Source of the DNA: a virus
Reading direction: 5' to 3' (one strand)
Virus record (IMG/VR): IMGVR_UViG_3300018877_000010
Coordinates: 1-40,603 of that record
Length of the DNA: 40,603 nt
Shown in pieces: positions 1 to 40,603 of the stretch. The notes beneath the pieces were generated by a model. That model saw only the letters and a program-made list of their open reading frames with translations, was not told the origin of the DNA and searched no databases. The number at the start of each line of letters is the position of its first letter. Position 1 is the first letter of the stretch. The translations under genes were made by a program, and so were the position numbers.

Positions 1-50
1 CTCGCTTGCGAAAAAAAGTCCCCAAAAAATTTTTTGAAAGGGGTGGCGGC

Positions 51-536
51 ATGGGCCGGATCGGGACTGCCGACAATATGCAAGTTGGCGCGAAGGGCGG
101 CGGCAAACATTGGACAAAAGATGAAGTCGAACGTAGGCAGGCCGCCACCGAGAAGTTAACTCGCAAAAAAAAAGTCAATCTCAAAATGCCAGCTTGGCTA
201 AGTGATGAAGCAAAGATAGTCTGGAAAAAAACGGTCAAGGATATGAAGGAGTTCGAAATATTTGACAAGGTTGATGAAGACGTTCTGGCGGCGTATTGTG
301 ACACGGTAGCTTTGCATAAGCAAGCCACCTTGGATGTGCGACGGTTCGGATTGTATTGCGAGAACGCACAGGGCAATCTGGTGGTAAGTCCATATTCTAA
401 GGCAGCTCAAAGTTATGCCCGTTTGATGATGCAGTATGCGGACAAGTTGGGGATCACCGCGAACGCTAGGGCCCGGTTGGCGAAGAAGATTGCAGACGGT
501 GAGGGAGGCGATCCGAATGCCGATCTCTTCGATTGA
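51..536 (+). CDS. terS: Small terminase subunit, P27 family
   Basis: The 161-residue product is the DNA-recognition subunit of the packaging motor; it binds the packaging site and hands DNA to the large subunit. The region from about residue 45 (LKMPAWLSDEAKIVWKKTV) through the helical stretch ending near DKLGITANARARLAKK matches the P27 small terminase pattern. A TTG at position 6 would add 15 residues, but GAAAGGGG lies just before the ATG at 51, so I chose 51. It overlaps terL by 20 bases, as is usual for this pair. The position at the window edge next to a likely cos site fits. The lysine- and glycine-rich N-terminus may be the DNA-contacting arm (inference). Confidence 0.9.
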   Translation: MGRIGTADNMQVGAKGGGKHWTKDEVERRQAATEKLTRKKKVNLKMPAWLSDEAKIVWKKTVKDMKEFEIFDKVDEDVLAAYCDTVALHKQATLDVRRFGLYCENAQGNLVVSPYSKAAQSYARLMMQYADKLGITANARARLAKKIADGEGGDPNADLFD

Positions 537-2313
537 TCCAACGGACCTCGACCAACTACATCCGACACATCGTTACGCCGTTGAGATCGTCAACGGAATG
601 CGACCGAGCTGCAAGCGCGAACGGCAGGCGTGTGAACGTCATCTAAAAGACCTCGACCGACAGGGAACAGAAGAGTTCCCTTTTGTTTTTGATGAGAGCA
701 GAGCGGATCGCATCTTCAATTGGTTCGAACGGTGCTGCCGCCATGTGCGCGGGCCATATGCCGGTGAGCTGATAGAGCTCCAGCCGTTTCAGAAGTTTGA
801 CCTCGGGTGTACGTTCGGGTGGGTTCGGATGGAGACGGGGCAGCGAAGGTTCAGGAAAGCCTTCAACATGCGGGCGCGCGGCAACGTCAAGTCGACCGAA
901 ATGTCAGGCATAGCCCTATATGGAATGTGTGGGGATTGCGTTTATCCTCCCGGACGGTCTGATCTGCGCCGATATGAAGAAATGCCCGAGGTCGAATGTG
1001 CCGCTGTCGATAAAGAGCAGGCTAAGCGGGTATGGGGCGATGCGAAATCGATGGGCGAGAAAAGCCCGGACATTTTGAAAAGATTGAGCATCAAACGGAC
1101 ATACGTCGAGCACAAAAAGCGCGGTGGTTGGTTGCGACCGCTGTCGAAGGACTCCAAGAACAAGGATGGTTTGGCAACTTGCATTGCGATCATTGACGAG
1201 TACCACGCACACCCGACCAGCTTGATCCACGATGTCATTTGGTCAGGCTTCGGCAAGCGAAAGCAATCTCTCATGATCATCATCAGCACGGCCGGACAAG
1301 ACTCAGAAAATAGCCCTTGTAAGAAGGAGTACGACATCTGCTGCAAGATCCTCGACGGTGAGATTCCGAGCGAGGACTACTTCATCATGATCCGAGAGCT
1401 TGACCAGGAAGATGACCCGCATGACGAGTCCACTTGGATAAAAGCCAACCCGATTTTGCAGGAAGACAACGAGTATTCACGTGAGCTTTTGAGCCAGATT
1501 AAGAGCGAGCATGACCTCGCCTACGGTTCGGGTGATCCTGCCAAAATCCGCGAGTTTCTTACCAAACGTTGCAACCGCTGGCAAGAGGGCAGCGCCCACA
1601 AATACATGTCTGGAATCATGGACAAGTGGAAAGCACTTGCAGTCGGACGTGAGGAATTACTGCGATTGGTCAAGGGGCGTGATTGTTACGCTGGCCTCGA
1701 CCTTTCAAAGCGCGAGGACCTAACAGCCAATGGGTTCGTTTTCAGGCTGGATGATGGAAGGTACGCTGTAACGGCGCATGGATTTATGCCCGAGGAAAGT
1801 GCGGCGAAGCACGAGCACAGCGACCGCGTGCCCTACAAGGCATGGGCGAAAGATGGGTGGTGCACGATCACTGTGGGTGCGGTCACCGATTACTCATACA
1901 TCAAGTCTCACCTTCTCGGAATCGAGGCTTCAGAGCGATGGAAAGTGCTTGAAATTTGCTACGACTCCTACAATGCTTCGCACCTTGCGCAAGACCTTGA
2001 AGCCGAGGGGCGAACCTGCGTGGAGATCGTGCAGCAAGCCAAGTACCTTTCCGAGCCAACAAAATTCTTCCGGCAACTCGTGCTTCAGGGTAAGATCGTC
2101 CATGACGGAAACCCACTCTTGACCTGGTGCCTTTCGAACGCAGTCGAGGTTACGGACAACAACGGGAATATCAAGCTGTCCAAGAAGCACAAAGATGACA
2201 GCCAGCGCATCGACCTAATAGCGGCCATCATGAACGCGATGGTCCGCGCCATGTTGGCTAAACCGGAGGTTGATCTGAACAACAAGATCCTCAACGGAGA
2301 CTTCAGTTTTTAG
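517..2313 (+). CDS. terL: Large terminase subunit (ATPase/nuclease)
   Basis: The 598-residue product is the packaging motor and headful/cos-cutting nuclease of the Terminase_1 (HK97-like) family. The adenine/Walker A region reads NMRARGNVKST, with valine where the family usually has G or A before KS/T. The Walker B-like segment is AIIDEYHAH and the coupling motif is IISTAGQD. The nuclease domain shows its acidic residues in CYAGLDLSKREDLT, LEICYDSYN and SQRIDLIAA. The ATG at 517 follows GAGGGAGG with good spacing; an upstream in-frame start at 436 would lie deep inside terS and has no ribosome site. It is followed after 20 bases by the portal gene. Confidence 0.96.
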   Translation: MPISSIDPTDLDQLHPTHRYAVEIVNGMRPSCKRERQACERHLKDLDRQGTEEFPFVFDESRADRIFNWFERCCRHVRGPYAGELIELQPFQKFDLGCTFGWVRMETGQRRFRKAFNMRARGNVKSTEMSGIALYGMCGDCVYPPGRSDLRRYEEMPEVECAAVDKEQAKRVWGDAKSMGEKSPDILKRLSIKRTYVEHKKRGGWLRPLSKDSKNKDGLATCIAIIDEYHAHPTSLIHDVIWSGFGKRKQSLMIIISTAGQDSENSPCKKEYDICCKILDGEIPSEDYFIMIRELDQEDDPHDESTWIKANPILQEDNEYSRELLSQIKSEHDLAYGSGDPAKIREFLTKRCNRWQEGSAHKYMSGIMDKWKALAVGREELLRLVKGRDCYAGLDLSKREDLTANGFVFRLDDGRYAVTAHGFMPEESAAKHEHSDRVPYKAWAKDGWCTITVGAVTDYSYIKSHLLGIEASERWKVLEICYDSYNASHLAQDLEAEGRTCVEIVQQAKYLSEPTKFFRQLVLQGKIVHDGNPLLTWCLSNAVEVTDNNGNIKLSKKHKDDSQRIDLIAAIMNAMVRAMLAKPEVDLNNKILNGDFSF

Positions 2314-2333
2314 AAAGGAGGTGATAAGGCGCT

Positions 2334-3638
2334 GTGAGAAAACTGAAAGCCTTTTTCCGAAATTTGCTGAGCACTACGACTGATCCGCCTGAATCAAATC
2401 TTTCATCGCCGGAACAGTGGTTGGTGGATGCGATAGGAGGCGCGTTGACGGCCAGCGGCGAACGCGTCTCCGAAAAAAGCGCGTTCCTGAACAGCAACGT
2501 TTATACGTGCGTCACCATCCGCGCCGACGACATCGCAAAGTTGCCTCTGCATCTGTTCAAAAAGAAGAGCGGCGGAGGGCTGGAGCGAGACCAAGAACAC
2601 CCTGTTGCGAGGCTGCTGTATTTACAACCCAATCCGCTGATGACCGCGTTCGTGTGGAAAAGGCTGATGGAAATCCATATGGATTTGTGGGGGAACGCCT
2701 ACTCGTGGATTGAGTGGGATGAATGGGGATATCCGGCCGCGCTCTGGCCTCTTGATCCTGAGTGCACAGATATTCAGGTCGATCCTTTAAGTGGACAAGT
2801 TTGGTACACCACTACCGTAAACGGGAAAATGTACAAGCTCGCCCCTACTGATTTGCTTCACTTCAAAGCGCCGGGGTTGAACGGCCTGCGTGGTATGCCG
2901 CCGATCGCTGTGCTTCGAGAAGAGATCGGAGTACAACAGGCCGCAAAGAAGTTCCTTGGATCTTTTTTCACGAACGGCACAGCGACGCGTGGGATACTCA
3001 AGCATCCCGGAGCAGACCTAAATAAAGAGGCCAAACAGGTAGTCCGAGAAGAATGGCAGGCCGCAAACTCGGGGCAACAAAACGCCTTTAAGGTTGCCAT
3101 TCTTAATGCCGGATGGGATTACCAATCACTCGGAATGCCGCTGAAAGATGCGCAGTTCATCGAGACAGCAAAGTTCGGAATCTTGGAAATCGCCAAGGTA
3201 TACAAGGTTCCTGCACACAAGTTGAACCAGCTCGACCGCGCGACGTTCTCCAACATCGAGCAGCAGTCACTCGACTATGTCAAGAACACCCTTTTCCCGA
3301 TCGTGACGAACTGGGAACAGGAAATCATGGTGAAGCTATTCACCATGAAAGAGCAGCGCAAGTATTACGTGAAGTTCAACCTCGCGGCTGAACTGCGTGG
3401 CGATTCCACAAGCCGCGCGAAGTTCTACAAGGAGATGATCTCAGCAGGAGTTATGAAGATCAGCGAGGCCCGGGCGCTTGAAGAACTCGACTTCGATGGC
3501 GAGCTCACCCAAAAACTACTCGTCTCCCTGAACCTTACCACGCTTGACAACTTAGAGAAGTACCAGCAGGCGAAGGCTGGGATCACGAGCGCTGCGGAAG
3601 GAGGTGAAAACAAAGATGATGAAACGGCAGACGACTGA
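2334..3638 (+). CDS. Portal protein, HK97 family
   Basis: The 434-residue product forms the dodecameric portal at the capsid vertex through which DNA enters and leaves. Recognisable phage_portal features are NSNVYTCVTIRADDIAKLPLHL near residue 50, the LLYLQPNPLMTAFVWKRLM region, and the C-terminal helices ending in an acidic tail. The GTG start sits behind an almost perfect anti-16S sequence (AAGGAGGTGATAAGG). The gene overlaps the protease by 23 bases. Length and order (terL, portal, protease, capsid) are typical of HK97-type heads. Confidence 0.95.
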   Translation: MRKLKAFFRNLLSTTTDPPESNLSSPEQWLVDAIGGALTASGERVSEKSAFLNSNVYTCVTIRADDIAKLPLHLFKKKSGGGLERDQEHPVARLLYLQPNPLMTAFVWKRLMEIHMDLWGNAYSWIEWDEWGYPAALWPLDPECTDIQVDPLSGQVWYTTTVNGKMYKLAPTDLLHFKAPGLNGLRGMPPIAVLREEIGVQQAAKKFLGSFFTNGTATRGILKHPGADLNKEAKQVVREEWQAANSGQQNAFKVAILNAGWDYQSLGMPLKDAQFIETAKFGILEIAKVYKVPAHKLNQLDRATFSNIEQQSLDYVKNTLFPIVTNWEQEIMVKLFTMKEQRKYYVKFNLAAELRGDSTSRAKFYKEMISAGVMKISEARALEELDFDGELTQKLLVSLNLTTLDNLEKYQQAKAGITSAAEGGENKDDETADD

Positions 3639-4239
3639 CGGCAAGGAGTTGCGCTTCTTGCGAGTCGAGCAGATCGAGGTACGCGCTCAAACCGAAGAGG
3701 ATCAAGGTATGCAGGTGTCAGGATACGTGGTTAAATGGGACACGCGGAGCCAGTTGATTTGGGGGTACTTTTACGAGAAGGTCGCGAAGGGTGCATTCGC
3801 CCGCGCGCTGAAGGAGAATGTCATAAAGGCACTATGGAATCACAGAACTGATTTCGTGCTTGGCTCCACTAAAAGCGGGACTCTTCGGCTGCAGGAGGAT
3901 GATGTTGGCCTTTACTTCGAGATCGACTTGCCAGAAAATACGTGGGGTCGAGATGCCTTCGAATCAATCAGTCGCGGCGACGTGGACGGAGTGTCTTTTG
4001 GCTTCTACATCTACGAGGATGGAGATACTTGGGAATGGATCAAGGACGAGGGTGTTTACGAGCGCACATTGCTCGCAATCAACCTATTTGAGATTTCGCC
4101 TACTCCTTTCCCGGCCTACGAAGACGCGAGCGAAGTCAGCCAGCGCAGTTTGGAGCGCCACGGAATTTTGAGTCCGGAGCAGCGCCATGAAAAAGAAAAA
4201 ATCCAGTTGCGGATTGACCTGTTGGGCTTGGGAGCCTGA
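3616..4239 (+). CDS. Prohead protease, HK97 family (S78)
   Basis: The 207-residue product cleaves the scaffold-like delta domain from the capsid protein during maturation. The family core is visible: VSGYVVKWDTRS, then the catalytic histidine in ALWNHRTDFVLG, and the catalytic serine in DVDGVSFGF. I chose the ATG at 3616 because GGAGGTG lies about 9 bases before it; a GTG at 3604 overlaps that ribosome site. It lies between portal and capsid genes as expected. The last 30 residues are charged and probably flexible. Confidence 0.92.
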   Translation: MMKRQTTDGKELRFLRVEQIEVRAQTEEDQGMQVSGYVVKWDTRSQLIWGYFYEKVAKGAFARALKENVIKALWNHRTDFVLGSTKSGTLRLQEDDVGLYFEIDLPENTWGRDAFESISRGDVDGVSFGFYIYEDGDTWEWIKDEGVYERTLLAINLFEISPTPFPAYEDASEVSQRSLERHGILSPEQRHEKEKIQLRIDLLGLGA

Positions 4240-4277
4240 GAGGTCTTTTTATTTTCTAAAATCGAGGAGGAATCATT

Positions 4278-5477
4278 GTGAAAGACAAAGAGCGCGAAAT
4301 TCGCCAACGATTGAAAACGAAACGAGATGAGGCCCAACGCTTCTTGGACGGAAACCAGATCGAGGAAGCCCGCACGGCCGCACAGGAAGCGGAAGCCATC
4401 AACGAGGAACTGCAGGTGTATCTCCGTATCAGTGCGATCGAGCCAGGTGACACCGCAGCGGTAATCCCGTCGGTTGCTGTTCCTGCCGGAGAGTCGCGTT
4501 CTGGGGAAATCGAAGACGATCCGGCGTATCGTAGTGCGTTCATGAAATCCCTTCGTCGGAAAAATTTGACTGGCGAAGAGGTTTCTCTGCTGGAATCAAG
4601 ATCTGCCGAGTTCCGGGCAATGTCCGGATTGACCGACGCGGACGGCGGCTTGGTGATTCCGAAAGACATCTCCACCAAAATCGAAATGTTCAAGCGCCAG
4701 TTTGTTGCGTTGGAGCAGTATGTCACCGTTGAGCCGGTCACGACCCGCTCAGGCTCCCGTGTTTTGGAACAGAACGCCGACATTACACCATTCGCTGAGA
4801 TCACCGAGTTGTCCAACATCAACGAAATTGAAAGCCCGAAGTTTACCCCGCTGTCCTATGCGATCAAGGATTACGGCGGCATCCTTCCCCTCTCGAACTC
4901 ACTGCTTCAAGACTCCGACCAGAATCTGATCAACTATGTCTCTATGTGGATCGCCAAGAAGTCGGTGGTCACACGGAACAAGTTGATTCTGGACAAGGTC
5001 GCAACGCTGACGAAGAAAACCATTAACGACCTTGATGACATCAAGAACGTGCTGAATGTCGACCTCGATCCGTCTATCTCATTGAACGCAATTGTACTTA
5101 CAAACCAAGACGGCTACAACTATCTGGACAAGCAGAAGGACGCCGACGGCAATTACCTCCTGCAAACCGACCCGACGCAGCCGACTCGCAAGTTGCTGTT
5201 CGGCAAACCGTTGATTCCAGTCTCCAACCGCTTCCTGAAGACCGTCGCAGCTACGCAAACCGATGGTGCGAAGGCTCCGCTCATTATCGGCGATCTCAAG
5301 GAAGCAATCGTCATGTTCGACCGTCAGACGTATGAGCTGAAGTCGACGCAAGAAGGTGGTAATTCCTTTGTCCGCAACACCACCGACGTTCGCGTTATCG
5401 AACGAGAGGACGTTAAGATTTGGGACAGCGAAGCGGCAATCTATGGTGAGCTCATCATCTCCGGTCCGTCAGTGTAA
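4278..5477 (+). CDS. Major capsid protein, HK97 fold
   Basis: The 399-residue product is the shell subunit. Residues 1-105 are charged and helical (DKEREIRQRLKTKRDEAQ onwards), which matches the scaffolding delta domain removed by the protease. The mature part begins near SGLTDADGGLVIPKDI and has the HK97 pattern: ALEQYVTVEPV, then a spine-helix region, and the P-domain segment around IYGELIISGPSV at the C-terminus. The GTG start follows GAGGAGG. A Lys/Asn crosslink as in HK97 cannot be judged from sequence alone. Confidence 0.95.
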   Translation: MKDKEREIRQRLKTKRDEAQRFLDGNQIEEARTAAQEAEAINEELQVYLRISAIEPGDTAAVIPSVAVPAGESRSGEIEDDPAYRSAFMKSLRRKNLTGEEVSLLESRSAEFRAMSGLTDADGGLVIPKDISTKIEMFKRQFVALEQYVTVEPVTTRSGSRVLEQNADITPFAEITELSNINEIESPKFTPLSYAIKDYGGILPLSNSLLQDSDQNLINYVSMWIAKKSVVTRNKLILDKVATLTKKTINDLDDIKNVLNVDLDPSISLNAIVLTNQDGYNYLDKQKDADGNYLLQTDPTQPTRKLLFGKPLIPVSNRFLKTVAATQTDGAKAPLIIGDLKEAIVMFDRQTYELKSTQEGGNSFVRNTTDVRVIEREDVKIWDSEAAIYGELIISGPSV

Positions 5478-5520
5478 ATTGAGGAACCCCGGTGGTGCAC
5501 CTATATGGGGGTGATAGACC

Positions 5521-5799
5521 ATGACGCTAGAAGGAATGAAGGAATACCTTCGCGTGGACGGGAATGATGCCGATGCAACTATCACGATGCTGATGGGCGC
5601 GGCCAAGATCTACGTTAAGAACGCGACAGGTTATGAAGGATGGGATCAGGAGAACGAGCTGGCCGACTTGGCGCTTGCCATCCTCGTCACTCGACTCTTT
5701 GACAATCCCGCAGCTCTCGATAAGATCGAGACGCTTTCGTTCGGGATGGAGAGCCTTTTCATGCAATTGAAGTATTGCGTGGAAGGTGAGACAACTTGA
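5521..5799 (+). CDS. Head-tail connector, gp6-like
   Basis: The 92-residue product resembles the DNA-packaging adaptor ring that docks under the portal (HK97 gp6 / SPP1 gp15 type). It has the usual short all-helical layout: MTLEGMKEYLRVDGNDADAT, then a long helix IYVKNATGYE, then LADLALAILVTRLFDNPAA. The ribosome site GGGGGTGAT precedes the ATG. Its stop overlaps the start of the next gene by 4 bases, suggesting translational coupling. Confidence 0.85.
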   Translation: MTLEGMKEYLRVDGNDADATITMLMGAAKIYVKNATGYEGWDQENELADLALAILVTRLFDNPAALDKIETLSFGMESLFMQLKYCVEGETT

Positions 5800-6359
5800 A
5801 CGCAGGAAAGCTGAACCGTCGTGTAACGCTTCAGTCATCTGTACCGGAGTGGCAAGGCAATACATGGGCCTCCGTCGAGACGCTATCTGTACAGGCAACG
5901 ATCGCGGCCCGCCAAGCCTCTCAACCATATACACACATGATCACGATCAGGTATCGCCGAGATGTTCCGGATGACCTGGTCATTTTTTATGAAGGCAAGA
6001 CCTACGAGATCGTAGGTCCCCCGATCGACCTGAACCAGCAGCATCGTTACCTCAAATTCATATGCGTCGAGTTGCAGGTAACGGAACCGCAAATGCGGCA
6101 AACAGTCCAGATCATCCCTTGCACCCGATATGGCCGACATGCACCGGAGTATGGCGCTCCAGTTGCGGTACGGGCGAGGATTGACCCGAAAACCGGATCA
6201 GATGATGCAATCGGGTACTTTCCACCCGGAACGGCCATCAAAATCGACGACCGGGTTGAGTGCGAAGGTAAGACGTACCTTGTCGTGCATGTTGGCGCTG
6301 ACCGTGGCGCTGCGGAAATCGCACATGTGGAGGTGAACCTACGTGGCATCCGACTTTGA
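5796..6359 (+). CDS. Head-tail joining (head closure) protein, extended
   Basis: The N-terminal half (residues 1-95, MNAGKLNRRVTLQSS, then ITIRYRRDVPDDLVIFYEGKTYEIVG) matches the phage head-tail joining family (SPP1 gp16-like), whose members are usually about 110 residues. This protein is 187 residues. The second half (GAPVAVRARIDPKTG, FPPGTAIKIDD, CEGKTYLVVHVG) has a similar all-beta pattern and may be a second closure or stopper domain (inference). The TTG start overlaps the previous stop as TTGA, with GGAAGGTGAG upstream. Confidence 0.82.
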   Translation: MNAGKLNRRVTLQSSVPEWQGNTWASVETLSVQATIAARQASQPYTHMITIRYRRDVPDDLVIFYEGKTYEIVGPPIDLNQQHRYLKFICVELQVTEPQMRQTVQIIPCTRYGRHAPEYGAPVAVRARIDPKTGSDDAIGYFPPGTAIKIDDRVECEGKTYLVVHVGADRGAAEIAHVEVNLRGIRL

Positions 6360-6705
6360 ATTGGAGTGGTACGGAGACAAATTGATTGACGATCTGGAAC
6401 GCGAGGCCGCTGCCGAAGTCAAGCAAGCGGCCGATGTCGTTTTGAAGGACTGCAACCCCCCCGTAGACGAGGGTGACCTGCGCGATTCGGGACATGTAGA
6501 AGTTTGGTCGAAAGTGCCCTATGGGACCGTTGGCGCGTCTGTTGTCTACGACGCGCCACACGCCCACCTACTGCACGAAAATCCAGCCTACTATGAACTG
6601 TCCAACGGAGAAGATAAATGGCTGGAGAGAGCCACAGAGAGGCGAGGTGATGATGTGCTGCGCGGGTTGCAAACGCGCATAGGGGGTGTGCTCGGTGGTG
6701 ACTGA
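6343..6705 (+). CDS. Tail completion / connector protein, HK97 gp10-like
   Basis: The 120-residue product fits the HK97-gp10 family, which forms part of the connector between head and tail. Supporting features are an N-terminal helix rich in acidic and alanine residues (LIDDLEREAAAEVKQAADVV), the DEGDLRDSGHVEV motif, the VVYDAPHAHLLHENP segment typical of the family, and a C-terminal helix KWLERATERRGDDVL. The GTG start follows GTGGAGGTG and overlaps the upstream gene by 17 bases. Confidence 0.85.
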   Translation: MASDFELEWYGDKLIDDLEREAAAEVKQAADVVLKDCNPPVDEGDLRDSGHVEVWSKVPYGTVGASVVYDAPHAHLLHENPAYYELSNGEDKWLERATERRGDDVLRGLQTRIGGVLGGD

Positions 6706-7051
6706 CGACGACTTTGCCGACTATCTAGCGGCGGTCATTGGGCTCGATGTCAAGACCAACCTAATCGAGCAGGTCGATGACGTTGTCATGATACGTCTTT
6801 ACGGCGGTCAGGCCGACCAAGAGCTGTTAGCACTTCGAAATCCGAACCTGCAAATATTCATCCGCGATCGGGACTATGCGAACGCGAAGCAGCTCATGTT
6901 GACAATCGACGGCGCACTGAGAGGTACGCGCGCGCAAATCGGGGGGATCGCTTGCACGATCCTTCCGAAGACCGGGCCCGATCCTCTTGGAATGGATAAA
7001 AAGCAACGTCATGTGTTCAGTATCAACTACGAGTTGATCTATCAAACCTGA
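6695..7051 (+). CDS. Probable tail terminator / minor capsid protein
   Basis: The 118-residue product occupies the tail-terminator position between the gp10-like gene and the tube protein. It has the alpha/beta pattern of the minor_capsid_3/tail terminator group: N-terminal helix DDDFADYLAAVIG, a short strand DDVVMIRLYGGQ, LQIFIRDRDYANAKQLMLTID, and a terminal strand HVFSINYELIYQT. Three in-frame GTG codons lie at 6686, 6695 and 6698; the run AGGGGG at 6681-6686 fits 6695 or 6698 best. Function is inferred mainly from order. Confidence 0.7.
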   Translation: MVTDDDFADYLAAVIGLDVKTNLIEQVDDVVMIRLYGGQADQELLALRNPNLQIFIRDRDYANAKQLMLTIDGALRGTRAQIGGIACTILPKTGPDPLGMDKKQRHVFSINYELIYQT

Positions 7052-7065
7052 TAGGAGTGGATGAC

Positions 7066-7353
7066 TTGACGAACAAACCGAAGACCGTTCTCGTTGAGCT
7101 CTTGGGCGATCCCAAGAGCTCATCTTATAACCTCGGAACCAAATCCGAACCGGATTGGCGCAAGGGTGGTGAACAAATCGAGCTGCCTCCTGAGAAGGCG
7201 GCTTTTTTTGTTGACACCCGCATGGCGGTGTATGTCGATCTGAAACTGGCCGCCGCGCACGTCCTGAGTCAACCCCAGGAAATGTACTTGCGCGCCGGTG
7301 ACTTGGAGTTTGACCAGACCCCGCCCCAAGACAACCAAAACAAAGATAAATAG
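7066..7353 (+). CDS. Small structural-region protein, unknown
   Basis: I do not recognise this 95-residue protein. It lies between the probable tail terminator and the tail tube gene. The body is mixed alpha/beta (KPKTVLVELLGDPKSSSYN; MAVYVDLKLAAAHVL) with a hydrophilic C-terminal tail of D, Q, N and K. A TTG at 7066, 8 bases after GGAG, is preferred over an in-frame GTG at 7057 that overlaps that ribosome site. By location it is probably a minor head-tail or tail accessory protein (inference). Confidence 0.6.
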   Translation: MTNKPKTVLVELLGDPKSSSYNLGTKSEPDWRKGGEQIELPPEKAAFFVDTRMAVYVDLKLAAAHVLSQPQEMYLRAGDLEFDQTPPQDNQNKDK

Positions 7354-7364
7354 GAGGAATACCA

Positions 7365-7919
7365 ATGCCTGCTGTGAACATTCTTGCAACTGCAAAACCG
7401 ATCCCACTTGGCAACTGCCGAATCGAATTTGATGTCGACAACCCGACGAGCTTCCCGGTCATCGACCGTACAAAAGGCGGCTGCCATCTGAAGTACAAGC
7501 TCAACACGGAGAACGTGACGATGGACCAGACCGGTGACACGGCGCAGGACATTCTTCTCACCGGCGCGGAGGTCGTAGTAGAGGTTCCGATGTCCACCGC
7601 CGACCTTGAGCTGATCACCCGCGTTACTCCCGCGAGCACGGTTTACACCAATGCGACTACGCAAGAAAAGACGGTAGAGTTCACCATCCCTGCCGGTACA
7701 TCGCTCCTCCCGTATGCGAAGAAACTCCGGGTGGTCCCGCTCAGCGGTGACGAAAGCCAAACGGTGACGATCTTTAAAGCCATCCCGATTCCGGACTGGG
7801 ATCATGTGTACGATCCCAAGAGCCCTCATATCAAGATGGTCCGATTTGTCGGCGTCGCCGACCCGACCAAACGCAACCGCACGTTCTGCATGGGGCCGGA
7901 AGAGAACCTGCCCGCCTAA
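7365..7919 (+). CDS. Major tail (tube) protein
   Basis: The 184-residue, beta-rich product is the best candidate for the stacked tail-tube subunit. It begins PAVNILATAKPIPLGNC, contains repeated strand-forming segments (DILLTGAEVVVEVPM, TVEFTIPAGTSLLPY) and ends in a hydrophilic tail. Its place just before the chaperone pair and tape measure is the standard tube location, and it has its own strong ribosome site (TAGGAGG) and a terminator directly after it, as expected for a highly expressed gene. No sheath gene is present, so the tail is non-contractile. Confidence 0.82.
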   Translation: MPAVNILATAKPIPLGNCRIEFDVDNPTSFPVIDRTKGGCHLKYKLNTENVTMDQTGDTAQDILLTGAEVVVEVPMSTADLELITRVTPASTVYTNATTQEKTVEFTIPAGTSLLPYAKKLRVVPLSGDESQTVTIFKAIPIPDWDHVYDPKSPHIKMVRFVGVADPTKRNRTFCMGPEENLPA

Positions 7920-7929
7920 TACAAACCGA

Positions 7930-7957
7930 AGAGCCGCCACTGTGCGGCTCTTTAATT
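7930..7957 (+). terminator. Terminator after the tube protein gene
   Basis: AGAGCCGC (7930-7937) pairs with GCGGCTCT (7944-7951), followed by TTAATTTT. It probably limits transcription beyond the highly expressed head and tube genes while letting some through to the tail genes. Confidence 0.8.
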
Positions 7958-7975
7958 TTCCTACGGAGGTGCGCA

Positions 7976-8464
7976 ATGCTGCGTAAAATTCTGTTCTTCA
8001 TTCTGTCATTCTTCAGAACTAAGGTGGCAAATAAATGGCTCGGCTCTCCGATCGATTCGCCGAGCATCCCGCGTGTTCGTGAAGTCTGGCTTGGCGGTTC
8101 CAACGGACGGATGATTACTGTCGAATCTTTGACTGTTGAGAAATACCTGCAGATCATCCCGCGCCTCGAACACATCCCGAGCTTAATTTTCAAGAGCTTC
8201 GAATATCGCGACACACCAGTCGAGTTTTTGACTGCTGCCCTCGATGTTGCCAAAGAGGAGTTGCTTAGCATCGTTGAGATCACCAGCGGACTTGACCGGA
8301 AATTCATCGCAAAACACGTCACAGCGCCCGAGTTGGTTCGTTTCTTGAAAGCTGTGTATGAGGTCAATGAGTTCGAATTTATCGCGGGGGAGATTCGGGG
8401 GCTCCTGAAGGGGGTGTTGAAGAAAGTCAAAACCGCCCCGCAGGACAACCACACCGATGGGTAA
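7976..8464 (+). CDS. Tail assembly chaperone (gpG-like)
   Basis: The 162-residue product lies between the tube and tape measure genes, where siphoviruses carry chaperones that coat the tape measure. A hydrophobic N-terminus (LRKILFFILSFF) is followed by a helical body (ESLTVEKYLQIIPRLEHIP, TAPELVRFLKAVYEVNEFE). A 348-base open frame in the -1 register starts at 8371, upstream of this stop, and continues to 8718; that is the gpG/gpGT arrangement. ATG follows CGGAGGTG. The similarity is positional and structural rather than a clear sequence match. Confidence 0.75.
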   Translation: MLRKILFFILSFFRTKVANKWLGSPIDSPSIPRVREVWLGGSNGRMITVESLTVEKYLQIIPRLEHIPSLIFKSFEYRDTPVEFLTAALDVAKEELLSIVEITSGLDRKFIAKHVTAPELVRFLKAVYEVNEFEFIAGEIRGLLKGVLKKVKTAPQDNHTDG

Positions 8465-8469
8465 CGCAG

Positions 8470-8718
8470 ATGGTGGCGTTCTTCTCCGCGCACGGCATCA
8501 CAAGGAAAGAGCTATTTCGCGACTACCTGATGATAGAGATTCCGGCAGTCATGAAAGAAATGAGCGAGATTGATGCCATGAGATCGGCGCGCGGATTGTC
8601 CATGTTCGGAGGCGTCTCCTCCTCCGCGTCTGTAGGGGGATACGACTACCTCAAGAACCAGGAGCTCGACGTAGGCGGTTTGGAGCACTTGCGGATGCTG
8701 ACGGGCGGGAGCGCCTAG
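8470..8718 (+). CDS. Tail assembly chaperone, frameshift extension (gpT-like)
   Basis: This 82-residue frame (from ATG 8470) lies in the -1 register relative to the upstream chaperone and is open back to 8371. The ATG has no convincing ribosome site, while a -1 slip within 8371-8464 would fuse the two, as in lambda gpGT. It contains a helix (ITRKELFRDYLMIEIPAVMK), a GS-rich linker and a short acidic end. No canonical slippery heptamer is present; G_AAG_GGG at 8407-8413 is the best candidate. The tape measure follows with its own ribosome site. Confidence 0.7.
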   Translation: MVAFFSAHGITRKELFRDYLMIEIPAVMKEMSEIDAMRSARGLSMFGGVSSSASVGGYDYLKNQELDVGGLEHLRMLTGGSA

Positions 8719-8733
8719 ATTGGAGGGATACCG

Positions 8734-11700
8734 TTGGCAGTTGTAGGCAAAATCAGAGCTGACATCATCGTCGGGACCGGCCAGTCTAAGCGAGCGTTCG
8801 CAGAGACGAAGCAGGACATGGTATCCGTCGGCGTAGGTGTTCGAGCTCTGAAAAACGAGTTTACGCAGGTCGAGCGTGCGGTGATCTCTCAGGCTGATGC
8901 TACGAAGCGGGCTGCGCAAGAGGCCAAGAAGGCTGCGCAGGACCAATCTCTCGCAGCGCGAGAGGCGCGCGCGAATGCAGCGGACGCGAAGCGGGTGGCG
9001 AAAGAGCTTTCGGACGCAGTCAAGAACGCCTCTAACGAAGAAAAGCAGGCTGCGCAGGAGCGGGCTGATGCCGCAAAGAAGGCAGCAAAGGAATTGCAGG
9101 AGATCGCTCAGCAGGAAACAGCGCTTGCTCGTGAGTTGAGGAAGGTGGCGCAGGAGCGAGCGCAGATCGCAAGAGAAGCAAAACAACAGGCTGCAGAAGC
9201 GAAGAAGGAAGCAAGGGAACGCGCCAAGGCGGAGCAGGAAGCAACTGAAGCGCAAAAAAAGGCGGCGCAGGAGCTTGAGGACGCCATCAACCAGCAACGA
9301 GAGGCAATCCGAGGCTATGCAGCGCTTTCCACGGCTGCTTTCGTCGGCATTGCCATTGCGATCGCCCGAGCTACAAATGAACTCGCAAAATACGACCAGG
9401 AGCTCGCGAACCTGCGCGCCGTCACCCCGGTCACAGCGGACGAGTTGAACCGGGTGAAAGCGGCCGTGGAGAGCTTCGGCCCTAAGTATGGGGTTCACGT
9501 CGATCAGGCCACGCAGGCGACCGTCGAGTTCGTAAAAGCCGGCGTTGACCTATCCCGCCTAGCGGGCGGAGAGATTCAGGACGCGCTCGCGCTCATGATT
9601 GCGGGCGAACTGGAGGTCGGCGAGGCCGCGAACTACGCTTCTGGCGCGCTGAACACGTACCGCGATGAGCACCTGAAACTGAAGACGGTCGCCGACATAG
9701 CGGCCGGTGCGGCCAACGCTTCGGCAACCAGTGTCCGCGAGATGACATATGCGAATCAAGCACTCGGCCCTGTAGCGTCCCTTGTAGGCGCTAAGTTCTC
9801 AGAGGTGAACACGGTCCTCGCGCAATTTGCGAACAACGGTCTGCGTGGCTCTGACGCGGGCACAAGTTTGAAGACCGCACTGCTTGCGCTTGTCAATCCA
9901 ACCGAAGAGCAGAAAACGGTTCTAAAGGATCTAGGCTTGGAGTTCTTCGACGCTTCCGGGAAGCTGAAGAGCTTCGCCGAAATTCAAGAGATGCTGCAAA
10001 ACAAGTTGGCCCGCTTCAACAAACAATCACAGGAGATGATCTTGGCGACAATCGGCGGTTCGGACGCCGTTCGCGCTCTCGGGATCATGACTCGTGAAGG
10101 TGCTGAGGGATTCGAAGCGATGGAGCGGGCGATGTCCCAAGTCACCGCTAACGAGACGGCCAACACCAAAATGGATAGCATCACTGGCTCCGTGAAGCAG
10201 TTGGGGGCTGAATCCTCGCTCGCGGCCAGCAACTTTGCAGAAACGTATGAACCACTTGTACGTTTAGTTGTTGAAGGGCTCACTAAAATCGTCGAAGGGT
10301 ACAACGGACTTGACTCCGGGGCGAAGACTACTATCAACGTGACATTGTTGGTTGGAGCAACGATGACAGCTCTAATCACCGTGCTCTTAGCAAGCACAGT
10401 TGCATGGAATGCATTGAAAACCGCAATAAATGGTTCAACCGCCGCGATGGCAATCTTCCAGCGCATGCCACTGGTACTCGGTTTGACTGCGCTGGCCTCG
10501 GGTATTGCGCTCGTGGTTGGATATCTTACCAAGGCATCCGAAGAGACAAAAAAATTCACAGAGGCACAAGATGCGCTGAACCAATCAATCGCCAATGCCG
10601 GCACAACCACCGACGCTCAGCGCCTTCAACAGCATCTTGACGAGGCAAAGGAAATCGATGAGCTCGTAAAAAAATACGAGTCTTTGAAGTCGCGCCGTGA
10701 TGAACTCGCTTCGAAGGGGTGGATGGGTGCTTCGAAAGAGGACCGTGACACCATACAGGCGATCGACGACCAATTGAAGGAGTTGGATGCGTCCCTGAAG
10801 GCGCACGGTGTAACTATCGATAATGCCAAACAGAAATCGGCCGAAATGCGAGATGCGGTCAATGGAAACTTGCGCGGCGTAATCGAATTGACGCGGGCCA
10901 AGGTAGAAGAGATCGCGGCCGATCAGGACACGGTGAAGCGCATTAGCGCTCTGCAAAAGGAATACAACACCTTGTCAGCAGCAAAGTCCCTTGACGCCCA
11001 GCAAACAGCACGGTTACGTTCCGTCACCGATGAGTTGCGCCAACTGGTGCCTGGTCTCATCCTAGTCGAAGGTTGGCACGGGCGAATGACGATTGAAAAT
11101 ACAGGACTGTTAGGTGACAAGGTTTCCGCAATCCAGAAGGTCATCGAAGCGGAAAAGCAGGCTTCTCAGAACACTCTTCAAACGGGAATCGCTGCCGCAG
11201 AGGCTGAACGTAAAATCCTCCAAGATCGGCTCACCAATATGATTCAATTCGCAGAGGCCGTCAACTCGCTCAACTCCGGAGTCGCTGACCAGCATCTTGG
11301 GGACAACGTGCGCATGCGGCAAATTAACCAAACCGAGACCCATATGGGCATGATTCGAGCGCAGATCGGCGAGCTAAATGTAGCGACCGCCGAGGCCAAG
11401 GCTCAACTCGAAAAGATCAAGTCCGGCAACTTCTCTCCTTCCAAACTTCCAGAGGGGACCCAGAGCTACAAGATACCCGAGAAACCCAAGGCGGCGAAGG
11501 ATGGGAAGTCAGCTGAGGACCTTGCCCGCGAGGCCGACCAGGCGCGTCGCGACTCCTATGATCGCGATCTTGCTTATTCTCGCCAGTTGCTGGAGCGCGG
11601 AAACATCAACGAAATGCAATATGTGCAGCGCCTTAAAGATATCCGGAAGTCATACGGTGATTGGCTCCAAAAGCACAATGAGGAGCTGTACCAACTTGAC

Positions 11701-13374
11701 AACGATATCGCCAGCACCAGCGCTGCCGCAGCCTTTAAGCGTGTGGAAGACCGCAAGAAGGCATGGCAAGAGCAGGGGCGATCTGCGCGAGAGATCGCAC
11801 AGATGGAAGTCGAGTCCTACACGTGGATCGCCGGTCAAGAAACGTTCCTAGCCGAAGACCGCCGAAGAGCAGAAGAGGCCCTGCAGACCGCCCGCCGTGA
11901 AATGCGCGGTTCAACGTTCCAGGTATCCGTTGATTGGATCGAGCAAGAAGCGCAGGCGATGCGTGACGCTGGCAGGACAGAACTGGAGATCGCGCAGATG
12001 AAGTATGACGCGTGGGGACGTGTGAACTCTCGCATTGGCCAAGGCGTCTACAACATCGAGGACGAGAAACGGGCCGCGTCAGAGCTGAAGAACACCTACC
12101 GCGAACTCATTGATGTGATGGCAAGCGACCTGCGCCGCGCGCGGGAAATCGATGCAAAATTGGCTATCGAGGCAGCGGAGAAGGAAGCCAAGGCGAAAGA
12201 AGCGGCGATGGAGAAGCGCCACAAGGCCGAGGAGAAGGAGATCGAGGACAAGATCAAGGCCCTCGATAAGCAGGCTGAAGCGGAGAAGGCAATCGCCGAT
12301 CAGCAGGAGCGGCAGCAGAAGATCGCAGACCTCGAAGCGGCCCGAGCCAGCGTCGCTGGCGTATTGGATCACGAAAAGATCATGCTCGAAAACGGTGTCC
12401 TCGTTAAGAAAAAGGTTGCCGACCAGAAGAAATTAGACGAAATTGACAAGCAACTCGCCGAACTGCGTAAGGAAGCCGCTCAAAAGGAGCGTGACGAACA
12501 GCTGCGAGCGGAGCGCCAAAGACTGCAGGATGAGCTTGACGCAAAACGTGAAGCAAATGAAAAAGAACTGCAGGAACTCCGTGAGAAGAATGAGCAGAAG
12601 TTAGAGGCGTTGCGCACCTGGTGGGAAACCCAACTTTCTGAGGAGAAGATCAACTCCGACCTCCGCGAGGCAATCAACCGTGACGGCATGGAGAAGGTCC
12701 TCGAAAACATCAAGACATACCTTGGCGGCGTCGAGAGCGAGTACAAGGCAGCCCAAGAGCGAATCATGCGCCTTGGCGGGCTGATCCCGCCGTCTGCTGG
12801 TATCGGATCGGGAGTGCCGACATCGACCAAAGACTTGCCGCCCGTCAGCGCAGGTAAGGGAACGCCGGAGGATCTTGCGAAAGAGCAAATGCGCCGGAAC
12901 AGCGAGGCATGGTCGCGTACAACTGACCCAACTGAGCGAGATCGCTTGCACCGGGAAAACGTGCGTATCGGAACCTCAATCGGAGGAAAATATGACCCGA
13001 ACACCGGAAAGTGGACGTTCCATACTGGCGTCGATAAAGTGCCGGGCGCGCCAGGCTCCGATGTACCCGCGACTGTTCAGGCAGGTGAGCGAATCTTCTC
13101 CGTGTCTCAAAACGAGATCTTCACGCGTTACATGGAAGCTGTGCTAAATCGTAATCCGTTTGAGAGGATAGAGCGGCAAATGGCAGCGGCGCTATCTTAC
13201 CAGCCGCCTACCGCACGTCGTTCGACAGCGTTTGGTGCTGGCCCGTTACAGGTGCAGGTCGACATCGACCTTGACGTGCATACCGCCGACCCGGTAGCCA
13301 TCGCTCGTCAAGTAGGAGCCGAGACAGAACGAAGAGTGGTTGAAGAATTGACTGTCGCAATGCAAAACCGATAG
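8734..13374 (+). CDS. Tape measure protein
   Basis: The 1546-residue product sets tail length and is ejected during DNA delivery. At the family ruler of about 0.15 nm per residue the tail would be roughly 230 nm (inference). Residues about 30-190 are an extended Ala/Lys/Glu/Arg coiled coil. A TP901-type core follows (ELAKYDQELANLRAVTPVT onwards, to about 500). Hydrophobic segments at about 194-214, 533-560 and 578-598 could insert in the host membrane. A second long coiled coil spans about 1143-1303. The TTG start follows TTGGAGGGAT. It is the longest gene in the window. Confidence 0.95.
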   Translation: MAVVGKIRADIIVGTGQSKRAFAETKQDMVSVGVGVRALKNEFTQVERAVISQADATKRAAQEAKKAAQDQSLAAREARANAADAKRVAKELSDAVKNASNEEKQAAQERADAAKKAAKELQEIAQQETALARELRKVAQERAQIAREAKQQAAEAKKEARERAKAEQEATEAQKKAAQELEDAINQQREAIRGYAALSTAAFVGIAIAIARATNELAKYDQELANLRAVTPVTADELNRVKAAVESFGPKYGVHVDQATQATVEFVKAGVDLSRLAGGEIQDALALMIAGELEVGEAANYASGALNTYRDEHLKLKTVADIAAGAANASATSVREMTYANQALGPVASLVGAKFSEVNTVLAQFANNGLRGSDAGTSLKTALLALVNPTEEQKTVLKDLGLEFFDASGKLKSFAEIQEMLQNKLARFNKQSQEMILATIGGSDAVRALGIMTREGAEGFEAMERAMSQVTANETANTKMDSITGSVKQLGAESSLAASNFAETYEPLVRLVVEGLTKIVEGYNGLDSGAKTTINVTLLVGATMTALITVLLASTVAWNALKTAINGSTAAMAIFQRMPLVLGLTALASGIALVVGYLTKASEETKKFTEAQDALNQSIANAGTTTDAQRLQQHLDEAKEIDELVKKYESLKSRRDELASKGWMGASKEDRDTIQAIDDQLKELDASLKAHGVTIDNAKQKSAEMRDAVNGNLRGVIELTRAKVEEIAADQDTVKRISALQKEYNTLSAAKSLDAQQTARLRSVTDELRQLVPGLILVEGWHGRMTIENTGLLGDKVSAIQKVIEAEKQASQNTLQTGIAAAEAERKILQDRLTNMIQFAEAVNSLNSGVADQHLGDNVRMRQINQTETHMGMIRAQIGELNVATAEAKAQLEKIKSGNFSPSKLPEGTQSYKIPEKPKAAKDGKSAEDLAREADQARRDSYDRDLAYSRQLLERGNINEMQYVQRLKDIRKSYGDWLQKHNEELYQLDNDIASTSAAAAFKRVEDRKKAWQEQGRSAREIAQMEVESYTWIAGQETFLAEDRRRAEEALQTARREMRGSTFQVSVDWIEQEAQAMRDAGRTELEIAQMKYDAWGRVNSRIGQGVYNIEDEKRAASELKNTYRELIDVMASDLRRAREIDAKLAIEAAEKEAKAKEAAMEKRHKAEEKEIEDKIKALDKQAEAEKAIADQQERQQKIADLEAARASVAGVLDHEKIMLENGVLVKKKVADQKKLDEIDKQLAELRKEAAQKERDEQLRAERQRLQDELDAKREANEKELQELREKNEQKLEALRTWWETQLSEEKINSDLREAINRDGMEKVLENIKTYLGGVESEYKAAQERIMRLGGLIPPSAGIGSGVPTSTKDLPPVSAGKGTPEDLAKEQMRRNSEAWSRTTDPTERDRLHRENVRIGTSIGGKYDPNTGKWTFHTGVDKVPGAPGSDVPATVQAGERIFSVSQNEIFTRYMEAVLNRNPFERIERQMAAALSYQPPTARRSTAFGAGPLQVQVDIDLDVHTADPVAIARQVGAETERRVVEELTVAMQNR

Positions 13375-13405
13375 GGCCGCTTGTTGCATGGCGGTCCTTT
13401 TGCTT
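13374..13405 (+). terminator. Possible terminator after tape measure
   Basis: GGGCCGC (13374-13380) can pair with GCGGTCC (13391-13397), including one G-U pair, followed by TTTTGCTT. The stem overlaps the last base of the tape measure stop codon. It is probably partial, because the next tail genes have no separate promoter that I can see. Confidence 0.5.
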
Positions 13406-13424
13406 ATCAAGGAAGGTGATGACT

Positions 13425-16301
13425 ATGACGACAAATCGAGCGATTATCCGCGAGCTCGTCGAAAAGCGTACGCCGTACGCAAAAACATATCTGCTCGCGG
13501 ACGGATCATTCGAAACTCATCTCACGTCGGGCGCGCCGATTCACTACGAGGACGAGCACGGCAATCTGCACAACGTTGACACGCGCCTGTTTGATGCTGC
13601 GGACTTCGACCAGTTGGATGGTCCGGCAAGTAAGTACGCAGCGGCTACGGTTCGAGCCAAGGCTGACGAGGTACGCTTGTTGAAAGGGAAGCAGGCCCTG
13701 GACCGTACTCGTTTTGATTATCATGCTGTTAAAACCCCGTTCTTTCCGACTCTACCTCGCCAGATCAGACGTGGATATTCGATGGAATACGGTGTCGACC
13801 GCCTGCATCTCGTCCCCAGCAACGCATCTCCTGCGACTGGTCATCTGCTCGACGAAGCGCCGAATGTCGTCATGTACCAGGACGTTTGGAACGACGTAGA
13901 CGTACGACTCGAAATTACCGACCTCGGAGTAAAGGCGACGTACACGCTAAAAACAGACCGCGCCCCAACCTTTGTGTCGTGGGAGGTTCGCGGCGGGGAC
14001 CTCACGGACGACCTTACGTGTGGGGCGCTGAGAATCGAACCAGCATGGCTCGCAGACGCGCGCGGCGAGCGGCGTGACGTTGAGCTGCGCATTCGGCGCG
14101 AAAACGGTAAAACGTACCTCGATGTCAATGCTGATGTATCAGGGCTGACTTATCCTATCATTGTCGATCCAACGACAACATTTCAGCCTTCCGCTGCTAC
14201 AGGATGGGACAACCGTCTCGATCCGACAGCTCCTAACACGGTATTTGCAAACGATACTGAAATGTTCCTCGGCTCCGATGGCGGAGGAATTAACATTCGA
14301 GGTATACTGCGTTTCGATATATCTTCCATCACCGGGCCAGTATCTAGCGCAACGCTCACGCTTACCGTCACCAGCGGATCATCTACATCTGCACCGTTAT
14401 CATATCTTTACCGCAATACAGCATCATGGTCGCCGGGAACCGTCACTTACAACAATGCGCCTGCTTATGCATCGGCCACAAGCGGATCGGATTATGTTAA
14501 TATTTCGATTCCCGCTTCTCCCGGAAATCCCTGGAATTACGCGTTTGACGTTAACGTGACCAGCATGGTCAGTGCGTGGCAAACGGGTGCGAATGCAAAC
14601 TACGGGTGGACACTGATCGTTGATCCCAACAAAGTCAATACATGGAAGTATATCGGCACCTCTAACAATGCTAACGCGGCTGTACGGCCCAAGCTGATTG
14701 TTGTATGGAATCAACCACCCGGTGCGCCGACTGTCACCGCCCCGAACGGTGGCGAGAATTGGAACGCGCAGCACACGATCACTTGGTCAGCTGCGTCGGA
14801 TGTCGACACGGCAACCGCAGCACTACAGTACGAGATCGGCCTGTCCACAAATAATGGTGGTTCATGGACTACTCTTGTCGCATTGACTGCCGCAGGCGCA
14901 ACTTCGTATACCTACGATTTTAGCGCGATCGCCGAGTCAACAACGTGCCTGCTCCGCATTCGAGCGTACGATGGCGCATCCTACGGTCCATATGACCAGT
15001 CCAACGCTGTTTTTACCATCGCCCACAACGCAGCCCCGCTAAAACCGACTAACCTGACTCGTGCCAACTTCGATGCTGCGCAGGCTGCAATGATGACATG
15101 GGTCTACAACGATCCCAACGCGGGCGACTCGCAATCCGCGTTCGAACTAGAAATCTACGATACCGCCTCGCCGTCCACTCCGGTTAAGTCGACTGGGAAG
15201 ACGGGCAGTACGACCAGTTCGTACACGCTCGCGGCGAACTCGTTGGCCAATGGAAAGACGTACCAATGGCGTGTGCGCACTTATGACCGAGCTGGCCTGT
15301 CGTCGCCGTGGTCGGACTATGCGACGTTCAAGTGCTCGCCTGTTCCCGTTGCTTCGATCAACGCGCCGACTTCCGGGCAGACGATCGGCTCAGACTCGTT
15401 CGTCTTTTCCGGCTCATACACTAATCCGACCGGAGTGGTACAAAAATCATTCCGCTTCCGCCTGTACAATTCAGCTGGTACGACCGTTCTGCAGGATAGC
15501 GGCGAAGTGCTCGGATATCTCAACCAGTACACGTTCTTCGGGTTGGCAAACAACACGTCGTACCAGATCGAGTTCTCGGTCACCTCACAAGATGACATGA
15601 GCGCGACATCTCCCAAACGTAGCTTTTCCGTCTCATACACGCCGCCCGCGACGCCGATCGTGACCGCGACAAACGACTACAGCCTCGCGCGCGTCATCAT
15701 ATCATGGACGAATCCAGCGCCATCAGGCGGGCAGCCAGCAGCGGCGCGAAATGACGTATACCGACGCAAGGTAGGAGATAGCGCATGGACTCTAGTCAAG
15801 CAAAGCGCAGTGTCTCCGTACCAAGACTATACGGCGGGGGAGGGAACTTATGAGTACGGAGTGACCGCGCACTCGGCATCCGGTGCTGTCTCCGCATATG
15901 GGACCGCACAAGTTACGCATTCGTTTGCGGGATTCTGGCTCATCGACGAATCGAATCCGTTAAATTCGTCATTCCAGTTCCTGTACTCCAATGCACCTGA
16001 CGTTGAAATGATCGTGCCGGTCTACGAGGTCCAGACGTTTGCCGCCGAGACTCGACTCCTCAAAGGCCAGACGCGGTCATACAAAAGCACGTTGAGTGCA
16101 CTTGTGTTGGCTGACGGAACCAGTGCGTACGCAAAAGTTGACAAGCTCGAAGAAATGGCAGTTGCCGATAAAAAGTACCTGCTGAAAATGCCGGGGGGCC
16201 GACGTTACCGAGTGGCGCTGTATCCACCAACGCATAAGCCCCGTTTCGGTGCACGGATAGCAGATGTATCAATCCAATGGGTGGGGGAGGTTGTGAAATG
16301 A
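13425..16301 (+). CDS. Large tail protein with DNRLRE-like and fibronectin-like domains
   Basis: The 958-residue product follows the tape measure, where a distal tail protein is expected. Residues 1-250 resemble the N-terminal region of secreted DNRLRE/RHS-type surface proteins (HYEDEHGNLHNVDTRLFDA; GYSMEYGVDRLHLV; LTYPIIVDPTTTFQ). Residues about 250-423 match a DNRLRE beta-sandwich (GWDNRLDPTAPNT, RFDISSITGPVSSATLTLTV, DVNVTSMVSAWQTG). About 424-825 holds four Ig/fibronectin III-like domains with repeated TITWSA, MMTWVY and IISWTN strands. The last 130 residues may attach to the tail hub (inference). I chose ATG 13425 behind GGAAGGTGATG. Probable role: surface binding at the tail tip. Confidence 0.8.
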   Translation: MTTNRAIIRELVEKRTPYAKTYLLADGSFETHLTSGAPIHYEDEHGNLHNVDTRLFDAADFDQLDGPASKYAAATVRAKADEVRLLKGKQALDRTRFDYHAVKTPFFPTLPRQIRRGYSMEYGVDRLHLVPSNASPATGHLLDEAPNVVMYQDVWNDVDVRLEITDLGVKATYTLKTDRAPTFVSWEVRGGDLTDDLTCGALRIEPAWLADARGERRDVELRIRRENGKTYLDVNADVSGLTYPIIVDPTTTFQPSAATGWDNRLDPTAPNTVFANDTEMFLGSDGGGINIRGILRFDISSITGPVSSATLTLTVTSGSSTSAPLSYLYRNTASWSPGTVTYNNAPAYASATSGSDYVNISIPASPGNPWNYAFDVNVTSMVSAWQTGANANYGWTLIVDPNKVNTWKYIGTSNNANAAVRPKLIVVWNQPPGAPTVTAPNGGENWNAQHTITWSAASDVDTATAALQYEIGLSTNNGGSWTTLVALTAAGATSYTYDFSAIAESTTCLLRIRAYDGASYGPYDQSNAVFTIAHNAAPLKPTNLTRANFDAAQAAMMTWVYNDPNAGDSQSAFELEIYDTASPSTPVKSTGKTGSTTSSYTLAANSLANGKTYQWRVRTYDRAGLSSPWSDYATFKCSPVPVASINAPTSGQTIGSDSFVFSGSYTNPTGVVQKSFRFRLYNSAGTTVLQDSGEVLGYLNQYTFFGLANNTSYQIEFSVTSQDDMSATSPKRSFSVSYTPPATPIVTATNDYSLARVIISWTNPAPSGGQPAAARNDVYRRKVGDSAWTLVKQSAVSPYQDYTAGEGTYEYGVTAHSASGAVSAYGTAQVTHSFAGFWLIDESNPLNSSFQFLYSNAPDVEMIVPVYEVQTFAAETRLLKGQTRSYKSTLSALVLADGTSAYAKVDKLEEMAVADKKYLLKMPGGRRYRVALYPPTHKPRFGARIADVSIQWVGEVVK

Positions 16302-17440
16302 CCCAGGTGTCCGAAGCATTCAAGGCGGCGATGATCGCGGGAGTCTCAACCTGGTACGCTCGCGCCGATCTACTCGATAAGCTCGAAAAAGTAATTGGCC
16401 GGATCGAAGGAAAGGTAACGGACGGCTCTATCTCGGTTGACAAGTCTCGCAACGTTCGCCGCCAGTTCTCTCTCTCGCTCCTGAATGATAATAATGAGTT
16501 CACATGGGAACCTGGCGGGCTCATCTGGCTCGACAAACGTATTCGTCTATACATCGGATTGGAAACGCCGAGCGGCATCGAGTATGCGTCGCAAGGCGTT
16601 TTCTTACTTAAGTCCATGTCTGCAGCTGGGCGGGCTGATGGAGCGCGGGAGGCTTATCTCTCTGGCGGCGACAAGTGGAGGCAGTTCGATGGTCAGCCGT
16701 TGGGGAAGTTCGAACATCCCACGACGATTGTAAAAGGAGTGAAAGTAGCGGATGCCATTCTCCAGATAGCCGCCGATGCGGGCGAGACAAAATTCGCATT
16801 CGACGCGTGCGATGCCGTGGTTCCCTATGATCTCACTTTTCAGGCCGACGAGCCGCGCGAAAAAGCTCTATTGGAACTCGCCGAACTGCCTGTATTCGAA
16901 CTGTATTATCGTGACGATGGCTTTCTGCGCTTCACGCCGAAGATTCGTAATCTTGATACAACACCGGCCGTGTGGACTTACGACCAAAACGACCCGATCA
17001 CACTGTATGCCGGCGGCGAGAAACGCCTCGATGACGATGGATTGTATAACAAAGTTCGTGTGGTAGGAGGTTCCACGCAAACGCCGATCGTCGTCGCCTT
17101 CGCCGAGAATGCGAATCCCGCTGACCCACTATCCACCGTGAATATCGGTACGCGCTTGCATACGTACAACGGTGGATCTCCTGATCCACTCATTACAACG
17201 CAGCAGGACGCACAGAACCGGGCCGACTACGAGCTGTTGGACAAGACGCAGATCATCGAACGGCAAGACTTCTCATGCTCGCCGAACGTCCTGCACGATG
17301 CAGGCGACGTCATCAAGATCGTAAACAACTGGACAGCGACAAACGACAAATACGAGCTGCTGTCGTTCAGTGTGCCGCTGCGACCTGGTTCTTTGATGAC
17401 CGGACAGGCGTGGCGTATACGAAAGGTGGGCGGTCAATGA
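16298..17440 (+). CDS. Tail hub / minor structural protein (Tal-like)
   Basis: The 380-residue product is most likely the tail-tip hub. It begins with helix VSEAFKAAMIAGVSTWYARADLL and a beta segment with GRIEGKVTDGSISVD, the pattern of siphovirus hub proteins annotated DUF5048-like. The body is beta-rich and includes KALLELAELPVFELYYRDDGFLRF at about 195-215, typical of the hub four-domain ring. The ATG overlaps the upstream stop (ATGA) behind GGGGGAGG, so it is coupled to the large tail protein. A peptidase tail-lysin domain is not evident. Confidence 0.75.
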   Translation: MTQVSEAFKAAMIAGVSTWYARADLLDKLEKVIGRIEGKVTDGSISVDKSRNVRRQFSLSLLNDNNEFTWEPGGLIWLDKRIRLYIGLETPSGIEYASQGVFLLKSMSAAGRADGAREAYLSGGDKWRQFDGQPLGKFEHPTTIVKGVKVADAILQIAADAGETKFAFDACDAVVPYDLTFQADEPREKALLELAELPVFELYYRDDGFLRFTPKIRNLDTTPAVWTYDQNDPITLYAGGEKRLDDDGLYNKVRVVGGSTQTPIVVAFAENANPADPLSTVNIGTRLHTYNGGSPDPLITTQQDAQNRADYELLDKTQIIERQDFSCSPNVLHDAGDVIKIVNNWTATNDKYELLSFSVPLRPGSLMTGQAWRIRKVGGQ

Positions 17441-18075
17441 GAGAGATATTGCGCGCATTTATTGCCGAACTTGATGGCATGATCGAAAAAGTTGCGCTAA
17501 AGGTTATTGATCGAATTGGCGCAAGGAACGAACACGCCTGGGCAATTGGAGTAGTCTCTTCGGTATCATCTAATAATCAGTTTGCTTCCGTATGGCTTAA
17601 CGGCGATACGGTTGCGACTCCGAATATTCCTGTTGCCCCGCACGTCGGTGCTTTGTCCGCGGAAAGCCGTGTACTCGTTCTTCGTCGCACTCCGCGTGAC
17701 CTGTTGGTGCTAAGTCGTCTCACGGCATTCAGCGACGGTAACACAATACAGATCTTGGAGCCGTGGCATTCGGCAACGTTGGTTAATTGGCAGCAAGCAC
17801 CCGGATTCGCTCCGGTGTCTTACAAAATCGATCCATACGGCACGGTTCAACTACGCGGAGCAGTCGTGAACGGTACAGCAAACGATACCGTCGCCTTTAC
17901 TCTGCCGCTTGGATTTCGACCTCCGTACACGGCCCGCTTTCACGTCGCGCGGCAAGGAAGACTCGGTTATCAGCTTACGGTTAATACAAACGGCGACTGC
18001 GTGATCAGTACCGTTGGTTCTCTGTCGGACTGGCATTCGTTCGACAGTGTTTTCTTCAACGTAAACGCAAATTAA
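17437..18075 (+). CDS. Short tail fibre / receptor-binding protein
   Basis: The 212-residue product starts with an amphipathic helix (REILRAFIAELDGMIEKVA) and an OB-like beta segment (WAIGVVSSVSSNNQFASVWL; PNIPVAPHVGALSAESRVLV). The C-terminal half (from WHSATLVNW; then SYKIDPYGTVQLRGAVV; FTLPLGFRPPY; SLSDWHSFDSVFF) matches a fibre head domain common at the C-terminus of Gram-positive phage tail fibres. ATG 17437 overlaps the upstream stop (ATGA). As the last tail gene before lysis it probably contacts the host receptor. Confidence 0.78.
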   Translation: MREILRAFIAELDGMIEKVALKVIDRIGARNEHAWAIGVVSSVSSNNQFASVWLNGDTVATPNIPVAPHVGALSAESRVLVLRRTPRDLLVLSRLTAFSDGNTIQILEPWHSATLVNWQQAPGFAPVSYKIDPYGTVQLRGAVVNGTANDTVAFTLPLGFRPPYTARFHVARQGRLGYQLTVNTNGDCVISTVGSLSDWHSFDSVFFNVNAN

Positions 18076-18119
18076 ATCAAATCCAATAGGTAGGAAGGCA
18101 CAAAAGGAGGCCACCAATC

Positions 18120-18404
18120 ATGTCGGGAGACAACAACATGATCCGCGAGGTGGCAGAGCTCCGCGCCAAGATGGACATCATGATTAGCTCTGTCTCTGAT
18201 TTGCGAGACATCATCAATAGCAATTATCCGCCCCGCCAGGAGATCGATCAGCGTTTTGAGAGGCAAGGAGAGCGAATCGGAAGGCTTGAGTCTCGCGTAC
18301 GGGACATTGAACAAGCCGGAAGAGGAATGTTCTTCCGCTGGGCTCCGATCGTCGTTTCTGTGATCGGTACGGGAACGGCGGTAGTTGTAGCATTGATGAA
18401 ATAA
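18120..18404 (+). CDS. xhlA: XhlA-like membrane-associated lysis protein
   Basis: The 94-residue product has an N-terminal coiled coil (REVAELRAKMDIMISSVSDL; RFERQGERIGRLESRVRDIE) and one C-terminal membrane segment (WAPIVVSVIGTGTAVVVAL). This is the layout of haemolysin XhlA-type proteins, which assist the holin and endolysin. ATG follows AAAGGAGG. It is separated from the amidase only by a terminator hairpin. Confidence 0.78.
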   Translation: MSGDNNMIREVAELRAKMDIMISSVSDLRDIINSNYPPRQEIDQRFERQGERIGRLESRVRDIEQAGRGMFFRWAPIVVSVIGTGTAVVVALMK

Positions 18405-18407
18405 CAG

Positions 18408-18440
18408 GAGTCTCCTCAATTTTGAGGAGACTCAAATTTT
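18408..18440 (+). terminator. Terminator between xhlA and amidase
   Basis: GAGTCTCCTCA (18408-18418) pairs perfectly with TGAGGAGACTC (18423-18433), then AAATTTTT. The following amidase ribosome site begins just after it, so lysis expression may depend on read-through. Confidence 0.8.
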
Positions 18441-18457
18441 TCTCTGGAGGGATCAAT

Positions 18458-19306
18458 ATGACTCAAAAAATCATTTGCATTGACCCTGGGCATGGCGGCT
18501 ATGATCCGGGCGCTTGCGCGGGAGGGGTGCGAGAGAAGGACATCACCTTGCACATCGGCCTGCAGCTCCGTGACATTCTCCAGCGCGCCGGCTTCCGAGT
18601 GGTCATGACTCGCGAGACCGACACGTCACCGGGCGGCGCAACGAATGTCAAAGCCGACCTGCGGGAGCGGTGCCGGATCGCCAACAGCGCGGATGTTGAT
18701 GCGTTCCTTTCCATTCACGTCAACGCCGGAGGCGGGCGCGGGGCGGAGATCTACGTGCACGGTGACGGCGGCCCGATCGCCGGACTCGCGCGCGGAATCG
18801 TAACCAACGTCGCCTCCATCTGTGGCACCCACGGCCGCCCGGTACGCGACGGCGGCCCCAATGGTGCGGCGTGGGCGGTCATCTGCAACACGAAAGCCGA
18901 CGCCATGCTGCTGGAGATCGGCTTTATCGACTCCGAAGACCTCGCGAAGATCCAGGCGCACATCGACGAGTTCGCGCCGCTGATCGCGCGCGCCTTTTGC
19001 GAGTTCTACGGAGTGGCGTACCCGGACGAAAATGCGAAGAAGGTTATCTCGGCGATCAGCGCCTTGTACACCATCGCCGCGCCTGATGTGGGGGTAGCGT
19101 ACAACTACGCTGCCAACGCCCTGCGGCGCGCTGTAGGAGAGATGGTGACGACCGATCTTGGCAAGCCCACCGAAGCGGCTGCGCGGCTGGCTTGTGCCGT
19201 TCTGGGGGCGTTGTGGCAGACCGGAGCGTCTACGGAGGTGCGGGAGGCTTTGCACCTCGCGGCGGACGCGTTGCGCGACGCGGTCGGCATTCCGAAAAAC
19301 AAATAG
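18458..19306 (+). CDS. Endolysin: N-acetylmuramoyl-L-alanine amidase
   Basis: The 282-residue product cuts the amide bond between N-acetylmuramic acid and L-alanine in peptidoglycan. Residues about 4-180 form an Amidase_3 domain: zinc-binding His in CIDPGHGGYDPG, Glu in GVREKDITL, His in AFLSIHVNAG, and the catalytic Glu in MLLEIGFIDSED. The C-terminal 100 residues are Ala-rich helices and are probably a wall-binding or oligomerisation region of unknown family. ATG follows TGGAGGG. No signal peptide is seen, so export depends on the holin. Confidence 0.94.
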   Translation: MTQKIICIDPGHGGYDPGACAGGVREKDITLHIGLQLRDILQRAGFRVVMTRETDTSPGGATNVKADLRERCRIANSADVDAFLSIHVNAGGGRGAEIYVHGDGGPIAGLARGIVTNVASICGTHGRPVRDGGPNGAAWAVICNTKADAMLLEIGFIDSEDLAKIQAHIDEFAPLIARAFCEFYGVAYPDENAKKVISAISALYTIAAPDVGVAYNYAANALRRAVGEMVTTDLGKPTEAAARLACAVLGALWQTGASTEVREALHLAADALRDAVGIPKNK

Positions 19307-19317
19307 GGGGAGTCACC

Positions 19318-19527
19318 GTGAAGAAAATCAAAGCTCTACTCGCCAAAGAGAAACTGAAGAAACCCACGTTCTGGGTCGGCCTGCTCGGCGCCGTGAAACT
19401 CGTTGCCAATGCGTTCGGAGTGGAGATCACCGATAGCATGGTAAACGACCTTGCAAACGGTCTGGCCGCGCTGTTCGTCGCCGTCGGTGTGGTAATGGAT
19501 CATGGTACAAAAAAGACCACCACGTGA
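19318..19527 (+). CDS. Holin, phi LC3-like
   Basis: The 69-residue product has one or two membrane segments (TFWVGLLGAVKLVANAFGV; LANGLAALFVAVGVVMDHGT) and lysine-rich N-terminus, the layout of the phi LC3 holin family, which makes membrane holes to release endolysin. The GTG start follows AGGGGGAGTC. It sits immediately after the amidase, the less common order but frequent in Bacillota. Confidence 0.82.
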   Translation: MKKIKALLAKEKLKKPTFWVGLLGAVKLVANAFGVEITDSMVNDLANGLAALFVAVGVVMDHGTKKTTT

Positions 19528-19594
19528 TCCTAATTGTTGAAAGTTTTAAAGTTACAACGACACCCATGACACCACAGAAAAGAGAGAAAAAGAC

Positions 19595-20284
19595 ATGGCA
19601 TACGACATCACGATTACCAACGAAGACTGTTTGGATATGTTCAAACGTATGGAGGACGAGTCGGCTGACCTCGCGCTGACCGATCCTCCATACGGCATTG
19701 AGTTTCGGAGCAAGCAACGGAAGAAGTCGGAGCAATTGCCGACGGTCAAGGGTATAGCCAATGACCACAAAAACAATTTGCCCTTCTTAGAGGAGGTAGC
19801 GGGCCAGCTTTACCGGGTGCTTAAGCCTGACACGCACCTTTACTGGTTCACTCGATGGGATAAGGTAGAGGATCACCTGCCAATGCTTAGACGGGTGGGG
19901 TTCAAAGTCAAGAACAATCTGATCTGGCTGAAAGGCGGCGGCGGAATGGGGGACACAGCCGGGGCCTACGCGCCGGACTACGAGTGCATTCTCTTCGGCC
20001 ACAAGGGGCGTCGCCCGCTCAACGAGGTTGACGGCAAGAAGCGGCACAGCGACGTTCTGCGGTTCGTAAAGATCCCGCCGCACCGCCTGCAGCACTCGCA
20101 CCAGAAGCCGGTCCAGTTGCTGGAGTTTCTTATCAGGAAGTCCTCAGCTCCCGGCGATCTTGTTGTTGACCCGTTCGTCGGAAGCGGAAGCACCGCTCTG
20201 GCAGCGCGGAACACTGGACGCCGTTTCGTTGGGGCGGAAATCACGCCTGAGATTTATAATGTTGCAGTCAGCAACCTTCGGTAG
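19595..20284 (+). CDS. DNA methyltransferase, probable N6-adenine type (beta class order)
   Basis: The 229-residue product carries motif IV DPPYGIEF at about residue 31, early in the protein, and the AdoMet-binding motif I DPFVGSGST near residue 193, an order typical of beta-class solitary methyltransferases. DPPY favours N6-adenine, though N4-cytosine cannot be excluded. No cognate restriction enzyme is next to it, so it may protect phage DNA from host restriction. ATG follows AAAAGAGAGAAAAAG, a weaker ribosome site than its neighbours. It lies beyond the lysis genes in a cargo position. Confidence 0.9.
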   Translation: MAYDITITNEDCLDMFKRMEDESADLALTDPPYGIEFRSKQRKKSEQLPTVKGIANDHKNNLPFLEEVAGQLYRVLKPDTHLYWFTRWDKVEDHLPMLRRVGFKVKNNLIWLKGGGGMGDTAGAYAPDYECILFGHKGRRPLNEVDGKKRHSDVLRFVKIPPHRLQHSHQKPVQLLEFLIRKSSAPGDLVVDPFVGSGSTALAARNTGRRFVGAEITPEIYNVAVSNLR

Positions 20285-20295
20285 ACAGTGCGACA

Positions 20296-20335
20296 AAGCC
20301 CTCGGCAAAAAAAGCCGGGGGCCTTTTTATTTTTT
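20296..20335 (+). terminator. Terminator after methyltransferase
   Basis: GCCCTCGGC (20298-20306) pairs with GCCGGGGGC (20314-20322), with one G-U pair, followed by C and TTTTT. It closes the rightward late transcript. Confidence 0.88.
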
Positions 20336-20338
20336 CAC

Positions 20339-20444
20339 GTTGACATGTTGACGGGCAAATTCCCAAGCGTTGCGAATTTAATCATGTTCCCCCGCTCCCC
20401 TGCGTAAGATCCAGTAAGTCGTCAACAGAACAACAGTGTTGACG
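20339..20444. promoter_or_regulatory. GTTGAC repeats upstream of the unidentified gene
   Basis: CGTCAACA (20420-20427) and TGTTGACG (20437-20444) form a perfect 8-bp inverted repeat around a 9-base spacer. Two further GTTGAC copies lie at 20339 and 20347, 8 bases apart. The cluster precedes the gene at 20473 and fits a transcription-factor operator. A host or phage regulator cannot be named. Confidence 0.55.
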
Positions 20445-20472
20445 AGATATTTTTGACTTTGGGGTGAGGAGA

Positions 20473-21144
20473 TTGACGGGGAAGAGGGCCAGAAAAATTC
20501 GATCAGACAAAGAGATTGTGGTAGCGCCAACGATTCCAGATTTTACACGCGCGCAACTCGATCAGCTTGCCATGATTTTTCGCGGCGAAGTGGATGAAGA
20601 GTCTTGGGTGGTCGATCGGATCGATTACACGCAGCGGATCGGCGCGAAAACAGTCGGCGAAGCGCTGGTCCTCAGTGGCCTCGCTTCGCTCGAAATCTAT
20701 CACGCGCTGCAGCCTAATTTCTATCGTGATATCGTAATCAATCACGCTGGGGGAGAGGTGCACATTTTCGGAAATGCGGAGCGCCGTTTCCGGCAGGAAC
20801 GACATGCTGCCTCAAGCAGGCTGTACATGGATTTCAGATCAAATGATTTCAAACAGATTGAGTTGGTTGCCTACGCTCTGGCCTGCAGACCAGCGACGGC
20901 ATGTGGCCAAATCCTGCTCACTGCTCTCCGGCAAAAAAACGTTGTGCTACGAGTGATCGATCAATTTTCAACTGACGAGATGGACGTTGATCGCCAGTAC
21001 CAGCTTCGCCAAGTTCTCCGGTGTTTAAACATCGATCAGTCCAAGAAGGATAATCTTTTGACAAGTATTCTTATCGGGATCTTATCGGATTGCATCGAGG
21101 GAACTCGCGGGTTAAGGTCTGTCGTGCGCGGCCTGATAGAATAA
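20473..21144 (+). CDS. Unknown protein between lysis and attP, possible cargo gene
   Basis: I do not recognise this 223-residue protein. It is soluble and mixed alpha/beta, with a basic N-terminus (TGKRARKIRSDKE), a central segment VINHAGGEVHIFGNAERRF and an acidic/helical C-terminus. It has its own upstream repeat-rich region and terminator, so it is a separate transcription unit placed between the lysis cassette and the attachment site, where lysogeny cargo often lies. TTG 20473 follows GGGGTGAGG; a GTG at 20464 is possible. A role in the lysogen is inference from location only. Confidence 0.65.
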   Translation: MTGKRARKIRSDKEIVVAPTIPDFTRAQLDQLAMIFRGEVDEESWVVDRIDYTQRIGAKTVGEALVLSGLASLEIYHALQPNFYRDIVINHAGGEVHIFGNAERRFRQERHAASSRLYMDFRSNDFKQIELVAYALACRPATACGQILLTALRQKNVVLRVIDQFSTDEMDVDRQYQLRQVLRCLNIDQSKKDNLLTSILIGILSDCIEGTRGLRSVVRGLIE

Positions 21145-21147
21145 AAA

Positions 21148-21186
21148 TGTCCCTGCTTAGAAAACAGGGACTTTCTAATATTTTTT
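21148..21186 (+). terminator. Terminator before attP
   Basis: GTCCCTG (21149-21155) pairs with CAGGGAC (21165-21171), followed by a T-rich stretch with TTTTTT. It ends the cargo gene transcript. Confidence 0.8.
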
Positions 21187-21396
21187 CTAACGCAACCTCA
21201 GAAATGATTAGAAACAAACCGACACATTCCCGCATAAAATACACATGAATCCGCAATCTCGGAAGTAGACGGAAATATATCTGGATATCTCCGACACTTT
21301 CCGTTATAATAGGGATTATCCAATTCCTGTGTGGAAATCCCTTGCGTATCAAGGGTTTATCCGCTTGGGAGTGCGGTTATTCTAATATTTTTCTAA
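21157..21396. other. Probable phage attachment site region (attP)
   Basis: This gene-free stretch next to the 3' end of int holds six TTCTAA/TTAGAA hexamers at 21157, 21173, 21185, 21208, 21380 and 21391. The segments 21173-21190 and 21380-21396 are near-identical direct repeats (one T longer in the first). Between them a dyad CCCTTG (21339-21344) and CAAGGG (21350-21355) with a 5-base spacer looks like a tyrosine-integrase core site. The hexamers would be integrase arm sites. The exact core cannot be fixed without host junctions. Confidence 0.6.
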
Positions 21397-21428
21397 TAAC
21401 GGTCGCTTAGACCGTTATTTTTTTATCC
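21395..21428 (+). terminator. Terminator at the 3' end of int
   Basis: AATAACGGTC (21395-21404) pairs with GACCGTTATT (21410-21419), followed by T residues on the plus strand. The int stop codon lies in its loop. It blocks rightward transcription from entering int antisense. Confidence 0.75.
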
Positions 21429-22639
21429 ATTGACAGAATTGCATTGCGTTGTTCTTTAGATGATGCGTGACCATATATCGAAAGTGTGGTCGACGGATCG
21501 CTGTGACCTAGAATTGCGGAAACGTCCAGTATGTTCGTTCCGTCCCTTAATTGCCATGTGGTAAACGTATGGCGCAAGTCGTGGAGCGATGCCTTTATAT
21601 CCAACTTCTTGGCGACACGTGCAAAGTATCGTCCGGCGAGATCAGGATCAAGTGGAGATCCGTCCATTTGACAAAAAACCAAACCGTGATCTTTGTAGAC
21701 GTTCCTGTGTCGCATCATGATCGTCTTCTGATACGCGATCTGTTCCTTTAGGATTGCGATCAGGTTATCGCCAAGGGGGATGTCCCTTACAGATGAAGCG
21801 GTCTTTGGACTATCCTTAAGGATAACGCCGACATTTGGAATTCTCTGTGCGATCTGTTTTATCGAGATGATTTTCTCGTTTTCCAAATCGATTTTATTAA
21901 TTGCCAATCCGCAAATTTCCCCAACCCTAGCTCCGGTCAAGAAGAGTGTTTTAAAAAGCCGGTTGATCACCTGCAGCTCGAATTCCTTTTCGAACTTCCG
22001 TTTCTCCTTCGCGTCTTTGATCCGCATATCCATCTCCTTAAAAATACTATCTACTTGCTCCGGAGTAAGGGCCTTTGGTCGCTTCTTATCCATCATCGGC
22101 ATTCGGATTTTTTTCAATCCTACATGCGGGATCAGATCCCACTCAACTGCCTGAGCAAGCGAGCTTCGAATGGCACCGACATATGCTCTGATTGTTCGTG
22201 ATGACAAATTTTCTTTGATCATGAAGGAAACGAACGCCTGGATCAGCGTGGTGTTCACCTCGTGCAATGGAGGATTCGCATTGATCTTGGAGTTTTCATG
22301 GAACTCTTTGAGCTTAAGGATCGCATTGGTATATGTCACGTGAGTCCTTGGTGCATAGTGAACCGCTATGTGATTTTCGTTCCAATGGTCTAGAAACTCG
22401 AAGAACTTCATGTTAGATGATACAGTCAATTTGTTCTGTTCTTTCAACGTAAGGAACAGCCTTTCAACCCGCTCGGCCTCTTTCTTGTTCTTCGGATCTT
22501 TCCTGCCGTTCAGAACCGTTTCCACCTGCTGGACATTCGAACACTTAATCCATTTTTGTTTTGGCTTTCCCGTTTTTGGGTTAATTTCCCCGGTGTAGTG
22601 GATAATGTACCAGCTTCCACTCTTTAGAGTTACGGCCAT
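21407..22639 (-). CDS. int: Tyrosine-family integrase
   Basis: The 410-residue product recombines attP with the host attB. An N-terminal arm-binding region (AVTLKSGSWYIIHYTG) is followed by a SAM-like core-binding domain (about 85-185, FFEFLDHWNENHI to SSLAQAVEWDLIP) and the catalytic domain. Catalytic residues are visible: Arg in TGARVGEICG, Lys in DSPKTASS, His-x-x-Arg in SLHDLRHTF, His in ILGHSDPS and the nucleophile Tyr in LSIYGHA. GGGAGG lies 11 bases before the ATG. It is transcribed leftward, away from the regulators, with its 3' end at attP, the usual Bacillota layout. Confidence 0.96.
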   Translation of the reverse strand: MAVTLKSGSWYIIHYTGEINPKTGKPKQKWIKCSNVQQVETVLNGRKDPKNKKEAERVERLFLTLKEQNKLTVSSNMKFFEFLDHWNENHIAVHYAPRTHVTYTNAILKLKEFHENSKINANPPLHEVNTTLIQAFVSFMIKENLSSRTIRAYVGAIRSSLAQAVEWDLIPHVGLKKIRMPMMDKKRPKALTPEQVDSIFKEMDMRIKDAKEKRKFEKEFELQVINRLFKTLFLTGARVGEICGLAINKIDLENEKIISIKQIAQRIPNVGVILKDSPKTASSVRDIPLGDNLIAILKEQIAYQKTIMMRHRNVYKDHGLVFCQMDGSPLDPDLAGRYFARVAKKLDIKASLHDLRHTFTTWQLRDGTNILDVSAILGHSDPSTTLSIYGHASSKEQRNAILSMDKKITV

Positions 22640-22863
22640 ATCACTCGTCGCCTCCCAAGCATGTGTGATGGAATTATTCTATCATTCCGGTAAGGTAGGT
22701 GTGATAATATTGTTTTGGGAATATTCCTAGACCACCTGTTGCCCTCCCAAGCGCTGGTGGTTTTTCTTTATGATAATAACGACCATGAAGTCACTTTTAG
22801 TTGCCGCATCTGTAGCAATTTTGTAAAATTGGATTTAGAAAGTGTGTAGTTGGAGGTGTTGGT
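22640..22863. promoter_or_regulatory. Intergenic region between int and the HTH-TPR regulator
   Basis: This 224-base A+T-rich gap separates divergent genes. It holds the int ribosome site, a GGAATATTCC palindrome at about 22718-22727, a hairpin ACCACC (22731-22736)/GGTGGT (22756-22761) followed by TTTTCTTT that resembles a rightward terminator, and the regulator promoter described separately. I see no convincing int promoter. Confidence 0.5.
22801..22831 (+). promoter_or_regulatory. Promoter of HTH-TPR regulator with palindrome over the -10
   Basis: TTGCCG (22801-22806), a 17-base spacer and TAAAAT (22824-22829) form a good sigma-A promoter. The perfect inverted repeat CAATTTT-GT-AAAATTG (22816-22831) overlaps the -10 and would suit an autoregulatory operator (inference). 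Confidence 0.6.
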
Positions 22864-24042
22864 GTGGACGAGAATTTTATTCTAGGAATGAATGTTCGAT
22901 ATTTTCGGAAGAAGCTAAACATGAAGAATGAGACCTTAGCTGGTCTGATGAAATATAGTAAATCTTGGCTTTCTAATTTAGAAAACCACAAGCAAAAAAC
23001 GCTAATTGACGAAGATGACATCATAAGACTGGCAGATTTCTTGAAGACGTCAAGGAACATTCTATTAGGTGTAGACGACATCTTCTCTGAAAAGATGTCT
23101 TGTCTCGATGAGCACATCTCTCGTAGGGAGTTAGGGGAAAATGTTGTTAAGTTATCTGATGGACTAATATTATTAGCAGCAGAGAGAAATGGACCCAGAG
23201 ATCAATCACTCGCCGTAATGAAGCGTGGTAACATTGAATATCTAAAGGGAGAATACCTAAATGCATTGGATCTCTATACCGATGCTCTTGCGATCTCAGA
23301 AGGTGCCTTTGACTTTCCCATGAGTCAGAAACTAAGGCAGAACATTGCGGCATCATATGTAGAATTGGGGGATTACGAATTAGCGAAACATACGATAAAA
23401 AGGAACATTAGTGACTTGAATGATCTCCATGTCCTATCGTCGATTCCTCGCATTGAACAGGCCAAGAACCATAAGATATTAGGGACTCTCTATTTTCAAC
23501 AAGAAAAGTGGGAAAAGGCTTTTGATCACATCTCAAGAGCACTTGAAATTATCCCTTCTGAAGACACTTCTACATTGCGTGGAGAATGCCTACAAGTATT
23601 AGGAGCTATCCACTTTTATGGTAATCGGTACTGTGAAGCTGTCGATCTTTCACGTGATGCAATAGAGCACGCTTGTAAAACGGGTGACGTATTATGTGAG
23701 AGTTACGCTTTGAGGATTATTGGGAACGCCGAACTATCTCTAGGTAATTTAGAGAGAGCGACATATTTTCTGCAAGAAGCAAAGCGGAAAACACCAGTAG
23801 AACGTCGCGGAGAACACTTAGAACTTGATATTTTGCTCATGCAATGCAAGACATATGACATTGATCAATATAGGACAATGCTGGCGATCATTGAGGAATT
23901 AGAAATGATGAACTGCGCACCTAGAAAACTGGCGAGGATGTACGAACAATTGGCCAAAGTGGCGATTGAGATCGGCCTGCTTCTTGAGGCGAGCCATCAT
24001 TTGCAAAAAGCTATTCAAAAATTGCGAGATATAATAATATAG
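22864..24042 (+). CDS. HTH-TPR regulator, RRNPP type (peptide-responsive candidate)
   Basis: The 392-residue product has an N-terminal XRE-type helix-turn-helix (about 8-68; NETLAGLMKYSKSWLSNLE) followed by TPR-like helical repeats from about 115 to 385 (MKRGNIEYLKGEYLNALDLY; RQNIAASYVELGDYELAKH; KILGTLYFQQEKWEKAF; VLGAIHFYGNRYCEAVDLS; RIIGNAELSLGNLERATYF). This is the RRNPP layout (Rgg, NprR, PlcR, PrgX, AimR), in which the TPR domain binds a re-imported peptide and changes DNA binding. No phosphatase motif was recognised. The GTG start follows TGGAGGTG. A secreted-peptide gene begins 18 bases after its stop, completing the receptor-signal pair. It is clearly more A+T-rich than the structural genes. 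Ligand and targets are unknown. Confidence 0.88.
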   Translation: MDENFILGMNVRYFRKKLNMKNETLAGLMKYSKSWLSNLENHKQKTLIDEDDIIRLADFLKTSRNILLGVDDIFSEKMSCLDEHISRRELGENVVKLSDGLILLAAERNGPRDQSLAVMKRGNIEYLKGEYLNALDLYTDALAISEGAFDFPMSQKLRQNIAASYVELGDYELAKHTIKRNISDLNDLHVLSSIPRIEQAKNHKILGTLYFQQEKWEKAFDHISRALEIIPSEDTSTLRGECLQVLGAIHFYGNRYCEAVDLSRDAIEHACKTGDVLCESYALRIIGNAELSLGNLERATYFLQEAKRKTPVERRGEHLELDILLMQCKTYDIDQYRTMLAIIEELEMMNCAPRKLARMYEQLAKVAIEIGLLLEASHHLQKAIQKLRDIII

Positions 24043-24060
24043 GAGCGGGGGGTGTTACAC

Positions 24061-24186
24061 TTGAAGAAAATTGCAATTGTTTTATTTGCTGTCACACTAT
24101 TCTTGTCTGCGTCTGAATTCGGGAACAACAGTAAGACTGCCGACATCAAGCCAACCGATCCGAACGGATATTTCAAAACTATGTAA
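24061..24186 (+). CDS. Secreted pro-peptide, candidate signal for the adjacent regulator
   Basis: A 41-residue frame starts with TTG 24061, 18 bases after the regulator stop, behind a strong purine-rich site (GGAGCGGGGGGTG). The product has two lysines, a hydrophobic core (IAIVLFAVTLFLSA), a possible signal-peptidase site around LSAS, then a hydrophilic tail ending DPNGYFKTM. No cysteine or lipobox occurs. Size, layout and position match the pro-peptides of Phr, NprX and AimP type, exported by Sec and trimmed to a short C-terminal or internal peptide. The mature peptide cannot be fixed from sequence; C-terminal residues are the first guess. A perfect terminator follows. Confidence 0.8.
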   Translation: MKKIAIVLFAVTLFLSASEFGNNSKTADIKPTDPNGYFKTM

Positions 24187-24195
24187 ACAATTCAT

Positions 24196-24233
24196 AAACG
24201 GGTGAGCGACGTACATGCTCACCCGTTTTCTTT
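24196..24233 (+). terminator. Strong terminator after the signal peptide gene
   Basis: AAACGGGTGAGC (24196-24207) pairs perfectly with GCTCACCCGTTT (24217-24228), followed by TCTTTC. It closes the regulator-peptide operon and separates it from the next small ORF. Confidence 0.88.
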
Positions 24234-24240
24234 CGTAAAC

Positions 24241-24276
24241 TGAATAATTTGTTCACGATTTCATGGATTCTATTCA
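24241..24276. promoter_or_regulatory. Spaced inverted repeat upstream of the 38-residue ORF
   Basis: TGAATA (24241-24246) and TATTCA (24271-24276) form an exact 6-bp inverted repeat with a 24-base spacer. The arbitrium regulator AimR is known to bind short inverted repeats with a spacer of about 25 bases, so this is a candidate operator. An arm this short can arise by chance. No strong sigma-A promoter is visible here. Confidence 0.3.
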
Positions 24277-24338
24277 AATACTTTTCGAAATGGGTTAAGA
24301 TCAACTTACTAACTCAGGAAATTCGGAGGGTATAACGA

Positions 24339-24455
24339 ATGGGAAGCACAACTTGCATTCAATTAGAACAACTCGTTCGCGAAATCGATTGCCCGGATGA
24401 AAAACAATTACTTGATGAGGTTATTGAATCCATTAGAAAAAATAGAAAAAAATAG
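24339..24455 (+). CDS. Small acidic/basic helical protein, 38 residues, unknown
   Basis: ATG 24339 follows CGGAGGG with good spacing. The product is probably one or two helices (QLEQLVREIDCPDEKQLLDE; VIESIRKNRKK). I do not recognise it; it lacks the SxxLD motif of Spo0E-like phosphatases. It lies beyond the strong terminator of the regulator-peptide operon and ends inside the next terminator stem, so it is either separately promoted or reached by read-through. That makes it a candidate output of the peptide system (inference). Confidence 0.6.
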   Translation: MGSTTCIQLEQLVREIDCPDEKQLLDEVIESIRKNRKK

Positions 24456-24491
24456 AGCCCTTGCGAATATGTCGTAAGGGCTCTATTTTTT
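24446..24491. terminator. Bidirectional terminator between convergent genes
   Basis: AAAAAATAGAGCCCTT (24447-24462) pairs perfectly with AAGGGCTCTATTTTTT (24476-24491). A-tract and T-tract flank the stem, so it can act in both directions, for the 38-residue ORF and for the leftward repressor. The ORF stop codon is inside the stem. Confidence 0.88.
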
Positions 24492-24851
24492 CTTACGTTC
24501 TTTAAGAATTTGCACCGTTATGCGCAAATGTTCCCGTTCAACATCATCGAGAACAACTCCATCCAATTCTATAGGCAAATCATTTTCAAGAGCATACTCC
24601 AGTTCATCCAATTTTGTTCTTTTTGATTTCGGTGCGGGACCGTTTTTTGTGAACTTAACAAAAGACTCTACTGGACATCCATATGTATCAGCCAATAGAT
24701 TTAGAGTGGCTAGATCCGGTTCAGCGACGTTATTTTCATAACCTCCGAGTGTCTTATGGTTGATTCCTGTGATTGTTTCGACTCGTTTCTGTGTATATCC
24801 AACTTTTTTACGTGCTTCCTTTAATACATCTCCTAGAGTTCGATGCCCCAT
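24483..24851 (-). CDS. cI-like XRE repressor, short form
   Basis: The 122-residue product has an N-terminal XRE helix-turn-helix (about 5-65; TLGDVLKEARKKVGYTQKRV, TGINHKTLGGYENNVAEP) and a charged C-terminal part ending KERKKK. There is no LexA/S24-type peptidase domain, so induction would need another route. AAGGGGAG precedes the ATG. It is divergent from the cro-like gene, with operators in the gap, so it is the most likely lysogeny repressor. Confidence 0.85.
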   Translation of the reverse strand: MGHRTLGDVLKEARKKVGYTQKRVETITGINHKTLGGYENNVAEPDLATLNLLADTYGCPVESFVKFTKNGPAPKSKRTKLDELEYALENDLPIELDGVVLDDVEREHLRITVQILKERKKK

Positions 24852-25009
24852 AAATTACTCCCCTTCCCTGTACAGGATACCACGATACTCATTTTTTGAG
24901 ACAAAAAACCTAGATACTAAGGTTTTTTAGGTTGACACCTTAGAAACTAAGGTGTAATATTCTAGGCAAGAAGTCTTAGAAAATAAGGATTGGAGGTGTT
25001 TAAGACGCT
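24852..25009. promoter_or_regulatory. Lysogeny switch: promoter and CTTAG-type operators
   Basis: The rightward promoter is TTGACA (24932-24937), a 17-base spacer and TAATAT (24955-24960). Its spacer is largely the palindrome CACCTTAGAAACTAAGGTG (24936-24954). Related sites are CCTAGATACTAAGG (24909-24922) and CTTAGAAAATAAGG (24975-24988). Repressor bound here would block the cro-like gene. A leftward promoter for the repressor lies in the same gap but its hexamers are not clear. Confidence 0.85.
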
Positions 25010-25252
25010 ATGAGAAGTATGAACGAACGCATTAGGGAACATCTTGATGAACAAGGTGTGAAATACTCCGCAGCCGCTTCGAAATGTGGGATTAGCTATA
25101 AGAGATTTCTGCGTTTACTTAACGGTCGCGCGCCTCTTGTTGTGGATGAATATGAGTTAATTTGTCGTAAGGGTCTAGGTGTTAGTCCGGCGTATTTTTT
25201 TGACTCCAAAGTCTTAGAAAGTAAGACTGAGCTAGTGACTACATCAACCTAA
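25010..25252 (+). CDS. Cro-like XRE regulator
   Basis: The 80-residue product is a single helix-turn-helix domain (NERIREHLDEQGVKYSAAAS; CGISYKRFLRLLNGRAPL). It is the first gene of the rightward early operon, directly behind the operator-bearing promoter, and divergent from the cI-like gene, which is the cro position. GGAGGTG lies 11 bases before ATG 25010; ATG 25019 is an alternative. Another CTTAG-type palindrome lies in its own 3' end. Confidence 0.78.
   Translation: MRSMNERIREHLDEQGVKYSAAASKCGISYKRFLRLLNGRAPLVVDEYELICRKGLGVSPAYFFDSKVLESKTELVTTST
25211..25227. promoter_or_regulatory. Operator-like palindrome inside the cro-like gene
   Basis: GTCTTAGAAAGTAAGAC has 6-bp arms GTCTTA/TAAGAC and shares CTTAGAAA with the operators upstream. 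It may be a further repressor site acting as a roadblock or looping partner (inference). Confidence 0.5.
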
Positions 25253-25350
25253 GAAACATCAACAGATTTTTAGATACCTTAATCTCATTCTAGCAAATTC
25301 TGCTAATTACGACTAGGAAGGAACGCACGTTCGAAAGGAGGCTAAGGATA

Positions 25351-25698
25351 ATGCAACATTTGATTGAACCGACCATTGGGGCCCTTTGCAAACGGATTGA
25401 GGCATTGGCTGTTGATGGGGAAGTTAGCGAACTGGTGAGTTTGATCAGTGCTACAGCTACGCTGGCTGGATCATTTGATCACGTTGAAACGATCGATGTG
25501 AAAACAGCCGCTCAAATCCTCGGAATTGCTGAGCGCCGCATGTACGAGATCTGTGATCGCGAGGATTTCTATCCGTGCATCATCATCGACAGCACTAAAC
25601 GCATCAACCGAATGTCCTTTTTCAGATGGTTATCCGAAAGGCAAGTTGTGGAGACCGCGAGCGGTTCATCCAATCAACGAAAAAGGGGAGCAGCATAA
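25351..25698 (+). CDS. Excisionase-like / helix-turn-helix DNA-binding protein
   Basis: The 115-residue product has a C-terminal MerR/excisionase-type winged helix (about 48-100; TIDVKTAAQILGIAERRMYE, then FYPCIIIDSTKRINRMSFFRWL). The N-terminal half is helical and unknown. ATG follows AAAGGAGG. It could be an excisionase or an early-gene regulator; its distance from int favours regulator or general DNA binder, but Xis cannot be excluded. Confidence 0.65.
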   Translation: MQHLIEPTIGALCKRIEALAVDGEVSELVSLISATATLAGSFDHVETIDVKTAAQILGIAERRMYEICDREDFYPCIIIDSTKRINRMSFFRWLSERQVVETASGSSNQRKRGAA

Positions 25699-25791
25699 CC
25701 CAAAGTAGATCTGCGCAGGCGCCAGCAATATGCCGTAAGTCGTGTCCCTCCAGATAACAAAAATCCCAATCGATTGTGAGGAGTGAGAACA

Positions 25792-26196
25792 ATGTATTTG
25801 ATTACTCGTGATATCGTTGCCGCTCGTATGTCTGAACTGAAAATCAATCAGGTTGACTTGGCAGGAATGGCCGAATGCACACCCAGCATGATTTCTCAGT
25901 TCTTGTCTGGCCGCACTAATTTGAGCACCAAATTGCAAGTTAGAGTCGCAAAAGCACTGGGCTTCGAGGTAGATCTGCGTGTGCTGGAGGTTGCGGCACA
26001 AGTCAAAACCATGACATACCCGGCTCTTAAAGAATTGGCGATAGATATCCAAACTTCTGTCGGACAATCACAGACTTTCGAAGATCTCGGTCGAGAGGTC
26101 GCCCGTCTGCTACGCGAACACAACCTGATCACACCTTCACGCCTCGCCGAACTGACCCAGGCATCGCCTGAGACCGAATCGCCGATGGCCGGTTAA
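25792..26196 (+). CDS. XRE-family regulator with C-terminal extension
   Basis: The 134-residue product has an N-terminal helix-turn-helix (about 8-62; RMSELKINQVDLAGMAECTP, SMISQFLSGRTNLSTKL). The rest is helical (YPALKELAIDIQTSVGQ) and unrecognised. GAGGAGTG precedes ATG 25792; an in-frame GTG at 25783 overlaps that site. It opens the early small-gene cluster. Confidence 0.72.
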   Translation: MYLITRDIVAARMSELKINQVDLAGMAECTPSMISQFLSGRTNLSTKLQVRVAKALGFEVDLRVLEVAAQVKTMTYPALKELAIDIQTSVGQSQTFEDLGREVARLLREHNLITPSRLAELTQASPETESPMAG

Positions 26197-26211
26197 AAGG
26201 AGAGCAATCAC

Positions 26212-26673
26212 ATGACCAGACTTAAAGCTGTTTGTCTGACCCGCGTGGCTGTAAATGAGCTACCGATCCCGATGCTCAACACCATCGAGCGTCATATCGA
26301 AGAAGGCTGGAAGCTCCTGCATTGTGAGCAAGTCGGCCTAACGATGACCGACGAGATCGGTTACAGTGCCTTCCTCATGGATCGCCACAGCGATGAACGC
26401 AAGATCGTGCGCTTTACGCCCGGAGAAGGTGTGTTCCAGACCACGATGACCACGCGTGAAATGTCATACTTCGATCCGGCAACACTGACTGATCTGCTCA
26501 AAGCCTACGTCATGATCAAGCGGACACCCACCAGCTACTGCTCCTGCTGTTCAACTGACTATGAGCCGGGCCAGCTCGTTCACTATATCGTCATCGACAA
26601 TGACACCGTATGCACTCACTGCTCAGAGGGAATCAATGCGCAGAAAGAGCTGCGAGTCTACATTGCTGATTAG
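26212..26673 (+). CDS. Early protein with C-terminal four-cysteine cluster, unknown
   Basis: I do not recognise this 153-residue protein. The C-terminus has SYCSCCSTDY and later VCTHCSEG, two CxxC pairs about 30 residues apart that probably bind zinc. The N-terminal 110 residues are mixed alpha/beta (PMLNTIERHIEEGWKLLHCE). AAAGGAGAG precedes the ATG. Its downstream neighbour has a similar layout. Confidence 0.6.
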   Translation: MTRLKAVCLTRVAVNELPIPMLNTIERHIEEGWKLLHCEQVGLTMTDEIGYSAFLMDRHSDERKIVRFTPGEGVFQTTMTTREMSYFDPATLTDLLKAYVMIKRTPTSYCSCCSTDYEPGQLVHYIVIDNDTVCTHCSEGINAQKELRVYIAD

Positions 26674-26685
26674 GAGCTGATTACA

Positions 26686-27162
26686 GTGAACATCTTTCTT
26701 CTTCCCAAGCCCTTGGTAGACCGTGTGTTGCAGATTATTCCGCAACACACCAAACTTGCAGCTGAGTATTCACGGCTTCCGATTCATCCTTCTCAGTGGA
26801 CGGATGATCAGAAACAACGGGCTGATGTGATCTTAAACGAGATCAATTACATGCGTACCGAACGTGAAATGATCGAACGATTGGCTGCTTCTCTGCCCGA
26901 GGATGGCCAGATCGCGAAAACCGCAGTATCAAGTTGTTCCATCTGCCAAACCAACTTCCAGCAAGAAGAATATGTCTGTCGGAATCCAAAAATCGAAGAA
27001 GCTGCCATGCATCTGACTTGCGGCGCACACGCGGGTTTTGCTAATGAACTTGAAGTGGTTCAGTATCATGTTTCTGAACCTGGCTGCGCGGTCGATCCAT
27101 CTCAGGAAGGCATCATCGTAGTGCTGTCCGATCAGGATCATGAAGCTGAAGTTTCACCATGA
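26686..27162 (+). CDS. Early protein with cysteine cluster, unknown
   Basis: This 158-residue protein starts at GTG 26686 behind TAGGAGC. A helical N-terminal region (ADVILNEINYMRTEREMIER) is followed by SSCSICQTNF, then HLTCGAHAG, a possible treble-clef zinc site. Helix then cysteine cluster echoes the upstream gene, though they do not align clearly. Function unknown; it overlaps the next gene by 4 bases. Confidence 0.58.
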   Translation: MNIFLLPKPLVDRVLQIIPQHTKLAAEYSRLPIHPSQWTDDQKQRADVILNEINYMRTEREMIERLAASLPEDGQIAKTAVSSCSICQTNFQQEEYVCRNPKIEEAAMHLTCGAHAGFANELEVVQYHVSEPGCAVDPSQEGIIVVLSDQDHEAEVSP

Positions 27163-27404
27163 GCACCAATACTAAGAGTCATTTCGGAAAGGTGATCCGC
27201 GCGCACTTCGGGGGAGTCGAGTTGGAGCTGTACATCCTCAAATACGACCGTGATAAACCGTCGGTAGTCAGGTGCATCGATAAAATAGGTGTTGAATATG
27301 AGGTTCCTGTTAAGCAGGTAAAGGGCGACGGCTCCCGCAAGACCAAGAAAGAGATGCTCGCGTACCAAGCAAAGGCGACAATGCGCTATAAGACAAAAAA
27401 ATGA
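27159..27404 (+). CDS. Small basic early protein, unknown
   Basis: The 81-residue product overlaps the preceding stop (ATGA). It is beta-like in the first half (FGGVELELYILKYDRDKP; SVVRCIDKIGVEYEVPV) and lysine-rich at the end (MRYKTKK). The basic tail suggests nucleic-acid contact (inference). I do not recognise the family. Confidence 0.55.
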   Translation: MSTNTKSHFGKVIRAHFGGVELELYILKYDRDKPSVVRCIDKIGVEYEVPVKQVKGDGSRKTKKEMLAYQAKATMRYKTKK

Positions 27405-27432
27405 GCCCGACGCGGTAACGTCGGACTCGGGC
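27404..27432 (+). other. Hairpin with two alternative pairings
   Basis: GCCCGA (27405-27410)/TCGGGC (27427-27432) and CCGACG (27407-27412)/CGTCGG (27419-27424) exclude each other. No U-tract follows. It may be an attenuator-like or processing structure between early genes; evidence is weak. Confidence 0.3.
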
Positions 27433-27504
27433 ACTTCGAAATATTTCATTGGATTCATTTTAGCACGAAACCAAGCACAGATCAAACACCGGAGGTAAGC
27501 CGCC

Positions 27505-27975
27505 ATGCCAGCTGTACCGAAGCCGCAACATGACCGAGGCGCGAAATTGCGCCGGAACCACACGAGAATCACCAACTCGGCGCGCGCGGAAGTGAAGCGT
27601 CGAGCGGATGGATTCTGCGAACGTTGCGGCAAGTTTGTGCTGGGCCGTGGCGGCGAAGTAGCTCATCTGGACGGAGCTGCCCAGCTAGGCTGCGGTGATC
27701 AGCCGTGGAATTTGGTGCTACTCTGTGGGCCAAGCAATCAGACCGGGACCTGCCATTGGTTCATCGATTCGAGAAAAAAGTCGGGTGGTTCTGATTGGAG
27801 TGCCAACAAGCGCGCCGAACTCATGGAGCAGTACGGCGTGGAGATCTGCACACCGTCACTCTGTGGCGCTGAGACAATCCACCGGGACGCCTCCGGCGCT
27901 CCGATCTGTGACAACTGCATCGATTTATACCCGGAGCGTATGCAGGCCGGGTATGCACCCGGTCCGCCTACATAG
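27505..27975 (+). CDS. HNH-like zinc-binding nuclease candidate
   Basis: The 156-residue product has an HNH-like arrangement: RADGFCERCGKF, then GEVAHLDG, WNLVLLCGPSN and CHWFID. This is the Cys-x-x-Cys plus H-N-H order of the fold, although not every catalytic residue can be assigned. A second cluster (CTPSLCGAET, CDNCIDLY) at the C-terminus adds a zinc site. ATG follows CGGAGG. It is distinct from the packaging-linked HNH gene near the right end. Confidence 0.65.
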   Translation: MPAVPKPQHDRGAKLRRNHTRITNSARAEVKRRADGFCERCGKFVLGRGGEVAHLDGAAQLGCGDQPWNLVLLCGPSNQTGTCHWFIDSRKKSGGSDWSANKRAELMEQYGVEICTPSLCGAETIHRDASGAPICDNCIDLYPERMQAGYAPGPPT

Positions 27976-27988
27976 GAGGACAAGCATC

Positions 27989-28114
27989 GTGAAACGGCAA
28001 ACGTATACCCCGTTCGCATGGGGCTACATCAAGAAGGGCGTGTTGATTACGTCCGACACCTACGGGGCCAAGCAGACAGCGACAGCCCCTAGCACAACGA
28101 AGATGAAAGGGTGA
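27989..28114 (+). CDS. Small 41-residue protein, unknown
   Basis: GTG 27989 lies behind TAGGAGGA with good spacing, and the frame ends 5 bases before the ParA gene. The product (MKRQTYTPFAWGYIKKGVLI, then a Thr/Ala/Lys-rich tail) is hydrophilic, without signal or membrane segment. I do not recognise it. Confidence 0.5.
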   Translation: MKRQTYTPFAWGYIKKGVLITSDTYGAKQTATAPSTTKMKG

Positions 28115-28119
28115 TCCAA

Positions 28120-28905
28120 ATGGCACGAGTGATTGCCTTTGGTATGGAAAAGGGAGGCGTCGGCAAGACAACAGGCGCGGTGAACTTCGCGGCCGTCCTA
28201 GCTGATAGGGGCAATAAGCGGGTTCTGCTCGTTGATTGTGATCCTCAGAGCAACGCTACGAGCTCCTGCGGTATCGTGGTAGGCGCGGATCAGCCTTCGA
28301 TCTATGAAGCTTTGACCACGGAAAAGAAACACCGTGTTAAGACGGTGGAGGCGATCTACAAAACCGAGCATGGCTTTGATATCCTCCCAGCGGTTCGCGA
28401 GTTCGCCGTTTTCACGCAGGAGCTCACACCAGCGATGGGGCCGACGCGCTTCACACTACTCAGAGCGGCGCTGGCGCAGGTGGCAGATGACTACGAATAT
28501 ATTGTGCTCGATCTGCCGCCTGGACTCGGACCGCTGACGATAAACGGCCTGACTGCCGCGACTGATGTCGTGATGCCGGTGCTATGCGAGATCCTGCCAA
28601 CGGCAGGTTTGGTGCAACTCCTCGACACCATTGAGTGGGTAAAGCGATCAGGGCTGAATCCGAACCTACAGATCGCTGGGGCTTATCCCTCCAAATACGA
28701 GGGGGCCACATCGTTGCACCGCACGGTGCGGAACCACCTGCGCCGCTTTTGTCACGAGGCGGGCATCCCTTTCGTTACCAGCTATATCAAGAAGTGTGTT
28801 CGATTCGGCGAGGCACCTGATCTCGGTGTCCCGGCCGTCCTTGCAAGCAATGATCATGCTGTTCAGAACTTCCGCTTGGTGGTCAAGGAGACGCTTGGCC
28901 TATGA
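28120..28905 (+). CDS. parA: ParA/Soj-family ATPase
   Basis: The 261-residue product has the deviant Walker A KGGVGKTT at residues 11-18, Walker A' in VLLVDCDPQSNAT and Walker B in YIVLDLPPG, the marks of ParA ATPases that move or position DNA. No ParB-like gene is beside it. It overlaps the replication initiator by 4 bases, so it is co-translated with it. ATG 28120 lies behind GAAAGGG; an in-frame GTG at 28111 is less likely. Role may be plasmid-like partition of a replicating form, or replication control as in Soj-DnaA (inference). Confidence 0.9.
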   Translation: MARVIAFGMEKGGVGKTTGAVNFAAVLADRGNKRVLLVDCDPQSNATSSCGIVVGADQPSIYEALTTEKKHRVKTVEAIYKTEHGFDILPAVREFAVFTQELTPAMGPTRFTLLRAALAQVADDYEYIVLDLPPGLGPLTINGLTAATDVVMPVLCEILPTAGLVQLLDTIEWVKRSGLNPNLQIAGAYPSKYEGATSLHRTVRNHLRRFCHEAGIPFVTSYIKKCVRFGEAPDLGVPAVLASNDHAVQNFRLVVKETLGL

Positions 28906-30188
28906 GTGGAAAGAGCCTGCTGCGTGATGGAAAGAGAGGCTTGGCGGGCATGTTTGGTACTTCGCCCGCCGCTTCCACCACACCTGTCTATCATGAGGAA
29001 GCATCGCTCCCGTCGACCTCGGCCACGAAGGCCGAACCACCGATTAGCGTCACGCCCACTCAGGAAAGGGTGAACGAGCAACAACATCCAGCATCTGCAT
29101 ACGGAATCATCGCCAACATCTTCTCGCGCAAGTTCACCGGGCAGCAGAGCTCCATATTGCTGATGATTTACGAGTTGAGCTTGGCACGTGGCAGGACGAT
29201 CGCCGTCGTGCCTGAGCTGCAGGACTTTGAGCTCGCCGGGGCGCAGCGAAACAAGGTTGGCACCGGGGCGCTTAAGGAACTGGAGGAAGCCGGGGTGATA
29301 ATCCGTCATAGGATGACGAACGGCTACGAGATCGTGACAGACGTTGAGAAATGGCAGGTGCCGCTGGTGCCGAAGTTCAGCCAGCAGCGGTATTCGGAAC
29401 TTCTGGAACACAATCCACCTGATGTACCAAAAAAGGACATCATGTACCAAATTGGTACATCATATACCGAAACGGGACATGATATCCCGAATTGGTACAT
29501 CACATACCAAAACAGGACATTCTATCGCGATTTGGTGGGAATTCCACAAATCAGCCATATCCCGGAATGGTACACGATATCCCAAGGTGGTATATGGAGT
29601 GATATCCCAAAACAGTACATGATATACCAACTCGGTACATCATATCCCGATATGGGACACGACAATGTACCAAAATGGGACATCATGTACCAAAGCGGGA
29701 TACGATATACCAAGTTGGGACATAATTCGGCGGAAATTCTCTTACTGCTGTCAAGTAACTCTATAGCAGATAAGAGAGATTTAAAAAAAGAATCTAAAAT
29801 ATATCATCATGATGATGAAGTCAATAGTCTCAGAGAAACTTATCAGCAGTATAAGTCGCTATGGGATGCGTACAAGAAGATTTTCGGCTTGGAGCCCAAT
29901 CCGATCATGATCAATAAGCTGCATTCGTTCGTCGAGGACGGCATGGAAGAAGTCGTGGTCATCCATTACATGACCAAGGCCCGAGAAGGCAACAAGACTC
30001 TGGACTACGCCAAGAAGTGCTGCATCAACGCCTACGAGAAAGGCATTCGAACGCTGGAGGCGGTCATCGAGGACGAAAAGGCTTTCGAGGCGGCCAAGCA
30101 TCAGAAACAGTCAGGCGGAGTTGGGAGTCAGCAACTGAACGTGCCCAGCGCGCAAGCCGACCAGTGGAAACTGAAGTTTGGAGGATGA
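28902..30188 (+). CDS. Replication initiator, DnaD-like, with internal origin
   Basis: The 428-residue product has a winged-helix-like N-terminal domain (about 66-160; FTGQQSSILLMIYELSL; GTGALKELEEAGVIIRH), a repetitive middle (about 175-275) encoded by DNA iterons, and a DnaD-like C-terminal domain (about 325-385; LWDAYKKIFGLEPNPIMINK; TLDYAKKCCINAYEKGI). DnaD-type proteins recruit helicase loader and helicase to the origin. The helicase loader and DnaB genes follow directly. The middle, with repeated MYQIGTSY/IYQLGTSY segments, is probably a by-product of the origin sequence. ATG overlaps the ParA stop. Confidence 0.88.
   Translation: MSGKSLLRDGKRGLAGMFGTSPAASTTPVYHEEASLPSTSATKAEPPISVTPTQERVNEQQHPASAYGIIANIFSRKFTGQQSSILLMIYELSLARGRTIAVVPELQDFELAGAQRNKVGTGALKELEEAGVIIRHRMTNGYEIVTDVEKWQVPLVPKFSQQRYSELLEHNPPDVPKKDIMYQIGTSYTETGHDIPNWYITYQNRTFYRDLVGIPQISHIPEWYTISQGGIWSDIPKQYMIYQLGTSYPDMGHDNVPKWDIMYQSGIRYTKLGHNSAEILLLLSSNSIADKRDLKKESKIYHHDDEVNSLRETYQQYKSLWDAYKKIFGLEPNPIMINKLHSFVEDGMEEVVVIHYMTKAREGNKTLDYAKKCCINAYEKGIRTLEAVIEDEKAFEAAKHQKQSGGVGSQQLNVPSAQADQWKLKFGG
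29414..29726. repeat. Origin iterons, about 13-14 units of 20 bp
   Basis: Units of the form GGTACATCATATACC followed by AANNN, 20 bp long, begin at 29434, 29454, 29474, 29494, 29514, 29534, 29569, 29589, 29614, 29634, 29654, 29677, 29697 and 29717. Each is itself a partial palindrome with GGTA/TACC or GGGA/TCCC arms. They lie inside the initiator gene, as the lambda iterons lie in gene O, and are the probable initiator binding sites. Confidence 0.9.
29735..29825. other. A+T-rich unwinding region beside the iterons
   Basis: Directly downstream of the iterons the sequence turns A+T-rich (AGAGATTTAAAAAAAGAATC, then AATATATCATCATGATGATG). This is the expected place and composition for duplex opening at a lambda-type origin. 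Confidence 0.7.
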
Positions 30189-30193
30189 TACAG

Positions 30194-31153
30194 ATGGGCG
30201 ATGGTTTCACAACACCCTTTGATGTTCTGAAGCGGTTTACACCTCCGATGACGGTTATGATTCCGACCGTGGAGGACTTGCGGGAGAAGTTGCCCGTTTT
30301 GCAATCTGCGTCAGACGAGGCGATCCGTTCGCGCATGATCGACCTTAGCGTAGCGGCAACGGCGTATGAGCGGTGCGGAGCATGCACCGGTTTTGTAAAC
30401 TGCTGGCGGTCGGGCGATGGGGCCGGCATGCTTGAATCGATTCGAGTAGACGTTGACGCCATCGTGATTAGCACTTCCGAGTGCAAGCCGTCTCGCGATT
30501 TCCGTTCTCAGAAGCGGCAAAAGAATCTGCAAGAGGCGTCAGGTATGACGAGCGTAGACCGTGGATTCACGTTTGCCACGTATCCGGTAGATCAGGCGCG
30601 CAAACACTTGCCACTCTGGAACCGGATGCGGAAATTCGCTGACGAGTACCAAGCGGGCCAGCAAGGCAAAGGGGTGTACATCTTCGGGCCCACGGGTATC
30701 GGCAAGACTCACATGGAGCTCGCCTTGGTCAACAGGTTAGAGGAACGAGACATTCCGGTGATCTGGATACGAGCTGATGATCTAGTCGGTCGGCTCCGCG
30801 ATGCGAAACTCCGTGGCGATGCCGAGTATGAGCGTATGGTTCGCCTGTATGCAGAAGTGGACGTACTGGTGATCGATGAGATAGGACAGCGCGGCAAGAC
30901 AGACTTCCCGCCGGAAGCGCTGATAGATGTGCTCGATCCTCGGGCGGCAGCGAGTCGTCCCACGTTCTTTACTTCCAACCTTCAACCGAACGAAATTTAC
31001 GAGCATCTGTGCCGCGACGTTCGAGCGACCCGCATGGTTGAGGCGCTGCGGTCTCGGATCGCGGCGGTCGCAGATGCTGCCATGATGATCGGCCTTGATC
31101 ACCGTGTCGCATCGATGGATGTCCTCATGCCAGTACAGGGGGCGAGCCAATGA
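30194..31153 (+). CDS. DnaC/DnaI-type helicase loader ATPase
   Basis: The 319-residue product loads the replicative helicase. The C-terminal AAA+ domain has Walker A GPTGIGKTH (about 159-167), Walker B VLVIDEIGQ and sensor 1 FFTSNLQP. The N-terminal region includes a cysteine patch (YERCGACTGFVNC) similar to the metal-binding N-domain of DnaI-type loaders. GGAGG lies 9 bases before ATG 30194; ATG 30185 is in frame but too close. It overlaps DnaB by 4 bases. Confidence 0.9.
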   Translation: MGDGFTTPFDVLKRFTPPMTVMIPTVEDLREKLPVLQSASDEAIRSRMIDLSVAATAYERCGACTGFVNCWRSGDGAGMLESIRVDVDAIVISTSECKPSRDFRSQKRQKNLQEASGMTSVDRGFTFATYPVDQARKHLPLWNRMRKFADEYQAGQQGKGVYIFGPTGIGKTHMELALVNRLEERDIPVIWIRADDLVGRLRDAKLRGDAEYERMVRLYAEVDVLVIDEIGQRGKTDFPPEALIDVLDPRAAASRPTFFTSNLQPNEIYEHLCRDVRATRMVEALRSRIAAVADAAMMIGLDHRVASMDVLMPVQGASQ

Positions 31154-32535
31154 ACCACCTTGTCAATGTCGAAGCAGAGCAGGCGGTGATCGGTGCAATT
31201 TTGGTCGATCCAGACTGCTACCGCACGGTCATCGATTTAGTGCAGCCTGAAGATTTTGGGCGCACTGCTCACGCAATCATTATGAGCTCCATTGTGGAAC
31301 TGGATGAAATGGGTAAGCCGATCGATTTGATCAACCTGACCGAGTTTCTGCACGAGAGTGGTCAAGTCAAGCGAATTGGCGGTATCTCCTATCTGTCCAA
31401 TCTACAAAGGGCTGTGCCGACATCGGCCAACGTTGATCACTACTGCGAGATTGTCAAGAAATATTCAAATGCTCGCATGGTGTTCCGGTTCACGGAAGAA
31501 GCGGCCACCGCTTTGGAACAGCGTGAACATCCCGATTCGGTGGTAATGCGCCTGGAAGACAATCTACGGCAGAGCTCAAGTCAACGGGTGAAAACAGACT
31601 TTTTGCCCATGAAGGACGTTCTTCTGAACACTTTCGAGAGGATTGAATTCTTGTTCAACAACAAGGGAGCGGTGACGGGCATTCCGTCAGGGTTTACCGA
31701 CTTGGACAAGCTCACTTCCGGGTTCCAACGTAAGGATTTGATCGTCATCGGCGCTCGTCCGGCCATCGGAAAAACGGCTTTAGCTTTGAACATCGGGCAG
31801 GAGGTCGCCATCAGAACAAATCAAGCTGTCGCAATCTTCTCGCTGGAAATGGGAGCGGAACAGCTGGTGCAAAGGATGCTCTGTGCTGAAGCGAATATCG
31901 ATGCCAACAAGATGCGTACCGGATTTCTAGACGATGACCATTGGCCACGCTTGGCGATGGCCGTCTCCGCTCTTTCCGAAGCGCCGATCTACCTCGACGA
32001 TACGCCAGGAATCAAGGTAGGTGAGATCCGCGCCAAGTGCCGTCGTCTGAAAGATCAGGTCGGCGAGTTGGGGATGATCATCGTGGACTATCTCCAGTTG
32101 GTCCAACCGAACCGACAAACTGGTAATCGCGTCGATGAGGTGTCGCAGATCTCGCGCATGCTGAAGCTGATTGCAAAAGAGCTCAATGTGCCTGTGGTCG
32201 CCTTGTCCCAGCTCTCCCGTTCCGTTGAACAGCGTCAAGACAAAAGACCAGTGATGGCTGATCTTCGCGAATCTGGATCGATCGAGCAGGATGCCGACAT
32301 TGTCGCCTTCTTGTACCGCGACGATTATTACAACCCGGAGAGCGATCGGAAAAACATTATCGAGATCATCATCGCCAAACATCGCAGCGGGCCGACCGGG
32401 ACCGTCGAGCTGGTGTTCCTGAAGAATTTCAACAAGTTCGTCAATCTGGAACGCTCCCCAGCATCGCTGCCCGCACCTTCTCCAGCGGAGCACAAGCAGA
32501 ATGCACAACCAAGTATTTTTGACCAAATCGCATAA
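31150..32535 (+). CDS. dnaB: Replicative DNA helicase, DnaB family
   Basis: The 461-residue product has the DnaB N-terminal domain (NVEAEQAVIGAILVDPDCY onwards) and a RecA-like C-terminal domain with Walker A GARPAIGKTAL (about 199-209), Walker B MIIVDYLQLVQP and the downstream DLRESGSIEQDAD motif. Length is normal for DnaB. It unwinds the fork at the phage origin. ATG overlaps the loader stop (ATGA). Confidence 0.96.
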   Translation: MNHLVNVEAEQAVIGAILVDPDCYRTVIDLVQPEDFGRTAHAIIMSSIVELDEMGKPIDLINLTEFLHESGQVKRIGGISYLSNLQRAVPTSANVDHYCEIVKKYSNARMVFRFTEEAATALEQREHPDSVVMRLEDNLRQSSSQRVKTDFLPMKDVLLNTFERIEFLFNNKGAVTGIPSGFTDLDKLTSGFQRKDLIVIGARPAIGKTALALNIGQEVAIRTNQAVAIFSLEMGAEQLVQRMLCAEANIDANKMRTGFLDDDHWPRLAMAVSALSEAPIYLDDTPGIKVGEIRAKCRRLKDQVGELGMIIVDYLQLVQPNRQTGNRVDEVSQISRMLKLIAKELNVPVVALSQLSRSVEQRQDKRPVMADLRESGSIEQDADIVAFLYRDDYYNPESDRKNIIEIIIAKHRSGPTGTVELVFLKNFNKFVNLERSPASLPAPSPAEHKQNAQPSIFDQIA

Positions 32536-32549
32536 GGAGGATGGAATCG

Positions 32550-32897
32550 ATGAAAGCAGAGGCAATTGCAAAGCTGCGCGCCGAGATGGCCGCGAATCAG
32601 AACGATGATATGTTCCAGGAAGTCGGAGAAATTCTCATCGATCAAGTAGAAAGCAAACCGGATGCGGCAGAGAAGATTCTGGCTGCTGACAAGTCGATCG
32701 CGAAGTGCATCGATGCTATGGAGGTGGAGGCGCGCAAGAAACCGAGGAAGAATAATCGTGCCGGTCTTTCGTATCGTGAGGGCTGCGCGATCATGTTGAA
32801 GTACTTCGGGATCGAGGCAGAGGCTCCGGCCGCGAAGCCCGCCACGCCCGCACCAAAGTCTGGTTTCGTAGTCAATTTGTCCGACTACTTGAAGTAG
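32550..32897 (+). CDS. PcfK-like / AcrIIA9-family protein
   Basis: The 115-residue product matches the PcfK-like pattern (MKAEAIAKLRAEMAA; FQEVGEILIDQV; ADKSIAKCIDAMEVEA; SYREGCAIMLKYFGIE), as I recall it. This family includes AcrIIA9, an inhibitor of Cas9, and is paired with PcfJ-like proteins in mobile elements and phages. The PcfJ-like gene follows 16 bases later. The C-terminal tail is Ala/Pro-rich. ATG 32550 is chosen because AAGGAGG abuts ATG 32541. Inhibitor activity is not proven by sequence. Confidence 0.75.
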   Translation: MKAEAIAKLRAEMAANQNDDMFQEVGEILIDQVESKPDAAEKILAADKSIAKCIDAMEVEARKKPRKNNRAGLSYREGCAIMLKYFGIEAEAPAAKPATPAPKSGFVVNLSDYLK

Positions 32898-32913
32898 AAA
32901 GGCAGGAGCGATC

Positions 32914-34476
32914 ATGACCCAAGAGCAACAGGATTTCTTCGCGCACTTTACCGAGAAGATCAGCCAGGAGCTCGTCGACTACGTGACAAATAACGTATTC
33001 CGCTACAGCCGTTATATTTTCGTCTGGCGAGAAAAGAAAACGCAATGGGGCCACTGCACACATTGTCATCAGACTGTAGTGGTAGCTGAGGGGGAAGGTT
33101 ATCTCCGGCACAATGCTACTTGGAAGTGCCCGGTTTGCGAATCTGAAGTCACTGTGAAGTCGAGCGGCATAAGCCGCAAGTACATGGTCGATGAAGCGTA
33201 TCTGGTATGGTATGAGAAGTCGCTCGTAAATCCCAAGGCGATCACAATGAGGGGGATTCACCTAAAGCGTGACTATAGGGGAGACTTCAATTGCGTAGAG
33301 ACGGTGTTCCGGGTGGAATCAATGTATCTGTTTGCGCCTGGACATAGCGAACAGTGGTTCCAGACGTGGCAAGGCAAATGGTATAAATCAGAAAAGATTT
33401 TTTCTGAATGTAGTGGCAATGGATTTAATTACAACCACAGTATGTACCGTGTCCCACTCCACGTACCAGAGGAATGCATCGCGCGTGCGGTCAAAGGAAC
33501 TCCCTTTCAATACAGCACATGGAAGACATATTTCGACGGAGACATGGTTCGGTTTTTCGATCTTTTCACCAAGTATCCGTGCATCGAATACCTCACCAAA
33601 ACGGGATTCAAGGAAGTCGTCAGGGCGAAACTTAACGGCTGGAAAACCTATGGGGTAATTAACTGGCGAGCTAAGAGTTTGCCTGCGGTACTGAGAATGA
33701 CGAAGCATGATCTGAAAAATCTGCGGGCATCCAATCATCAGTTCTTGGATACCTACCTTCTGTATCTGATTCAAACTGCAAAGAAAGACGGCTCAAAACT
33801 GAGTATGGACGAACTCAAACGAATTTGGGCTGATCTCCCAGAGATGTATGAGCGCGACCTACGAAAAGCTCTGCAGAAAGCTACACTTCAAAAACTGTAT
33901 GCATATTTTAACAAGCAGCAAAAAAGAATCGAATTTTTAACTTCTGTCAGTGCAGTTCTGCTGATGTGGAACGATTATATCCGCGATTGCGTTGAACTTG
34001 GTTTCGATCTTTCTGTCGAGACGGTGCTTTTCCCATCTAATTTGCATTTGGCCCACGAAATCACTACTCGTCAAGTCAATGTCAAAAAGAATGAAAAATC
34101 GATAGCTGGGTTTAATGCGCGCAGCAAGGCTCTAGAAAAGCTAAGTTTTGCGGCGCAAGGTTTTTTCGTCCGGCCTGTTGCAAGTCAGGAAGAACTAATT
34201 ACCGAAGGTAAGACACTGAAACACTGTGTCGGAGGTTACGCAGACAGCCACGTTAAGGGACAATGCGGAATACTCCTTCTTCGAAAAGTGGATGATCCTG
34301 ATACCCCTTTCTACACGATTGAAATCCGGGGCACGATGATCGCCCAATGTTATGGTTACAAGAATTGTGCCCCGACTCCCGAGGTGGCAGCTTTCATCAA
34401 GTCATTCACTGCTGAGAAGTTGACCAAGAAAGAAACTGCACGGATTGAATCCGTAGAACTGGAGGTAGCCGTATGA
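32914..34476 (+). CDS. PcfJ-like protein
   Basis: The 520-residue product matches the PcfJ-like family in its C-terminal part (EGKTLKHCVGGYADSHVKGQ; YTIEIRGTMIAQCYGYKN). An N-terminal zinc-like cluster is present (CTHCHQTVV; CPVCESEVTV). The biochemical role of PcfJ is not established; it travels with PcfK-like proteins. It is A+T-richer in the middle than its neighbours. ATG follows a weak GCAGGAG. It overlaps the next gene by 4 bases. Confidence 0.82.
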   Translation: MTQEQQDFFAHFTEKISQELVDYVTNNVFRYSRYIFVWREKKTQWGHCTHCHQTVVVAEGEGYLRHNATWKCPVCESEVTVKSSGISRKYMVDEAYLVWYEKSLVNPKAITMRGIHLKRDYRGDFNCVETVFRVESMYLFAPGHSEQWFQTWQGKWYKSEKIFSECSGNGFNYNHSMYRVPLHVPEECIARAVKGTPFQYSTWKTYFDGDMVRFFDLFTKYPCIEYLTKTGFKEVVRAKLNGWKTYGVINWRAKSLPAVLRMTKHDLKNLRASNHQFLDTYLLYLIQTAKKDGSKLSMDELKRIWADLPEMYERDLRKALQKATLQKLYAYFNKQQKRIEFLTSVSAVLLMWNDYIRDCVELGFDLSVETVLFPSNLHLAHEITTRQVNVKKNEKSIAGFNARSKALEKLSFAAQGFFVRPVASQEELITEGKTLKHCVGGYADSHVKGQCGILLLRKVDDPDTPFYTIEIRGTMIAQCYGYKNCAPTPEVAAFIKSFTAEKLTKKETARIESVELEVAV

Positions 34477-35399
34477 GTGAATTGGTTATACAGAGAACGC
34501 CGGACGTGATAGCGGCGGAGATCAAAGCGATTGATACACAGGTGAAATCGATCGTCTTAACGGCCAGTGTGGAGATCGGCCGCCGGTTGATCGAAGCAAA
34601 AGAGCAGTTGCCTCACGGCCAATGGGGTAAATGGTTGGAGGAGTCTGTATCCTACTCGCACTCCACGGCCAATAACCTGATGAAGCTGTATCGCGAGTAC
34701 GGCGACAAAATCACAAGCATTGGGAATTTCGACTATGCCTCGCTTCCGTACACGAAGGCCGTTGCTCTCCTCGCAGTTCCTGCAGAAGAACGCGACCAGT
34801 TCGTTGAGGATCACGATATTGAGAACATGTCGGCACGCGAACTGCAGGAGGCGATTCGGAAGCAACGGGAAGCCGAGGAGCGGGCGGCGGCAGCAGAGAA
34901 GCGGGCGGCAGATGCAGAATTACTACGGCGAACCGATCTCGAAGCTCGTAAGACGTTGGAAAGGGAACTTCAAGAAAAGGAAGCAGCAGTTGAGGCTTTG
35001 AAGGCGCAGATGGAAACGGCAGTCGCATCCGAAGCGGCGGAGGATGTCACGCGCCTTCAGAAACAGCTCGAAGAAAAGGAAAACGAACTGCTCGATGCCC
35101 AAAAAGAATTGAAAAAGGTGCAGGCTCAGTTGAAGGAAAAACCGATAGAGGTCCCGGCCACTGTCACAGTCGAGAAGGTGCCCGATGAGATTCTGCAGGA
35201 GCTGGAGAAGCTTCGGAAGATAGAAGCGCAGTTTAGCACCTCTGAAGCGGCGATCAAGTTTAAAGTCGCCTTTGAGAGCTTGGGCTCCCGATTCAGCGAA
35301 CTGCTTGCCATTCTTACCGAGATCCCGGAAGAGGATCGCGGCAAGTACCAGGCTGCGGTGATCGGACTGCTTGGTAGCATGTCCGAGAAGATCGGATAG
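34473..35399 (+). CDS. DUF3102-like coiled-coil protein
   Basis: The 308-residue product begins with the DUF3102 pattern (IDTQVKSIVLTASVEIGRRL; YSHSTANNLMKLYREYG), found in phage and plasmid proteins of unknown function. Residues about 125-245 are a long coiled coil of Glu, Ala, Lys and Gln. The C-terminus is helical. ATG follows CTGGAGGTAG. The DUF3102 domain has been linked to DNA maintenance only by context. Confidence 0.8.
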   Translation: MSELVIQRTPDVIAAEIKAIDTQVKSIVLTASVEIGRRLIEAKEQLPHGQWGKWLEESVSYSHSTANNLMKLYREYGDKITSIGNFDYASLPYTKAVALLAVPAEERDQFVEDHDIENMSARELQEAIRKQREAEERAAAAEKRAADAELLRRTDLEARKTLERELQEKEAAVEALKAQMETAVASEAAEDVTRLQKQLEEKENELLDAQKELKKVQAQLKEKPIEVPATVTVEKVPDEILQELEKLRKIEAQFSTSEAAIKFKVAFESLGSRFSELLAILTEIPEEDRGKYQAAVIGLLGSMSEKIG

Positions 35400-35404
35400 C
35401 TACC

Positions 35405-36118
35405 ATGTGGTTTTTCTTCTTCGATGATGATCCTCAGCAGGTCGAGGCCGATCCGTCTGATAAGTGGAACGGGATCGGCCTCGGCTACCGGATCGAGTTT
35501 GAAGACAACGGGATGCATCGGCACGGCTATGTGTTTCATCTGCAGCACAGTGACAAGCCCGAAGTTCTGGCCCGCGTCTGGATCGAGGAGAAAAACGCCT
35601 GGGAAGAGTGGTTTGCTGTCGTGGTTGATGACATCAAGAACCCGATCCACGGCCTGAAACTTTGCGGCGAAGAATTGTCCGAGTGGGCAGAGCAATATTA
35701 CACGGCATGCCAATGGTACTTCGAGCAAAACGGTGTTTACCCGTTTCCATTCCGTCCTGGCTTCGACACGGATCTCGCTGAACAGCTCGATAATCACATG
35801 GAGAGCGCCAAGACGCCAACCTACCATGAAAAAAAGAACGGGCGCAAGATCAAGATCGATCACATAGGCGGCCTTGCTTCGTTTCGTGGAACTTTTGAAC
35901 TGATAGCTTATTACCAGCCTTGGTTTCCGCAAATCAAAGTTTACCACTGCCTTGTCAAAACAATCGAGGGCTACCGCGACGTTCACGTAGATTTCAAAAA
36001 AAGAGCTATCGCAGTATATCAGCCGACCAAACTGGTTGTGCTTGATCGGTACAAGTTCCGAAGCAAAAGGGACATGGACGAATTTGCATACGGGACCAAT
36101 GGAGGTGATGACGAATAA
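35405..36118 (+). CDS. Unknown protein, 237 residues
   Basis: I do not recognise this protein. It is rich in aromatic residues (MWFFFFDDDP; YYQPWFPQIKVYHCL) and acidic patches, soluble, and mixed alpha/beta. The stop overlaps the next ATG (TAATG). It lies in the accessory part of the replication operon. No catalytic motif is clear. Confidence 0.6.
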   Translation: MWFFFFDDDPQQVEADPSDKWNGIGLGYRIEFEDNGMHRHGYVFHLQHSDKPEVLARVWIEEKNAWEEWFAVVVDDIKNPIHGLKLCGEELSEWAEQYYTACQWYFEQNGVYPFPFRPGFDTDLAEQLDNHMESAKTPTYHEKKNGRKIKIDHIGGLASFRGTFELIAYYQPWFPQIKVYHCLVKTIEGYRDVHVDFKKRAIAVYQPTKLVVLDRYKFRSKRDMDEFAYGTNGGDDE

Positions 36119-36246
36119 TGCATTTCATTTGTCTCTCTTGCGGTTCTTTCTGCAAAGGCAGCGAGGAGCAACTGCAAAACAATTTGTGCGAAAAGTGTGA
36201 GGAGGTGCAGGCAGATGAAAAAGTGTCCTCGGCACCGGTTACGTGA
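36118..36246 (+). CDS. Small zinc-ribbon protein, 42 residues
   Basis: ATG 36118 lies behind GGAGGTGATG and overlaps the previous stop. Cysteines in ICLSCGSFC and NLCEKCEE form two CxxC pairs about 15 residues apart, a minimal zinc knuckle. It overlaps the start of the XRE gene. Function unknown; a DNA- or protein-binding adaptor is likely (inference). Confidence 0.6.
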   Translation: MHFICLSCGSFCKGSEEQLQNNLCEKCEEVQADEKVSSAPVT

Positions 36247-36487
36247 ACTCCGTCTGGCATTGGGCCTGACAGGTCCAACCATAGCGGCTAATGCGGGCAT
36301 GACAAAGCAAAACTACAGCTCGATCGAGTCTGGTCGCGGCGCGGCCCGAGTGGAGACGATGGCCCGGATTAACGCCTACCTCCGCAAAGAGAAGCAGCGG
36401 CGTATAGACGAACTGCAAGCGGAAATTGACCGTCTGAAGGCAATCGAGGTAAACGAGTTGCTTTTCATCCGTGGCGGAGTCAAGTAA
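36215..36487 (+). CDS. XRE-family regulator, 90 residues
   Basis: The product has one helix-turn-helix (about 6-60; RHRLRELRLALGLTGPTI; GMTKQNYSSIESGRGAAR) and a helical tail (RRIDELQAEIDRLKAIEV). GAGGAGG lies before ATG 36215; an in-frame GTG at 36197 is inside the upstream zinc gene and lacks spacing. It may regulate the middle genes. Confidence 0.72.
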   Translation: MKKCPRHRLRELRLALGLTGPTIAANAGMTKQNYSSIESGRGAARVETMARINAYLRKEKQRRIDELQAEIDRLKAIEVNELLFIRGGVK

Positions 36488-36521
36488 TTTAGCAAAAACA
36501 TGATAAGGGAGGATAAGGAAG

Positions 36522-37073
36522 ATGCAAGAAACAATGAACAAAGCCCAAAAGGAACATCTGCGGGACGTGTACAAAGAGGCGGTATCACGCTTCTCGCTCC
36601 AAATGGTGTCGAATCTGAACAATAACATCCATAAAGGTCACTGGGCGGGCGAAACAAACGTCTTTCTGCTAGAGAGACTGCGTGAGGAAATGCAAGAGCT
36701 GGAACTGGCCGTCATGCGTTGCGCCGATCTAAAGACGGTTTTTTCCGAAGCGGCGGATGTTGCTAACATCGCAATGATGATCGCCGACAACGCTGTTCGC
36801 GCCGATGAGTTACATGAACAGCAATACCAGCAATGGATGTTGCTCATGAATCGGGAGGGCATTCCTTATGAGATCGAAGAAGACGGGAGCATTTCGTTCC
36901 ACAACGATCTGTACAAACAGGAGGGGATTGCGGTTGCCAAGCAGCACGGCCTCTACACGATCACCGACACACCGGACCGCAAGCTGTTGCGCGATATCGG
37001 TTATCCTGCAGACATGTTGGACACGATGAGCGACGAAGATTGCGAAGCTGAAGTATCGCATCTCGGTGATTAA
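36522..37073 (+). CDS. MazG-like NTP pyrophosphohydrolase
   Basis: The 183-residue product has the all-alpha NTP-PPase signature: ERLREEMQELELAV (ExxE) and later VFSEAADVANIAMMIADNAV (ExxD) at about 50-95. Such enzymes hydrolyse NTPs or (p)ppGpp and help nucleotide control in phages. The C-terminal 80 residues (SFHNDLYKQEG; TDTPDRKLLRDIG) are an extension of unknown role. ATG follows AGGGAGGATAAGG. Confidence 0.7.
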   Translation: MQETMNKAQKEHLRDVYKEAVSRFSLQMVSNLNNNIHKGHWAGETNVFLLERLREEMQELELAVMRCADLKTVFSEAADVANIAMMIADNAVRADELHEQQYQQWMLLMNREGIPYEIEEDGSISFHNDLYKQEGIAVAKQHGLYTITDTPDRKLLRDIGYPADMLDTMSDEDCEAEVSHLGD

Positions 37074-37097
37074 CGGAGGGAATGTGAGGGAGACCAG

Positions 37098-37334
37098 ATG
37101 AAACTTACAAAAGCACAAGAGCGTGTTTTAAGACAGTGTGCAGAACAACAACAGAAAGGTGAATGGGTGAAAGTTTATGCCAAGGATGACCGCGGCTACA
37201 ACGTTCTAAAAAAACATGGTCTCATGAAATATGTGACGCGGCTGATCGCGCCTGATACAACGCAAGGGGTATTTGTTGTCACGGAAGCAGGCATGAACTG
37301 GATCGTTGAAAACCCGATAAAGGTCGGAGGATAG
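37098..37334 (+). CDS. Small winged-helix-like protein, unknown
   Basis: The 78-residue product is compatible with a winged helix (KLTKAQERVLRQCAEQQQKG; YNVLKKHGLMKYVTR; VTEAGMNWIVEN). GGGAGACCAG precedes the ATG. Function unknown; a terminator follows it directly, so it ends this transcription segment. Confidence 0.55.
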   Translation: MKLTKAQERVLRQCAEQQQKGEWVKVYAKDDRGYNVLKKHGLMKYVTRLIAPDTTQGVFVVTEAGMNWIVENPIKVGG

Positions 37335-37344
37335 AAGTTGATTT

Positions 37345-37369
37345 GAGAGCCTACGTGCTCTCTTTTCGG
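37345..37369 (+). terminator. Terminator before the late regulator
   Basis: GAGAGC (37345-37350) pairs with GCTCTC (37357-37362), then TTTT. It separates the replication/accessory operon from the late regulator. Confidence 0.75.
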
Positions 37370-37399
37370 CATTTTACCACATAGAGGAGGATGAAAAAG

Positions 37400-37861
37400 A
37401 TGACCACCGTGCAACCTGCTTTGGGGTTCGAGCTCAGGGAAATAGATCGAGACAAAACACGCGACCGGGTGGAGCAGGTATTGGAAGCCTGCCGGATGTA
37501 CATGCAGATCGGTTGTTATCCGGCAATCGAACCGCGCACCGTCGCCGCATATGATCCTGCTCTTCACAATCCGTCGGCTTCGACCGAGGACGTAGCGATC
37601 CGCAATGTGGATGAAGAAATGCGCCGCGCCAAGTTGATACGAAGCGTGGTGATGGCCGTAAAGAGGCTGACTCGGCAAGAGGCCGAACTGATCGTGCGCC
37701 GCTACCTGGATCTCGATGAAGAAGACACAATGGACTACCTAGTCTGGGAGAAAATGAACATCTCCCAGCGGAAATACTACAAGGTCAAGTCAAAGGCTTT
37801 CTACAAACTAGGACTCGCAATGAACATCGAGGTATATGTGGATGCTGAACAGTCCGCATAA
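37400..37861 (+). CDS. arpU: ArpU-family late transcription regulator
   Basis: The 153-residue product matches the ArpU/late regulator pattern: an N-terminal helix (RVEQVLEACRMYMQIGC), a middle with LIRSVVMAVKRLTRQEAELI, and a C-terminal sigma-like helix pair (RRYLDLDEEDTMDYLVWEKM, SQRKYYKVKSKAFYKLGLAM). ArpU-type genes lie immediately upstream of the late promoter in many Bacillota prophages. A spacer with three 24-bp-spaced motifs follows. GGAGG lies 9 bases before ATG 37400. Confidence 0.85.
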   Translation: MTTVQPALGFELREIDRDKTRDRVEQVLEACRMYMQIGCYPAIEPRTVAAYDPALHNPSASTEDVAIRNVDEEMRRAKLIRSVVMAVKRLTRQEAELIVRRYLDLDEEDTMDYLVWEKMNISQRKYYKVKSKAFYKLGLAMNIEVYVDAEQSA

Positions 37862-37877
37862 AAAACGTGCAGGAAAA

Positions 37878-37969
37878 CGACACGAAAATGATCGAGCAAC
37901 GCGACACGAAACCGTACGTGTTACTCGACACGATTTGCGCACACAATTTGTAAAATTACCTGCTAAGAT
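37878..37969 (+). promoter_or_regulatory. Probable late promoter with three CGACACGA sites
   Basis: CGACACGA occurs at 37878-37885, 37902-37909 and 37926-37933, exactly 24 bases apart. TAAAAT (37951-37956) is a good -10; a 17-base spacer places the -35 on ACACGA, the last six bases of the third repeat, so no consensus -35 exists. This fits an activator-dependent promoter. An alternative extended -10, TGCTAAGAT, lies at 37961-37969. Confidence 0.7.
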
Positions 37970-37994
37970 GATAGTGTCAGAAGATTACGGATAG

Positions 37995-38030
37995 ACCACT
38001 TGCGGAAAGAGAAGCAGGTGGTTTTTCTGT
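37995..38030 (+). terminator. Terminator just after the late promoter
   Basis: ACCACTTGC (37995-38003) pairs with GCAGGTGGT (38014-38022), including one G-U pair, followed by TTTTCTGTTTTC. It would end a transcript of about 60-70 bases from the promoter at 37951, unless antiterminated. Confidence 0.75.
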
Positions 38031-38070
38031 TTTCTGAGACAAGTTCTCGACGAAAGGAGGCAGGGTGAAT

Positions 38071-38460
38071 ATGAGCTATCATGATCTGGCGCTTGAAGAC
38101 AGACTCCTTCGGTACTTCCAGAACAAAGAGATCATCAAGGAACGGCGCGAGGAGAACAAGTTGCTTGAAGAAGAGATCGAGCAGCACTTCGCACAATCCA
38201 GCGAGGGAGGCAGGCTGGTTTTTGAGCTGCCGAATGGTGAGTGGGCGGTCTTGGAGATCAAGTCCACGGCTTACGAAGAGTTCGACCGGGACGGTTTGGC
38301 TTGCGAGTTGCTTGTGGCAAAGGACGAACTGAAAACGCCGTATGACTTCACTGTTCTGACCGCGCAAGGCAAGCTCACACCGGATATGGTGAAGCAATAC
38401 ACTGGCACGCGTGTCGTGGATCGCTTCAAGATGAAAAAGCGGAAGACCAAGCCGCGATAG
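38071..38460 (+). CDS. Unknown late-region protein with N-terminal coiled coil
   Basis: The 129-residue product has an N-terminal coiled coil (LLRYFQNKEIIKERREENKL) and a basic C-terminus (KMKKRKTKPR). I do not recognise the family. AAAGGAGG lies 10 bases before ATG 38071; an in-frame GTG at 38065 is only 4 bases away from it. It is the first gene after the late promoter and terminator. Confidence 0.6.
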   Translation: MSYHDLALEDRLLRYFQNKEIIKERREENKLLEEEIEQHFAQSSEGGRLVFELPNGEWAVLEIKSTAYEEFDRDGLACELLVAKDELKTPYDFTVLTAQGKLTPDMVKQYTGTRVVDRFKMKKRKTKPR

Positions 38461-38493
38461 AGCATCGCCGCCCAGAAGGAGAGGAGCAACTAC

Positions 38494-38604
38494 ATGAAGA
38501 CACTTATCTACACCGCGTTTGCCTGCGCCGCCGCCGCGCCGCTCGCGCTCGCCCTGAAGGGACTTCAACCGAAGCGGAGCACGTCCCGTGCCGCCCAGAA
38601 GTAA
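38494..38604 (+). CDS. Small membrane peptide, 36 residues
   Basis: ATG 38494 follows AGGAGAGGAGC. The product has one hydrophobic segment (LIYTAFACAAAAPLALAL) and a basic tail ending KRSTSRAAQK. It overlaps the HNH gene start. Unknown role. Confidence 0.5.
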   Translation: MKTLIYTAFACAAAAPLALALKGLQPKRSTSRAAQK

Positions 38605-38968
38605 AAAGCCCTGCGCCGCGCCGCTTTGCCCGAATCTGACGACCACGAAGTTCTGCGAAGAGCATGCCGATCGGGAACGGAAGGCGGTAGCGGAGCGGAA
38701 CGCCGCGTACGATCGGGAGCACCGCGACCCGCGCATCACGGAATTTTACAAGAGCACCGCATGGAGGAAGGCCCGTTTGCAGGCGCTGGTCCGCGACAAC
38801 TACCTGTGCCAACGCTGCCTGAAGCAGAAGAAGATCGTTAGGGCGGTTATCGTTCACCATCTGATCGAGATCACCACCGAGAAGGGATGGGCGCTTCGCC
38901 TGCACATCCACGGTCTGGAGAGCGTGTGCCACGCCTGCCACAACAAAATTCATAATGCAGGCAAATAA
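38588..38968 (+). CDS. HNH endonuclease, packaging-linked type
   Basis: The 126-residue product has the HNH fold: CQRCLKQKK, VIVHHLIEIT, then VCHACHNKIHN, where the two Cys-x-x-Cys pairs and the His-Asn-His residues are all visible. An extra N-terminal CxxxxC cluster (PCAAPLCPN) is also present. In many cos phages an HNH gene adjoins the terminase, and this one lies about 2 kb upstream of terS if the window ends are joined. GTG 38588 overlaps the previous small ORF, so translation may be coupled. Confidence 0.9.
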   Translation: MPPRSKKPCAAPLCPNLTTTKFCEEHADRERKAVAERNAAYDREHRDPRITEFYKSTAWRKARLQALVRDNYLCQRCLKQKKIVRAVIVHHLIEITTEKGWALRLHIHGLESVCHACHNKIHNAGK

Positions 38969-38969
38969 A

Positions 38970-38993
38970 AAACCACCGATGTCGGTGGTTTCG
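38970..38993. terminator. Terminator between HNH and the minus-strand gene
   Basis: AAACCACCGA (38970-38979) pairs with TCGGTGGTTT (38982-38991) with a 2-base loop. It lies between convergent genes and has flanking A and T residues, so it may work in both directions. Confidence 0.65.
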
Positions 38994-39009
38994 TTACAAG
39001 AAGTTTGTG

Positions 39010-39222
39010 TTAGCCTTCGATGTCCAATCCTGCTTTGGCATTGAAGATTTCATCTAGCAATTTCACTGAATGTCGAAATGCCCAAGCGGTGGCTTTAAAC
39101 TCTTCGCTGGTAAGTTCAACGCTTGCAGGATCAAGCGTGGACATGTGATCGTTGTGATCCGCAAGTCGCAACAGCTTTTCTTTGTATTCTTTGAGAAGAG
39201 TCTTGAGTGTTTCTTCATTCAT
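39010..39222 (-). CDS. Isolated minus-strand small protein, unknown
   Basis: This 70-residue product is the only leftward gene outside the int/repressor region. ATG 39222 is preceded on its strand by TAGGAGTG. It is helical (LKTLLKEYKEKLLRLADHND; AWAFRHSVKLLDEIFNAK) without motifs that I recognise. A convergent terminator lies at its 3' end, supporting a real independent unit, perhaps expressed in the lysogen (inference). Confidence 0.6.
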   Translation of the reverse strand: MNEETLKTLLKEYKEKLLRLADHNDHMSTLDPASVELTSEEFKATAWAFRHSVKLLDEIFNAKAGLDIEG

Positions 39223-39300
39223 CGGGTTTCACTCCTAGAGGTTAAATTAGGGCAATCGCCCTGAATGTATTTTACTTGATAAACAAAGGGGTGACAATCA

Positions 39301-39528
39301 TTGGATGAGATGCATTCCAATTCCAACGGACAACTCACGATGTTGGTGTTAATGCTGCTTTTCCTACTGATCTCCCAAGCGAGTTCCCGGTGGAAGAAGC
39401 GACGCGCCGACAAAGAGCTCTACGAGTGCTTGAACTGCCAGTGGTACTTCTTCGACAGCGCGGCCAAGGCAAGAGGGCAGCCGTGCCGGGCATGCGGCGG
39501 GCGCGTCCTGCCGATCAGCACGGAATGA
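39301..39528 (+). CDS. Small membrane protein with zinc ribbon
   Basis: The 75-residue product has one membrane segment (LTMLVLMLLFLLISQASS), then a basic linker and a zinc ribbon (YECLNCQWYFF; PCRACGGRV). TTG 39301 follows AAAGGGGTG. It could be an anchored membrane protein of the late operon, but function is unknown. Confidence 0.62.
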   Translation: MDEMHSNSNGQLTMLVLMLLFLLISQASSRWKKRRADKELYECLNCQWYFFDSAAKARGQPCRACGGRVLPISTE

Positions 39529-39547
39529 AGAGAGGAGCGAAGCGACC

Positions 39548-39928
39548 ATGCAATCCCAAGTTCATTTGGGTCCGATCACGGCCACGGTGAGCATCGTGGA
39601 TAAAGGCGTTGTGCACTCGGGCGGAGAGTTGACCATGAAGATCGTAATGGCAAGCGAAATGCCGATCACTCCGTACGTTGGTCAAATTCCCAAGCATTAC
39701 GAATTTGTAGTGGAGGTTCCGTGCGAAAACGGCACCGAAGAACAGCTCCTCATCGCGGCATACAGCCGCCCGAAAGAACATGTCTTCACGTTCCGGGACC
39801 GCTTTCGTTTGAGCGACGCAAGCGGTTGGTCGTCTGAGAATCTAAGGACTGGACTCGACCTGCTTAGCATCCAGAACCATCGAGATAAGGAGGGAAGCCA
39901 CAATGCAATGGCACAAGGTCGCGTATGA
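39548..39928 (+). CDS. Unknown late-region protein, 126 residues
   Basis: The product is beta-rich (SQVHLGPITATVSIVDKGVV; HYEFVVEVPCENGTEEQL) and soluble. I do not recognise it. GAGAGGAGCG precedes the ATG. It overlaps the next gene by 26 bases. Confidence 0.55.
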   Translation: MQSQVHLGPITATVSIVDKGVVHSGGELTMKIVMASEMPITPYVGQIPKHYEFVVEVPCENGTEEQLLIAAYSRPKEHVFTFRDRFRLSDASGWSSENLRTGLDLLSIQNHRDKEGSHNAMAQGRV

Positions 39929-40379
39929 CAACAAGACGTTTAGTTTGAGTTTCTACGACGAGCATGGTGAGCTCATCATCCAATTGCCGAAGGAAGCAGT
40001 TCACGGCTTCAAGCGCGTTCCCGTAAGGCCGGAGCTGGACGGCTGGCGAGAGGACACCGGCTTCGACCTGATGGAACATCAAGCCTACTACTGGGTTCTC
40101 AGTGTATACGCTGATGTAATCGAAGGGCTTGGACTGCAGCTTATGAACGAGAAAGGCCAATGCGTACTCGGTCATGGGGTAAAGGTCGAGTATGCATATC
40201 GCGACAAGTTCGACCGCAGTGGTTCCCGTTCAGTCGAGTACCAGTGCACGAACAGTGAATGCGGTCATACGTTCAATCTCTCCGTCTATTCGATCGACGA
40301 TGGAATTGCATGTCCGCAAAAGTGTGGATGCACTGCATTGCCCGTTGATTACTTACGGCAGAAGAGAGGGCAGGCATAG
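39903..40379 (+). CDS. Unknown protein with C-terminal zinc ribbon
   Basis: The 158-residue product has an N-terminal beta region (KVAYDNKTFSLSFYDEHGEL), and C-terminal cysteines in YQCTNSECGHTF and ACPQKCGCTAL that form a zinc ribbon. ATG follows AAGGAGGG. Unknown function; it lies just before the right end near the likely packaging site. Confidence 0.6.
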   Translation: MQWHKVAYDNKTFSLSFYDEHGELIIQLPKEAVHGFKRVPVRPELDGWREDTGFDLMEHQAYYWVLSVYADVIEGLGLQLMNEKGQCVLGHGVKVEYAYRDKFDRSGSRSVEYQCTNSECGHTFNLSVYSIDDGIACPQKCGCTALPVDYLRQKRGQA

Positions 40380-40382
40380 ACT

Positions 40383-40553
40383 ATGTGGCTGACATACTGC
40401 GTGATTGGTACGCTGCTCATCAACACGGCTGCTCTCTGTTATGTGGGATGGAAGATGGGGCAGATCAACAAGAGCATGGAAGCGACTGAAGCGGATATCT
40501 TCTTCGACCTGCATGTATCGAAGTGGCCGCAAGATGCCGACGAATCGAAGTAA
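40383..40553 (+). CDS. Small membrane protein, 56 residues
   Basis: ATG 40383 follows GAGAGGGC. One membrane segment (YCVIGTLLINTAALCYVGW) is followed by an acidic, soluble tail ending DADESK. Last gene before the right end. Unknown role. Confidence 0.55.
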   Translation: MWLTYCVIGTLLINTAALCYVGWKMGQINKSMEATEADIFFDLHVSKWPQDADESK

Positions 40554-40603
40554 CGGGGCACCACCCCCCTACCTCCGATTTCTAGGGTTTCGCGGCTTGC
40601 GAC
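40554..40603. other. Right terminal non-coding region, possible cos half
   Basis: The last 50 bases are non-coding and C-rich at first (CACCACCCCCC), ending in GGCTTGCGAC. The left end starts CTCGCTTGCGAA, so GCTTGCGA occurs on both sides of the junction. CCACCCC here is the complement of GGGGTGG at 41-47. These repeats fit terminase recognition near a cos site (inference). Confidence 0.45.

Follow-up and report, generated by a model that had tools for sequence, protein, structure and literature searches.

An HTH-TPR gene and a small secreted-type ORF between int and cI/cro

The window analysed here, the whole 40,603-nt stretch of the viral record IMGVR_UViG_3300018877_000010, carries on its plus strand a GTG-initiated gene (22864..24042, with the Shine-Dalgarno-like GGAGGTG ahead of the start) for a candidate receptor or regulator of 392 aa that matches both HTH and TPR models of Pfam. 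Its N-terminus is a Cro/C1-type HTH (residues 7-64; HTH_31, E 4e-6, barely past the cut-off of that model), from which a short linker leads into about 7-8 canonical TPR units (about residues 81-391) that match TPR_12 (E 1.1e-15, model positions 8-75 of 77) and also TPR_2, TPR_1 and a MalT-type TPR, each past its own Pfam cut-off. Only 18 nt separate the stop codon of this gene from the TTG start of a candidate pheromone pro-peptide gene (24061..24186, plus strand; an in-frame GTG at 24052 is a possible alternative start), which is preceded by the Shine-Dalgarno-like GGAGCGGGGGG and translates into the 41-aa product MKKIAIVLFAVTLFLSASEFGNNSKTADIKPTDPNGYFKTM. The lysine-rich n-region (KK) and the hydrophobic core of this product (11-residue Kyte-Doolittle maximum of 3.05) make up a Sec-like leader by a simple hydropathy rule used in place of SignalP, and a polar tail of ~23 residues follows. 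Cleavage at a putative SPase I site picked by eye, between S-A-S and E, would leave EFGNNSKTADIKPTDPNGYFKTM, and a DPNG stands near the C-terminal end. An intrinsic terminator (24196..24228, plus strand; 13-bp stem, -20.4 kcal/mol, z -6.1, with none of 200 shuffles equally stable) closes the operon immediately 3' of the small ORF, so that the transcript includes it.

The frequency of such an arrangement was gauged with a rarity rule, a home-made stand-in for SignalP that calls for an ORF of 25-70 codons starting at most 60 nt past a stop, whose product begins with positive charge and contains a strongly hydrophobic core. Among 2000 dinucleotide shuffles of the 280-nt stretch past the receptor stop, 18 (0.9%) contained a secretion-like ORF, and across 199 sequences compared such an ORF lies behind 13 of 622 distinct long ORFs, null counts that take in spurious reading frames. 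The 12 other cases comprise two AimR-AimP pairs (L007 and L168), one pair of AimR type (L160) and two of Alo/subfamily-08 type (L013 and L111), and several are small membrane proteins that do not serve as signalling partners. A secretion-like ORF directly behind the receptor gene is rare, and the same rule picks up known receptor-peptide pairs. The TTG start and the length of 41 codons leave the candidate peptide gene short of proof; its codon periodicity is weak and it has no match in any of the libraries searched.

The pair is embedded in what looks like a lysogeny module. Upstream and divergent from the receptor gene lies a tyrosine integrase gene (21407..22639, minus strand; phrog_1, E 3e-64; aligned with five other integrases), and convergent with the operon is the gene for a cI-like repressor of 122 aa with HTH_3 only (24483..24851, minus strand). 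A cro-like protein of 80 aa (25010..25252, plus strand; phrog_2967, E 1e-4; phrog_4583, repressor, E 5e-4) is encoded by the first gene of the rightward operon. Between the cI-like and cro-like genes are three operator-like palindromes of the form CCTTAG-N3-CTAAGG (24908..24988), the central copy being CCTTAGAAACTAAGG at 24938-24952, enclosed by a TTGACA-17-TAATAT promoter (24932-24960), with imperfect copies at 24908-24922 and 24974-24988. This cI/cro switch looks complete by itself, and the receptor pair would come on top of it as a further layer. The cI-like repressor has no self-cleaving S24 domain, and neither Peptidase_S24 nor an ImmA-type Peptidase_M78 was detected in the whole record; the usual induction routes are therefore not visible, which makes another induction input plausible. 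GC3 is 0.28-0.54 from int to cro against 0.56-0.77 in the structural, lysis and replication genes, a contrast that suggests a foreign source for the lysogeny module; in the early genes right after cro it is ~0.50. The first-pass annotation had described an HTH-TPR regulator with a small secreted-type gene 18 nt on and a strong terminator, set between int and a separate cI/cro pair and amounting to two decision layers: its coordinates all hold, the neighbourhood is as it had claimed, and a switch that looks self-contained agrees with its two layers.

A separate 38-aa ORF (24339..24455, plus strand) with a good Shine-Dalgarno sequence (GGAGGG) occupies the space between the operon terminator and the cI-like gene, from which it is divided by a bidirectional terminator formed by an inverted repeat (24445..24495; z -9.9 on the plus strand and -8.5 on the minus strand). 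It had no match among the family models searched. Its location is AimX-like, and a corresponding function would be read from position only. An operator common to the receptor promoter and the promoter of the 38-aa ORF was sought and nothing above chance was found. Just 5' of this ORF, at 24304-24318, lies a site three mismatches off the cI operator palindrome, which could put the ORF under cI control and is too weak to claim.

Fit to the RRNPP signature and comparison with known families

The RRNPP_detector study gives a five-criterion definition of the receptor-plus-propeptide signature, among them a receptor of 250-500 aa, a TPR model match with E < 1e-5 and >65% of the model covered, and an adjacent small gene of 10-100 aa with a Sec signal predicted by SignalP (PMC10075063). 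The receptor at 392 aa, its TPR_12 match and the 41-aa product encoded 18 nt downstream all lie within these bounds, and with its Sec leader judged by the hydropathy rule the predicted pair fits the signature, an anatomy that agrees with the RRNPP receptor-plus-signal layout proposed in the first-pass annotation. Viral RRNPP systems have been described beside a cI of opposite orientation and an operon whose genes are co-directional, a context taken as indicative of regulation by the viral RRNPP system (PMC10075063), and the position of the present pair in the immunity region beside an oppositely transcribed cI-like gene corresponds to that context. The first-pass annotation had named no described system with this sequence, and none was found. 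Neither for the receptor nor for the peptide did 50,697 phage records yield a homolog at E values up to 10.

Other searches with the receptor gave the same picture. Nothing beyond generic TPR or HTH matches emerged from 72,556 plasmids, and the HTH matches among them (P. urinalis, Priestia) were rejected as relatives, being ordinary short repressors. The tblastn matches, in phages (E up to 10) and in plasmids, were confined to generic HTH proteins and cyanobacterial TPR proteins, and PADLOC on the record likewise returned generic TPR/HTH matches only. Viral contigs were also scanned by exact pattern, using the full-length protein, two of its fragments and a TPR alignment; such scans, which detect close relatives only, found no relative, and a scan of genome contigs found two unrelated Neomarinimicrobiota TPR proteins. 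Fifty viral records that share the terminase (at most 75% identity) or the integrase contain HTH matches only and no TPR relative; 30 of these 50 have no TPR_12 match and almost no DNA in common with the lysogeny module.

The arbitrium system AimR-AimP-AimX is found in SPbeta-group and other Bacillus phages. Like the present locus, it has a phage receptor gene, directly followed by a pro-peptide gene and then a small gene, beside lysogeny genes. Two AimR models, NF038310 and PF22871, had no match at E up to 1 over the whole record; the AimR family phrog_1728 was likewise without match here, as was NF033802, the model for AimP. As positive controls the AimR and AimP models recognise the pair of L007 (AimP, 3.5e-23) and the AimR of L160 is recognised too. 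By these family models the pair is not a case of the AimR-AimP version that the first-pass annotation had cited from SPbeta-group phages. The TPRs also differ, those of AimR being degenerate (PMC12700828) and those of the present receptor canonical. On an IMG/VR contig from a metagenome (IMGVR_UViG_3300036798_000217, the L160 above), we observed an AimR-family gene (3023-4258, minus strand; phrog_1728, E 1e-111), followed by a secreted peptide ending in MMVEPGGH, beside an integrase.

In a structural phylogeny AimR falls together with AloR of Paenibacillaceae and with subfamily 08, and DPG is reported as a widespread motif of the AimR pheromones and of these Paenibacillaceae ones (PMC12700828); the DPNG of the present peptide compares with this motif, and the peptide of pBRLA33 ends in YDPGY. 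With AloR-AloP and subfamily 08 the present pair has in common an HTH-TPR receptor, a secreted peptide of 40-50 aa and a DP motif near its end. Membership was rejected, as the receptor gave no alignment with those of pBRLA33 or pBRLA07 and no match to phrog_32768. A viral contig among the sequences compared (IMGVR_UViG_2841277917_000011, L111) does carry an Alo/subfamily-08-like pair beside an integrase, namely a receptor of the HTH-TPR type of pBRLA33 from B. laterosporus (2389-3684, minus strand; phrog_32768, E 7e-25) with, directly behind it, a secreted peptide that ends in ITDPEW.

The Rap-Phr systems of phages such as phi105 and phi3T have the TPR array in common with the present receptor; Rap, however, lacks an HTH and has an N-domain of its own (PF18801), which is absent here, and Rap identity was rejected. 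The phage Rap family phrog_5208, to which the Rap of phi105 belongs (E 5e-143), matches receptor residues 197-384 with E 4e-7, a match rejected as family evidence since it is generic for TPRs and also occurs in 10 of 14 control genomes. Rap3T scored E 0.003 in a PDB search, and direct comparison of the receptor with phage Rap gave nothing. In phi105 (L191:6002-7321) the Rap gene is directly followed by Phr with an ERPVGT repeat, beside attP; that pair lies just outside attP-int-cI, whereas the present one is located between int and cI/cro.

NprR of Bacillus consists of an HTH plus nine TPRs. The likeness of NprR-NprX extends to the order of receptor then peptide and, as far as the model described below goes, to a long superhelix of TPRs behind the HTH; the linker is shorter in the present receptor, and no sequence similarity was shown. 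In a survey of seven RRNPPA subfamilies, prophages were found to carry AimR, Rap and occasionally Rgg and not NprR or PlcR (PMC9765709). Profile comparison by hhalign gave 0.1-1% against the Rap, AimR and Alo profiles versus 96% against a generic cyanobacterial plasmid TPR protein. By its sequence, the candidate receptor cannot be placed in any known RRNPP subfamily.

An AlphaFold2 model of the receptor, built on a thin mixed alignment of 10 rows in replacement of a poor single-sequence model (pLDDT 46), is of medium confidence (mean pLDDT 72.8, pTM 0.41). The predicted HTH is well defined (pLDDT 82-95), residues 81-391 form an all-helical array of paired helices (mostly 78-91 at TPR residues 196-310 and 331-391), and residues 74-102, 181-192 and 312-330 are the weak stretches. 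The top VIA-align matches are eukaryotic LGN/Pins proteins (Z 23-25), which are peptide-binding TPR proteins. Bacterial matches include RapI (Z 20.5), RapH (Z 20.4) and NprR (5dbk_B, Z 20.4 over 288 residues), and further ones, at Z 18-19, are RapF, phage Rap3T and the Rap of phage phi105 (18.3); no AimR structure is among the best 50 matches listed, which excludes nothing. The modelled fold suits a peptide receptor of NprR/Rap type and does not separate it from other TPR proteins: the likeness is unspecific because LGN/Pins superpose better and because the TPR sequence is closer to generic proteins.

A proposed input to the lysis-lysogeny switch and its alternatives

We favour, with modest confidence, the reading that the locus encodes an RRNPP-like receptor-pheromone pair acting on the phage's own switch. 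The pro-peptide would be exported by Sec, and extracellular trimming would release a short pheromone out of its C-terminal portion. The level of this pheromone would rise as infected or lysogenic cells become more numerous. Re-imported by the host oligopeptide permease, the pheromone would bind the TPR superhelix of the receptor and alter DNA binding by the HTH near the receptor gene, upstream of the 38-aa ORF (24339), or at both places, and the neighbouring cI/cro switch would tip in a direction that, like the link to lysogeny, we infer. As judged from this layout, the pair is probably a new or very diverged RRNPP-like subfamily that tunes lysogeny, and the phage may gauge how numerous it is before it chooses between dormancy and killing, using a receptor without a match in any described phage family. 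The candidate lysis-lysogeny signalling system of the first-pass annotation thus keeps its RRNPP anatomy and its immunity-region context and is not an AimR-AimP version, and control of lysogeny is suggested by the position of the pair.

A bolder version holds that the pair is an independent viral quorum-sensing family: a phage, probably one of Bacillota, would have acquired an NprR-like receptor with canonical TPRs together with its own pheromone, apart from arbitrium, and would have connected the two to its cI/cro switch. As the usual domains for repressor inactivation are missing there, peptide sensing would be a main lysis-lysogeny input; we put this forward tentatively and consider it rather unlikely as a whole. 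Among RRNPP receptors, AimR is to our knowledge the one shown to govern the lysis-lysogeny choice of a phage. A second, unrelated receptor-pheromone pair in a classical cI/cro region would show that phages have taken up peptide sensing repeatedly, and also that it can be combined with a repressor switch, here in a compact two-gene unit.

As a class, TPR proteins have many kinds of ligand, and the HTH-TPR protein could be a one-component regulator whose TPRs respond to a host protein or metabolite, with the small ORF in the same operon by chance and encoding an unrelated secreted or membrane protein such as a lysogenic-conversion or exclusion factor. The generic sequence of the receptor TPRs and the small membrane proteins among the rarity-rule cases are in line with this explanation; a cleavable-looking leader with a short polar tail and no second membrane span is, however, the form of a pheromone precursor, and the gene order is exactly that of receptor then propeptide; we consider this explanation unlikely. 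Alternatively, the two genes could be a genuine peptide-signalling pair that manipulates the host (sporulation, competence or defence), as proposed for phage Rap-Phr, rather than lysis-lysogeny. Phage RRNPP systems beside spo0E-, abrB- or rap-like genes have been described (PMC10075063), and phi105, whose terminase is a relative, has its Rap-Phr near the attachment site. To this reading we assign a small probability, given that the receptor has an HTH and no Rap N-domain, that none of the genes beside the pair was recognised as spo0E- or abrB-like, and that the pair is placed between int and cI/cro as opposed to outside the immunity region in phi105. That the small ORF is no gene and the HTH-TPR regulator alone is real, as its TTG start, 41 codons, weak periodicity and want of a library match would allow, is improbable in view of its Shine-Dalgarno-like leader, its occurrence in so few shuffles and the terminator directly behind it.

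Elsewhere in the record, a stand-alone N6/N4 DNA methyltransferase (19595-20284) is encoded after the lysis genes. A ParA-like partition ATPase (28111-28905; phrog_164, E 2e-48) lies directly before the replication gene and, together with an integrase, is unusual for an integrating phage. At 29425-29723, within the replication gene, which is DnaD-like (28902-30188), a 20-nt repeat (TACCAAAACGGGACATCATA-like) recurs in arrays with a 40-nt period; these are possibly the iterons of an origin.
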